Assembly (NCBI GenBank): GCA_032433595.1
Contig: JASWJB010000101.1
Coordinates: forward strand, 1 to 64,000
Reading direction: 5' to 3'
DNA: 64,000 nucleotides
Source of the DNA: Conoideocrella luteorostrata
Lineage: Eukaryota > Ascomycota > Sordariomycetes > Hypocreales > Clavicipitaceae
In this document: one piece after another, positions 1 to 64,000 of the stretch
Layout of the letters: the number at the start of each line of letters is the position of its first letter
Numbering within the stretch: position 1 is the first letter of the stretch
Made by a program: the position numbers and the translations under genes
The notes under the pieces: generated by a model
The model's input: the letters and a program-made list of their open reading frames with translations, nothing else
What the model was told of the DNA's origin: nothing
Databases searched by the model: none

Positions 1-796
1 CTGCTTGGAGCGTTACGGTCGGGGGGGGGGGGGCCGTAACACCTGAGAGCATCATAAATAGGTGGCTTTCAGGCTCTTCAGGAAAAAAAATATCATTTCA
101 TTTGAATCCTGCTATTCCTATCAATTTCCACTGCCCACAAATTGCTCGTAGTGCTCATAACGCAACAATAATGCCCTGCTCCAGCAAATCAAGCAGAGAG
201 CAGACCTATAACAGGCGTTTATGCGCGATAACGGAGGGGAGAATAATAGTATAGGCAGTAGCGGGAAAGCCCTATGCTGGTAAGCAATGGCTATCTACGA
301 TTATAAGGTGCAAGACTTCCTAAAGTTAATAATTACCCTAATCCGTGTTCCGCTAGCACTGCCGGTCAGGGCAACGGAGCTACGAAGCATAACATGCGTT
401 AACCAGGGTAGGCAGTGCCGCAGCATGCTTATCTAGCTATACTAATCTTCTTTAGTTCTTTTATTTAGTTAGGCAAATACTTGATAAAATTTATCGCGTT
501 TATATTAAAAAGGTTGTAATTAATAAGATAAAGTAGCTAAAGAGGTATATTAGAAGGGGTTAACTTAACGAGCTCCCTTACCAAATATCCTTTAAAGCTA
601 TAGATCTTATTTATAAGCAATATCTTCCTGCCCAAATTCACCGGCAGGGGCAGTTACAGCTTCAACATTGTGAGGAACCCTGCCAATTCTAACAGCAATT
701 TGGGCTTCCTTGTGCCCGTATTATTCAAGAACATTACACCCAAAATCGACCGCTGGATAAGACTATTGTTTATCCTAGATAGTGGCTTCAAAAACT

Positions 797-892
797 GTCA
801 CAAGTGAGCAGCTATGGAACTCGGGTCTCTAAAGCAGTGGAAAATTGTCCTTGATTTCTATCTAATTGACGGGGAATTTGACTACTATTTAT
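797..892 (+). repeat. Dispersed repeat, copy 1 of 3
   Basis: A segment beginning CACAAGTGAGCAGCTATGGA and ending in ATCTAATTGACGGGG recurs, diverged, at 13166-13257 and 13516-13595 in the same orientation. The TGTCAC start would suit an LTR edge, but no partner end or target duplication is visible. Confidence 0.6.
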
Positions 893-947
893 CTCTGCGA
901 TATGCCTCTTCTTCTGGATTCACTTCGTTCCATAGCTTCTGACGCTA

Positions 948-1126
948 TCGTAAGCTTCCGGCGATATCGTTCCTTTTCAATGATATCGTCCGTTTCCGGC
1001 AATGTTGTACGCTTCTAGCGATGCGCTTCCGTCAGCATCGTACGTTTCCGATGATATTGAATGCTTCCGGTAATGTTGAATGTTTCCGGCTGCATCGCAC
1101 GTTTTCGGTGATGTTGAACGTTTCCT
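948..1126. repeat. Minisatellite, about 27-bp imperfect units
   Basis: About seven imperfect units are built on CGATATCGT and GCTTCCGG words, alternating with ATGTTGAACGTTTCC variants. No ORF follows the period, so a coding role is unlikely. Confidence 0.65.
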
Positions 1127-2542
1127 GTGTCAAAAACCTCTTGTAAGTTTAGCTATTAAGCTCCCTAGCATCTCACATAGAAGGATAATCTAACCTTGAC
1201 TCTTGGGATTTAGATAACCCACTTCTTTAAATCCAAAACACGATTCAAATTAGCCTCCAACGGATACCGCAAAATAACCCCGATCCGAGCGAGCAGAATA
1301 CACAGCAACACCAAGGAATTCAATATCAGGCCAATTGTTTTAATTATTATATCGTCCGCCGCTTCCGTCAACTGCACAGGGCACAAGGCGTATGCGAGCA
1401 AGCGTACGGCGCAGCCTCACACGGGCAGGAATCGAAGGGCAGGATCCCATGACGCAACGTGGGCGTAGGGGCCGCGGCAGGTCTCGCGGCAGGTCTCGCG
1501 GCCGCTCAAGAGCAGGCGTAAATACTGGGGCAATTGAATTATTAGTTAGACAGGCAGGGGAAAACACACCTACCGCTGTCTGTGGCCACTGACGAGGCCA
1601 CTGACGAGACTTGCAGCGAGATTATGGTCGCAACGCCTAGATAGATAGCCCGGAATAACTAGTCGGACCGGTCAGTGTGAACACGAACACATTCAATGAA
1701 AACACCGGAAATCGCGGTTTTGAGCGAATTGGCCCTTGCGCGGGCTCGCGCTGCTGAAAAATCCGTCAAATTCCGTAGCATCCAGACGCGCTTGGTGAGA
1801 GGGGTAGGATTCCAGGAATTTGTGTGTGTTTTACGCGGTTAGGGTGTGGCAACTAACACTCTAGGCCAAAACAGGCGTTTTCTAGTCGTGTTTTTTTTAC
1901 AGCTACAATTAGTGATACTTGTCAGTCACACAACACCACACAAAGTCGCCCATACGCATGTGTGGACTGGCGTCCCGTGGCACCCAATTCGGCCCCTCCA
2001 GGCCACTCACTGGACTAGTTGCGTATTGTCCTCGACGGCTGCAAACCCCTCATTCTAGCGCACAATGGCTGCGCTGAGTGGTCGGGCGCACGCCACGACG
2101 CCGCCATGGACTGCTGAGGAGGAGGTGGCGGCGTCTGGAGTAGACTTTATTATTGCTATAATAATAACCATGCGCGCCGGGGGGTGAGCGACACGCAATA
2201 GTTTGTATTGCGTCTTGTGCGCTGGGTTGTTCTGCATTTTTTTGGCCCTCTGTTATAAATTACACTGCATCACTTTCCTCCGGGGGCCCTGTCGGGAGCC
2301 GCCTGCGGAGAGCTGCGTCTGCAGCAGGCGGCTATTAGGTGGGGTGTGGGCGGCATAATTCTCAGGAAGGGCAACTACATCACTCGTCTAAACAGGCATG
2401 GCATCACTCGGTTCACGAGTGTGGGCAGCAGATGACACATTATTTAGGGTTTCGAGTGTGTATCAAGGTTTGCAGTCTGTATTATGCGGGTCAAGTCGAG
2501 TCGGGACCAGTCACGATCCAAACACCAACACCAACACCAAGA

Positions 2543-3301
2543 TCAAGAGAACAGCAGACTGTACGATGCCAGCGACGCTCTCGCACCAGCGATTCTTTGG
2601 CCGCGCTCCTCGGCCGCCGCACGTCTTTGTTTCTCCGCCTCACACAGGCTTCGCTCCGTTCTGGCCAGCTGCTCGGCCGCCTCACGCTCGATTTGCTCCT
2701 CTTTGGCCCGCTGCTCGGCCGCCTCACGCTTGTATTGCTCCTGTCTGACCCGCTCCTCGACCACCTTGCGTCGGCGCTGCTCCTCCCTGGCCAGCTCCTC
2801 GGCCGCCTCGAGCTCCTCCAGACGCAGGCATTCCTCTATTTCGCCCAGCTTCTCGGCATCTTCACGCCGGCGCCGCTCCTGTCTGGCTAGCTCCTCGGCA
2901 TCTTCACGTCGGCGTTGCTCCTCTGTGGCCCGCTCCTCGGCCGCCTCAAGCTCCTCCAAGCGCATACACTCCTCTATTTCGCCCAGCTTCTCGGCATCTT
3001 CACGCCAGCGTCGCTCCCGTCTAGCTAGCTCCTCAGCATCTTCACGTCGGCGTTGCTCTTCTGTGGCTAGCTTCTCAGCTGCCTCGCGTCGGCGTTGCTC
3101 CTCTTTACGTAGGTGTTGCTCCTTGTTGGCTAGCTTCTCGGCTGCCTCGCGTCGGCGTTGCTCCTCTTCACGTAGGTGTTGCTCCGTGTTGGCTCGCTGC
3201 TCGGCTGCCTCGCGTCGGCGCTGCTCCTCTGCAAGTTGCTGCCCGGCCTGCTCGTATAAATGGCAAAGTTGGAGCTGTTCTTGAACGTCAAGCACTAACA
3301 T
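2543..3301 (-). CDS. Coiled-coil protein, N-terminal part of a kinase-like family
   Basis: The ORF is open for about 250 residues from the methionine at 3301; an in-frame upstream ATG lies at 3331. After a short head (MLVLDVQEQLQLCHLYEQAG) nearly everything is a charged 14-residue repeat of the EEQRRREAAEKLA type, about 14 units, predicting a long helical coiled coil. Inner repeat pairs such as GEIEEC and RLEELEAAEE recur as larger blocks, showing internal duplication at DNA level. From general knowledge, such E/R-rich coiled coils form the N-terminus of a fungal protein family that ends in a protein-kinase-like domain, as at 17821-18993 here. No such domain follows: the frame closes after a short unrelated tail. 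I infer a truncated member, or simply a repeat ORF. The serine/arginine-rich plus-strand ORF across it is its antisense shadow. Confidence 0.5.
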   Translation of the reverse strand: MLVLDVQEQLQLCHLYEQAGQQLAEEQRRREAAEQRANTEQHLREEEQRRREAAEKLANKEQHLRKEEQRRREAAEKLATEEQRRREDAEELARRERRWREDAEKLGEIEECMRLEELEAAEERATEEQRRREDAEELARQERRRREDAEKLGEIEECLRLEELEAAEELAREEQRRRKVVEERVRQEQYKREAAEQRAKEEQIEREAAEQLARTERSLCEAEKQRRAAAEERGQRIAGARASLASYSLLFS

Positions 3302-4261
3302 GTTGACGGGTAGGTGGGCGGATACCCCCACGAGAGGTTATTGTCTGTCTGCAGATTATGTAGAGAAGAAGCAAGCCGCGTGTGCAGTCCGCATAGGGGG
3401 GCAAGCTTTTATACCTTTTTCGTCGCATAAAGTTTGGTGGCGTACGGGGCTACTTGGGGGTCAGTCATTGTTGGGGATACACAACAAACCTAGCATGTCG
3501 AATGGAACTGTGGGATATTGCGATGCAAAGTTCAAGGTAGCGTTGGCGCTCTGGACGGTAGGCACAAGGCGGCGTCGTCATCATCATTGGCATCGTCATG
3601 CATCGCATCGTGTGTGGGCTCGTGGGTGGGCATCAAAAGATGTAGTTCTGGCCGCATCGCGGCGAAGCGGCGCGGATTTTGGAGCGCTTTTGGCAACGGA
3701 TTTTGCAAGGCGAGGCGGACTACAGAGCAGGCGTTGATAGACTATGTAGCTGCCTTGCCTGCATGTGTGAGTGTGTGTGTGGGTGTGTGCCTCGCCTCCT
3801 TGCCCGCGAACAACGCCCTCGCGACCGTCTACGTCCCCGGCACAGTTATCTGCAGTCGCAGCTCCTCCATCCTGCTCCTCGGCGGGCAGCGCACAAAATG
3901 CCGGCGGCATGGGTGGTTCTCCGCTCGGGTTGCGGCCAGGAAAGGGAGAACTGAGAGTAAGCCACTGGATACGGGAGCTTCCTTGGATATCTTCAACAAT
4001 ATCGCAAGATTACGGGCACTCCGGAAGCCAGCTAGGACGGACTGTCTGATAGCAGGCGACTCACACGTGCAGATCGAAGGTTACAGCTGCGTTAACTTTG
4101 TACTCAAGAAGACTTGGTGGACACAGGCGAACCCTACGAATTCGCGATGCTACGCCCTTTGTTTTCCACTAATATTGAATTATTTAATCGGCTGTATAAT
4201 CGTGGAATTCGCTGGAATAGCTTCCTTGCGCTCACACAGCTGGAGCATAAGTCCGGCCCGG
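3302..4261. other. Gene-less stretch with a fragment of the foldback repeat
   Basis: No recognisable gene. Bases 3880-3950 match both arms of the foldback element at 59630-60097 (shared words GCACAAAATGCCGGCGG and ATGGGTGGTT). A GTGTGTGTG stretch lies near 3766-3790. A 386-codon open frame crosses the region but has no domain and mostly follows repeats. Confidence 0.6.
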
Positions 4262-4680
4262 TCATCTACATCATTGAACGGTATTATAGTTAGTGGTTCT
4301 GCAATACCAAGCAACATTGGAAGAAGGCCTCGACGTTGCTCACAAGGTCTCTTGTCCAATGCATCCAATTCCTTCAATTCGTTAATTCCGCCGTACAAGC
4401 AAGGATTCAAGACCTCCTGCCGCTTTGGACGGTCAATCATGGTTATCTGCATCATTGAACGCTATACAGTCAGTGGGTTCTGCATCGTTGAACGCTATAC
4501 AGCCAGTGGGTTCTGCATCGTTAAACGCTATACAGTTAGTAGGTTCTGCAGTATCAAGCAACATGGGAAGAAAGTCTTGACGCTACTCACAAGGTCTCGT
4601 AAAATTCATCAAATTCGTCAACTGCGCTGTACAAGCAAGGATTCAAGACCTCCTGCCGCCGCAGACTGTCAATTATAGCA
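4262..4680 (+). repeat. Tandem duplication of about 245 bp
   Basis: Two diverged copies (about 4262-4440 and 4508-4675) share ACGCTATACAG, TCTGCA, CTCACAAGGTCTC and CAAGCAAGGATTCAAGACC. Between them lie two extra short repeats of the TTGAACGCTATACAG unit. Because copia integrase remains follow 300 bp downstream, the block may be decayed gag or leader sequence of that element. That is inference; I see no zinc knuckle. Confidence 0.55.
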
Positions 4681-4959
4681 CAACCGACTAGGTCATCCTA
4701 GTGAGATCACCATCGAATGCCTAGGAATTCAATGCCTAGGAGCCCAATTGAAAGGTCCTTCAACGGTTAAATGCGACCACTGCAGCTGTGGAAAGATGCA
4801 ACAACAGGTATCGTGAAGAAGGCCTGCTTGGCCAGAATAACCGTTTGAGGAGATCTGGATCAAGGAAGCAAGTCCATAACTAAGCAACGCACAGCATATT
4901 AGGCCTCTAGTTAATCTGGCCGTCAGAATCAGCAATAAGATCAACAGCAAGAGCGAATC

Positions 4960-5345
4960 TATGATCGGAATTGGAAATGTCGCGATGATCATGACCAGCA
5001 GGTATGTGAGGTATGCAAATCTTTGGCGATGCTGGAGCGCGATTCCGGAACCGCGCCGCATAGCAGCGAATTTACCTCATGACCTTTGGAAGGATATCGT
5101 GGAAGCTGCCTGCTACCTGCAAAACCGAACGCCGCTTGAGATAAATGCGTGGAAGAGCCCGCATAAGCTAGTCTTCAAGAAGAGCCTGAAATAACCCGCT
5201 TACGAGCGCACAGAGGCGAGGCATTCGCATTCGCGATGACTTTGGACGCTTGGCTGCGGCTTCATCGGAAGTTCAAGCTTGAACCTAAGGCACACATCGG
5301 ATATCTCGTAGGGTACGGTATATCGAACGGCTTCCGCCGTCGCAA
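4960..5345 (+). pseudogene. Ty1/copia retrotransposon integrase relic
   Basis: The frame at 4961-5194 carries NLPHDLWKDIVEAACYLQNR, then TPLEIN and WKSPHK. This is the end of the copia integrase core, where such elements read LPxxLWxEIxxAAxYLxNRTP. In a shifted frame about 90 bp further on, KAHIGYLVGYG matches the motif that follows it in copia polyproteins. Between them are a stop codon (after FKKSLK) and a frame change, so the element is dead. No reverse transcriptase or RNase H is seen downstream. The relic is followed by repeats like those at 48060-48545 and 53110-53285, which lie beside copia-type LTRs. Confidence 0.8.
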
Positions 5346-5510
5346 GTTAATCTGACGAAGACGATGAAGAAGCATCAGATATTGCAAGTCAAGCTGACCA
5401 GCTCGTTGAAAGGTCAAATGTCGGAAGGCGTACAGACGCTGCAAGAAGCATAACATATTGCAAGGTGATCTGAAGACGATGAAGATGTTCAAGATTCGAT
5501 GACGGTGGCC
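5346..5510 (+). repeat. Copy of the GAAGACGATGAAGA repeat family
   Basis: Imperfect units contain CGCAAGTTAATCTGACGA, GAAGACGATGAAGA and AGCTCGTTGAAAGGTC. The same units form long arrays at 48060-48545 (plus) and 53110-53285 (minus), each beside an LTR. Here they directly follow a copia integrase relic, which suggests the array belonged to a copia polyprotein or its flank. Confidence 0.6.
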
Positions 5511-7850
5511 ATCGGTCAAAATTCTAGTCAGGAAAACGGTCAGGAAGACGGTTACGATAGGAGCGGGAGAGGGGAAAAGTCAGCTCATATGTTGCTGCCC
5601 ACGCGAGAAATACGGAACACTCGTCCTTGTCCTTCTCCTGCTCTGTCTCTGTCACTGCCACTGCTGCCACTTCTGCTCCTCTTCTGCTAGCATGGAAAAG
5701 TTGTCAGTACGCTGCATGGGGCATTGGTATGGCTCTGACCAAATAGTCATACGCTTGCTCCGAAATTGTTTGTCCCACACTTGCTTTCGGATCGAGTCAT
5801 ACGCGCAGCCCCTTTTTATCACGCCGTCGTCTTTGAGTAGCCTCAACTGACTGTATTGTCGCAGGCTGAGAGGTCGACCGCTGGTCGTCTCGGCGCCTCT
5901 GTGGCATAGGTGGCGGGAGCCGTTCGTTTGTACGCCTGTAGCATTTCGTCCTGCGCATGTCTATTCAGCCCTACCACGGCAATGGCGACACGTACAACGG
6001 AAGCGTCGCAAAATCCCCATCTTCCCAGTTAATTAGAGTACGACCTGCGTATGAGTGCTTTTTGGTTTGTGTTCAGTTGCTCTTATAGCGGATTCGGTAT
6101 CGTGTTCAGCCTGGACTGACCTTTTGAGTCTCGTTTCGCCGAATCTTTTGCTTGTGCTTCTCATCACTGTTCCTGCCGAGGCGAGTAGCCGAGATACTGC
6201 TACCTAACATCTTTGCTGTCACCCTTGCCGTTGTTCTTACTTTGGAGCCGGTGCTGGTGCTAGCTGGTTCTGGCGCTGCGTACAATACAGGCGTGGTGTA
6301 TAATTAAAGTGCGATGGTTGGGTTTGAACCTGTAACGACGCTAGGGAAGGCGGTTGGGAAGGTGGGGTGGGTAAAGAGGGAGGAAAGAACCGAAAGAACC
6401 GAAAGAAACTCTAGGTTTTAAGTTTGTGAAAACATTGTAAATTTAATTTCGGCGTGACCCATCGAGTTTGTCAGCCTGGTTGCACATTGCACGGTTACAC
6501 GGTCTCATGCACGTAAGATGCACGCTTGGCCTCCCCCAACGACGACAGCTAGCCATTATACTCGATAGATCTCATTGGGAAGGTCTGGGAATCCTGGCGA
6601 ATATCATCAGCAACATCATCCGCAACAACAGCATCGTCCGTAGCATCGTCGGCAGCAGCATCGTCGGCAGCAAACATTATCCGTACAGCATCGTCAGCAG
6701 CAACATGATTAGCATTAGCGTCGTCCGAACAGCAACATCAGCAGCAACATTGTCCACGCCAACATTATCCGCAGAGCATCTTCCGCAGCCGCATCGTCAG
6801 TAGCGGAGGTCACATGGTCTCAGGCATGCAAGATGCAAGCTTGGCCACCCCTTCAACAAGCCCGACTTTCTTCATCTACTCACCTTCTGTTGGTTGTCAT
6901 GACTCGGAGTCGTTCTCGCCAGCATCGGTGGAGCTGTTGCAGCGTTCCTGAGTTGCTGAATCAAATTTGCGGCAGACGGGGAACCTCCTACCGTCGTCGA
7001 CGTGCAAGTCTGCCTGACTGGCACAGTGAGTGCCCTCAGGTCAGACTTTTTGAACGACTTTACCTTACTGACACAGTACCCTCGAACCAGACTTGTTGCA
7101 TGTACGATTTTGCCCTCGATATATACTATGACAACCTGGCGTGAACGAGCCGCGTGTTCCTCATTCTTGCACCATGGTTGGGTCCTATGGGCAATGACAA
7201 AGTGTTCCCTTGCAAGGGCTGCGGAGAGGTTCGTATGTATCCAACGCCCAGAAAACTTGACCAGAAGTTCTGCTTTTGCGGCACGCTTAATCAGTATTAA
7301 TGCTGACTGTAATTTTTATTTCTAGATTCTCGAGGAAGGCAAAGCATTTGAGTTGGTTGTGTCGCACAGCACGGGAATCTTCGAATCGTTCGCAACAGCA
7401 TCGTCCACAACAACCTGCACCGGCAGCAGCAACATGTCCACTGCAGCATTGCCCGCAGCAATATTATCTGAGGTATCGTTCGCGACAACATCTTCCGTAG
7501 CTACATCGTCCACATCATCGTCCGCATCATCAGAGTCGTCCAACAGGTATTACGCCCTAAGCATACAGGCTTGCATGTCAGTGCCCTCGCTCCGCCTCTA
7601 CCGCCCATCAACCCTCGTCACAAAACAGCTATGCGCGAAACAGTGAGCAAGACTCCATGGGCACCCCCCAATAGCCCTTTTAGCATGGTGGATAGATATA
7701 CCGGGGATAATGAAGTTGCTGGCGATCAGTTCCGTAATCTTAAGCACGTCATGGACAACTACGACACAGCCCGTCTTGTGCTATTTGGCCTCCTGTCTCG
7801 TATAGTTAGTGAACTCGAACCCTCCCGACTTTAAGCTACATGTCTTGTCT
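5511..7850. other. Gene-less stretch with simple-sequence tracts
   Basis: No domain-bearing ORF. Imperfect GCA/ATC trinucleotide-type tracts (CATCGTCGGCAGCAG, CATCGTCCACATCATC) occupy about 6600-6800 and 7380-7545 and open spurious reading frames. GAAAGAACC is repeated near 6385-6410. Confidence 0.55.
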
Positions 7851-8077
7851 GACTGACGATAGCTTCGGTCGCACCGACGCGAGCATCTTGGGCAGCCCTC
7901 TTCGAACCCGTCATCGAATTCGACAGCCGTTGCATGCTTCTTGGCCGGCAGCCTCTTCGAACCCCGTCATCGAATTGCTCAGTGCTGGTTAGAGGCTGCG
8001 TCCGCAGACACGACCTGAGGCATCTGGATGAGACTTGCCGCACGAGAGCTACGACTATGGAACCCTCTCGCATATAA

Positions 8078-8320
8078 TGTCCCCAGATAAAAGAACAGCG
8101 CCCAAGTTATCGCGTGGTCTCTAAGCATCCCATATACCTCGATGTATTCTCAGAGTTCTCGGAATTACTTAATGATCTTTAACGATCAACCCCTAGCCTG
8201 TCAAGGTGACGACTATATCCTCAAGTGGAAAGGAAGGGGGTGGCAAACTACGACCATGATAATTCATTAAGCCGCCGAGGCTATTGCAACACCAATTCCG
8301 TCCCGTTTTGGCACTCGATA
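8078..8320 (+). repeat. Dispersed repeat shared with 19238-19495
   Basis: Shared words include ATGTCCCCAGA, CGATGTATTCTCAGAG and the downstream pair AAGCCGCC...GGCT...GCAAC...CAATTCCGTCC. Both copies are plus-strand and diverged. A short peptide of the type IYxDVFSE appears in one frame of each copy, reminiscent of the start of gypsy reverse transcriptases, but it is too short to assign. Confidence 0.55.
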
Positions 8321-8465
8321 AACCAAACAAAGGCTTCAATGCGGAGCGCCTGACTGTAGCCTTCCACCTACTGCTTTCCTTGTTTCGACAATCATTCGAT
8401 GATATCTGAAGAACATGCTTGTTTGCCAGAGATTACGAATCGGCCTATATCGAGCACATAACACC

Positions 8466-8583
8466 TGTCAGACACCACTTCTTTCTGTCAGACCACCACT
8501 TTCTGTTAGACACTATCGTTTTCTGTCAGACACCACCACTTTCTGTTAGACACCACCACTCTCTGTCAGACACCACCACTCTC
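8466..8583 (+). repeat. Minisatellite, about 20-bp unit, 6 copies
   Basis: Unit TTCTGTCAGACACCACCACT with small changes. Its core GTCAGACACC also occurs in the repeat arms at 31769-32040 and 36915-37190. Confidence 0.8.
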
Positions 8584-11032
8584 GATGACCCGCGCGGAGT
8601 CGTAGAACTAGCAATGCACCCAAGGCCATCGGGGGAGAATATCATGCAGCTAGGAAATCCCTAACTGCGGGGTCTATAGAGAAAGTCAGAGATTCAAATG
8701 GTCTGCCCTACACATATCCCTCAATGGTTGCCTTCAGGGCGAACCCACGTCGTGCGCGCATTGGAAAATAGATGACACTATGCCTCTCAAATACCTAATT
8801 GGAGTCATAGGCTGGTTCCTATCGTGCCGACAGTCGAAAGTATGGATTGGTTGAAACTGTGCAACCTGGAACTGCATCCCCGTACACATTCTACGTAGCA
8901 CTAAACAGCATGCTGGCAAGGTACGCCGAGATCATAGATGTTCTCTACAGCAGCAACATCTTTAAGATTGATGATTGCTTGCGGTTGAGCCTTTCGATCG
9001 CTTCTTTCGTGGTAGTTACGCTTTTATCTCTCTGTTTCTCGCAGTCGGTAAATTGTAACCGTGGGAAATGCATCAGCAGTTCGACTCTTGCCATACCTGC
9101 ACGAGAATGACGTCGGCGCCGGCCGCTGCAAGACCAACGGCGATAGAGCGGTCGCGAGAATCTTAGGCAGCTTTCTTACGAATCAATCCGACAACCGACC
9201 CATAGCTGTTGCGAGCATCATGGGAAGCTTCTACACGAATTGACCCGACCATCATGGAATTGAATAGCCAGCTTCTTAGCTTGCAGCATCCTTTCATATC
9301 GACCTAAACGTCATCGAGCTCGATACTGCCATGAGCATCCTAACCGGCAGCCTCCTTACGAGTCTAAAGCAGATGGAAGTTGTCGACCGGTCGTTTAACT
9401 CTGGGTTATTTTCGAGGTTGACTTCTCGTCCGGCACCCGTCGCTAACGAAGATATGAAACGAAAACGGAATTAGCGGAAGCCGAACTCTGTGATTGAGAA
9501 GATGAAGCGAATATCCGAAGGAATTGAGCCCTACTCAGGCTGTGATCAAACCGAATATAACAGCTATCGCGAGTATCTTGGCGGGCAGCTTCGTATAAAC
9601 TGACCCGACCGTTATCGAATTCGATAACCGGCGCGAGCATCCCGGCCGACAGCTTTATACATATTAACCTGACCGTGAAATTCGATACTGCCCCGAGTAT
9701 TTTCGCTGGCTGCTTTGTATAATTCAACCCAACCTTTGAATTTGATACTACCGCAAGCATCTTGGTCGGCCGTGTCTTTGGAATCAATCCGACAACCGAA
9801 CCCATAGCTAGCACGAGCATCTTAACCGGCCGCTTCCTTCGAATCCTGACCGGTTCCTTCTATCACCGCCCCAGCAACCTCCTCTTGGCTACGGTGCCCC
9901 TGGCCCGTATGGCGCGGATTCACAGCAATCATTGTCTCCTGTCGGCGGCGACGCTCCAGGAGCTAGGTATGGAATGCATCCAGGCCAGAACCCCCACGGG
10001 GGCTTTGGTCAGCCTAGACCTGATGCTGCTCTCGCCGCACAATTGGGCAGCATGAATCTACCTGATCTTCTCCGCCGACAGCTTCCTTCGAACCCCGTCA
10101 TCGAATTCGATAGCTGCTGCGAGTATCTTTGCCGGCTTCCATACGAAACAATCCAACCATCGAATTCAATAAGCCGACCGCACGGAATCAGCGGAAGCTT
10201 AACTCTGTGATTGACAAGATGAAGCGACGAGCCTCCTCAGGTTGTAATGACCCCGGATCTAGAGGGGGAACGGGTCAAGGGTGTAAACGACAGCTCTTTG
10301 GCCAATTCCGGATCAAGAAGCAGAGAAGATATTTATGCAGGGATCGAGCAAACACATTTCACCTTGTATAGGCACAAGACATCATCAATTTCATCACTTT
10401 CTATTCATTCCTATCAATTTTCTACTGTGCAATTGCTCTGACCTCAATATCGCAACAAAGTGACCATGCCGATCGAACTCGACGGCTCCCCCCGAGCATC
10501 CTAACTGGCAGCCTCCCTACGAGTCCGGAACCGACTGTCATCGAATTCGATAGCCGCCACGAGCATCCCGGCCGGCCGCTTGGTGCAAATCAACCCGACC
10601 GTCGATTTCGATACTCTACACAGCTTCCTAACCAGCAGCTTCCTTACTGTCAGGAAGAACCCGCCCGTCAACGAAGGATCCGCAGCAATCTTCCGTCTCT
10701 GCAACACAACATGGTACGATGGGCTCGTGGTTTGAAGAATGCCTTACATTACCAACTAGAAATTCATCTACAAGAGGTCTATTTCCTCGTACAATATCCA
10801 GAATATAAGGACAACTCCGCGGTAACACAAGATCCACCTCCAAGCTGCTCACATTGTTGTCGGAACAATTTACCACTTGACTATGGAGCAAGAGTGTAGG
10901 CTTCCTGAACTGTTAATCCAGTGGCTCCAATTAGGGCTTACACTCTACGCGACAATTGTGATACTCCAACAGAATTGCCCCCAAGTTCCTCAGCAGCCAG
11001 CTTACCTAGCTTACTAACCCACTGTGTTACCA

Positions 11033-11217
11033 ATTCAATCGTGGTCAAATCAACAGCTAACTGGAGTTCCCAGCCAGTCAATCCAACCGTGGTCAAATCA
11101 GCGGCTTACTGGAGTTCCAGCCAGCCAATCCAATCATAGTCAAATTCAACAGCTTGGAGTTCCCAGCCAGCCAATCCAATCGTGGTCAAAACAACAGCCT
11201 ACCGGAGTTCCCAGCCA
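11033..11217 (+). repeat. Minisatellite, about 46-bp unit, 4 copies
   Basis: Unit: CAATCCAATCGTGGTCAAAT, then CAACAGCTTACTGGAGTTCC and CAGCCAGC. Four units lie in direct orientation. The plus frame opens across them but carries no domain. Confidence 0.75.
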
Positions 11218-11879
11218 GAAGTGTGCTTATTTGCAAGCCTGCTGCCTGGCTAATTCCTTCAGTGGCCAGTCAGTTATTTATTCTACATAGCTGCCGCGAC
11301 CAGCTGCCACGAATCCAGCCACCGTGATCAAGTTCAACGGCCTGCCCGATACCATAGTCCGCTCCCTCAGCAGCCGGCCCGACATCCTCCTACCTGCGAA
11401 CAGACTTGACAGCTTGACTAACTCCCTAGTCCGCCGCTCGGATAGATACTTCCTCCTCCCTTCTCTCTTCCTCTCTAGATCACTGGGGACAGTGGTTTCT
11501 TTGTGCGTTGCCGGCATTTGCCACGGTCAGAATCGTCAGATGGGCAAGTCGTGCCATGCCACAGGTAGCACACATAGTACGGGCGATGGAATGAACCCTC
11601 CACCTTTGGGTAGAGTTAGGAGCGAAGAACTCGGGGGGTACGATCGAGTTGCTGCCTTGGGGGCAGATCAGGGCAGGGTAGAGCTGCGAGTGAAGGTCTT
11701 GAGGAAAATGGAGCCAAATATCTTGAGGGCAACCAGAAGCAAGAGGACTTGAAGAGAACAATGCACAATGTGACTCAAAAACACAACGCACAGCAATAAC
11801 AAGAAAAGACAAGCCACTAATAGTCCCTTTGATCCCTGTAGTCTATCTACATTTTAATTTCTAGGACCCGGCCGCGGCT
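11218..11879. other. Gene-less stretch
   Basis: ORFs of 110-142 codons on both strands overlap each other without any recognisable motif. I see nothing I can support here. Confidence 0.4.
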
Positions 11880-12575
11880 ATTTTGTCTTTTTCGTTTCAC
11901 GCTCTCCTTGCAGAACCGCCGCCGCTGCCGCAGCCCTGTCACTCCCCTGCTGCCGTGATGTTTCCTGTTGGCGAATATTTAGAAACTGCCCAGCTGCTCG
12001 AGGTCGTAGGTTATAGTGTCTCTCCAGTGAGCGCCCCGTGTCAGTCTCTGATTGTCTGTCTTTCTGTCCGTCTGTCTTTTTGTCCGTCTGTCTTTCTGTC
12101 TGTTTGTCTGTCTTTTTGTCCATGTCGACGCTGTAAAAGTAAAGCCTCAAAGCGAAACTCCTCGCCCCTTCTAGCACCAAAGCTAACCCAGCCCAACCTA
12201 ACCTAACCTACACCAAGCAAGCCCAGGCAGCCTTTAATCTCACGAGCAACATGAGTAGGCCGGCTGCGAACCCTGGTTCCCCGGTCTGGTCTGGAAAGTT
12301 GGGCTCCTTGTTGAGCATGCTGAGGGGCAGTCCGATGCGGTCTTTACGCTCGAAAGGGGAAGGGGATTATGCTTGACAAACGCTCATGTTGGACAGATGA
12401 TGCTCGGCAAAGTGTGCTCGGCAAAGTCATCCTCGAAACGGCATCGTGATCGACAAACTCGTGCTTCACAGGCATTATGCTCGACAAGATTGTGCTCGAC
12501 AACGGCATCATACTCGACGGCGTCATCCTCCACAACGTCATGCTCGACAAAGGGAATCAATGTTTCGTTACAGTA
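11880..12575 (-). repeat. Interspersed repeat, copy A (about 0.7 kb)
   Basis: On the minus strand this matches 43490-44165. The shared order is an array of TCGAGCATGATGCC-type units, then TTGGGCTGGGTT, GGCGAGGAGTTTCGCTT, TTTTACAGCGTCGA, a GACAGACAGAAA tract, ACCTCGAGCAGCTGGGCAGT, CGCCAACAGGAA and CTGCAAGGAGAGCG. No coding potential. With two long copies in 64 kb, it is probably a family-wide element, perhaps an untranslated end of a larger retroelement. Confidence 0.7.
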
Positions 12576-12883
12576 GTACCGTGCAGACTATATGCAAAGG
12601 GAATCAATGTTTTTGTTCCAGCATTAAAGTACCAGCTGTAAGAACTCTTTCCTAGGGAAGCTCGGTGAGCGAGTGAGCGAACGGGGTCCTGATGTTAGCC
12701 GCCCCTCTGGTCCCCCCCGTGGCCCCGTCGTCATCTGCGATGTTGCCCTAGCCGTACGTACGCGATGAGCCATGAGCTAGAAGACGGTAAGCCCCAGAAT
12801 ATAGTACCAGGATCATTTCTCCCGCCTCCACTCAGCATGCCCTTGCTGATCCGTCCGTCGCCTCTACCCGCGACCGAAGCACT

Positions 12884-12930
12884 GACTAACTAACGGACTA
12901 ACTAACGGACTAACTAACGGACTAACTAAC
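12884..12930 (+). repeat. 12-bp tandem repeat, about 3.9 copies
   Basis: Nearly perfect copies of GACTAACTAACG. Confidence 0.9.
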
Positions 12931-13165
12931 TTACATGCGCAAGGGCCGTGCCGTTCCCTTCCGCATACTAACAAAACAAAAACAGGGGGGGCGGCCAGTC
13001 AGCCAGCCGACCAGCCGACCAGCCGAGCAAGCCACCAGCGTCGTCAGGCTCGAAAAAGAAAAGCTTGTTCAAAATTGGAAAGGCGCCTGACAGTGTAGAG
13101 GGCGGGGGAAAGGTTGTTTCATGTATATAATCTGAGCGATTACAGCAAGTGGGCGTGAGTGGAAC

Positions 13166-13595
13166 AAGTACCAGCCGTATCACAAGTGAACAGCTATGGA
13201 AGTGGTTCTCTAAGCAGTGAACTGTCGTTGCATTCCATCTATTCTGACTAAGGAATTAATTACTGTTTATTACGGAGGTACTCCTCAGCCGCACGTAGGC
13301 TTCCCAAGTGTTTACTATTAGTTACTCTACTGTCCCGAATGCGACATTCAGTAAGTAACGCGAGACTTGTAGAAATTGAATTGATTAATTGCGTGTGCGC
13401 GTGTATGTTACGATCTGTATCTACTCTGCAAGTAGTGACTGCACCCACGAGTTCACTATTGCCACACGGCTTTTACACGCTAACAACGCCCTCTGCCACG
13501 TGAAGGCAACCTTGTGTCACGAAGTGAGCAGCTATGGAAGATCTAAGCAGTGGAATTGCCCTTGTATTCTATCTAATTGACGAGGAATTAGACCT
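13166..13595 (+). repeat. Dispersed repeat, copies 2 and 3
   Basis: Positions 13166-13257 and 13516-13595 both carry GTGA(G/A)CAGCTATGGAAG...CTAAGCAGTG and a following TTCTATCTA block, as at 797-892. The 260 bp between them contains nothing recognisable. Confidence 0.6.
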
Positions 13596-13658
13596 CTTCT
13601 TATAGATGAATTCTATCTATGCATTCAAAATCATCGAATTGATAAGCAGCTTCGGAAT

Positions 13659-13740
13659 CAGCATTGTCAGCAATGTCAGCATCGTCAGCATTGTCAGCAT
13701 CGTCAGCATCGTCAGCGTTGTCAGCAGCCTCGTCAGCAGC
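13659..13740 (+). repeat. 9-bp tandem repeat
   Basis: About nine copies of GTCAGCATC or GTCAGCATT. Confidence 0.8.
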
Positions 13741-14070
13741 TACTCTTGACACCTTGAATGGTAGAAATGTGGTACGGTTTGTTGGACGTCAACAACCTTA
13801 AAGGATACCTAAGAGCACCTAATGTCTTGTTTTTAAGACAGGGCTAGAGGATTTTTCACCCCTAACTACGCCCGGGGAAATATATATGCGACTCGTGCCT
13901 TGTTGTGTGTCTGTATCTACTCCGCCAATAGTGCGTAGTATGCGACTCGTGCCTCTGTTGTATTGGAGAAATCTACCTCGTCTTCGTTCATGGAATCATC
14001 CGGAGGGTCCTCGTTTTCGCTGCCGTTGGACCCACTTGTTACGTGCTTTGCTGGCTGCATCTGCTCCGCT

Positions 14071-14190
14071 AAAGGGCGAAGTTTGTGTGCGGCTGATGTG
14101 CCGTTGCCTGTATCAACTCCGCTAAAGGGCGAAGTTAATGGATGACGCAATATAATGTTGTCTGCATCTGCTCCGCTAAAGGGCGGAATA
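14071..14190 (+). repeat. Short repeat with CTCCGCTAAAGGGCG
   Basis: Three copies of CTCCGCTAAAGGGCG, near 14074, 14118 and 14170, about 45-50 bp apart. Older forms with GTGCGTAGTATGCGACTCGTG lie just upstream (13880-13960). Confidence 0.7.
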
Positions 14191-14464
14191 TGTATGTGGC
14201 CTCGAGCGTTGTTGCTCTAGATTGCATATAAGCTACCATGTACCGGTTTTGGAGGTGGGTTTTGGATCCGGCGCATTCTTTGGCTTCTTAACTTGAAAGA
14301 CGACATAGCTGGGGCTTCTATTGTTAGGCTTGTACATAACATCGGTACTGTAGCTCTCTAGGGTAGGGCCTTAGGTGAAGGGCATCGTTCCCCTTGTTAG
14401 GCTTGTACATGACATATTATGAGAAAATTTCGCTTCTTTAATAGTTGTATGAGGTCATGCAGTA

Positions 14465-15655
14465 CAAAGTCGAGGGTAGGCCCTAGGTGAAGATCGGTCC
14501 CATTGTTAGGCTTATACATAACATCGGTCCCGTAACTCTTCCTATGTTGTTACAGATATGGTTCCCAAGGTCCTTTTTGGTAATATTCGGGACGGCGGAA
14601 ATGTTCGGGCTTTGGTACGGCCTTGTCAGAAGAAAGGGGGGGGGGGGGGCTTTTTGGTCGCCTGCTCCCCAAGACTGCTTCTGCCTGTTGGATGACCTGC
14701 CTGGGCTCACGAACGTCGAATTGGAGTCTCATGGAGCATTCCCCTGCCTCATCTTGCATGATGTCCTTATCATCATGAAGCTCGATTCGGCAACAACATA
14801 TCTCTGATCGTCGTGAAGGGCTATATCCGGGAGGGGGGAAGCCGATGTCGAACTTGCGTTCTCTAAATGCTTCTCCAGCAATTCGGGACCAATTCATTAC
14901 CTGACCGTCGATCTTTCTCTTGCGAGGCGTCGGTCTTGCCCGCACGTTCTTGGAGGATCTTGGTCGCCTGCTCCTCAAGACTGCTTGTGCCTATTGGATG
15001 ACCTGCTCGGTGATGGACGGTAAGATGTCTTCTATTAAAGGATCTTGGCCCACCCTGGAACTAGCAGCTGTCTGTTGCTCTTCCCTGTCTTTCATGAGCG
15101 ACTCGATGTCGCTCACCAGCTCGGGCTGCGTTGTTTCGAGCTCACCGAATTCGAGAAGTGCGAACTCAGTCACGCTTTTGTACGTCTGCGCACATTCCTA
15201 TCCCGTGTCCTCTCGAGCATCATCCAAAGCTAGGCTAGGTTCCTGAATAGACCCTTGATCATCCTTGATCCCTAAACCCCTCAACCGGGCTTTAATCTCG
15301 CTTTCTTTCGCCTCATACAATTGTGTGTAGAGTGTGACAATCTTCTGCCATGCAGATTTGTCGAAAGCGTTCTTAGTCTGCGGAGCCTTATTGCTTTTTA
15401 CCTTGTGCTCTAGACGCTGATATTTTCCCGAATCCTTTAACCGCCTGCAGCGGTGGCCAATAATCATGACTGCTAGAGTCGAGGGCAGGCCATAGGTGAA
15501 GGATGGTCGTATTGTTAGGCTAGGCTTATACATAGCGTCGGTGCCGTAACTCTTCCCATGTTGTCACAGACATGGGAACCAAGGTCCTTTTTTGTAACAT
15601 TCTGGATGGCGGAAATGTTCGGGCTTTGGTACGGTCTGTCAGAAGGGGTAGGGGG
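14465..15655 (-). pseudogene. Decayed unknown gene between 175-bp direct repeats
   Basis: Segments 14465-14640 and 15480-15655 are direct repeats (shared TTGTTAGGCT, GCGGAAATGTTCGGGCTT, TGGTACGG). Between them the minus strand reads as hydrophilic protein in several frames: an AKESEIKARLRGLGIKDDQ-like piece at about 15250-15320, a LLEFGELETTQPELVSDIES piece at about 15085-15160, and a basic piece KRKIDGQVMNWSRIAGEAF at about 14865-14925. Stops and frame changes interrupt them. I do not recognise the family. The direct repeats may be element ends or a duplicated gene segment. Confidence 0.35.
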
Positions 15656-15739
15656 GTTCTGGTTGTCCTCCGTTGGCGGTTCATCGACCACCGGGTCCTC
15701 TGTGTCAGACCAATGAGTGGCATCGTTGTCGATGTCTTT

Positions 15740-16086
15740 CTGCATCTATCTGTTGATGACTTATTGCTATCGATGTCTTTCTGCATCTATCTGTTGATGG
15801 TCTGGTGGAGCTCCATTGTGCTAGAAGTGTCGATGCAAGTTGCTCTTGCTCCAACAGAACCTTTTCACCCAAAATGGGACACATATGCTCAGTCCGTCTT
15901 TCTGCATCTATCTGGATGACTTATTGTTATCGACGTCTTTCTGCATCTATCTGTTGATGACTTCTGTTGATGGTCTGGTGGAACTCCATCGTGCTAGAAG
16001 TGTCGATGCAAGTTGCTCTTGCTCCAACAGAACCTTTTCACCAAAAATGGGACACAAATGCTCAGTCCGTCTTGCTGCATCTATCT
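15740..16086 (+). repeat. Tandem duplication, 172-bp unit, plus a TCTTTCTGCATCTATCTG array
   Basis: GATGGTCTGGTGGA begins at 15796 and again at 15968, each followed by the same 110 bp (TGTGCTAGAAGTGTCGATGC or its CGTGCTAG form, AACCTTTTCACC, ATGGGACACA). Around them, CTTTCTGCATCTATCTGTTG recurs about seven times between 15725 and 16135. The spacing is regular but there is no coding signal. Confidence 0.8.
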
Positions 16087-16435
16087 GTTGATGACTTATT
16101 GCTATCGACCTCTTTCTGCATCTATCTGTTGATGACTTCTTGTTGTCGACGTCTTCCTGGATAGATCCGTTGTTGGCTTTCCATGCGTAGCCGGATGAGT
16201 AGACGGCTATTGCCACGGCAAGCACAGCGTCTCTTGGCTCCGCGGAAGCCACATTGGCATCTCCTAGTTGGGATAGCTATCGTGGTGCCCGGCCTGGTTG
16301 GTGACTTTTGTTGTAATGTTGAAAGTGAAGAGCAAGAATACTGCAGCCCTCTGCGGAATTTGCAGCCCTACTTATAGTGCCCTCTTATCTACTGCTGTAT
16401 TCACGCACTGTTGAACAAACTTGCGCTGTGCATCA

Positions 16436-16800
16436 CTCATAGCTGTATCGTGCATCATCCACAACTATATCGCGCATCATCCAAGTTCACGCACTACTAA
16501 AACAACCTGTGTTGTGCATCACTCACAGCTGAACAACCTGTGCTGTGTGCATCACTCATAGCTGTATCGTGCATCATCCACAACTATATTGCATCATCCA
16601 AGTTCACGCACTACTAAAACAACCTGTGTTGTGCATCACTCACAGCTGAACATTGTGCTGTGTGCATCACTCACAGCTGAACAACTTGTGCAGTGTGTAT
16701 CACTCACAGCCATTTTGTGCATCATCCGGGTTCACGCACTGTTAAACAACCTATTCTGTGCATCGCTCGCAGCTATGTTGTGCATCATCCAGGTTGCTGT
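16436..16800 (+). repeat. Tandem repeat, about 120-bp unit with GTGCATCA sub-repeats
   Basis: The segment from CTGTATCGTGCATCATCCAC at about 16442 is repeated at about 16562. Each unit contains several GTGCATCACTCACAGCTGAA or GCATCATCCA sub-units. The array fades out by 16800. Confidence 0.8.
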
Positions 16801-16916
16801 TCGACGCTGCAGTGAACCCATCGTGGGTCACGCGCAGGCACGGGCCGTAAAGAAGGTTCGGCAAGCCGGGCAGTTTGGCCGAGGTGGTATAGAAACTGAG
16901 GGATGGTTAGTGGCAA

Positions 16917-17118
16917 GCGGGGGACAGTTTAACTGAGCCATCGAGGTGGCATTAACTCCGCAAGAGATAATGCCTCAGCGACCAAAAATAAGATAAAAAA
17001 AATTTATTAAAAAAAACTTATTATACATTTTAAATAGCTATTTAGGTAATAGATTTTATTAATAATAAGCTTTAATTGTATCTATAGTGGACAAAATGGC
17101 TATTAAACTGTCCCTCGC
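16917..17118 (+). mobile_element. MITE A, copy 1 (202 bp)
   Basis: Starts GCGGGGGACAGTTTAAC and ends with its inverse (ATTAAACTGTCCCTCGC, two mismatches). The inside is very AT-rich. The first 70 bp (GAGCCATCGAGGTGGCATTA, then AACTCCGC, GAGATAATGCC) match the right end of copy 2 at 23741-23979, read on the other strand. No ORF, so it is non-autonomous. A target duplication is not obvious. Confidence 0.85.
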
Positions 17119-17121
17119 ATG

Positions 17122-17438
17122 AGTGAGTCTATCTAAGGGTTGCTCCACTAAAACATAGGTCAGTCCGCTTACTTAATAATTAAAAGGAAGTGGAGCATCC
17201 CTCAGGTAAATTTTAGAATCTTCCTTTATTAGCATTAACTTACAATATTTATTTTATGTTGATAAGTTATTTTAAATTTTTTCAAGCGGAGCGCGCATAC
17301 GGAGTACTCAGTCATGAATTATTAAATAGTTCAGCTGTGGGATGCTCCACTTTACAAAATTTTCAGCGAATTATACTTAAGTGGTGCACCCCTCAGCTAT
17401 AAATTCAAAAAGTGGAGCAACCCTCTGGTAGACCCACT
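17122..17438. mobile_element. MITE B (317 bp), 28-bp terminal inverted repeats
   Basis: Bases 17122-17149 and 17411-17438 are inverted copies matching at 24 of 28 positions, with a shared core AGGGTTGCTCCACT. Further copies of the GGAGCATCCCTC / GGGATGCTCCAC word occur inside in both orientations (about 17190, 17340 and 17375), so the single strand could fold into several hairpins. It lies 3 bp after MITE A. AT-rich inside, no ORF. Confidence 0.75.
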
Positions 17439-17820
17439 AACCAACCCTCAGTTTGTGATATCCTCAGTTTGGCCCACACTGCTAAGTGTGAGTGAGTCCC
17501 GTTAGCACGTAATCCGCTATTGTACCCACTTACAGGGCGGGCAGTCGGCACGTATGCTATCTCGCTGCCTGCCGTAGAGCAGATGGAAATGACTATCCTC
17601 GCTGATTATGACTGATAATATCGCCTTGCCTGGCGCCGGCAGTAGATGACTGAGTTTTGGGGCGGGGCGGGCATCGTGTTATCGCATTGCTTCGGGTCAC
17701 GTGGCCCTCCGGACGTATGGTTAGGTCACGTGAGAGTTAGTTGAGTATGGGGGGCTCGTTGGTCGTATACGCGCGTGCACCAAGACAGAAGAAGCCTGAT
17801 CATCATCAATAATATTAACA

Positions 17821-18993
17821 ATGACTAGTGACGCTTCTTTAGATTACCAGCGCCTTCTACGAGAGGCCGAAGTCAGGACGCGAGTGGCTGAGGAGAGAAC
17901 GCGAGTGGCCGAACAGAGAACGCGACAACTCGAGGAAAAACTCCGGCAAGCTAAGGAGCGAGAGAGACCTACCAATTTCGATGAGTCTGTTCTTCATAAC
18001 CGCGATTTGACATGCAGTCCCGAGACAGAAAACCCGAGCCCAACGCCAAGCTCGGCCCCCCTGCCATCATCATCACCATCGGGCTCCTCAGCAGCAAATA
18101 AAGACGTTTCTACCGGGTCGCGGGCTGCGGGCCAAGAAGATCAGGGATGCGATGCTTGGCCCGACTCCTCTGATGCCGGCCAGAGTAAACTTGCCGGGAA
18201 ACGTGGCTTCAGCAATGCCAGCGGCTCTTCTCAACCAACTCGTCCACGAGACCGCCCCCCCGCCCCCGAAGGACACCAGCCGCCTCGCCACGATGCAAGA
18301 TTTTGCTCACAGCTATGTATTTTGGGTCTGCGAAACAATTTGCCGCTAGACAGCTACTGCCCAAACATAGAACTTCACAGACGCCACCCGAAACAGTCTC
18401 ATCACTCCATCTCAGCAGATGAGCTGCTTCAAAAACTGAAGGAGCAGTTGGACGACGATCTAGATGCAAACTGTACGCCTTTCGCAGACTGCGGATCACA
18501 TGCCGTGCCGTTCAAGCTCACCCTGGCTGCTTACGGTTATACTCTTGTCGGGAAAGGAACCACTTCCTCGCTGTGGGGTGAAGTGTCCGAGGAAATCCAG
18601 ACGTATAGGATCTTACAAAAGTCTCAGGGGGGTGCTGTTCCTGTATTTCTCGGCCCTATTGACTTGGGGGGGATATATTTTGTGACTGGTGCAGGGGAAA
18701 TCCGTCACATGCTCATCATGTCGTATGGGGGGGTAGCATTCCCACAGGGCCAATATAACGATCTGAAACACGAGTTTCGGAGATCAAGGAAGGAGATTAA
18801 GGACTGCGGTGTTATTCACAACGACCTCAGTTTTAGTCATATGCTGTGGGACAAGCACACTGGCCGCGTCGTGATTATCGATTTTCATGGTGCCAAGCTT
18901 GATGGACTGCGGATCCAGGCGCCGGGCGTGTTCAAGAGAAGGACGTCGTCGTATCAACCTCTACTACGACGAGCAAAGCGTATACGAGCGTAG
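17821..18993 (+). CDS. Protein-kinase-like protein with N-terminal coiled coil
   Basis: A 390-residue ORF with a good start context (AACAATGACT). Residues about 9-52 are an R/E/Q-rich coiled coil (VAEERTRVAEQRTRQLEEK). Residues 65-160 are serine/proline-rich and disordered. From about 165 comes a conserved part: a cysteine pair in FCSQLCILGL, LPLDSYCPN, then the kinase-like lobe with AAYGYTLVGKGT, the VFLGPIDL block, and the catalytic-loop-like VIHNDLSFSHMLW (H333, D335) followed by IIDFHG (D354, in place of DFG). The usual catalytic-loop Asn is His. The family is common and multi-copy in fungal genomes, and I know it as protein-kinase-like without a settled substrate. HND and the IIDFHG aspartate remain, so phosphotransfer is possible but unproven. 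A partial copy lies at 19780-20135 and a related coiled coil at 2543-3301. The frame near 18240-18290 should be checked, since the partial copy reads a different frame there. Confidence 0.8.
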   Translation: MTSDASLDYQRLLREAEVRTRVAEERTRVAEQRTRQLEEKLRQAKERERPTNFDESVLHNRDLTCSPETENPSPTPSSAPLPSSSPSGSSAANKDVSTGSRAAGQEDQGCDAWPDSSDAGQSKLAGKRGFSNASGSSQPTRPRDRPPAPEGHQPPRHDARFCSQLCILGLRNNLPLDSYCPNIELHRRHPKQSHHSISADELLQKLKEQLDDDLDANCTPFADCGSHAVPFKLTLAAYGYTLVGKGTTSSLWGEVSEEIQTYRILQKSQGGAVPVFLGPIDLGGIYFVTGAGEIRHMLIMSYGGVAFPQGQYNDLKHEFRRSRKEIKDCGVIHNDLSFSHMLWDKHTGRVVIIDFHGAKLDGLRIQAPGVFKRRTSSYQPLLRRAKRIRA

Positions 18994-19237
18994 TACACGG
19001 GTTCACGACATTTTGCACGACCACTACTGCTGCCAACACGTACGGGACGACGGTAACTAAAGTCTGCGGGCGACCACGTGCTCTATTCTCTTGGAGGATG
19101 CTTCTCTACGGCAGGATTCGGCGGGGTGGAGGGGTCTGCAGTAACTGCATTTGGGATGGACATCTAGCCGGATCGTGTGAATGGAGGACATTCTCGGGAT
19201 ACCAGCAAGCGGAGGTGGACGGAGTGAGCGCTCCGCA

Positions 19238-19495
19238 TATCATGTCCCCAGAGAAAGAAACAGTGCCCAAGCCGTCGCTTGGTCTCCAAGTACCCTCCCA
19301 TATACGTCGATGTATTCTCAGAGTACTCTGACCAACACCGAGCCGAGTCTTTCAAGTGGAGGCCCAGCCCAGCAACACATGAGACTAGTGCGGCAAGTCT
19401 CATCCAGATGGCCAAGGTGTCGACAAATTAATTGAGACATCAATTCATCAAGCCGCCCAGGCTGTAGCAACGCAATTCCGTCCTGTTTGGCACTT
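19238..19495 (+). repeat. Dispersed repeat shared with 8078-8320
   Basis: Second copy in the same orientation (CGATGTATTCTCAGAG, GCAATTCCGTCC). It starts 245 bp after the kinase-like gene. Confidence 0.55.
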
Positions 19496-19779
19496 CAACC
19501 CCCCCCACCAGCTCATCCAGCTCATCCACCACCTCTTTTGTACGCCGCTAACAGAAACCATTTGCGTTATGACCTTATGTGGTGGTTTTTTTTTTTTTTT
19601 AATTTTAATTTTTTTTTGTTATGCTTTGGTGCTGCGTGCATAGATAGGTACGCATGTACAGCATTTTGTGCGGGTCCTGTGAGTAGATTTCCCTTCACGC
19701 AGGTCTGCCAGGACAAAAAAGTTCTTCCCGTCGTTGCTCTGCTGCCAAAGGAGACTCTATCTATCCCCCGTCTATGCTA

Positions 19780-20135
19780 GCCCCCTCCTGGCCAACCCAG
19801 ACAAAACACAAATCGCAGCGCCAGACAGTTCCGACACACAAAACCCGAGTCCAGCGGAAAGCTCGGCCTACCTGCTACCACCACCATCATCATCATCGGA
19901 CTCCTCACCAGAACATAACGACGTTTTACCCAGGTCGCGGGCTCGCTGTGCACCTTTAGGCCGAGATGATCGGCAACGCGATACTTCTTCGCCAGACTCA
20001 TCGGATTCTGATGCCGCCGGCCAGAGTAAACTTGCGAGGAAACGTGGCTTCAGCAATGTCAGCGGACTCGTCCACGGGATCCACGACACCCTCCTGTCCC
20101 CGAAGGATACCAGTATGCAACGTGGTGCAGGATAG
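19780..20135 (+). pseudogene. Partial copy of the kinase-like gene (linker region)
   Basis: The reading frame matches the disordered linker of the gene at 17821-18993: a serine-rich run, SPDSSDSDAAGQSKLARKRG and FSNVSG here against PDSSDAGQSKLAGKRGFSNA there. It lacks an ATG-started coiled coil and ends at a stop (20133-20135) before the FCSQLC and kinase motifs. No kinase lobe is found downstream. After the shared FSN..SG block the two copies continue in different frames, so one of them carries an indel. I infer local duplication followed by decay. Confidence 0.7.
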
Positions 20136-20560
20136 CGTATAGCTTGCAGTTTGTACAGTACACGCCGAGGAAAACAGAACATTAGTTGCTGATCTCCAGG
20201 CGCTGGATAACCCATTGGAATGTAGGAATTCGCAGCGTTGGGGGGGCGGCTCTGACGCTTATAAGCACTTACCGCTGTCAACCTGCGAGAAGCAGACCGC
20301 GACCAAGAAGATAGTCGTGACGACTTGCATTGATTGCCAACAACCGTCAACTTTGCGTGCAAGGCACAAAATCCTCTACAGAACATTACTTTGCGGGAGT
20401 GCTGTGCTGTCGTGCAATGAATAAATGAGGGAGTTTGAAGGGGGGTTTGATCAAGCGGCTGGAGAATGCAGAAATGCGGCTACACATTGTTATGCCAGGC
20501 TCGGCCACTCAAAAGCTTGAAACTGTCATGGAAATCTTAAGCTGCCGACATTACTCATCC
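20136..20560. other. Gene-less stretch
   Basis: No supported gene. ORFs on both strands here are short or antisense to the kinase-gene fragment. Confidence 0.4.
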
Positions 20561-20579
20561 CATCGTCATCATTCGTGTT

Positions 20580-21260
20580 TCGTTATCCTCCAGCTCCCCG
20601 TTGTCAATGCCGTGTTGTTCATCCACCAGCTCGTCATCATTAGCGGCTCGTTATCCTCCGGCGATTCTGTTACCCATGCTGTATTCCCTGCCGTGTTGCT
20701 CCTCCCAACAGATAGCTAACTGTATGTTACCATTGCCGTATTGTCCACCCACCGGCGGTCGTTTTCATCCACCAGCTTTCTGTTATTTGCTGCCGTGCTA
20801 TTCGTCCACCAGCTTTCTGTTATTGCTGCCGTGCTATTCATCCACCGGCTGTCTGTTATCGCTGCCGTACTGTCCACCCTTCAGCTTCTATTACCAATGC
20901 CGTGTTGCTCATCCACCCACTTTCTGTTATCGTTGCCGTGTTTTATATCCACCAGCTAGCTGGATGTTACCATTGTGTTGCTCATCCACTTGCTTTCTGT
21001 TATCGTTGCCGTGATGCTCATCCGCCAGCTAGCTGCTGGGTGTTGCCATTGTCGTGTTGCTCATCTACCCGCTTTCTGTAATCGTTGCCGTGTTGTCTAT
21101 CCACCAGCTACCTGGATGTCACCATTGCCGTGTTGTTCATCCATCGGCTGCATGTTATCGTTGCCGTGTTGTTCGCCCTCAAGCTGCACGACACCACTCT
21201 CGGATTGTTCATCCACCGGCTGCATGCTACTGTTGCCGTATTCCCCATCCACGAGCTCTC
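20580..21260. repeat. Minisatellite continuous with the end of the 21097-22503 gene
   Basis: Irregular 33-75-bp units contain ATCCACCAGCTTTCTGTTAT and GTTGCCGTGTTGTTCATCCA. On the minus strand the units encode DEQHGN-type peptides. The gene's last two repeats lie in the ORF; about ten further units lie beyond its stop with frames broken. Confidence 0.75.
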
Positions 21261-22503
21261 CGTCATCATTGCCGAAATCATCAGTCTCGTCTGTGTCATC
21301 GTAGACTGTGCCATCGTCACTGATGGTATCAATGGCAGTTGAAAACGAAGCATCCAATAGGTCCCATGGATCAATAGCGGCCTCAACGTGCGCCCCGGCC
21401 AATGCCTGGAGCTCCCCATCCTCTCTCTCAATGTCCAAGACGGCCATCTCCTCAGCCAGGTCAAGTCGTTCTCGTTGTTCCGCTATGCCTCGTTGCACCT
21501 CGTCAAATTTCGCCATGAGGAGGTGCTTGCTCCGCCCAAGCCCCCGCAGTGTGGCTCGAGTATCGCGTCGAAGCACAGCAAACCTTTCGAGGTGCTGCGT
21601 ATCACCCAGGAGCGTCATGAATCTCTCGGTGTCATCCAAATACTTCTCAATGGCTCCCGCGTGCACACGGGTGCGATGAACCGCCACGTGGCGAATACTC
21701 GATATCGATGTAAAAAGATCGTCCAAAGGCACGCCGACATCCGGACTCTTCTTAAACATAGCATGCCGCCTCATAAACTCTCGGGTCCATTGGTTCAGCT
21801 CCACCGCCTCGGGACATTCCCAATGGCGGGCCTTCAGTATGCTGGGTAGCTTTCGACTAGCATACTCATAGCAAACCTGTTCTAGCACACCCTGTATGTG
21901 AACAAAGAGCCGGTGCTGCGCACGGAATGGCAGAAAGAATAAATATCTCGACATGACATGCTGAGCTGGTTGACTATTTTCGTCTGGCTTCTGTTGGGAA
22001 TTCTTGCTCGCCTCTTCGGCTATCGTCTGCCCCTCGTTGTCTGCATCTTTCAGCGACAGCTGGTATCAGACTCGGGACCTCGAACTCAGCAACAGGACTC
22101 ACTCACCGCTTTCATCAACTTGTTGCAGCGTGTCGACAGCCCGGAATCCCGCAGGCCCAATCTGGATTGCATTCATGATGATATCTGCTGTTTCGCCTGC
22201 CTCTGCTGCTTCTGCTGCTGCTACACGTTGCATGGGAGACGGGTCAAAAAGATCGGGAAAGCGCATTTTTGCTTTCAGTACAGATCCAAATACCTCGGAA
22301 CTGAGTAGGCCGCTCGCCAGATCGCAAATCGTGTCAAAATCATGCTCCCGGAGCAAGTTAGCCACGCTGTCCTGCGATTTGTGCAGTTTGATCAGCCTCG
22401 CAACGGCCTTCGTCTTGCGCACTTGTGCGTAATGGCCTCTGAAGATATTCTTCAATGCCAAATAAACGAGCTTCTCGTCGGGTGCTGGATTTTGACCCCC
22501 CAT
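21097..22503 (-). CDS. Conserved hypothetical fungal protein, two exons
   Basis: Exon 1 is 22503-22107 and exon 2 is 22046-21097, separated by a 60-bp intron (donor GTGAGT, acceptor GAAAG). This acceptor joins GAT to GCAGAC and keeps exon 2 open to the stop, giving about 448 residues. The start MGGQNPAPDEK was chosen because sequence upstream of it is a GGTA-type simple repeat; a methionine at 22668 is in frame but less likely. No transmembrane segment or signal peptide is seen. Exon 2 contains FFLPFRAQHRLFVHIQGVLE and KARHWECPEA, then helical charged sequence (IAEQRERLDLAEEM). The C-terminus is acidic (DDTDETDDFGNDDGE) and ends in repeats (MQPVDEQ, EQHGNDNMQPMDEQHGN). I recognise the style of a widespread fungal hypothetical protein but no characterised domain, and assign no function. 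Confidence 0.6.
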
Positions 22504-22549
22504 ACTGATGAACAGCGGACGGAAGACGACGAAAAACTTGCCAACGGAA

Positions 22550-22650
22550 CAGTTGGGATGGGTAGATGGATGGATAGGTTGGTCTGTTGAATAGGATGAA
22601 CAGGTAGGAAGGTTGGTAGGTAGGTAGGGAAGAATGGAGGAGGGGGAAAA
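22550..22650. repeat. GGTA/GGAT simple repeat
   Basis: Imperfect GATGGATGGATAGG and GGTAGGTAGG tracts lie just upstream of the gene on the minus strand, in its probable promoter or 5' UTR. Confidence 0.7.
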
Positions 22651-22699
22651 AGATACGAAAGAGAACAATTAGGTTGGTATGTATGTAGGGCATGTCGTG

Positions 22700-23740
22700 C
22701 GAGGCTGCCGCCATCGTCGTACTGACGAGCTGAGCAAGCACGCGGCGGCACCAAGGCACACAAACCGGGCGGGAGGTGTGCAGGCCGGGTGACAAATTAC
22801 GTGACACTTTGGCAGCGTGGTTGGGTTAGCCGTGAAGGGTCATGTAAATTGTCCCCGGCCTGGTGTGGCATACTAATGAATGTATGTGGTATTCGACCTC
22901 GGCGCGAAGACAGAGGTGGCTGCAGGTTTGAGCCAGGCTTAGGCCAATCTTACCCAAACACGCTGGTATGCAAACGCATGTCTCGAGGCTGTTGGGGATG
23001 TTAGCAACAATATTGGAGTCAATATGTAGAGATGCCCGACCGACTGTGTGCTGATGGTGTGAACGGATTGCCACGGTGCTGATGATCTTTAGGCGGAACG
23101 TACGGAGGAGTACTATGACGGTAGCGGTACATAGTCACGCAGAGCAGCACCACACCAAAGTCCGCATCATTCGTCGTTCTATACCACGGAGCCCGACCAT
23201 GTTATGAAACGAAACAAAACAACACAAGGACTATCCTGTTCCCTGGGACGCTCGGCGCTGTGCGTCTCCGAGGGATGTCGCGTGCAAAATATGGGCGAGG
23301 CGACGATGGATTCCCAGTAACGCTCAAATGCGATGGATCACCGGCGACGGATTCCCTGGCAAGGCTCAAATGTGATGGTCCACCGATCGATCCCAAGTGT
23401 CCATACGCCCACCTTATTGTACTGGATGCCAGCTGTGGTGAGCAAGTGAGGTATCCATGAAGTTACAAAATCCCCGCTGGTGGGTCTGTTGGTCGACTGG
23501 ACCTGTGCGATTGAGAAATCCCGACCAGCATCGGCGGCATCTGCATCTGCCTCAGCCGCACCTCACTGCTTCGCCCCCTGTTTGTGTGCCCGAGTAGTAT
23601 GTATGAAAGGAAGAGCTGATTCGAGCGTAGATTTATCAGTGTACTCCGTACAGAGCAGTTCTAAGCGTTCTTGGCTCGGACCTACTGGACGCCCACTGTG
23701 TGTTCACAATTCTTCAACCCTACCTACCAACCTACACCAT
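22700..23740. other. Gene-less stretch
   Basis: No supported gene. One exact copy of TACTCCGTA lies at 23642. Confidence 0.4.
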
Positions 23741-23979
23741 GCGGGGGACAGTTTAACTGGGCCATTTCGTCCACATTGTCCAATTGATTATTTCAATTTG
23801 AACGCCCACCACAGATGCAATTAAAGCTTATTATTAATAAAACCTATTACCTAAATAGCTAACTAAGTTATATAATAGTTATACTTTTTTTTTTTAATTT
23901 TATTGTGTTTTTAGTCGCTAAGGCATTATCTCTCGCGGAGTTAATGCCACCTCGATGGGCTCGTTAAACTGTCCCCCGC
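23741..23979 (-). mobile_element. MITE A, copy 2 (239 bp)
   Basis: Perfect 17-bp terminal inverted repeats GCGGGGGACAGTTTAAC at 23741-23757 and 23963-23979. The minus-strand sequence after the right terminus reads CCATCGAGGTGGCATTAACT and matches copy 1 (16917-17118), while the middle is AT-rich with a T9 run. It is non-coding and must have been moved in trans. The flanks show no clear target duplication. Confidence 0.9.
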
Positions 23980-26900
23980 TTGCTACATTACCCCATCGAC
24001 TGCTCCGTGTCGGGTCACAAAAACGTGGCTTGCACTAATTCCAAAACGTACTTGCTGCAGCTGCAGCTGCAGAGCAAAGGTCCAAGGCAGCTCGTCTTGC
24101 TCGTATTTCTCCGTCGAATACCTAATCCGCACGTTGGTGGTGATAACTAGTTGAGATTGGTGGAGAGAGGCATTTCCCCCACCCACCTTTTCAGGTGTTG
24201 TTAGCGCCACCATCATTACTCCGTATGACAACTAATCTGTACAGAGAGTAACCCAAGGTGTCGACAAGTTAAAATCGAGACATCCACGTCAGAAGCAGAG
24301 CGTGTGGTATACCATCCTTTAGCTTCTACTCTGCAGAATTCTTATCGCCAACTTGGTGCCAGACTTCCACACCTGCTTGGCCTATTCGCTCGATACCAGC
24401 AGAGATGCAAAACACTGTGCCACATGCTCCGTACGGAGGAGTACTGTGGCGGCACGTAAAACCTCGCCGTTGCCAGGCAGGGAAAATCTACGATTACATT
24501 CCCTCGTTCCAGGTCTCATTTATGGCTGCACGCAAATCGACTTTCTGGCGGGACGTATTTCCATGCTTGGTACGGACGGAAGACTCAGTATTATGTCTTG
24601 CCACGATCCTTCCCGAGTTCTAGTTCACGATCCTTCCCGAGCCCCGCTCACGATCCTCCCCCGAGCTACTCTTGGTCTGCTGTCCACGCGGCTTCACACA
24701 CACACGGTTGGCTCTTGGCGCTGAACGGTAGGCCAAACTGGGTATGTCGAATGCCCCAAGCGCCGCGCCACGTTGAGCGAACCAGTAACTACCGATACTA
24801 ACCACGGAGTAATTGTTATGCACTAATATAATAGACTCGATCGAGCTCACTACTCGGGATGCCTCGAAGAGTCTCCGGATCAGACGATCGCCCACCTGAT
24901 CCACCCGGCGAAACAGTCGAGACAAGCGGGCAACCAACCTGTCAAGCTGTTCAGCTAGTTCTTTCCCATTCCACACACGCCTGACGAATGAATCGAGACA
25001 TGAGGGCCCGCCAACGCACTCTGCCTCTGCCTTGGACTACTCGATGAATTTGTCAATACTTTGCCGTCACTGGCCAACAGACGCCCTCGTCCTCACACCA
25101 AGAGCGCGCTAGGCATCACCACCCGACTTCCCCTTTCCCCCGCATCGTCTAGCGTGGTCTTTTGGAGCGACGGCGAAGCCTTCTTCAATCCCGCCCTCCA
25201 TCGCCGTCGGACGCTGCACCAAAAGGGAAATGACACGGCGCAGAGCCGGGACGAAGACATTCGTCGGTGGCAGGGCTGAGCAAACTTCTCAGTTGGAGGA
25301 CGACGGTCCCTCAAACATGCCCGCTTCATCTCCTTCGAGCTGGTGCCTCTCGCAGTCACGGTGGCAGGGACGCCGCACCAAAAGGAAATGACAAGAAAGG
25401 CCTTTGTCAGTGGCAGGGCAGAGCAAACTTGAGTTGATGGATGGTGATGGGATGATGATGATGAGTAGAGCCGCGATACATATTATATACTCTACTCGAT
25501 AGTTAGTCGGAGCAAGGCTCTGGACAAACACACACTTCTTGAACACGGGGCAAAACTCCTTGAATTAATTCGGTGGCTGCCCAAATGCACATTTTGACAG
25601 TGTATGTGTTGATGTCTTTTGACTCTGACGGAATGCCTCGATTGACGACATGGCCGCAAATTACCACTAAGTTGAGTCAGTGCGATCGCAAAACAGGCTA
25701 GAATGGAAATCTAATCCTGAAATGTATCTTGGTGTCGAGGGTGAGCAAGCTTATATGACAGTTAAAGTCGGAGCCATAAAGGATCGGAGCGGATGTGACT
25801 CCTGCGACAAAAAGATGGTTCGACTCTGGTTGCAACGAACGCAACGAACGCAACAACGCATTATAAACAACGCATCATATCCTGCCCCAAAGGCAAGTTC
25901 ACCAATTTCGACGAACGGAGCAATGGTGGAGCCGCCGTTGCGAGTGTATTTTGGAGCGTAGCAGTTTGCAGCCTCGTAAACGCCGTTAGGCATGGAAGAG
26001 GCCGGAAGTGAAAGATAGTAATGGAGGGGTATCTATGCCGCCACCATCGTATTCATCACCTATTATACCTGCCTTTAATTCATTTCATTTTATTTATTAT
26101 CACTCTGAGTATTTCCCCCAGACCCCGCGAGCCGAAGAATCCCTATCCTGCATTTACAGCAGCAGCTCATCCGCGGATGTCAACGCGATCATTTCACTTT
26201 CCTCCGGAGGCCCTGTCGGCGGCCGCCTGCGGCGAGCGGTGGCATTGTCTGTTAAGATTTGTTCCAAGTTACCGCTTTGACTCTCAATCAAGACCGAGTC
26301 TAGCGACCATGGAAAGATAATCGGTCTACGTCAAATATGTTGATTGCTTGTCAGACACTAGACAACTCCACTCAAGTTGCTTACAACCGTTGCGCAGGGA
26401 AACGTAACAGAGTCTTGGCCGGCATAGGGGCTACGTACAGTACGCTGATGCTTAGCCGCCATTACATGTCAAGATGATGCAGGGAGTAACGCTCTAACAA
26501 CTGCGCCGCGAGCTATGTCCAGCTGTGAGTAAGCTTGTTATGCAGCTCGAGTGTCCTTGGCGTTGAAGGGTAAATTGATGATATTTTCGAACTAAAAAAG
26601 TAGCCTTGTAGGAACGATGCCGCAGGAATAATGCCACAAAAGAATACATGCCACGAAAGAATGCATATCACGAAGAACAATACCACGAAAGAATACACAC
26701 CACGAGGAACAATGCCACGAAAAAAACTACGGCGCAAAAGAAATGATGCCGCGAAAGAATAAATACCACAAAAGACACATTGCTGCGAACACAATGCCGC
26801 CAAAGACACCTCAGCGCCAAAGACACCTTCGCCAAAAACACTGCCGCTAAAGAGCACCGCCGCAACCTCAATGCCTCGCGACCTCAATGGCCTCACGAAC

Positions 26901-27047
26901 TTGGCCTCGCGAACTTGGCCACGATGAATTGGCGTCAAGGAATTGGCTTCAATGAATTGGCCACGATGAAGCATGCCACGATGGGCATGGGAGAAGGGCA
27001 TGGAAGAAGGGCACGGAAGAAGGGCACGGGAGCAAGAACAACAACAA
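23980..27047. other. Gene-less stretch with short repeats
   Basis: No supported gene. It includes CTGCAG triplication near 24055, a direct repeat 25217-25300 / 25374-25440 (GCACCAAAAGGGAAATGACA, GTGGCAGGGC, GAGCAAACTT), a fragment at 25530-25570 resembling the outer edge of the repeat arms at 31769-32040 and 36915-37190, and an array of CACGAAAGAATACA-like words at 26620-26790. Confidence 0.5.
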
Positions 27048-27099
27048 GCAAGAGCGTCCAGCAAGAGCGTCCAGCAAGAGCGTCCAGCAAGAGCGTCCA
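27048..27099 (+). repeat. 13-bp tandem repeat, 4 perfect copies
   Basis: Four perfect tandem copies of GCAAGAGCGTCCA. Confidence 0.95.
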
Positions 27100-27689
27100 G
27101 CAAAGAGAAACTAGAAACTCAGAAAGAGCATTCTGCACATGGACTTAGTTAAAATGCGCACTCCGACAGTACAAGCTACCTTGACGCAGGACCCTGCAAG
27201 GACGCTCGGCAGTTCACGGTCGGCTCACTGGCAGGGAGACATGAAGCAGCCCCTTCTCCCGACAGATACCTTTGAACAAAAGTGGGAGAAGTTATAGTCT
27301 GTGTTATAGGAAGAGAGGTGGTAATATTCTCTAACTAAAGAAGAAAGAAGCTTTGTGGTGTTGAGAATTGCTCGGGGGCGCTTCGGGTGTCTGCCTGAAT
27401 TGTGAGGTTGCCGCATGACGATGATACAGCGGTCAGGGCACGCATTCAGTCGCCTCAACAGTCTACTTGGCACGCGGATCGTTTGGCGCATTCATTTCGT
27501 GCGAGATCAGTACCACAGGAGTAATCCCGAGCCACTTCTTTAAGCAATTTAGTTGTGTTTGGCTTGGAATAACTTACTGTGCGCCTACCGTACGGAGTAC
27601 AAGCCCCGCGCCGGAATACATTTTGGTCGGGTATAGGTTAGGCGCCTTACCTATACCTCGCCCGGAACTCCTGGTCCGTGGTGCTTGGA

Positions 27690-28495
27690 TTTGGACTGCG
27701 ACTTCAACCAGAGAAGACCTCCCGCGAAACTCGCCCAGCAGGCGCACCAGCGCAGCCCCAGTGCAGTCACCAATTTTGTGGACAACAAGGTCGAGTCCAT
27801 CAAGTTGAATGTCACAACGAGAAGCACGATCGAAATCGACTACACAGACCCTGAGTGTAGAAGAGTACATGGCGCGTTAATGATGCAGTCCGAGGGTATC
27901 GTCGAATTCGGGTGCCCGGGTCGAACGTGAGGACGGTCAAGTTCACGTTCAGACCACTAGATGTGATGGTAGGATGCTGACGATGATGACAACTATCAAA
28001 ACCGGAATCCGATGTGAGAGAACACCGAGCCCCGACGGCTGCGAACGAACACGTCACTTTACGTGGTTATCCCCATCGACATGAGCGCAGCCTGCACCAA
28101 GCACACCATCGGGAACGCCTGTGGGCACATACATAGGCGCGTCCATCTTCAGGCATTGTGGTGGGCACACCGACGACACCAGCAACAACACCAACCGCAA
28201 CGACCATATTCTGACAGTACACAACGACGACGATGACTGCACAGCTGCGTCGAGTACACCATCCAGCGACGGTGACAACGGCGACACGAGCTACGACTAC
28301 ACAACATCCGCGACCGGTGTGAGACCAACCACCGTTGAGCACGCGACCGAATCCCTCTTGGATTTGATCAATATCACGATCAAGTCGATGGGCACGTACG
28401 ATGACGTGATTCCTCCCATGGCCGGGAACATCGACCCCAACATGGTTGTGACCTTGTTGCGCGAGTTCTCCAACAACCTGTACATCCGCTGCTAG
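27690..28495 (+). pseudogene. Decayed unidentified coding region, possibly foreign
   Basis: Three or four plus-strand frames in succession look protein-like and are broken by frame changes: SIKLNVTTRSTIEIDY and GIVEFGCPGRT (about 27797-27927), VKFTFRPLDVMVG (about 27940-27978), SLYVVIPIDMSAACTKH (about 28055-28105), then a stretch ending at the stop at 28493-28495 with an acidic Asn/Asp/Ser/Thr-rich part (28180-28300) and AGNIDPNMVVTLLREFSNN. I recognise no family. The composition resembles the minus-strand remains at 32040-34650. Whether this is one gene or several, and whether it is viral, cannot be told from the sequence. Confidence 0.35.
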
Positions 28496-28784
28496 TGTTA
28501 TCACCATTATCACCACCGCTACTGCTGATGTCGACGCTGTCCACCCGTCCCGTCATCCCTCTTCTCTATCTTTTGCTTGATGGACATTCGGTATACAAAC
28601 ATCAGCGAGTTTATCGAACCCGAGTCAGTAGCCTCTAGGATCGTGGCGATTGCGCCCTCGTCCCTGAGGCCGGGCCCGGGCACAGCCAGCGCTCCCTCCG
28701 GTCCTTGCGCTTCGAACTTGGAAGAAACCATCCTTTTTGATCGCGCCCTCACTTTTCTACTTCCATCTACTTTGTCCATTCATC

Positions 28785-30612
28785 ATGTCTACGCGCCGAA
28801 ACTCTGCGACCAAGCGCGATCCCCTTGGTATGTTTGCCCTCTCTCCCCTGTCGTCGAGCAGCTCATGCTAATTGCTTTCAGGAGCACGCGCTCAACGCAT
28901 CTCCAAGACGCACAAGACTGCATCTTCCAACCAACGTTGATCGCCACGGCCCAAAGCTGGTCGGTTGTCAGCCGCCGCCTCAGGGAAGACGAAAGCCACC
29001 GAGCCCACTCTCGCAGCCAAGTCTCGCAGCTAAGCAGGACTGAAGCGGAGACGCGACCCTGAAACCGAGCATCCCGTCCATCAGCAAAGAGCCAACGTCA
29101 AACGTGTCCGTGTCACAAGAGGGGCGGGACCACCAACCAAGACCTCGTTGCCATCCAAACGCCTGCTCCAAGTCGAAGAGCAACCGAGCTTGGAGCCATG
29201 CCAACCATTTGACCATATTGCTGGACAGTCTCAGTCACGGAAACGCAAACTCGGCCACCGCGAAACAACAGCGCGCGAGCGATCAGAAGGATCGTCGCAT
29301 GAGTTGACTGAAGAGAATCTTGCCACATTCGACCGACAAGTCATTAAATTGAGTGCAGCCAAGATAAGTCAATCAGAGAAGTCGGTTATTAGCCAAAGGG
29401 AGTAGTAGAAAGAGCACCAGAGCAGGTGGAAGCGAGAGCAGTATTCTCGCTCCTGACGGGGACTCTGTCGACGCGCTCGCAGAAGACAGCCCTCAGCAAC
29501 CTCTTGTCCCACCGGTCGAAAGTTCTCGAGGCTGCGAAGCTATACCTTGTCAACGATTTACCCGCCGACAGCATCAAGCACATTACTGAACGTACCTTGA
29601 GGATTTGAAGCAGGAGATTGAGGTGACAAAGCTTGCCATGGAGGTGTCTCAAGTGGTCAGGGGAAAATTCAACGGTGGAAGTCGGGAGGACGACTGCATC
29701 GAACCGATGCAGAGAGCTTTGGAACGCCTCGGCGCCGACATGTTCGTCCACCACAGAAAAGCTGGTAAGTTGGATTCCCCCGGGACTGTTACTCCGCTTC
29801 AGCACACTGACTGACTGACCCCCCTACCAGAGCTTGATCCAAGGCTCAACCCGACCGTCCGACAGCGGATTTGGGCTCCTAACAATAGCATGGAGGTGCA
29901 GCCACTGAATTTGACCGACACTGCTCTTCCCCTATACGGCGTATCGCGGATATATACATCTCCACCAGAAACTGTAGTTAGGTTCGACGACCGGCACATC
30001 AAAACGCCTCGACCGGACGTTACGACTGGATTTTCCCACGAAGTCTTCTGCAAGGCGCTTGAAGAGCAGGACATGGTCTCGACCGACATTGCTGACTTCC
30101 TCAATTCGTATCAGGACAGCGGTTAGCTCCCCTCCGAAGGCACCAAGGCGTCTATGGGTATGCGAATACCATTCCTGATTGTCCAAGGCAAATCCCATGG
30201 AGGTCATATCCTGGAAGCCCAGAATCAGGGCATGGTAGGAATCGCTAGCCTCGGACTCTTGCTGAAAAGACTTGATGACTTGGCTTCGAAAGGTTCTGGC
30301 TCGCGACGCCGCGGTAAGAAGTCTCGTGGCTCCATGCCCTTCTCTCAAGACGGCCGCAAGGCGTCGGTCTTTCTCATCCGCACTCAGGATTCTTGGCTTG
30401 AGCTTTGGGAGCATGACCTGGAGGTGCACAGTAACAGCGTGTTGGTCTACAAGTTTGGCTTCGTGACAAGTGCCAACGCATGCGTCGAGGATCATCTCTT
30501 GGGGCTTTTTCTGTTCCTGGCCAAAATGTTCTCTTGGGCTTCGAGTGAACATTTGCCCAGCCTGGCGAAAAAGGTCGTACAGGCGAAAGAAGCCTCTAGT
30601 ATGCAAGCTTAA
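28785..30612 (+). pseudogene. DUF7924 nuclease-like gene, broken
   Basis: A start MSTRRNSATKRDPLG at 28785 is followed by a GTATGT...TTTCAG intron and a basic N-terminal region (KRVRVTRGAGPPTKTSLPSK at about 29098-29157), then a helical part (ENLATFDRQVIKLSAAKIS) and, after a clean 66-bp intron (29765-29830), the conserved domain: KTPRPDVTTGFS (about 30003-30038), IPFLIVQGKSHGG and LEAQNQ (about 30166-30230), and a C-terminus through FLIRTQDSWLELWEHD. I recognise DUF7924, a fungal PD-(D/E)XK-like fold. Its second motif should read E-x-K but here is QGK. Lesions: stop at 28938-28940 with frame change, double TAG at 29402-29407, a one-base shift near 29600, and an in-frame TAG at 30124. These make it a pseudogene. 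The last part (30127-30612) is still fully open. Confidence 0.75.
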
Positions 30613-31768
30613 TCGAATATAGAGGGTACAGGGCAAGGCATGTATATACAGCTACATTAAGCGGTTTGCTTTTCTGACTAGAAACGTCTGGTATATATAG
30701 CCTACATGTGTTCACGCGTGTTTGCTTCACGGAATGCAGAAAAATTTGTAGCCGCCTGTGTTTTAGAAAATACCCCGCGATCTGAAGTTGTACGCTGAAC
30801 TCGTAGCGGGTATTTTGTAGCTAAAGGAGGTCTTTTACGGTCTGGATTGCCGCGAGCCGTTCATGTTGCGCTGAAGGTGAGCTGGTCGTCAAGCGATGAG
30901 AAAGCGCGCGCTTCTTGATTCATGGTACATCCGAAGAGCTTATCCTCTAGGCAGCTTTGTACTGTTGAGCTAGAATGGCGGCCAGGGATTCAAAGGTTGT
31001 TGAAGAAGATGTCATAAAAAGCCCTTATGGCTATTTATATATTTATATACCTGAGTCTTTAGTGCATTTCCTGATCCCGAACCGTTACTCGTCCTTGCGA
31101 GTCGTCTCATTCATTCCTTGCGCAACCTGCTCTCATCAAGTCTCCTGCACGTGGCGTTCGGAAATTATTGCGTACAGACGTATAAAGCTCATGTACCGGG
31201 CCAGGTCTTGGTCAATGTTCACTGAGAAGAGCATATGTGCCTTTCGGGGATCTCAACGGCTCCTCGTCAGGATGCCGGGATCCAGGATAACATGGTAATG
31301 AGTCTAGCAGTTGCTCTGGGCTTTGATAGCATACAACTAAATGTCCAAGTAACCCCCCCGTGCCTATAACTGGAAGGACTTCTCTTAGCTCTCCGACAGA
31401 TATGGTAGTGCGACACTCAGGCATACGCCGAGAAGTCTCTCTTGGACTAACGTCGCGTGAACGTGAATCTACGGGAGCGCATGGATATCAACACGGAAGT
31501 CGCCCTGCCTCAGATAAGAACCCGCTACAGAACAGCAAATCCTCATACAGCTTTGCCTTGGGAACATGGTTCCGCTCCGATATGTAAGGATTCCCTCTGT
31601 AGGTTAAATGTATGTGTATGCGCAGTAGAACAAGACACGGGGGGCGGAAAGGAGCCTCTAGGGTAGCCCGAATCATTTCACATGAGGATTTGGGCTTGAC
31701 GGATTGGGCAGATCAGATGCGATAGCTATGAGTAGGAGGCTTATGCATCTCGTGAGATAACCACCATG
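30613..31768. other. Gene-less stretch
   Basis: No gene I can support. A 70-codon minus ORF at 31212-31424 (VIGTGGLLGHLVVCY) looks protein-like but is too short to place. Confidence 0.35.
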
Positions 31769-32040
31769 GAATTCAATTGCTTTTTCCCCGCGTTCAAGAA
31801 GCGTGTCCTTGGCTGGAGCTTTGCTCTGCTACGTATTACGATTGAATTGCTGTAATTTGAAGTGTGAAGTAGCTTTAATAATTACCGAGCAACCTGACAG
31901 CATTTGATCTTGCTATAAGCAAGGTCTCTACGAATTACGGAAGGTCTCTGCATTCACAAGGTTTACAATAGTGTTGCTGGCAGTGTGTCAGACACCGGTA
32001 TACGTGAGTGGTGGGTGTGTTCCGGGTCGACAAAGTGGGT
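31769..32040 (+). repeat. Repeat arm, left copy (LTR-like edge)
   Basis: Matches 36915-37190 in inverted orientation along its length: GAATTCAA...CTTTTTCCCC at the outer edge, TTGAATTGCT, CATTTGATCTT, TACGAATTAC, then GTTGCTGG...GTGTGTCAGACACC, GTATACG, GAGTGGTGGGTGTGT and CGACAAAG at the inner edge. TGTCAGACACC is a plausible LTR start. The inner side touches decayed coding remains. Confidence 0.7.
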
Positions 32041-34650
32041 AGGTAGTCGCCTAGCCAGCTGGTTCTGTACGGACATATACGCATAGACGATCATGAACGA
32101 CGCCAAGCACGCGATGTCGAATGAGAAGGTGCCGAGGACGGGCGTAATGCTACTGATGTCCAAGGCGTTCCCGAGAGATCTGGGGTGCATGCTCCGCTGA
32201 GACGTCCATGGTTGCCACCTTCGGCAACGTCATGGACTGTCTGAAGTCGTAGAATGACTCGAACCCGTCCGTCAAGTCGGTTGTCGTGCATCGGTCCATT
32301 TCTCGCGCTAAAACTTCGACATGGGGTGGAATGATAACCTCCTTCAGGTACAAATACATGTCGGCGGCTCCTAGCGTGCCTATGTACTCAGTTATACTCT
32401 AGGGGACTCCTGGAACCCATGAGCCAGAAGATGGTTCTATGATAGATAGTAGTCTTTGAGCCTGTCGATGGTCGACCGTAAGTGAACAAAGGTGTTGACG
32501 GAGACGCCGTCCCACTTGACCGTGAAGTGGTTGACCTCGTAGTTCTCAGCTGCGATCATCCAGACGATGACGAACGCGGGTTCGCTGTCGGTCAGAACGC
32601 CATAATGTGTGGGTGAATGGTACATCTTCTCGTACATCTGCACCAGCTCATCCAACTTCACGGGACTGATCGACACCGAGTCTACGGCGATCGACTCCTT
32701 GTCTCCCACGTACACCGGTACGGTGGAGAACTTTCTTCAGCATCGTTACTATGCTGTTATCCAAGGACATGGTCATGTTAGTGCTCTATATCGATGCTTG
32801 GTACTCGACTTCGTCAATGGTGATGTTGGAACTGAAGTTCTCGGACCAATGCTCGTCCTCCTTCTCGTACTCCATCACGTCGCTGTTCTTGATTGCGTGC
32901 ATCGCGGGTACGATGACCATGTTCACCATCCTTCAGTCATAACAAATTCTGTCCAAGTTCATGGGTCTTACCATGCCGGTCAAAGACGCCATCATCGATG
33001 TGGTCGTCTTGATGGGTTGCCTATGCATCGTATTGTGTCTGGTACAGTTGTCGTACCAGACAGCGTTCCTCACCCTGACGGCGTTCGTCTCCGGGTCCGA
33101 GAGCAGTACCATCCCCATAACTATCTTCCTGTTTCTGACCAGCTTAGACAACGAGTGCGATATCATGGGGTTACTCACAGGCAACGTCGTCGAGATCATC
33201 ATATTCGGCATCTCCATCAACTGCGTTGCATGCTCAGGGGTCGGACAGTCGTTCATCATGACCACCATCCTCTTGCCGGTGTTCATGGACTTCACCGTAT
33301 TTATGACCGAGAACTAGTCCATCGACAAGCACATAATCACGTTGAGACCTCTGCCCAACAGCTTGGTCATGACTATGTACACGTCCCTGTGCACGAACAT
33401 GTGGACGAACACCTTCTTGTTCCGGAACACCGACTTCTGCAACAGGTCGAACATTAGCCTGATCATACCCGCCTGCCTACCCGAGGTGATGTTGGCACAG
33501 AGGATGTCCATCGAATCGTCACATCCGTCGTCGAACATCATTCGTTCCGACGTCCATCAGACACATCATGTCGCACATCACAGTCGATATGGTCTCGTTC
33601 ATCCTCATGTGCCTGTTAGTGCCGGTTAACCCAACGAAGTTGCACTGCATCTGCTCGACCGTCGTCGGCATGTCCAACCAGTCCTTGGGGACTCTCTTGA
33701 ACCCGTAGATATTCCTGTTCCCCCAGCCACGTGATCGCATGATCTCTTTATGCTAATCATCTTGGTTATGTTTATCAAGACCATCGCATCGTTACACGTT
33801 AGCTTGTCCACGTTTGGATCCGCGATCATCCCACTAACGATACCCCTGAACCACTGGACCCTGTTTGCTATGGTCCTGATGTTGGTACTAATCACGTTCG
33901 TAGATATCTCGTCATCGTCGTTGTCGTCGTTGTTATGGCTTTGTGCTGTTAGTATTAGTTATGGGTGTACTCCGTACTTATGAACAAGTTAACAACGATA
34001 CCATGATTCTTACCATTATGTACTCCGTGTGGAACTTCGAGGGTGATAACAGCCGCACCACGAGGGTCAAGACAGCGACCGAGTACACTGAGCAGGAGAG
34101 GGGCTAGCTCATTAGGACAACCAAGCTCGCGTAGATATTCGCTAACGAGTTGCCTCCTCTGAGCGCGAGCGAGACCCTGTCCGCGCTGTTTAGGCAGAGG
34201 GGCGTCTTGTCACTGGACTTCTTCACCAGGTTCCTCGTGGGTGTATTCAGAAGATCAATAGCCTTTCACCCTGTAGTGAAAGGTCTCGAGCGTAAGTTCA
34301 TGTCGCTTACCAGATGGAGGACTCCAAGCGCAGGGGCAACAGCATCGACATCAGGCAAGCAAACGATACCCATGCCGACGAGTTTGAGTGGATCGAACCC
34401 ATGTCCATGACCACGCACTCGACGATCGTCGTTGTTCAGCTTCGGTCGCATTTCGAAGAGCTCCAAGTTCTGCTCGGATGCGGGTTCGGGTTCGAGGACA
34501 GGTGTTTGCAGAGGTTCATCATTAACGTCATCATTATCGCTGCTCGACTCGGTCTTGTCATTGCTACTGGTGTTATTGTCGTCGTCGTCGTCATCGTCGT
34601 CGTCGATGTTCCGGACGACCTCTCGCGCTAGTATGCCAGCGCTTCAATGT
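32040..34650 (-). pseudogene. Large decayed unidentified gene of probable foreign origin
   Basis: Successive minus-strand frames read as protein over about 2.6 kb, broken by at least six frame changes and several stops: an acidic Asp-run start (NIDDDDDDDDDNNTSS, about 34610), NTPTRNLVKKSSDKTP (about 34245), TNIRTIANRVQWFRGIVSGM (about 33880), FKRVPKDWLDMPTTVEQMQC (about 33705), KKVFVHMFVHRDVYIVMTKL (about 33415), RNAVWYDNCTRHNTMHRQPI (about 33075), MYEKMYHSPTHYGVLTDSE (about 32635), FESFYDFRQSMTLPKVATMD (about 32250) and MIVYAYMSVQNQLARR (about 32080). It is methionine-rich. Arginine is written almost entirely AGG/AGA, unlike genes nearby. I see no polymerase, helicase or protease motif and recognise no family. 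A viral origin is possible but not shown. It ends at the repeat arm. Opposite-strand ORFs up to 282 codons are shadows. Confidence 0.5.
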
Positions 34651-36083
34651 CCCAGGTCGGCCGGTGATGGAAGTAATACCCATCATCTGATCAAGGACTG
34701 AATCAGTCGCGTCACCTGCCAGAATATCCCGGTCAGCGCAAGATTGCAGCAAGTAACATGCTGACGGACAGAGCACACGAATGAGGTCAAGGATTACTCA
34801 CCACTAGCTGCATTAGCCGCGCCTCTACGAGCAAATTTTGGAGTCCAGGCCTTCTCATGCCCGGAACCGTGACTCTGCCGGCCCATATCGTAGTTTTACG
34901 AATGTAGCATAGCTTCGCTGGTGGAGAGGGTAGAGCTACGGATATGGCGGAATATTGGTACCGTGAGCATCGTCTGTTTCTATCGTCGCGCCGCCGCGTT
35001 TTTCTGGCGCGTGTTGCTGCAAGCAAGCCATCACTGGATCGGGGCCGGGCGGCAACGGGGGACAGAGGACGGGGCGGATAAATAGACAGAGATTGATAGA
35101 TAGATAGACAGAAAGAAAGAAAAACTTACTTACGGAGTAGTTCGTTGTGGATCTGCGACCGACCCCACCAGAACAGCCAATGCACACAGCGCTCTGTGGT
35201 TAGGTTCTTGGTGGACGCTAAGCAGAAGCAAATATGGAAAAATAGCCGTAGTGTAACTAATGACTGGTGATTTAGTCCAAGGGATAAATCGGGTCGTAAA
35301 TTCATGTTGGCAGTAGCACAAGGACGTCGTAGTCCAAGCAATAAGGTATATCGCGGTGGATAATATTATTTAGACAATCGTCCAGGTGTTGCCCCCCCAT
35401 AGTGGGTAACGGCGGCGTATCGAGAATCGCTCCTAAGTGAGATGATACAATTGATGGACGATTAGTCTACCACTATTGAGTGCAAGGGTGTGCCCCGTAG
35501 CGAACCCAATACTCCACTGTTTACTACGTGACCTAACTTCATTCTCAACAAGTCCCCAAAAATAGTTACAGTCTGTGCCCATAAATTTCCAACCCCAGAG
35601 TCGCGTTGCGGCACGCCAGCTGCGTTGGAAACTATTGGACCCCGACTGTACTCCGGAACTGGCTGCTCAATCTAGCCCAAGTAGTCATGGCTGCGCCCTA
35701 TCTACAAAGGGCCTTATTACCCTCGCTTCTCTTCTTGTTCTCTCGACAAGTTTATTGTCTTGTCATTACTTATCGCAAGCAAACCAACCTCACTGCCTTT
35801 CCCATCACACCACTATCAAGGCAAACGAGCCGGCGAATCACCACGCCAAGTTCATCAAGCGCTTCGCTACCGAAGAAGCGCCGCGCAGCGGAGAGCTCCA
35901 AAGCCGGTACCTCTATCGGCTGAGGAACATGCTGTGAACCGAAATCGATTATGCAAAGTTCGGTTCGTTAAGCCAAAGTACTCGAGCGAAACGATGATTA
36001 CTATGACAGGTATTTTTCGGAAAATGGCAAAGGTATGTAGCCACCTATGAAGTCAACGATTTGTTGGAATGTAGTCCCTGCTT
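34651..36083. other. Gene-less stretch
   Basis: Contains a TAGATAGA/GAAAGAAA tract at 35095-35122 and an exact TACGGAGTA at 35131. ORFs up to 120 codons near 35575-35937 show no motif I recognise. Confidence 0.4.
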
Positions 36084-36556
36084 ATGCAAACATACAGATA
36101 CTGCGACGAGAAGAACGTCGGAGACTGGGAGAAGACAATCCGATCTCAACCTCGAGAAACTACGATGGACTCGTTCCTTTTTGTTTATGGGAACTGTAGC
36201 GTTGAGTCGTGGGGAACAACATCCGAAGAGTATATGTGCCAGTTCCAACAGCTGTCTACGACCGTCACAGGCCAATATATGAACTGTAACGACAGTAGAG
36301 AGGTATGCAAGGTACTACGAACAACTTTACATCCTATTTGGTCATCACGCAGAGCCCACTGACAGGTCTCAAGTACCATCATAATGTGCTAGTTCCTAAG
36401 TTTGGGCCTCCGTGCGCGCCGAATATCGATGGTAAGCCTGTGCTTAATGTCGACAGTATAAAAGTCATCTTAACGTTCAATTTTGCGTACAATACAGGTA
36501 CGTTCAATCTCGAACGACATCGCATCCGGCTGGCTGGTTGCTACCAGATCCTGTGA
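36084..36556 (+). CDS. Unrecognised gene, two exons, probably 5'-partial
   Basis: Exon 36084-36302 and exon 36353-36556 join in phase across a 50-bp intron (GTATGC...ACGCAG). The joined frame is about 140 residues with five cysteines (YRYCDEKN, YGNCSVES, EEYMCQF, YMNCNDS, GPPCAPN) and ends after LAGCYQIL at a TGA. The cysteine spacing suggests an extracellular or disulfide-bonded protein, but no signal peptide is found in this frame. A sixth cysteine lies near the end. A true first exon may lie upstream of 36084, where a protein-like piece DYYDRYFSENGK occurs near 35995-36033. I do not recognise the family. Confidence 0.35.
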
Positions 36557-36914
36557 CATACCGGAGCGTGGCCCGGTGAACTCGTCGAGGGTTTCTCAGC
36601 TCGGGTTGGGGCTAGCAAAGGGGGGACAGTTAGCAGGCTACAGGAGGAGACTAGAATAAGGAAGTCGTTCCTAGTCTGCAGAGGGCTGCCCGCCGTACAC
36701 CACGCAGATTCAAGGTACGTCTGGCATGGGAATAATCATTCTCGCTTGGGCAGCACTCATTACCAGCACCAGCACCAGCACCAGCACCATAATTCAACTA
36801 CTCGGATGCTTTCCCTGCGCCTACCACGTCGATACGATAGCTGGCGTGGCTATCTCGTCTCTATTATCCTTTGCAGTACGTACACACGTACGCACGCACG
36901 TACGCACGCACGTA

Positions 36915-37190
36915 CTTTGTCGGCCCAAAGCACACACCCACCACTCGCGTATACTGGTGTCTGACACACATCCAGCAACGCTCCGTACACCCTGTCAAGG
37001 TTTCTTGCAGGAACCTTGTGTAATTCGTAAAGATCTTACGTATCGTAAGATCAAATGGTTTGTCAGGTCGTCGCTCGATGAAATCGAGTTATTGCGCACT
37101 TCAGTAGAGCAATTCAATCATAATGGGTAGTTGAGCAAATCTCGCGGCAAAGACGCACTTCCTGAACTTGGGGAAAAAGTACTTGAATTC
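36915..37190 (-). repeat. Repeat arm, right copy (inverted)
   Basis: Reverse complement of the arm at 31769-32040, diverged. The minus strand reads GAATTCAAGTACTTTTTCCC to GGGCCGACAAAGTACG. A CACGTACGCACG tandem (36877-36915) abuts the inner end, and CACCAG copies lie at 36760-36787. The two arms enclose about 4.9 kb. Confidence 0.7.
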
Positions 37191-37228
37191 AATGATGATG
37201 TCCCCTGAGAAGGATGAGCCTCCTACCT

Positions 37229-37424
37229 GTGGCTATATTATTGGATTTGACCTATACACCTGGCTCGCCTCTTTTATACGGCGCGCTCAGCAGCATACCT
37301 CTTCCTCCTCCACTTCTTCTGCTTTCTTAGATAGTCACGAATGGATTGAATTGTTTTGCACATTGTTTTGCTCCACCTTACGGTATCGATACCCTCGTCA
37401 CCCGAAGCCCTGTGCTACATACAG
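37229..37424 (+). mobile_element. Copia-type LTR, family 1, 5'-degraded
   Basis: Matches the LTR at 55425-55629: CTCTTTTATAC(C/G)GCGCGCTC, TTCTTCTGCTTTCTTAGA, TTGAATTGTTTTGC and a terminal CCCTGTGCTACATACA. The expected TGTTGGAATCC start is no longer recognisable. Confidence 0.6.
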
Positions 37425-38728
37425 TCACTATCAGGGCTCAAGAAAGAGACCTAGCCGCACTGAGGATAACCTCAGTTGTGTAATGACTTTTTGGGGGTCA
37501 TTTTCGGACGTCTGGGCGGTAAGTCTGAGGGAATGCATACGTCGGGTTGCCAAGCCAGCTCGCTCGTCCCATATTTATATCAATGGCGGGACGTCAGCGG
37601 CATTAAAATAACACTGGCGTGCGCAGCTTCAGAGGTGGGATGCTCCAAGTCGGCATGAGCGCTTCGCAAATTGACCTCCAAAAGTGGCATTATGTCTTCC
37701 CAAAAGGGACACCACAACCTCAAGAAATCGATGCTCTTTTGCTGTGAACCTGCAATTTATTCGTAAAGAAGCTACAGGCCGCACAACACTATCTCGGGTG
37801 GATGCGGCAGGTCGCAGTGGCAGCAGCTTAGCTTAAGCACCTAGGTTTAGCGAATTGCGATATTTAACTAGCTAATATGCTATTATCCAATGCGCATAAC
37901 ATTTAACTTGCCGATTTTGACCATACGCGCAAAGTCAGGGACGTTCTGCTATCCTTGATGCTTTGCTTGGCTACTTGGGGATAAAGGTGGCTTGGAGCAC
38001 GGAACATACGGCACAGCTGGCTGGGATCAGTATTAGCGGGAAGTCATCGAGCATCAAACAAGCGCGTTGGAAATCGCATCACGGAAACAAGAATGCGAGA
38101 TGCTGGCCCAATGTGGCGTACTTGACAAGCTTTTTACTAGTTAGGCAAAGAAGCCTTGCTTTCCTATTGGGTTCATAAGGCAGCACAAGCCCTTGTGCAT
38201 GGAGCTATGAATGTAGTTACACATTGACTGGCACGAGATTTCCAGACCCGCGCAGAGTCATCACCAAGGTGGTGGTATAGGGGAGGGTGGGGCAATGGAA
38301 CTACTTTCTACGTCGGGAAGAACAACAGCATCACAGCCCAGATGACCGACACCACGGGAAAATCCAAGTCCCAGCAGGTGAGAGTGTTGCATTGCATTGC
38401 ATTGCAAGAGACAAAGTGTTGTTGCGTTGAATACAAGCCCCAATTACTGCCACTGGAGTGCTATTCAGTAGGCCTACTCTTTTGCTCAATAGTCAAGTGG
38501 TTGATTGTTCCAACAAGTGTAGTGTCATGGTCCACTCGAAGAGATGTAGTTTTGCGGCTTTTTGGCGCATCGCATCGATTGGCTGCTGTACATCCATCGC
38601 GTCACATCGCACGTGGGCTGCTGCAAGGACCCAGTCTCAACATGGGAGACCTTGTTCAAGGTTGTTAGCATATCACATGTTCATATTGCATTGAAAGGGT
38701 GAAGAGGCGTTTTTCGCTTAGCATCGCA
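37425..38728. other. Gene-less stretch
   Basis: A short frame at about 37655-37745 reads DLQKWHYVFPKGTPQPQEID and looks like a decayed exon, but I cannot place it. TTGCATTGCATTGCATTGCA lies at about 38388-38405. Nothing else recognised. Confidence 0.4.
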
Positions 38729-38977
38729 TCACTTCTTCTGGATATTGTAGTCGGAAAGATTGCGGCTGTCTCTCAACTGCTTACCGGCGAAGATCAAACG
38801 CTGATGGTTAGGAGGAATGCCTTTCTTGCCTTGAATCTTTGACTTCGCGTTGTCGATGGTAGCAGAAGACTCTACCTCTAGGGTGATGGTCTTGCCAGTC
38901 AAAGTCTTGACAACTGCGATGATGTTAGAAATCAGTCCGCCTTGGATGCATGCTTGCAAAAGTATTAATAACTTACT
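38729..38977 (-). pseudogene. Ubiquitin gene fragment, truncated and diverged
   Basis: After a GTAAGT...CATCGCAG intron (38914-38976) the frame reads [16 protein letters not shown] and continues to LSDYNIQKK, then TGA. It covers ubiquitin positions 5 to about 64. The C-terminal segment with the Gly-Gly needed for conjugation is missing, and no ATGCAGATCTT-like start precedes the intron. At least ten otherwise nearly invariant positions are changed (D21A, V26A, D32G, E34K, D39N, Q40H, E51R, G53S, T55N, E64K), while K27, K29, K48 and K63 remain. Real ubiquitin genes hardly vary, so this copy is free of selection or has been recruited to something else. It retains an intron at the usual early position, pointing to a DNA-level copy rather than a retroposed one. 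Confidence 0.9.
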
Positions 38978-39238
38978 CTTGGAAAGAGGTAGACCTAAAG
39001 GACTTCGGTGTCCTCCTCGGAAGACGGTGTTCGAATCTCGCTTCCACCATACTTTTTTTGGCCTTTTATTCTCCATCGTTTTAATTAATGTTCCATCGTA
39101 GGCGCAGAGGTGCTAGCCAGTTATACGAGTGGACTGTTAAGACTGATAATATATTTTAGGGATCGTGATGCTTTATCTTCAAGCAGTGTAGGGGGGCTTG
39201 CACATAGAAATCCAGCCGACCAGTGAGTGCTCTGTTAT

Positions 39239-39444
39239 TGTTGGAATCCTGCCGCCAAGCACACCAGGGAGCATGGAGCGAGTCATGTGGTCACCTTTCA
39301 GCCACGATATTTATACGGCGATATCGAGCCTCCCACCTTGACTTGTTTTCTTCTTCTTAGATAGACAGAGACTAATGAATATATTGCATTTTGACCGTAA
39401 TTGGTATCGATACCGTAATTGCACAACACCCTGTGCAACCCACA
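39239..39444 (+). mobile_element. Solo LTR, copia-type family 1 (206 bp)
   Basis: Runs from TGTTGGAATCCTGCC to CTGTGCAACCCACA. Flanks GTTAT / TTTAT form a 5-bp target duplication with one mismatch. Internal words shared by the family: TATTTATACGGCGATATCGA, TTGACTTGTTTTC and TGGTATCGATACCG. It lies 195 bp upstream of the exonuclease-like gene, so its promoter faces that gene. Confidence 0.9.
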
Positions 39445-39638
39445 TTTATAGAGCTTAGTAGCTTTTGGCAACGCTTTGGCTAAGGTATTGTGCGTGCTGG
39501 ATGTCACGTGCTGTAGTGCCTTTAAGTTTGCGACGTGAATTCCCCGGCACAGAATAATCTTGCTGTTTTGACATTATTTCTACTAGCGATCTATCTATCC
39601 AAAACAATCCACGCCATTCTCCAAGGTTAACCACGAAG

Positions 39639-40889
39639 ATGCGATATCATCGGTCGCCACGTATGTTTCGTTGGCGTCATTGGGAAGAATTATGGCGCAG
39701 CAATCTCCCCGATCTTGAGACGGCTAAAGTCATCGCTGCGAGCACTATCTTTGTTGCTATTGACACCGAGCCATGGTTGGATGATGGCAAAAACAAGGAT
39801 AACAGAGAGGCTTCTGAGATCGGCATAGCTTTTCTCTTTCCCACAGCTAACCAGAAAGGGCCTGCCCCCAAGCCGCCTCAGACTCTTGACGAGACCTACC
39901 AACGATTCTCCATCTCTTCTCATTGCGTCTGCATCCGTGGCCGCGAGCGCCTAACACGGGAGCTTTTTTGGAATCAAGACACCGAAAATATTGCGTCCAT
40001 TGAGCCTGACCGGGTAGAGGAAACTATTACCAATATTCTCCAGACTACCCAGCAGAGAGCTAGCTCCTCTTTCGGCAGTCCCCTAACACTTACTCTTGTT
40101 GGATTTGATTTAAATGCCGAATTTCGCATCTTGTCTCATCAATATCCACGTGCTCTTGGCTGCTTTACTTCCTGGGTTGATATCCAGGAGCTTACCCAAG
40201 AAATCAACATAGTCCCTCAAGCACCAAGCCTACGCAATACTCTGATCGCCTTTGGATACGAACCCAAGTTTCCGACGTGTACATCGCGCACCGATGGGCA
40301 TAGTGCAGGGAATGACGCTATGCGCTCAATCTGCGTTCTTGTGACTCTCTTGTTCTTCGCACCTCAAGGCCAAGAGTTAGCCCGGATTTGCTCAAGGTAT
40401 CACGCAGGTCGTGCTAAGCAACGGGAGCATCTCCGGCGGAATAAGATCAACATGAAGAAATCCGACTTATTTGCTAAGAGTTATCCCATGCCACGCGAAA
40501 AGTACCCATTTCGCGCGAAAGTGATCCTACCGGGAGCTTATTTCCAAGTACGGCCAGATCCGGGTATATTATGCGAATATTTCCTCAAGTACAGACCTGT
40601 GGCGGCAGGGTGTAATAGGACGCAAGAGTTTGGAGGCTGGATCTGTTTGGCGAGCTTGGAGGAGCTTAACGCGTTCGTGGAAGAGGTTCACGGGCTGGAG
40701 GATGCAGAGAGTAAGGCAACCTGGGTCGCAACCTCACAGTACGATCCGACAGTAGTGCCTGCAACCACGGCGGCTGAGCTAGATGAGTTCTTGAAGCAGA
40801 AATCGATCGCCGAGATTGCTGAGAAGACACGAATACGACAGGAGAGGAAAGAAACAAAGGCGAGAGACGAGATAATTGACAGTTATTAG
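39639..40889 (+). CDS. DEDDh exonuclease-fold protein, Gfd2/YDR514C-like
   Basis: An intronless 416-residue ORF. Residues 37-65 read IFVAIDTEPWL...SEIGIAF (Exo I, D42 and E44), 154-164 VGFDLNAEFRI (Exo II, D157), and 219-227 DGHSAGNDA (Exo III, H221 and D226), the full acidic set of DEDDh 3'-5' exonucleases in the RNase H-like fold. WVDIQEL (179-185) and the FGYEPKFP segment are typical of the fungal Gfd2/YDR514C C-terminal domain. The C-terminal third (about 290-416) is an added region ending in a charged helix (AEIAEKTRIRQERKETKARD). All catalytic residues are present, so it may be an active nuclease on RNA or DNA. The substrate is unknown, and location is probably cytosolic or nuclear, as no signal peptide is seen. 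It is one of the few intact ORFs in the window and its 5' flank carries a solo LTR. Confidence 0.85.
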   Translation: MRYHRSPRMFRWRHWEELWRSNLPDLETAKVIAASTIFVAIDTEPWLDDGKNKDNREASEIGIAFLFPTANQKGPAPKPPQTLDETYQRFSISSHCVCIRGRERLTRELFWNQDTENIASIEPDRVEETITNILQTTQQRASSSFGSPLTLTLVGFDLNAEFRILSHQYPRALGCFTSWVDIQELTQEINIVPQAPSLRNTLIAFGYEPKFPTCTSRTDGHSAGNDAMRSICVLVTLLFFAPQGQELARICSRYHAGRAKQREHLRRNKINMKKSDLFAKSYPMPREKYPFRAKVILPGAYFQVRPDPGILCEYFLKYRPVAAGCNRTQEFGGWICLASLEELNAFVEEVHGLEDAESKATWVATSQYDPTVVPATTAAELDEFLKQKSIAEIAEKTRIRQERKETKARDEIIDSY

Positions 40890-41138
40890 CTGAAGTCGTA
40901 GACAACAACTCGGGGAATAGGTTTTAGTTTCTAGGATTAGTATATACTACTGTCACATCTGGAGTTACGTTCTTTCTTCTTATTCCTAGATTCTGACTTA
41001 ACTAATCTGGCGAATTCCGCGATATCCTACGATTGACAAGGTTATCCGTGACGCCTAGTCAATAACCGCATGCTATTATAACAGAATTTTCCTCCGTAAT
41101 CTTAGCTGTCTATGGCACTGACTTACCTGACCAGCACT

Positions 41139-41472
41139 TGTTGCCTTATGTCCTTCATGAGCATTCAAGAGCAACTGGAAACAGTGGAATTCAGCAGTGA
41201 TAGATGGATTCAAATGAATAGATTGGTAGTAGCTTGAGATGATGATTGAATTGACTGATGATGATTCTTCTGTCCTTTCCGAAGAGCCCTGAAAGCCTCT
41301 TATTTATAGCACCTTTCTTCTTTCCATCGATTCTATGGCCTTCTATGCACTGCCTCGTTATCCGAGGCATCGCCCCATTTTCCGCGTCACTGCCTCATTA
41401 TCACAGCCTCACTATTCATCTAGCTAGTCACGGCACTGATTATACTGACAGGGAGCTATTTTCGTCTCAACA
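41139..41472 (-). mobile_element. Solo LTR, family 2 (334 bp)
   Basis: Plus-strand ends are TGTTGCC and GTCTCAACA. Matches 48757-49067 through GAGCAA, AACAGTGGAA, ATAGAT, GATGATGATT, TCCGAAGAGC and the GCCTCGTTATCCGAGGCATC region. Flanks GCACT / GCATG are only partly alike, so the target duplication is decayed. Orientation is set by the TGTTGAGA start seen on the minus strand. Confidence 0.75.
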
Positions 41473-42719
41473 GCATGGCGGCGGTGTCCACGATGTAGCC
41501 AAGGACCAAGCCATGAAAACAGAACCAAAGTGTCAAGCACAATCTTGTTGAGCATGGGTTAAGCATGACTCTGCCGATCATCATACCTCTGTCGAGCATA
41601 AAATAGTGTCCTGGTTATTAGAAGTGGCGCGAGCATATTCTCGGACGTGTGAGGTGTCGATGACTTGTTCTTTGATGTCGAACAATTTGGACATGTTGTA
41701 CGTTGGTATTGCCGCAGAGAGTTACAGGGGTGGGAGGATTTTAGCAGGGCACGCACAAAGCGGCAGATGATGCGTAACCAGGACTCGGGCATTAGGATGC
41801 GCTGAAGGGCGGAAGTGATAAGTAAAGAAATAAAGGTATAAAGATGCCAAAAGGCACTAAGCAAAGATCAAGGCAAAGCAAAGCAAGCAAAGGCAAGCCT
41901 TTCGTGATCCGATATAAGCCTGAGGGGAGAGAAGAGGGCAGGAGTGAGAGGCAAAAAGATTGAATGCTTAAGTGGGATGATTGGCAGACGCTTGTTGAAT
42001 GTAATTAAAGCCCGACGGCGCCGCGCGCTGGAGGGCGGAGACGCGTACCGTAGTTAAGGTATCGAAAGCGTCGGCAACGCAAGTACAAATAAATCAGGAG
42101 ACAAATAGCACTAGAAGAGACGAGTAGGAAGGTATCCACTGCTGGGAAACAAGCATGACTTCATCGAGCATTCTTGCGAAAGTAATGAGATAATACAAAA
42201 AGACGAAGGAAGAACTACTTATTAGAAGATCAAGTGGTTACTGACGCCGCTCCCTTTAGGGACTGGGTCACGAAGCAGAAAAAAATGTTAAGCATAGTCC
42301 TCATGAAGGCAGGAGTTAATCGCATGCATCTCCGCAGTTTATTACTAGCATCGCTTGTCCATGAGCCAGTCTCAGCAGCTGCCTCCATCTCGAAGGCAGG
42401 CTAATTCAAGTCCGTACGGAGTTTACGGCGGCCAGCAGGACAAATTGCATATACTTGGCCCGACTTCCAGTCCACACAGGCAAATGAAATCACGAAAAGA
42501 CTGCGTGCCGAATATCAAGCTTGACCAGCCTCCAGCGAGCGCCCACCCCACCGCGGTCGTAATGAGATGATACAAAAGACCAAGAAAGAACTGATCATGG
42601 GAAGATCAAAGAGGTTGCCGATGCCGCTCCCTTTTTCCTCTGTCAACTTGTAATCACCGGCCATGACGGCGGTGGCCACGATGGCGACCAGGATGAGCAT
42701 GTGCTTGAACAAGTGAAGC
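41473..42719. other. Gene-less stretch
   Basis: A diverged direct repeat pairs 42185-42260 with 42558-42635 (AATGAGAT(A/G)ATACAAAA, AAGATCAA, GCCGCTCCCTTT). A short minus ORF at about 42600-42700 starts with a signal-peptide-like MLILVAIVATAVMAG, but it ends within 60 codons and lies against an LTR, so I do not call a gene. Confidence 0.45.
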
Positions 42720-42932
42720 TGTAGGTTGCACAGGGTCTTGTGCAAGATATCGATACCAATGTGGTCAAAATGCGATATACTCAATAAGTCTCTGGTGTCT
42801 CTTTAAGAACTTTAAGAAGAGGAAACAAGTCAGGGAGAAAGCCCTAATATCGTCGCATAAATACCGTGGCCAGAAGGTGACCACGTGACCTACTCTGTGC
42901 TTCCTATTGTGCTTGACGAGGGATTCCAACAG
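42720..42932 (-). mobile_element. Solo LTR, copia-type family 1 (213 bp)
   Basis: On the minus strand it runs from TGTTGGAATCCCTCG to CTGTGCAACCTACA. It is flanked by a perfect 5-bp duplication GAAGC (42715-42719 and 42933-42937), which proves a whole LTR left by recombination. Confidence 0.95.
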
Positions 42933-43489
42933 AAGCCGCTCACAGTGAAAAGTTGGAAAAGAAATCGAGTGTTTTGGGCCGTGACGCCACTTGCACCAAG
43001 CAGTCCAAATTTCGCGAGCTCCTAAATACCTAACAGTCCACTTTGTACGATTCTTTTGGAGAAGAGAGACACAAAAAATGGCCAAGATTTTGAGGAAAGT
43101 CACATTTCCCTAGGAGTTGGACATTGTTGAGTTTTGCTCAGATGAGCTGAGAAAGGCTCTGGTTCCTGTTTGCGACGAGGTGAGGTGCGCCATGTCAGAA
43201 AAGACGAGCAAGATATTGAGCGCGTCCAACAGGTCTCAGCGGTGTGAGGTCAAAAGCCGGTCAACCTCCTTGGCCTCCTTCACCTCAGGGATTCTGTTGG
43301 CTGATGGTCTGTTACGGCTGTCATCGCTCTGACCGGGGCTGGGTGTTGTCTCGGGGGTGTTACTGAGGCGAACAAGGCAAACCTTTTGTCTCATTGTTAC
43401 ACTTGGTGAATGCAGTGAAGGAGAAACTAAGCCATAAATGTTTCTTTGATAGTTGGTGGCTGTAAAATATCTAGTCTCTGCTGCTGTGC

Positions 43490-44165
43490 TACAGTGACAT
43501 CATGCCTTTGCCGAACATAATGCCGTTGTCGAGCTTGGGTCGAGCATGACTTTGTCGAGCAAAGTTTGTCGAGTAAAGTTATCGAGTATGGGTCGAGTAT
43601 GATGACTTTATCGAGCACGAGTTTGTCGAGCATGATGCCTTTGCAGAGCATGATACCTGTCCAACATGAGCCTTTGCCGAGCATGGGTCGAGCATGATAC
43701 CTCTGTCGAGCATGACGAACATAATGCCTTTGCTGAGCACGATTCCGTTGTCAAGCATGGGTCGAGTACGATGCCGTTGTTGAGCTTGGATCGAGCATGA
43801 CATGGCCGGGCATCATGCCTGTCCCACATGAGCATTTGCGAGCACAATCCCCTTTGTCGGGCGCAGTTGGGCTGGGTTGACTTTGGTGAGTGTGGGCGAG
43901 GAGTTTCGCTTCGGGACTCCACTTTTACAGCGTCGAAGTGGAAAAAAAGACGGACAAAAAGACAGCAACACTGGACGGGCAGAAAGACAGACAGACAATC
44001 AAACAGACGGGACACAGGGTGCTCCCTGGGAAGGAACTACGACCTGCGACCTCGAGCAGCTGGGCAGTTTCTGGATGCCCCGCCAACAGGAAGTGTTTCG
44101 GTAATAGGGAAGTGACAGGGTGGCGGCGCGGCGGCTCTGCAAGGAGAGCGCGAAACTGGCTGTGG
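43490..44165 (+). repeat. Interspersed repeat, copy B (about 0.7 kb)
   Basis: Inverted relative of 11880-12575. The first half is an array of GTCGAGCATGATGCCTTTG-like units (about 18-30 bp, roughly 12 copies). The second half is the CGAGGAGTTTCGCTTC...ACCTCGAGCAGCTGGGCAGT unit with a GACAGACAGACAA tract. Non-coding. Confidence 0.7.
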
Positions 44166-45939
44166 CAGTCACCACGCAGCCACCAGGCAAGCACGCATAC
44201 TGTAATGCAATAGCAAGGTGTGCACACTGCACCAATAGACCAAAAATTCCGCCAGTATTGCCAGCCAGCATTTTCTGCATACGCTCACGCCTGCATACGC
44301 TTACACCTATTTACTTACATATGCAGAAAGAAATAAGGCGGCCCGGAGAGAGGCGGAGAGGGCAGAGAGGGGCAAGAAGGAACATGTCCGCAAAGGCTCA
44401 TATACCCACACGCGTCGACTCGAGCCGTCATGCTGCGCATTTAATGCGGCAGCCTTTGCGATGCAATCACGTTCCCAGTTGTGAACTCGGGATGCTGGCA
44501 GAGAATGACTTAGATTGCTGCATACAGCCCACAACCTACGTCATGGCAGGGGACATTTGAACATGACTTTCTTGCGCAACAAGGACTTGAATATAGGCAA
44601 TCTTAGATACTACCCTAGTAACACGAGTGACATGTAATTCATGAGCAAACGTGTAGTGAGCAGGCGGCGGGAGAAGCATCTCGCTAACCCGGAACCGAGA
44701 AAGCAAGCAAGCAAGTAAGCTGGCGCCGCTGAAACAACCTGCTCTTGCACTATAGAAGACCTTTGCGAGACGCTTTCTTTCCAAAATGAGGCAACATGTA
44801 GAGGCAAGATTAAGCGAACGGAAGGAAGCCCAAATGTAAAATATTTACTTTTCTTTTCCATCTTCTCTTCATCTTCTTTTCCATCCTCCTTTCATCTCCT
44901 CTTCATCTTTCTTTTCCATTCCCTTTTCATCTTCTTTTCATCTGCTTTTCCATCTTCCTTTCATCTTCTTTTCCATCTCCTATACCAACTCAGCCACTAC
45001 TCTCGCGAATCATCTCAGGCGACATTTCGGCTCTGTTTTCCTCGTGTCCCGTCAGGGCCAACATCAAACAGCCTTGTCTCATCATTGATGATGGCTTCTT
45101 CTCATCCAAGGTATGGACTTTCTCAATGATCCAAAGCGGATCTTCAGTGATGAAGAAAAATTATTTGAGCACCAGTGTGCGGTAAGAACATAACAACGTG
45201 TCATCCTTCTGAGAAGTGATGTTTTTAGGAGAGGAAGTCGGGTACTTTTTTTTGCCCTTTGGGGTTTTCCTTGCCACCGCACCTGCTTAGCCGACCCGTG
45301 ACTTACACGTGGGGCTAACAAAAGGAAATTTTTTTTTTTTTTTTTTAGGTTACGATCTGCCGATGAACCCAGAACTCTCGGTGAACATTGAATAATGGCT
45401 TGGTGGGGACAGGGCGCTAAGGTTTGGACTAGGAGCAGACTTTTGGGTAGATGAAGTAGGGTGCTTGGTAGTGGCAATGGCAATGTGAGCATGGTTGCGC
45501 GGTGCATGCAGTGGAATCCATTCATGTAGAATAGTCAAACAGCGATAATAATAAAAGATGGGATCACCTTTTTGCCTTGTTCAGTCGGCCGTTGTTTGGT
45601 TGTCGTGCGGGTGTCGCAACAGATGCCCGAGGAGTCCTCCACCACCAGCCAGCCATGGTGAGCGCTACAGCAGCCAGTGAACAGTCTGAGCAGTCGGCGG
45701 CCACCACTCACTCGACCGTGCAACGCAGGCGCACTCCCACATGGCTGTAGAATATAGAGCAACTAACACACGGCTGCTCCGTACTGACTGAACCAACTAC
45801 ACACTCACACACGCAAGCAGACGACAAGCAAGTACATTGTCTATTATCCTTGCAAAAAGCTTTGCGAAAACCGCTCCAAAATCCGCGCGATGCGCCCGTG
45901 TGAGGTAGCTACACAGGGCTGCACGTGATCGATATATGC
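44166..45939. other. Gene-less stretch with a pyrimidine array
   Basis: Bases 44863-44980 are an imperfect CTTCATCTTCTTTTCCATC array (10-20-bp units). A T18 run lies near 45330. A 147-codon minus ORF with a Lys run reads through that tract and has no domain. Confidence 0.55.
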
Positions 45940-48030
45940 CCCCATTACATGCATCAATCACTTCTCGTCCATCCTGGGATGCATCGTCATCGGAATGCAT
46001 CACGTCCAGGTCAGCCTCATCTGCTCTTCCAGTGGCAGCTTTCTACTGTGATGATAATCTAGCAGGCGCTTCGTCGCTGCCATCCTCGTCGTCGCTGTCG
46101 CTGTCAACCGTAGAATCCATGACCGATCTTACTTATTGGTTTGGTGGTGGTGGCGGCGACTGTCGGTCCGGTGCCGTTCTCAAGGCTCTTCTTATTCTTC
46201 TGCCCTGGCTTGCCGTCGTCTGCCTCGCCGATGCCCTTTACCACGTCATCAATGTCGTCCAACAACCCATGTCTGCCGGAGCTCCCCGACAGCTCGTCGT
46301 TGTCCGAAGGGTCGTCCCACGTGTTTGGCCTTTTGCTGGTGGCGGCGGCAGCAGCAGCACACTTGCTTCTTCCACCACCACGGCCAATGCCCGATGTCTC
46401 CAATGGTGCTGTTTTCAGCCGGCCGAGAGCAGCAAAATCGTCGTCCAAGAAGCTTGCGAAGCCGTCATCGCTCCCTCGTTCCGTCTTGACCCGCGGTTTC
46501 GCCGAGACATCATCGTGCACCTCCACAGCCTTTGGCCGGGATGATGCCTTCTTTCCGTGTGTGACATGGCCGCTGCCTTTGATGAATTTTTCTTCTTCTT
46601 TGCTGGCTCATGATAGTCGTCATCATCACGTCCGCCAAAGCTTTTCCCAGCTCCAATCTTCTTGGATTCCCGCGGTCCCATCCTTCTAATCATGGCCTGG
46701 TCTGGACTTCTGCATCTAGGTTCAGTTGCGTTTCCCATTCAGCAACAAACTCGTCCAGGACCCGGCACCACAAGTCCTTCTCGCTGAGGCTCTCCAGTGC
46801 CTCATGCTCCTCCTTCTTCTTCTTGATCTGCTCCTTCATCTTGTCGAGGTGCTCTTGGGTAAGAGACCAGATGGGCAACTGGATTTTGTTGTTGGAAGAC
46901 ACTTTACCCCCGTAGAGGAAGTCCTCTTTTATCAGACGGGGGATTCCCCGGAAATGTAAGAATGTATAATCAATGGTGCGGACATACCGAGAGAAGATAA
47001 TCATAATCCCGCGAGCCTCCCCCTCCCCATCCTCCTCCTCCTTCTCCTTCATCTTCGTAGTTGTCGTCATCATCGGATGCATCAGCATCTTCATCTTTCG
47101 GCTTGGATTTATCGTCGTTCTTTCCCATCGGAAACGGCTCGTACTGGCGGATTCGACCTCGGACGTCAAACGCGACGAGATAAGACGTAGGCAGTTGCTT
47201 GTTCAGTTTCGGCAGCCCTGACAGACTCTCTACATCAGGCTGCACTTTCACTTGCTTCTCGTCTAGCTGCAGCTCAAAGTGAACCGTCTTGTAGTCGTTG
47301 AATTCTTTTTAGTCCTTGATAAAGGCAGGGCCTATGGCACCACTGATGATGTCCTCAAGTCTCGCCTTCAAGTCATCGGTCCACGTGCGGATGGGCAGCT
47401 CCGTGACCAAAACGTCGTTCCGAGTCTCTAGATCCCACTTGATAATGCCATTGAACTTGTACCCGTCTGGTCCGGCAGGTTCCACCATGCCTTTCCAACC
47501 ACTAAACCCAGGCTACATCGGCTGGAACTCGGATTCACCTCCAGAGCAGCCGCCCTCTAGACGGCCCATCCGCCTCCTGAGGTTATTGACACTGTCCATG
47601 GGGTTAAAGTTTGGAATAGACGTGCTCCACCCGGTTCCGATGCCATCGGTGCCGTTTACGAGGATTGTCTGCTGCAGAGACGTCTCGCCATGGTGGTACG
47701 CCGTCTGCTCCGAGACATAGCCGGCCAGCTCGATCACCTTCTGATCCTTGGTCAAGTTCCGCTTGAAACTAGCATACAGAACCTTGCGCTGACCGGTTTT
47801 AGCCCATCAACCAAAGACAGAATAGACCGTATGTTGTCTGCCATGCTGAACAGGATGAGCTCCTTATTCACAAAATCAGCAAAGGTGATGGACTTACTTG
47901 TTGGCGTGATCGAGGTACGTGCCGGGAATAAAGTTGTCCAGCCATTCCTTTCTCGCATCAGCCTTCTTCTTGGAGAAGGCCAGGTCCAAGAGATGTGTCT
48001 CTTCTGTTTGCATGACAGTAAAGCAGACCA
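45940..48030 (-). pseudogene. TOP2: DNA topoisomerase II gene copy with internal deletions
   Basis: Minus-strand frames follow type IIA topoisomerase in order: LDLAFSKKKADARKEWLDNF (about 47990), SITFADFVNKELILFSMADN (about 47890), VIELAGYVSEQTAYHHGETS (about 47740), NGTDGIGTGWSTSIPNFNP (about 47650), ETRNDVLVTELPIRTWTDDL (about 47400), TVHFELQLDEKQ, SYLVAFDVRGRIR (about 47170), DYDYLLS, then after a likely 109-bp intron (46879-46987) LPIWSLTQEHLDKMKEQI and LSEKDLWCRVLDEFVAEWET, and an acidic/basic C-terminal tail (VKTERGSDDGFASFLDDDF). Lesions: a 4-bp duplication at about 47895, a one-base loss at about 47800, a TAG at 47513, a TAA at 47309, and two internal deletions. The first deletion, right after SLQQTI, removes the block with the catalytic tyrosine; the second fuses GRIR to QYEPFP. 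The ATPase domain is absent. Clearly non-functional. Confidence 0.92.
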
Positions 48031-48059
48031 TAAGGACTAGTGTCCCCGTCGGAAGACGT

Positions 48060-48545
48060 ACAGCGCTCCGAGAAGCATTAGATATCGTGAGTCAACTTGA
48101 CAAAGACGATGAAGAAGGATTAGATATTGCCAGTTAATCTAACGAGCTCGTTGAAAGGTCCAGGTTCAAATTTCGGAAGACATTCGCTACGAAGAGCATC
48201 AGACATGGTAAGTCAATCTGACGAGCTCGTTGAAAGGTCCAAGTCTCGGAAGACGTATAGGCTATAAGAAGTATTAGATATCGTAAGTTAATCTGGCTAC
48301 CTGGTTAAAAAGGCTCAAATCTCAGAAGATGTACAGGCGCTTCTGAAGCATTAGACATGGCAGCATCAGATAACGCAAGTTAGTCAATAAGCTCGTTGAA
48401 AGGTCTAAATGTCGGAAGACATACACTGCAGGAGCATCAGATCCATCAAATCTCGCAACTCAATCTGACGAGCTTGTTGAAAGGCTCAAATTTCGAAGGA
48501 CGTACAAGCATAAAATACCGCAAGTTGATCTGACGAGCTCGCTGA
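48060..48545 (+). repeat. Tandem array, about 60-65-bp units
   Basis: About eight units of AATCTGACGAGCTCGTTGAA, AGGTCCAAATGTCGGAAGAC, GTACAGG and AGCATCAGATATCGCAAGTT with changes. Related arrays at 5346-5510 (after a copia integrase relic) and 53110-53285 (inverted). It ends where an LTR begins. Confidence 0.8.
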
Positions 48546-48555
48546 AAAGTTTTAA

Positions 48556-48756
48556 TGTTGGAATAAATAGGAGAGGTTCAAATTGATTTGCATTGATGGG
48601 AAGAGCTGTGCTACTGTGATGATGGATGAAGAATTCCTCGTCTGACGGCCCTGTCCAACCCCCCCTATAAATACCCCTACAATCTTAGACACGCCTGTCT
48701 TAGGTTCTTGCCCTAGGCCAGAGGCTACATATCCTTTCTCTTTTTGGCCGTGTATC
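48556..48756 (+). mobile_element. LTR, family 3, interrupted by a family 2 LTR
   Basis: Starts TGTTGGAATAAATAGG and matches 53286-53450 (GCATTGATGGGAA, TGATGATGGA, TCGTCTGACG, CCCTGTCC, TATAAATACCC). It is followed without gap by the solo LTR at 48757, and its continuation is expected after 49072, so one element sits inside another. Confidence 0.65.
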
Positions 48757-49067
48757 TGTTGCAGTTTTGTGCCTTTACATAGATGTGAGGTAAAGGAGCA
48801 ATTTGCAACAGTGGAAATCGGCAGGAATAGATAGATTTGGTGAAGAGACTGAAGAGTGATAAATTCTGACAATGATGATTATGATGATCTCCTCTGAAGA
48901 GCACTTCAACCCTTCTATATAATCCTTCAGCAGCCGGAACATTGACTCGTGTTTTAGTGACCTCGGGCCTCTGTTCCGCTGCATTGTGCCACCTTCTCCC
49001 ATTATCGTACGATTCTAGCTAATACGAGGCATCGGTCACTGCCAAAGGTGCCACTCTAATCTCAACA
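48757..49067 (-). mobile_element. Solo LTR, family 2 (311 bp)
   Basis: Plus-strand ends TGTTGCAG...TAATCTCAACA, flanked by a perfect 5-bp duplication GTATC (48752-48756 and 49068-49072). The minus strand starts TGTTGAGATTAGAG. Close relative of 41139-41472. Confidence 0.92.
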
Positions 49068-49499
49068 GTATCCACATATCCACACACACACACATGTGTA
49101 ATCCAATACGTCGTCTTTGTCTCTATGAACTCGCGATGTACGGAGTAGTCACCATTCAATATTGGCTATGCATACCCTTGGAAAGATCCGTCATGTTCTC
49201 CATCGTGGCCGGTCTCAACAACCCCTTTCAAAATCAGATGATGCACTAGTCAAGCTCCCTGCTGCGACGTTCCCAGGTTCAACCGCACTTTTCTTTCGCC
49301 CTGAGCCTGGTGTCATTTTAAAGACACCTGCGAACATAGGCTAAGACCAAAAATTGTACTCAAAATGGCATCACCTACAGTTTGGGTGTCGCAAATGCAA
49401 TGTGGGAAACGCTACGGCTCCTGTGAGGTGAGGGGAGAGAATGTAGAAGTCAAGGCTTGTGAAAGGTCTTGTGGACGATATGGACGATATTTAAGTATT

Positions 49500-49703
49500 T
49501 GTGGGTTGCACAGGGTGTTGTGTAGCGGTATCGATACCGAGTGCGGTCAAACTGCAATATAGTTAATAATCTTCCATGTATCTCTAAGAAGAGGAAAACA
49601 AGTCAAGGTGAAAAAGTTCGATATTGCCGCGTAAACATGCCCTAAAGGTGACCACATGACCTGCCCTGTGATTCCTATTGTGCTTGACGGCAGGATTCCA
49701 ACA
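49500..49703 (-). mobile_element. Solo LTR, copia-type family 1 (204 bp)
   Basis: Minus strand TGTTGGAATCCTGCC to CTGTGCAACCCACA. Perfect target duplication GTATT (49495-49499 and 49704-49708). Confidence 0.95.
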
Positions 49704-49708
49704 GTATT

Positions 49709-50754
49709 ACTCCAGCCGGGCTCTGGAGCATGCTCACGATTGGTCAACAATCGCATTAGTAGCAATTACTAGGGGCAGCTAACAGCCACTAAGAGCAGCA
49801 GAAAGACGATATATAGATGGCATTAAACGAGAATGTGTGCGGATTTTAGAGGACAAGTGTTCTTTGAACCGCTGGTTTAAGATGCTATTGCATTATACTT
49901 TTATGCCAAAATGAGGCTGTTCCAAGCTGCCCTTTCTGCCGTTCTATCTATCTCTGTAATTTATTACGTGGACAATAAACGAAGGGACGGACTACTCAAG
50001 CAAGCTCGGTCGCCACCCTTTTCCTGTGCAGGTCCTCCGCTACATCTGACATTAAATAGATAGCTTTAGGTGAACGACTGCGGACTTGGTCTATTCTGAG
50101 AGTAGGTGGTGTGTTGGCTCGGCAAATTCAATGCCGGTGCGCTCTAGGACGGCCTAACGCTACTCCAACTTACAACCGTTCCTTTTCGGTGTCCCATTGT
50201 CCTCGACAGGCAATCTTTCGTTTCAACTACATCAGACTGCTACACTCTAGTGATCTTATTGAATTAATCGATGTAGCTATAATACACTATTCGCACATTT
50301 ACGAGATAATTTGCTAAAGCTAATATCGAAGATGAAATATATTCAAGTCCTTGTTGCAAAATGATAATAAGTGTAGTTTTGTTGAAAGGCAATGGGACAG
50401 AATGGAAGGGTCTAAATTTACTCATATTCATAATGTAGATGACGAAAATACATGTTATAATATCGGACTCTTCTGATTAGTTCTAAAATGCCTTATTTCA
50501 CACCCCTCACGACGTCTGCTTTGTCTCTTCTGTAACTTTCTAAGGCGTTCCAACTAGGCCATCTAATTTTCTCTCCGACCTCTCTGTTACCCAATACATG
50601 CATGTGCCGATTTATATATGCGCATTCTTCTAACCCTTGACCCTTCAGCATCTGCAAAGCAGTCACCAGGTTCCATCCCGCGCCATGATACGAGCGCCAT
50701 GGCAGAAACTCTCTAGAATACCTGAAGTAACATAGAGCGTTTTATTTTGCCACT
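49709..50754. other. Gene-less, AT-richer stretch
   Basis: No supported gene. From here to the window end base composition is lower in GC than in the left 40 kb. Confidence 0.45.
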
Positions 50755-51333
50755 TCAAAAGGTCAAACGATCAATAATCAGGGATGATCCATGGATTCTC
50801 TTAAGAAGACAAGTCAGCGCCGTATTAGAACGACCGGATGGCGAAACAAAAGAGACAGAACGATCCATGTTTAATTCAATCTTGGTGACTTTGCTTGCGT
50901 CTTCACCCTGAAGATTGTGCATCTTGAGACCATCGGCTAGTGCTGGCGGAGTTGGTTTATTGTTGATGAGTTCAGCGTTAAGGTTCGTTAAGGATTCAAA
51001 TGTTTGCTGGTATTCCGAGTTATGGAGCAGAGATGCATGCGTGTAGCATAGTGTTTGTTTATCCTCGGTAATAAAAATCACTTTCCACATGTCATTACTG
51101 AACGTAGAGGTCTGGAACCCGAAATATGCTCGGGATGATAATTCCAGTGATTTGAGCTTGTTATTCCATATATGTATGGTAGAATAATCATCAACACTCC
51201 GAAAAACTGTGACATTCGCAACGGGAATGTCCAAATTGTTTTGCACTTGTATAGTTGCTGTGTTGGCGTAACGAGACTCAGGCAATGCTAAAGCAATGCC
51301 TACAAGCATTACAGTGAGAAAAATAATTCTCAT
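50755..51333 (-). CDS. Small secreted protein, unknown family
   Basis: A 192-residue ORF from the methionine at 51333 (MRIIFLTVMLVGIALALPES), a textbook signal peptide with cleavage expected near residue 16-18. A second methionine seven codons upstream is in frame but would bury the signal. The mature part begins with TATIQVQNNLDIPVANVTVF, which has beta-strand character, and holds two cysteines (TLCYTH and LTCLLK) that could form one disulfide. N-glycosylation sites of the NxS/T type occur (NVT). No intron is needed. I do not recognise a named family. The size, secretion and repeat-rich surroundings suggest an effector-like or otherwise fast-evolving protein. Confidence 0.65.
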   Translation of the reverse strand: MRIIFLTVMLVGIALALPESRYANTATIQVQNNLDIPVANVTVFRSVDDYSTIHIWNNKLKSLELSSRAYFGFQTSTFSNDMWKVIFITEDKQTLCYTHASLLHNSEYQQTFESLTNLNAELINNKPTPPALADGLKMHNLQGEDASKVTKIELNMDRSVSFVSPSGRSNTALTCLLKRIHGSSLIIDRLTF

Positions 51334-52217
51334 CGTTAGAGTGTATCTAAACAAGGTTAAATTAAATAACGGTGGTAGAGTTATTCAAAACTTACAACGA
51401 GGTATAATGTCGAAATGTAAAAGAAATAATAAGCTTGAGATAAATAATAGATAATTAGAGGAAGTTTACTAGCAGTTGCTTATGTACTAAAAATCTCTGT
51501 GATGCTTAACAACAACCTGCTATAGAGTTTCCTACAAAATTTAGCGTATTCCACATTTCTAGAGAAAGCATGATTAAGATGGATAAAGACTCAATCTAAA
51601 TTTAATATAATAATGCGCTCCAAGAAGTATCAAACGACTATTTGTTTGGTATACATCCCACCACGAGTCATCTTATAAAGTTTTAAATCCTATAATAAAG
51701 AGAATGCTAAAGGTATACAAGGATAAGTCGCCTCTAAAATTAAGCCGGTATATATAATGCAAGTTGCTAGCGGCCGGTAGATTATTAAATTCCCCGCTAA
51801 TAATTAATTTTCTCCACCTAAGACCCATTATAGGTGTTATTCCACGTAAATCATGACGCTTGGCATCGCTACCGTACGGCAGTGGGAAAAGACTCGGCAT
51901 ATGTTCAGCCTAGCATGTGGTGCTTAGTGAGATCGTATCTAGTTTAGACTCTGAGTTGATCTTTAGCTCATGCTCACGAAAGCTTGATCTCATTGACCTT
52001 GCTTGACTATTTGTGGACCGATGAGCTTAGAAGAAGCAAAGAACTATCAATCTGTTCCCACCACCAAGTTTACTAATGTGCTTCCCAGCAAAATTTCATT
52101 TTTTTATCTGGCACGGTCAAGTCTAGTTCTCATCCCTTCCTTGCTTTAGCATGGAAACAATCACACCTCGGAACGCTACACTTGGTGCGCACCCGCCGCG
52201 CGTATCGGAGGAGCAGA
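51334..52217. other. Intergenic stretch
   Basis: AT-rich with no supported gene. It would contain the promoters of the divergent genes at 50755-51333 and 52218-52990. Confidence 0.4.
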
Positions 52218-52990
52218 ATGTCGGCAAGCGCACACAACTTTGACCTTTCCGCCATCTCCGTCGCTAGTAAGCTTCATTGTAGTCCCTTTCGACAGGCGGT
52301 ACCAACTAACTGCCTAGGGAAAGGTTCTTACAAGCTGTGACATCTTGGCAAGCTCTATACGCGAAATACATCCAAGTGCAAAACGCGTACCCGGATGTCA
52401 ATAGCCCGCCCTCTTTCCGTGCTTTATCGCTGCATCTGCGAAGGGAAATTCGATGCAGCAGTCCCTTGAAAGAAAGGATTCACGCACTATCATACTAACC
52501 AGCTGCTCAATCCAATCTGAAGTCTAGGCTACTTAAAGCGTGTGGAGTTGTCGCTGGTACCCCATGCGGACATTGCGCGCGAGGCCTTGGACGCCGGGAA
52601 GCATGCATTGTCAATGGTCCTCACTCCGCTGATGGCCCTATGCTTGGTTCATGTGCCGACTGTCTTTACGGTGGTCAAGGCAAGCGATGTTCTTTGAGAC
52701 AATCGTTGCCTCAAGCTATACTCAAGAACAACAAAGCTGCGACACTAGACGACGTCTTGAGTTGCACCTTTCCTGACCTAGCATCAGCCAAGCAGGCCAT
52801 CGGTGGTTATCTCCAACCCAACCGGTTTCAAATGACTCAACGCGCACCTCGCCGGAACTCTACAGGCGACTTCATTAGCAGACAATATTCTTGCGTGCGA
52901 TGCCGATCGCTGAAGTCTCCACCTCGGCAGCACGGTCAAAACCATCTCTGTCCTTGGAGGATTACGCTTAAGCGCAAAGATGACTTCTAG
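52218..52990 (+). CDS. Cysteine-rich fungal protein, three exons (putative zinc-binding)
   Basis: Proposed exons 52218-52266, 52335-52460 and 52503-52990 join in phase, giving about 220 residues. Intron 1 has GTAAGC and a CTAAC branch site. Intron 2 is only 42 bp with a weak GTCCCT donor but an ACTAACCAG end. The first two exons read MSASAHNFDLSAISVA then WQALYAKYIQVQNAYPD. Exon 3 carries TPCGHCARG...EACIV...LGSCADCLYGGQGKRCSLR, a C-x2-C...C...C-x2-C...C pattern seen in a widespread fungal family of unknown role in which a short basic Cys cluster resembles a metal-binding knuckle. A downstream CVRCRS adds two more cysteines. No signal peptide; nuclear location is plausible. Exon boundaries are the uncertain part. 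Confidence 0.5.
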
Positions 52991-53109
52991 GTTGTTGCTA
53001 GCTCCAGAGGAGAGCACAATCATCCTCCAATCGACCACTATAACCCCAGAGAGAAATGGAAGTGCCCTGCTAGTCAGTGCAAGAGACTAATGTTGATGAG
53101 TGGAAGGGA

Positions 53110-53285
53110 GACACATATTTGAGGTGCAGTGTACGTCTTCCGAGACCCGAACATTTTCATCGTCTTCGTCAGGTTGGCTTGCGATGTCTGATACTTCTTG
53201 CAGTGTACATCTCCCGAGATTTGAACCTTTTCATCGTCTTCGTTAACTGACTTGCGATATCTGATGGATCTGATTCTTCTTGCGG
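53110..53285 (-). repeat. Inverted copy of the 48060-48545 array
   Basis: Two to three units (minus strand: GAAGACGATGAAAAGGTTCA, TCTCGGGAGATGTACACTGC, AAGAAG) directly left of a family 3 LTR. Confidence 0.7.
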
Positions 53286-53450
53286 TGTTATTGGAATCAA
53301 TTGGAGAAGTTCACATTCTTATGCATTGATGGGAATATCCGTGTTACAGTGATTATGGAAGAGAAATCTGTCGTCTGACGACCCTGTCCGAAACTCCCTA
53401 TTTATACCCATACATCCCTTAGACGACCTTGTTATAGCTTCCTGCTCGTC
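53286..53450 (+). mobile_element. LTR, family 3
   Basis: TGTTATTGGAATCAATTGGA...GATGGGAATATC...CGTCTGACGACCCTGTCC...CTATTTATACCC. Same family and orientation as 48556. The right end is uncertain. Confidence 0.6.
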
Positions 53451-54740
53451 ATCATGTTCCATGAAAATATGTCAACATACCAAAAACTTCAGAGTAGAAA
53501 ACCCAATTATATGAAAAACCAATTCTGGGGTATTCCACAGTCTAATTACCTGAGCCAGCGGCCCGTTATTTATATACCCAAATATCATCCTAGACCACTT
53601 GAACCATTTTGTGCTGGTTGTCGATCTAGTTCGACAAGTCCTGCGACCCTTCCTTAAACATTCTTGCTATCCAATAAAAAGGGTGATCCCGATCAGGAGA
53701 ACATAGCCTAAATTCAGTATCTCGCTTTTTCGGGCTACCTAAAGAGGGAAAATGTGATTCTATTAGATTCAAATAGCACTCTATGATACGTTATTACTCA
53801 CCAGAATCTTCTCTATCGGTATGCTCTTTCCACGCGTCAGTATCCCTCCGCATGGGCAGATTTGTCCACGTATCCATAAGTAAACCATGCTGTTGTGATG
53901 TTATTGCCGACATGAAATATTGATATTAACCCCCTGGCTTAGCTGGATCTAGCCATGGATGGCAGTTATAAAAGTGCCAATAAGCAAGGATATTTTCGCA
54001 TCCTTCATGCAATTTTGTGACGTAAGTTTTGCTTAAATACTAATCCGAAAGGCTTAAAGTCAGTAACGAATAAAGCAGAACCCGCGTAACTACAGCACAA
54101 CATACACTTTCTCCTATACTCCTTGCATGTGAATAATAATAATAATCTGCAAGAAGCTGAGTCGCTTCATGCAAATAGTATAAACACAGAGATATATATT
54201 ACCTACCAGAAGGTATCTTGGTGGAGGAAAACATACGTCTCCAGATCTTGGAGGACTTCTTCGCTATATTTTAGGAGTAGTCTAGTATAAATAATGGTAT
54301 TAAGCTAGGCCATAACGGTGCGCGAGGTCTCTACTCAATCAAAGAGGGGATACGTCATATCATTGACTTCAGGCTTTATTCCAAGGGTTTCTATGCCGCA
54401 AATACGAAAAGACTCTTTGCTGAGTACTTATACAAGAGGTAACGGTAGGTTTAGGGGTTAAAGTGTTTAGGTTTGGGGATACTTACAACGGAGGAAGCAC
54501 AAGATAAACAGATACAGGTTCTCCAAGAACCTCTTTTAAGGATTGAAATCCTAGATAACATGTTAATAATAGCTCATGAAAAGCTAACGAGGCTCCTCGT
54601 TGGTCGCAGACCGTAAGCCAAAAATTGGCCATGTCAAACATCTGCCACACTAACAACCGCTTACCTCCAAGCTAAGAGAATATTCCATTGATGTAAGTAT
54701 TCCCTATTATTCCCTGCTGACCAGGCGTATGTTGCAGCAA
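53451..54740. other. Gene-less stretch
   Basis: No supported gene; AT-rich with decayed-looking sequence. Confidence 0.45.
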
Positions 54741-55191
54741 TGTAGGAATCTTGATATCTTACACCTATTTATAAGGCCTACGCGCTGCGCGCGCTAGAAC
54801 CTTACAACTATCCTTCCTCTTCTAGTAGCCCGTCCCGGGCTACAGCCGGTGTCCGCCACTACCAGAAAGGCCCGGAACCCCGTGACCTAGGATACACAAT
54901 AGATGCGAACCCCCGAGGCCCAGTTACCACGTGACCTACCTTATGAGCCTAGCGTAGGATGCTATCGTAGGCAGTCTACTCAATGCACTTTGTGCCGCGG
55001 GGCTAGACCTTGCTAAAACCCCTCACGCGCCCGGACTCGAACCCACGACTAGCAGAGCCAGAAGACCCTTGGTCGCTTGCATAATTGTAAGATAACAAGA
55101 AGACCAAAAAGATTAGTCAATGCAAGCGCATGCTTGAGCTCCTCCTTACACCTATTTATAAGGCCTGCGCGCTGCGCGCCAGAACCTTACA
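54741..55191 (-). mobile_element. TRIM-like element with short LTRs
   Basis: Minus strand: an LTR of about 106 bp (55191-55086) starts TGTAAGGTTCTGG, has TTATAAATAGG and ends TTATCTTACA. A shorter copy (54806-54741) starts TGTAAGGTTCTAG with the same TATA region and ends GATTCCTACA. The 280 bp between them have no ORF but include GTGGGTTCGAGTCCGGGCG, a tRNA T-arm/B-box-like sequence, about 40-65 bases after the LTR. Size and layout fit a terminal-repeat retrotransposon in miniature, moved by another element's proteins. Confidence 0.6.
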
Positions 55192-55424
55192 GGGAGGCAA
55201 TGTTCTGAGAGGGGATATGGTAGCTTTGGTGAGTACTGTATTTTAGAGAAACAGAATTCTTGTCATCATATGCGAATTGGCTTGCCCTTGTAATTGCCCT
55301 TCTTCCTGCCCGAAGCTGTTTGTATGTAGCCGTCGCCTGTCATAGTCTTCACCAGGCCTATTTGTGCTCGTGCCATGATAGTTAGGCTTGTTTGGCGTTA
55401 CTAGGCGGCTGCTGGCTTGGCTAC

Positions 55425-55629
55425 TGTAGGAAGCACAGGGGCTTCTCATGTCGACGTCAGAAGGTGAAGCAAAACAAGAAACAAAACAATTCAATTCATC
55501 TGATGTAGCCTTTAGAAAGAAGAAGAGAAAGAGGAATGCCCCCGAGCGCGCGGTATAAAAGAGGCGCTCTAGGGTGGCTACGTGACCCGCTCCGTGCTTC
55601 CTATTGTGCTTGACGGCAGGATTCCAACA
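55425..55629 (-). mobile_element. Solo LTR, copia-type family 1 (205 bp)
   Basis: Minus strand TGTTGGAATCCTGCC...CTTTTATACCGCGCGCTC...CCCTGTGCTTCCTACA. Flanks GCTAC (55420-55424) and GTTAC (55630-55634) differ at one base. It sits 10 bp beyond the stop codon of the M43 pseudogene. Confidence 0.9.
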
Positions 55630-55639
55630 GTTACCCCGA

Positions 55640-56805
55640 CTATGTAGCAGTTTTGGTCGAAACTTGCTTGCTTGCCGGGCGAGTTTTGCTAGACGGCTTC
55701 TGGCTTGGTTTCCCCGGCTTGGCGGTAGTTTTGGCCGAAATTCGCCCGCTTGTATGGCTAGCTTTACCTGTAGGGCGAGTTTTGTTTATATTGCCCGTTT
55801 TAATTGTGAGAATACTCGTTGCCGACGCGCTCGTAGAAGATAGACGAATCTCCCGCCACTTCTGGTGCATCAAACTAATTTGGTCTTTAGTGAACTTACT
55901 TTTGCATATGCTGAGGGACTATTGTTAGTATCTCCTGATTTCAAGCGTAGCACAATAGGGCATATTAGTGACGTACTCGGAGGTCAAGTTCATAAAGTCA
56001 TCGATAGGATCCGTGCCGGCTTGATTCGGACAGGAATCCTTTACTTTACAGCCTTTGTTCTTCGTGTGAACTGGCGTATCAGCAAGCCCGTCGCCGTCGG
56101 CAAGGCACTCATCCACCCATTCGCGACCATTCCATCCACTAAAGGAATATGTATGTAGTAATCCGAACCAATGGCCGACTTCGTGGACTGCTATTATGCC
56201 TTCAGTATAGCCTAAACCCGCAATACCACCGGGAACAGTTGCTGCCTGAAGAATACATCCATCCAATAAAAGTTCGTCTGGTTTGCTTAAGTCCTCTGGG
56301 AATGTAGACAGGCCGTACGTCTCAAATTTTTCGACGATATATAAGTTGGCTGATTTCTTATCGCCTTTGTGGAGGCTCTTTTTCATGGAATCGTAATCTA
56401 TCCCCTTCGCCCAGCCTGAATTGATTTTCCAATCGGAGCCTTTCAGATGGAATGCGATACCGGCTTGGGCATAGCTTGTATTGAGGACGGCTAGCTATTT
56501 CTCTATAGTGATATTCTGAAACCCAAAAATGTAAGTGGCTTCGCTGTTATATTATTTGTAGAGGTAAGTAACATACGCTAAGGTAGGCGGCGCTTGTCTC
56601 TGATTCTGCAACCATGTGCATGTACACATCCACGATAATTGACTCGTTGGCATCTGGGTGCAAATTCTTGAGAAGCTGTTGCAGGCTGTTCCGGAGCTTT
56701 TGCTCCGTAAAGTTCAACATCGATGTCATCAATGTTCTCTATGTCACTTGTCGCTGCTATTACCACAGGAGTAAGGCTAACACACAATATCTTCAGTAGA
56801 CGCAT
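55640..56805 (-). pseudogene. Secreted M43 (pappalysin-like) metalloprotease, broken
   Basis: Three exons: 56805-56577, 56515-55977 and 55910-55640, with introns of 61 and 66 bp (GTATGT...TTTCAG; GTACGT with GATACTAAC branch). Exon 1 starts with a signal peptide (MRLLKILCVSLTPVVIAATS) and later reads IIVDVYMHMVAES in another frame, so a one-base indel lies between about 56690 and 56640. Exon 2 opens NITIEK then TAG (56497-56495), where the family has a sense codon (a C-to-T change would explain it), and continues LAVLNTSYAQAGIAF, LKGSDW, DGCILQAATVPGG and the zinc site HEVGHWFGLLHTY, then DTPVHT and DPIDDFMNLTS near the Met-turn. Exon 3 ends the domain (QISLMHQKW) and adds a Lys/Ser/Thr-rich tail of about 60 residues. 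Family members are secreted proteases. The catalytic residues are intact, so decay is recent. Confidence 0.88.
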
Positions 56806-58669
56806 TTTTTTTGTAAAAGTCGGGGATCGGGTTAAATAAACGTATGCATAATTTAAAAAAACCTCTATTCTTCAGTCGGGTCTGCTCAGGAAGTGGCAGT
56901 CAAGTCTTACTTCCTTACCCGGAAAATCATGCATCTTAAATAGTTTTCTTACTCTAAATAAATAGACATTTCTTGAAAAATCGAAGCCATCTTCTACTCA
57001 ATACGTCAAGTCATTGAAAGGGTACGACCACAGTACAAATGTTTAAATATTCCGTCAAGCATGACTAGCAACGCACTGGTTATAAGTTACCCACCACGCA
57101 TCCTAGACACCGGATATTTATGCTACCGACACAAGAGGATGAGGAGCATTTACACCGGCTATGGAATCAATCGAGTTAAGGCTACCAATTCCAGTCTTAT
57201 TGCGGCAAAGTCAGGCAAGCGACGTCAGTCGAGCTGTGCCAATTTTTACGCGGCTCGGGCTGGATCGGCGACTTACACGGAGCTTTTCTGTCACAGGCTA
57301 TATAAAATGCATTATTCACGCTATTAGTGCGGAGCTTCACCTTTTGCTGAATTTTGTGACATTTTCGCTGCAAAGAGGATTCAGCTAAGGCTATATATTA
57401 CTTTAACGTTAGTTCTTATTTACCTTAATTCTTCTTACTATCCTTAGATCCGAATCTTGGGGCTGTACCGTAGTTATTAGCCTACGGTCGTTAGAGCAGT
57501 AACTTAAGCATCTCATTAATTAAACGCTATTTCTATCCGTTTTTAATGCTTATTATTACCGATACCTCTAGCTTTAAAAGATAAAAAAGTGCCAACCGGT
57601 AGGAAAATGGACAATAAAATCAGGGAGCTTATTGAACTTTATCTGAAACTGCAGGACTTGAAGTTTATTCACCGGCACCCTGGTCTATTTTTCGTCATCG
57701 TATTGAGGCGGCCTATTCGGTTCGGTTACTGAAACCAGGTCCGAGAACCAAAGGCTCCATGGATCTGGGATTGATGCAAGATCGGATCTTGTGTCGCAGC
57801 CTAATGCCCCGCCCACTCACATTGTGGGCAGAGTAGCTCGTTTAGCATGATCGGCAAGTTGTGAAGATGCGACGACATTATTACTTAGAATGGTTATCCC
57901 CTATCCACATTTTTGCGCTCATGCCATGTGCAATAATTACCGTGCGGGCATGTATCGCGAAGGTGTTATGAACAAGGGCCCGGTAATTACTGTCGGAGGT
58001 CGAGGAGTTATGGCAATAGACTAGCGAGTAGTCAATGGTCTTAAACTGTTTTAGTCTAAGCAAAGTCCAGGGGACACTTAGTGACAATAAAACTTTAATT
58101 TCATTTGAGCTTGAGTAGATTTCTCTGCTTCTTTTGAGTGTTTTTAAGTCTCCGGATTTTGTTTGCAGGTTTCTCCTTCTCGTCCATATCATCTTAGCCG
58201 TTCGAATGGATGGGAGGCCCGGACAAGGTGGAGGGAATCTATCTACCTACCGATATACGGAGCAGTTACTCCGTAGCAAATGCCAGAGTCTCGTACCAAG
58301 ACCCAACCGCATCCCTGTCAGCACAGACGACCTAGAGTGCCTTCCGGTAGTGCTCTGAATTCTGCCACACCAAAACAATACCGATCGCTTTTCATAGCAC
58401 TACTCACGAAAAGTGGCACGCGGCAACGCTCCCAACTAAGCCTGCATCGCGAAGCATCGCAGCAGCAGGCGTTGCAACGGATGGTTATTCCTTTATTTAC
58501 GGGTGAATTCCTTATTTGACGATGATTATTGCTCACGTGAGCAGAGTGTCCAATAGTATTTGCAATATGGCAATACATATTACCGTATCGTATGATACGG
58601 TGGTCGTGTCCTATTCTGAAATCTCATATGGTGGCCATATTATATTCTCATCCGGCATATGGCCATATA
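56806..58669. other. Gene-less stretch
   Basis: No supported gene. ORFs of 60-103 codons on both strands show no motif. An exact TACTCCGTA lies at 58267, next to a near-copy TACGGAGCA at 58256. Confidence 0.45.
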
Positions 58670-58850
58670 TGTTGGAATCCCTTGTCGAGCGTGGTATGCG
58701 GGCAGGGCACATGCCCGGTCACATAGCCACCCTAGCGCGCCTCTTTATATCGCTTGAGTTTCCAAAGGAAAGAGGAGCTTTCGTATTTTGGCTATGCCCA
58801 TTGTGTCTCCATCCATCGTTTCAGCCATCGCCGTGTCAACCCAGCCGTCG
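58670..58850 (+). mobile_element. Copia-type LTR, family 1, diverged
   Basis: TGTTGGAATCCCTTGTCGAG...GGTCACATAGCCACCCTAGC...GCCTCTTTATAT. The right end is approximate; GTGTCAACCCA near 58840 may be its terminus. Confidence 0.6.
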
Positions 58851-59629
58851 GTGTAGCCGCCACCAAAATCGGTAATCCATGCATTATCACTTCGGTTGAT
58901 CAAACGTTTTCCGCTTTGACATTCCCCCAGACTATGCCTGCATTATGAAGCCTTGAAGGAGTGCTATCAAGCTGTTGCATCCATTTCCGCTTTTTACTTA
59001 TGGGCGGGTTGTCAGGTTCCTCTGGATGGACTCTCGCGGATAATGGCAAGGTTTATAAAAGCACTCAACTTGTCTATTTTCGATGATAACTTTTCTGGGC
59101 TGTTTAAAGAGAGCATTCTCTGGGGTTTCAAAGCTCAAGATGATTCCAATAGGATCGTAGAAGTTTGTCCACCCCTCGAGATTGTCAAGAAAATCCTCGT
59201 TAAAGCGGCAAAAAGACGGATGAAATGGTGGTGTTTTGCTGAAGATGCGACGTGGGCATAGCTTTTCATTAACGATATCAAGATGAAATACAAAGAACTC
59301 AGGGAAAAGATGTTGTTGTAGAGAGACTTGGGTTTGCTTCGTGTGTGCTGGCGGCGGCGGAGTAGCCAAGTGGTAAGTTGTTCCAACATGTATAGTTCTT
59401 GTTGTCTAGTCTTAGTCTCTAAATCCCGTGTTCTGCTATTCTTAGCCAGCACCATCGTGATGCCCGGGACAATAATAAGACGGGGAAAAATCACAAGACA
59501 GGCAAGCCGCACAGCAAGCCGCACAGCAAGCAGCACACACAAGACATTTGAGAGCCGGCGCCGCTTGATCTTGGCCCAGCCAGCCAGCAATAGGGGCTCG
59601 CACGCCGCACGACAGCCACTCAATAGAAC
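58851..59629. other. Stretch with an unplaced 123-codon minus ORF
   Basis: An open minus frame at 58998-59369 (FCRFNEDFLDNLEGWTNFYD) looks protein-like and the opposite strand is also open (58953-59261). I recognise neither and do not choose between them. Confidence 0.3.
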
Positions 59630-60097
59630 GGCACCAAACCAGGCGCACAAGATGCAGAAAAACCCGGTGCATATGATGCACATACTGCTGGGCTGTGCAA
59701 TTGCGAAATGGAGGCGCCCCCGGCAGCTCTGCAGCGGGCAGGGCACAAAATGCCGGCGGGATGGGTGGTTTTTCGCTCTGGTCGTGAGCAGAAAAAGGAG
59801 AAGACTGTGGGCCGCCTCGTTAAGACTAACAAGTTCTTCTAGTATTTACTTTACTAGTACTTACAGTGCAGAGTAACTACTTAAAGAGCGTAGTTTTACT
59901 CTCAACGAGACGGCCCACAGTCGTCCTCCTTTTCCTGCTCACAGTCTTCTCCTTTTTATGCACAACCCGAACGAAAAACCACCCATCCCGCCGGCATTTT
60001 GTGCGCTGTCCGCCGCAGAGTGACCCGAAGCACCTTTATTTTGGCTGCATCGTGTGCACCAGGCGTTTTTGCATCGTTTGCGCCAGGTTTGGTGCCG
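59630..60097. mobile_element. Foldback element: 200-bp inverted arms, 67-bp loop
   Basis: Left arm 59630-59830 and right arm 59898-60097 are inverted copies: GGCACCAAACC, GATGCA, CGGCGGGATGGGTGGTTTTT, AAAAAGGAGAAGACTG and GTGGGCCG(C/T)CTCGTT all recur. The right arm has an extra 20 bp from duplicated AGGAGAAGACTGTGAGCAGG-like sequence. The loop has no ORF. A single-arm fragment lies at 3880-3950. It could be one foldback transposon or two head-to-head insertions. Confidence 0.8.
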
Positions 60098-60806
60098 GTC
60101 ATTGGCCTCGGGAACATGGACGCACCTTTGACCGCAGCGGTATTTTAGAACTGTGTTTAACTTCTGCTACGATATATCACGTCACATTGTAACCCTGATC
60201 GTCCGTTGTTAAGTTTACCTATCTACTTACTAGAGAAGTACAATATTAAGGATAGGCCGGTTTATTTGCAAGGGTGTGTGGCTTAATATTACTACTCGTA
60301 GGGGCAAGTCTTTAGTCCCCCCACCTATAACTGTCAGGGGGGCTTTTTCGTACCAAAACAACGTGCGTCGTGACTACCGTTCTGCCGATTTTGACGACTC
60401 AGACGATAGCTAGAAGTATTGATCTGCAAGGACTCCTCCAAGCTTGTCGATAGGAAATGTTGAAAAACCAAAGTATTAGCGGCCAAGAGTAGTACATCGC
60501 AGACCCTTTGCGGGTGACCCGGCCCACCCTGAATATTTACGCCGGGAACCTAGTATCTTGCTAATAAACAAGTGATAGCACAGGCGGGGGAGGGTCAATT
60601 AATCCTCCGGGCAGTACGATTTCCAGCGTTGGGAGGGGTGAGAAGAGGTCCTTGAGGAGGTGAATGGCAGTTCTCTTCACAATATCAGCCTGATCTCCCA
60701 ATTTATATTGCCTCAGGCCTATTCTCGCCCAGTCATCATTTTACTATAATTCGTTTCACACGGCCATTTGTACTCTTTGAATTCTTAAGGCTTTAGAAAT
60801 CTAGAC
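60098..60806. other. Intergenic with a dispersed repeat
   Basis: 60497-60546 matches 62990-63037 (CGCA(G/A)ACC(C)TTTGC..., TGACCCGGCCCACCC, GCCGGG). No gene. AGTCCCCCCACC...CAGGGGGGCTTTTTCG near 60315-60350 could form a hairpin. Confidence 0.5.
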
Positions 60807-61171
60807 ATGATACGACTAGTTACTACTACGATCCTAGCACTCGCCACCGTGTCCCCCACAGTTCTTGCAAGAAGTTGCTCAGAAGATTACTTTTATTGTG
60901 GAAAGACGTTGTTGACAAAACAAAAAGGTGTGTACTTTACCTACTTTTTAACAAAATCAAGCTAATATACCTATTTGCAGATACCTATGATTCTAAAATT
61001 AGGGAAGCGCTGCATGTTGCGAAGATGGACGTGCGTCCTGAGATAATCTATAATTCTCTATTCTATTGCGATGAAGATGATGTAATTATATTCCAGGCCT
61101 TTTGCGGCGCGTGTAAAGACACCAGGATTGGTAAGAACGATTACTGTCCATTACCATCTAAGATAGTGTAG
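60807..61171 (+). CDS. Small secreted six-cysteine protein, two exons
   Basis: Exons 60807-60927 and 60981-61171 join in phase across a 53-bp intron (GTGTGT...TTTGCAG), giving 103 residues. MIRLVTTTILALATVSPTVL is a signal peptide ending near ALA-R. The mature part holds six cysteines in the order SCSEDYFYCGKTLLTK, SLFYCDEDD, AFCGACKD and DYCPLP. I recognise the pattern YCGxTLL...NSLFxC...FCGxxC...DYC from a family of small secreted fungal proteins that often are effector candidates; no biochemical role is settled. The frame is clean and lies alone in repeat-rich DNA. Confidence 0.8.
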
Positions 61172-61923
61172 GGGAAAGGGACTAGCCAAGTTGGAGGATG
61201 TGTTTACTTTGTATCTGGCAGAGTCTTTAATACTGTGATTGAAGCTTGTATACGGATTAGAACTTAGGATAGCAGAGTGAGCTAGAAACCTACAGAAGTT
61301 ATTAATAGGGTCATCCTAACTTAGTTTGTGAGTTGGAATCTCTATAGTCTGTTGGCAGAAAAAAAGTTAAGACTGTTCCTATCAATAGCTACAAGTTTCT
61401 ATCATGAATCTATTTACATCTAATGTAACTGCTTGCATATCGAAGGGGTTGGTTATACATTGGTGGGCAGTCAAAGTGAAAACCGCCGCATCGCTATGTA
61501 GTATGACTGGAAGACTCGCCTGCTCTCGGCTGAATACCGAGTTGCATCTCACGATTTCTAGCCCCAACGTCGCGTAGTACGCAAGGGTCAATTAGTAGTG
61601 CTCTATAATAATAGTAATTCCGTATCTTAACTTGCTATTATCTTTAATGGACTGAATCAACTAGTTCAGAACATTCAATACATATATTTAGGAGTATCTC
61701 GAAGCAACCTTTTCAACTAAAGACCAGACACGCACTATGAGACCGTAGTCTGTGATGCACCTCTGCACATAGATTCCCATATATCACTCAGCATATTCCC
61801 CTAGCAATCTTCCAGTTGAGATTCAGTCTGGAGCTTTTAGGAAAAGTAATAGTCCGAATCGCACGGTTAATTCAGACTAAGGTGTTGGATTTTGGAGAAC
61901 CAGTGGCCTTGGATGTCCATAAC
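61172..61923. other. Intergenic stretch
   Basis: No supported gene; AT-rich. Confidence 0.45.
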
Positions 61924-62244
61924 TCAAAGCAGCAAAGCGTCGGACGATGATAATTTAGGTTTATATGCCGTAGTTTTCCCTTCTAAACCGTTTATACAAG
62001 CGTTAATGTTGTCTTTTAGCTCGCCGTGGTTCTCATAAAGCCCCCCTCTGCACCAAACCTTGGTATCAAGGCAGGAATTAGCCAGAGAGCCATCTGTTGA
62101 CGTATGAAAACAATTTCTTGGCCGATATTCTCGCTCAGGACGGCTCAGCAATTGTTTGCGCTGTAATGCTTTTGTAACTTCTGATAGAGAGGCAGAGGCG
62201 AGGACATTAGCCACGGCAATCAAGGTGAACAAAACACACCGCAT
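61924..62244 (-). CDS. Small secreted four-cysteine protein
   Basis: 106 residues from the methionine at 62244, which starts a clear signal peptide (MRCVLFTLIAVANVLASASL). An upstream in-frame ATG at 62289 would hide it, so I chose the inner one. After a basic stretch (RKQLLSRPEREYRPRN) the mature protein carries four cysteines: NCFHTSTDGSLANSCLDTKV, WCRGG and INACING. This suggests two disulfides and a short, compact, secreted protein. The TDGSLANSCLDT part resembles a recurring motif of small secreted fungal proteins, but I have no functional name. Secretion is supported; function is unknown. Confidence 0.7.
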   Translation of the reverse strand: MRCVLFTLIAVANVLASASLSEVTKALQRKQLLSRPEREYRPRNCFHTSTDGSLANSCLDTKVWCRGGLYENHGELKDNINACINGLEGKTTAYKPKLSSSDALLL

Positions 62245-63499
62245 GTTCGCTGAAATTGTGTCGTTTGTATAATTAATCCTGTTCTTCAAAATGCATGAGA
62301 CAAGGCATAAAGTAAATAAAATGGTGAGTAATTTTTCTGAAAATATACAAGATTTTTTTGACTTATAAATAATTTCAACTGCTTCTGCTTACTAGCGCCA
62401 GCAGAGTAGTAGGTCTGTAAGAATTATTATTACGGCTTAGTATTACGATACTAAATTTTAAATTTGTGAGAAGCTTCTTGACTGGAGTATGCCGCTCCTA
62501 CTAACTTAAGTTGAAGTATTATGATATAGCTCTATAGTATATGCACCCTAGAAATAGCCGGTTCGTGGCTCTAACTAAACTACTGCTGATATAGAACACT
62601 ACTAACGGACTCTTATGTATTTTACAGCATTGGTCAATCTGATTTACTTCTAAAAACACAGCCAGAAATGTAAATTCTGCAACCTTGCATGAAATTCGTG
62701 TACTGGTTGTGTTCCTCCGTGTGTTCTATATGTGTATCACTGGAATTAAGTTATGCTAACCTCAACCCAGCATATTTGGGCACCTTGCCTCTGATTTCAT
62801 CAATTCGGTTTGTCTTTTTCTCACCAATCCCACCATTTCAAAGTATCTACATCTCGCCCCTCCTAATATTGACAATCATACTGCCCGGAGGGTTAATTGG
62901 CCCGGCGGCGGCTGTGCTAGCGCACGTTTATTATCAAGATGATAATATTAAATCGCGATGAACGCGATGCTGGAGGCAAAAGCAATGCTCCGCAAACCTT
63001 TGCAAATGACCCGGCCCACCCGAGGTTTTGTGCCGGGCCCAAACGTTTTGCCTTTTTTTCTTTTTTAGCGCGACGGAAAATAGCCGGGTCCGCTGATAGA
63101 ATCAAAACCTGCAATAAACCTTAGAGCACTATTTGAGTATAGGTAAAGCAATGATAATTCCTTAATGTCGTATTCCTCTATAAGTAGATGGGGTCAAATT
63201 GACAACGAACGATCAGGGGCACAGTGTGGCATGATATTGTGTAACAGAGATCAAGCATAATATAAATTTCTGCTACGGTCAAACGCTTACCATAATAGCA
63301 AATCAGCGGTTCTGATATCCGTTCCGTAGCGTACACGGACACAAAAGAGTAACAAGGGGTGAAATAAAGTATAAAATGTCTCACGAGTCATTCGCTCCTC
63401 TAATAAAAAAAGAGAGTTAGATGGTGCTGACTTTCTTGCATTATCTTGCTTGTGCTTCAGAAATACTTCCCCTGCTGCTCACGTGGACTTACAACTACG
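62245..63499. other. Intergenic stretch
   Basis: Holds the second copy (62990-63037) of the dispersed repeat at 60497-60546. A 90-codon hydrophobic plus ORF at 62689-62961 has no motif and is not called. Confidence 0.45.
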
Positions 63500-64000
63500 A
63501 TGCGCCCATATATCTTTGCATCCCTTGTAGCTGCTTCTTTAGCCTTTGTTCAAGACAGGGGCATTCAAGACAGTATTCCCGGGGCTTACATTTTTGAGAT
63601 GAAAGATGGCTATGTACGTTACAGTTTTTAATCAACACAGAGTACCAAATGACTAGCTGCGATCTGACATCGTCACTGTTAGGATACTGAGACAATTCTT
63701 GAGACCCTAGCTGATGAAGTGACCGTGCGAATGGTATTTAACTTTAAGCTATTCAAGGGTGTATCTGTACAGTTCCACGACACATCAAACATGGACGAAA
63801 GAATTAATGATATTAAAAAAATGTCAAATGTCAATCAATCATGGCCGATTGGTCTCTTACATGCCCCTAAATACAAGGTGCAAGTCGTTCCCGCACCTAA
63901 TATCAGTCATACCTTGTCACCGCGTTGGTTTTGGCCAATTAATTCTATAAACAGGCCACACATTACGACTCAGGTAAGCAAACTGCATTCCAACGGTATT
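63500..64000 (+). CDS. Subtilisin-like serine protease (S8), 5' end only
   Basis: Exon 1 is 63500-63613 and exon 2 is 63683-63973, with a 69-bp intron (GTACGT...GTTAG). A second intron opens with GTAAGC at 63974 and the window ends inside it. The start MRPYIFASLVAASLAFVQDR is a signal peptide. The propeptide follows as an inhibitor I9-type domain: SIPGAYIFEMKDGY, TETILETLADEVTVRMVFN, LFKGVSVQF, NVNQSWPIGLL and VQVVPAP. This is the usual order for secreted fungal subtilases, in which the propeptide assists folding and is cut off. The last codons (RPHITTQ) correspond to the HxMTQ segment just before the catalytic domain. The catalytic Asp, His and Ser lie beyond the window, so activity cannot be judged. 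Confidence 0.85.

What the first reader, a model, noticed from the sequence alone, without database searches (positions are those of the whole stretch)
32040..34650. Large decayed gene with foreign codon use between inverted repeats
About 2.6 kb of minus-strand protein-like sequence, in at least six frames, belongs to no family I recognise. It is Met-, Asn- and Asp-rich and begins with an Asp run. In the section 32945-33541 nearly every arginine is AGG or AGA, which is unusual for a filamentous ascomycete. It stops at one arm of an inverted repeat pair (31769-32040 and 36915-37190). An endogenous viral element or horizontally acquired gene is my leading hypothesis; a rapidly evolving host orphan is the alternative.
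Basis: partly seen in the sequence, partly recalled or inferred. Interest (0 to 1): 0.75.

Follow-up and report, generated by a model that had tools for sequence, protein, structure and literature searches.

The report
Broken DNA-virus genes in fungal genome
A stretch of a mould's chromosome appears to hold the decayed remains of genes from an unknown large DNA virus, which would matter because almost no such viruses are known from fungi.

Summary
The decayed, foreign-codon stretch is real but probably not one gene: gene A (minus, about 33960-32150) is followed by pieces that read better on the plus strand (gene E, about 33980-34450; likely, not proven). A second copy on contig C347 (69% nt) continues into two more genes, C and B, in a compact 5.4-kb block; cellular gene families lie on both sides of it. 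Between the copies pN is 0.23 and pS 0.51, and 8 of 11 frame changes in A are private to one copy. Two database proteins match gene B, one from Claviceps digitariae. Searches found no family for A, B, C or E. A codon table trained on B and C alone fits a broken extra family-B DNA polymerase on C328, while 14 of 14 host-like ORFs reject it. I conclude that this is a fragment of an endogenous large dsDNA virus of unknown lineage. Its link to the polymerase rests on codon usage only. The inverted repeats are two copies of a dispersed ~410-bp repeat, not element ends. Searches for capsid, D5 and PIF-0 genes found nothing, two of them without a valid control, so the virus class is open.

The parts
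32150..33960 (-). Gene A, broken: pieces in changing minus frames at 33958-33761, 33722-33546, 33556-32936 (one TAG at 33316-33314), 32736-32440, 32398-32153
   Evidence: Second copy on C347 (L021 about 6600-4866), 69% nt; minus better in 13 of 15 blocks; pN<pS; codon scores mostly positive, but negative at 32275-32499 and -0.051 per codon for 32153-32398; no significant Pfam, PHROG or PDB match, no IMG/VR relative, no protein-database relative
33980..34450 (+). Gene E, broken; plus strand likely, not proven
   Evidence: Plus better in 3 of 4 blocks; a C347 plus-strand piece matches it at 67% and 64% aa, but a minus-frame C347 piece across the A/E border also matches (43%, with stops); no Pfam family
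34450..34650 (-). Acidic Asp-rich piece; possibly the counterpart of acidic piece F of C347. Low confidence
   Evidence: Codon scan peaks on minus at 34375-34674, but the host table scores higher or about as high at 34450-34674; synonymous codons slightly favour plus; no alignment to C347
31975..32199 (+). Short stretch with the foreign codon signal, unidentified. Low confidence
   Evidence: Codon scan +3.4 and +10.9; not shown to be gene B by shuffled alignments
31642..32046 (+). Left arm: copy of a ~410-bp dispersed repeat (LTR-like look is recalled)
36913..37199 (-). Right arm: partial copy of the same repeat, opposite orientation (weaker matches reach 37258)
35817..36585 (+). Relic of an unrelated repeat gene with a copy on C8 (DUF3435/FluG-like by recall only)
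   Evidence: 73% nt to C8; no Pfam match over cut-off in the pieces tested
34793..34919 (-). Second, inverted piece of the same C8-type relic
   Evidence: 76.5% nt to C8

Best explanation
Viral DNA entered the nuclear genome by an unknown route; the fragments then lost function by stops and frameshifts and were rearranged among host repeats. Shown: two diverged copies, coding divergence before decay, mostly independent frame changes in A, shared non-host codon usage, cellular gene families on both sides of the C347 copy, and a broken family-B DNA polymerase with the same codon usage on another contig. Inferred: that polymerase and block come from one virus or virus group; that A, B, C, E are viral; that E lies on the plus strand; that the copies are separate integrations. 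No present function is proposed: most likely a molecular fossil.
For: Second copy on C347; that contig carries kinase, ZIP transporter and enterotoxin-A-like genes on one side and an FAD-binding gene on the other. A codon table trained only on B and C (496 codons) picks out C+ B+ A- E(+) and acidic F-. Synonymous-codon LLR per codon: 14 of 14 host-like ORFs negative (-0.146 to -0.379); of 16 test rows 14 positive (+0.116 to +0.369), one A piece -0.051, and one row (-0.439) entered out of frame by my error, in frame +0.237. A table trained on the polymerase alone scores 5 of 5 block rows positive and 3 of 3 host rows negative. Extra DNA_pol_B on C328, with a motif-A-like stretch and YGDTDS aligned to a solved polymerase (motif names recalled). 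pS 0.51, pN 0.23 over 537 codons. Gene B relatives P0003 (61%) and P0004, Claviceps digitariae (49%).
Against: No NCLDV capsid (no control rang), no PIF-0 (no control over cut-off), no D5_N. No IMG/VR relative of A, B, C, E. The polymerase lies on another contig; only codon usage links it. The codon tables rest on few codons and on host ORFs of my choice, none known to be highly expressed; borders of several test pieces were set after seeing the codon scan, and antisense frames also score (C347 E: +45.6 plus, +43.0 minus). In the window 3 regions outside the block (6 of 637 scan windows) also pass the scan threshold. The dN/dS figure is biased low because the best frame was picked per block, and it includes 34436-34332. 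Gene B in Claviceps could mean a fungal gene family. No Pfam gene over cut-off was found left of the window copy in the 3 ORFs tested. Both structure models were too poor to use.
Confidence: 0.7

Rival explanations
1. A non-viral mobile element of fungi (cargo of a large transposon) with its own codon usage, moved around and decayed.
For: Copies on more than one contig; a repeat-gene relic and dispersed repeats lie next to the window copy; gene B has a relative in Claviceps digitariae.
Against: No recombinase or transposase was recognised in the pieces scanned; the flanking repeats are a common independent family; the C8 relic shows no foreign codon signal (L022, 0 of 58 windows above 12); the polymerase with the same codon usage is of the PF00136 type.
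Confidence: 0.11
2. Rapidly evolving host orphan genes or a small fungal gene family that decayed here.
For: Gene B has a Claviceps relative; the only other one found is unnamed.
Against: Codon and amino-acid usage far from the host-like ORFs; compact genes without recognised domains; same usage as a divergent extra polymerase.
Confidence: 0.07
3. Block and polymerase are both foreign but of different origin; the codon likeness is convergence, and the block could come from another virus type or a transferred cellular segment.
For: Different contigs; no gene links them; hallmark searches were negative.
Against: Each codon table recognises the other set and rejects the host ORFs tried; AGG is 45 of 75 Arg codons in B, C and polymerase against 40 of 343 in the host ORFs.
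Confidence: 0.12

Closest known systems
Giant endogenous viral region of Rhizophagus irregularis (PMC10640383; abstract and passages seen)
   Same: Large dsDNA virus remains with a family-B DNA polymerase in a fungal genome
   Different: A 1.5-Mb region with five Nucleocytoviricota marker genes in an arbuscular mycorrhizal fungus; here scattered kilobase fragments with no recognised marker but the polymerase
Claviceps digitariae hypothetical protein E4U55_004984 (P0004) and unnamed P0003
   Same: Predicted 393- and 386-aa relatives of gene B, 49% and 61% identical to it
   Different: Neighbouring genes not seen; no function assigned; no relative of A found
Polintons and polinton-like viruses
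   Same: Integrating dsDNA elements with a family-B polymerase (recalled)
   Different: Theirs is protein-primed (PF03175, recalled); the C328 pieces match PF00136 and, under cut-off, PF03104

Membership tests
Endogenous large dsDNA virus (general) | Family-B DNA polymerase distinct from the host set | tested here: met
   C328:32115-32582, PF00136, 66.7 bits, besides hits on four contigs that I take for host polymerases, untested; 351-aa piece E 1.4e-23. On another contig than the window; no tree was made
Endogenous large dsDNA virus (general) | Embedded in host chromosome | tested here: met
   C347 copy has cellular gene families on both sides; the window copy has them on the right only among the ORFs tested
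Endogenous large dsDNA virus (general) | Capsid or virion morphogenesis gene | tested here: inconclusive
   PF04451 no match, but no control rang
Nucleocytoviricota | D5-type primase-helicase | tested here: not met
   PF08706 no match; 3 of 14 controls rang. The remains are partial and decayed
Naldaviricetes (baculovirus-like) | PIF-0 / p74 | tested here: inconclusive
   PF04583 no match; 1 of 14 controls rang, none over cut-off
Polinton / polinton-like virus | Protein-primed polymerase PF03175 | tested here: not met
   Polymerase pieces match PF00136 and PF03104
Polinton or other TIR element | Terminal inverted repeats bounding the block | tested here: not met
   The window arms are dispersed repeats; inverted repeats in L021 are at most 33 nt
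Negative-strand RNA virus insertion | L polymerase relics in genome | not tested
   The PF00946 search did not complete
Starship-type transposon | DUF3435 captain recombinase | tested here: inconclusive
   Pieces at window 36078-36556 and on C8 gave no DUF3435 hit; the likeness is recalled

The most novel reading that the evidence does not exclude
The stretch preserves genes of a previously unrecognised lineage of large dsDNA viruses of Pezizomycotina, distinct from nucleocytoviruses and baculovirus-like viruses, with relatives that may persist in Claviceps, where a full-length gene-B protein is predicted.
Probability: 0.4. Interest if true: 0.88.

Novelty: new variant of a known kind. Interest (0 to 1): 0.72.

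Why it matters
PMC10640383 (abstract and passages) states that no dsDNA virus infecting fungi is known and that viral polymerase genes were found in basal fungi; it also cites nucleocytovirus genomes from crustal fluids where Ascomycota are the main eukaryotes, as a hint that such viruses infect fungi. Fossils in an ascomycete would give direct genomic evidence and provide gene B, the polymerase and the codon signature as probes for living relatives. Among the titles and abstract starts listed in nine library searches (several lists were cut) I saw no such report for Ascomycota; preprints and most subscription papers are not held.

Tried and rejected
Rejected: inverted repeats as ends of a transposon (three close pairs, on C101, C148 and C288, do face each other, but 35 of the 40 copies listed are in no such pair). 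Less likely: one minus-strand gene beginning at the Asp run. Not supported: gene B remnant at 32040-32200. No clear RIP: product/substrate indices 0.65/0.99 in the block against 0.78/1.22 and 0.85/1.24 in the rest of the window, so only the second index leans that way. Not viral: the ~77-bp repeats beside F are dispersed through the genome and occur in the window. A weak IMG/VR match to the polymerase (L069, 42 residues, 38%) was not used. Weak PDB rows (best E 0.017 for gene B; 1 for A; 0.6 for C) were taken as chance. Two structure models were too poor and no fold search was run. The first gene-A protein search could reach lengths 331-1053 only; a longer frame was also empty. Odds changed on checking: the four confidences had summed to 1.08, and the strand of E and the left flank of the window copy are less sure than first written.

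Full report
1. What is in the sequence. The stretch was re-read and its ORFs listed. The foreign codon use is real: in 32936-33556, 13 of 15 Arg codons are AGA/AGG and Met is 12.1%, against 76 of 257 and 1.7% in 13 pooled host-like ORFs. GC at the three codon positions is 0.38/0.37/0.80 against 0.55/0.44/0.51.

2. A second copy. The own-genome DNA search found one diverged copy, on C347 (69% nt over window 32195-34430). Protein searches with an A piece and an E piece found only these two loci; so did a minus-frame piece across the A/E border. Of 19 ungapped blocks of at least 30 bases, minus is the better coding strand in 14. From 33972 to 32186 minus wins 13 of 15 blocks (summed BLOSUM 1684 vs 1420); from 34469 to 33980 plus wins 3 of 4 (501 vs 423), mainly through 34331-34147, and 34436-34332 favours minus. 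Over blocks where a minus frame was best, pS is 0.51 and pN 0.23 (537 codons; dN/dS about 0.32, biased low by choosing the best frame). Within A, of 11 junctions between successive minus-best blocks where the frame changes, 8 change in one copy only and 3 in both (counted by hand), so the copies decayed largely independently.

3. The C347 block. A codon table trained on B and C alone points to C+ 3056-3589, B+ 3655-4818, A- about 6600-4866, E about 6640-7340 (plus best in most rows, minus in some) and an acidic minus piece F at about 8400-7950 of L021; scores are about zero or negative between 7500 and 7950 and negative left of 3000 and, apart from low-complexity stretches near 9300, right of 8400. 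Cellular gene families lie on both sides in the contig. A 437-base piece with part of F and the adjoining repeat has an 88% copy on C507. In 300-base windows above score 12, the 64-kb window has 13 of 637: 7 in gene A, 3 at 2801-3001, 2 at 28101-28201 and 1 at 46101; thirteen other loci (one overlapping the window by 4 kb) have 2 of 1017, one antisense to a long ORF in L051 and one the F copy in L065; L021 has 27 of 97. Gene E and the outer parts of A in the window did not pass that threshold.

4. Relatives. Gene B has two database relatives, P0003 (386 aa, source 'lgn', 61% over 43% of the query) and P0004, Claviceps digitariae hypothetical protein (393 aa, 49% over 37%), 44% identical to each other. 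Against P0003, gene B of C347 has two stops and two frame changes. Gene A has no relative within reach of the protein searches. No significant match: Pfam for A, B, C, E, PHROGs for A, B, C pieces, PDB for A, B, C; E was not compared with PHROGs in its plus frame or with PDB. No IMG/VR relative for A, B, C, E (pattern-based scans). Gene B is predicted to hold a long helix at residues 25-77, but the model is poor (pLDDT 37.6).

5. The polymerase. A search of the own genome with PF00136 gave seven matches on five contigs; four look like the host's own polymerases (my reading, untested) and the fifth, C328:32115-32582, is extra. Its 351-aa piece matches PF00136 at E 1.4e-23; a second piece matches the exonuclease family at 19.8 bits, under the cut-off of 23; a third has a partial NADAR match, 25.2 bits, under its cut-off of 35.1. 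It is about equally far from archaeal (46 bits), Pol alpha (38), Pol delta (35) and poxvirus (about 31) enzymes (archaeal and poxvirus labels recalled), so it is hardly a recent copy of a host gene. The stretch between the motif-A-like segment and YGDTDS is shorter than in the aligned enzyme and the gene is split over frames, so it is broken. The block-trained table scores above 12 in 17 of 23 windows there, up to 52; synonymous-codon LLR per codon is +0.369, +0.237 and +0.328 for its pieces. Trained on the polymerase alone, the table scores 5 of 5 block rows positive and 3 of 3 host rows negative (the host table there includes those three ORFs).

6. Explanation. A large dsDNA virus integrated, and its pieces decayed and scattered. 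This accounts for the compact block, the common non-host codon usage, coding divergence between copies before decay, and the extra polymerase. Not shown: that block and polymerase were one genome, the class of virus, the number of integrations, and the time. Searches for an NCLDV capsid (without a working control), PIF-0 (no control over cut-off) and D5_N found nothing. The RNA-virus test PF00946 did not complete.

7. Surroundings. The arms of the inverted pair are copies of a ~410-bp repeat with 40 copies listed (40 of 191 candidates scored), some with 5-base direct flanks (read by eye). A relic shared with C8 lies in two inverted pieces at 34793-34919 and 35817-36585; naming it DUF3435-like is recalled, and Pfam did not confirm it.

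8. Literature. PMC10640383 (abstract and passages) says that no dsDNA virus of fungi is known, reports a 1.5-Mb nucleocytovirus region in Rhizophagus, and cites virus genomes from samples dominated by Ascomycota. PMC12768974 has no 'fungi', 'fungal' or 'Ascomycota' in its main text (passages). In nine library searches (listings only, several cut) I saw no report of endogenous large dsDNA virus genes in Ascomycota.

Noticed in passing
L038:5826-6911 (C347): Gene with a heat-labile enterotoxin alpha-chain domain match (PF01375, 38.2 bits) on the same contig as the block.
   Followed up: no
window:35565-35650: An 85-base stretch 95-96% identical to copies on C57, C6 and C150, far more alike than its neighbours: perhaps a young short repeat.
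   Followed up: partly
C148:35596 and 39667; C288:5326 and 13004; window 31642 and 36913: Three close pairs of the 410-bp repeat face each other; chance or a composite element.
   Followed up: partly
L065 (C507:8500-18400): Repeat-filled contig stretch with RIP-like dinucleotide indices (1.38 / 0.52).
   Followed up: no
L068:118-1094 (C328): Cys-rich plus-strand gene convergent to the polymerase with the same codon usage (507-1091: LLR +0.327 per codon); no family found.
   Followed up: partly
L068:3493-2879 (C328): Partial NADAR-domain match (25.2 bits, below cut-off) directly upstream of the polymerase.
   Followed up: no
window:26513-27118: Short direct repeats (spacings of 14 and 17 bases among others) within a repetitive open frame.
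   Followed up: no
window:38729-39112: Ubiquitin-like sequence on the minus strand, seemingly decayed (recalled from the translation).
   Followed up: no
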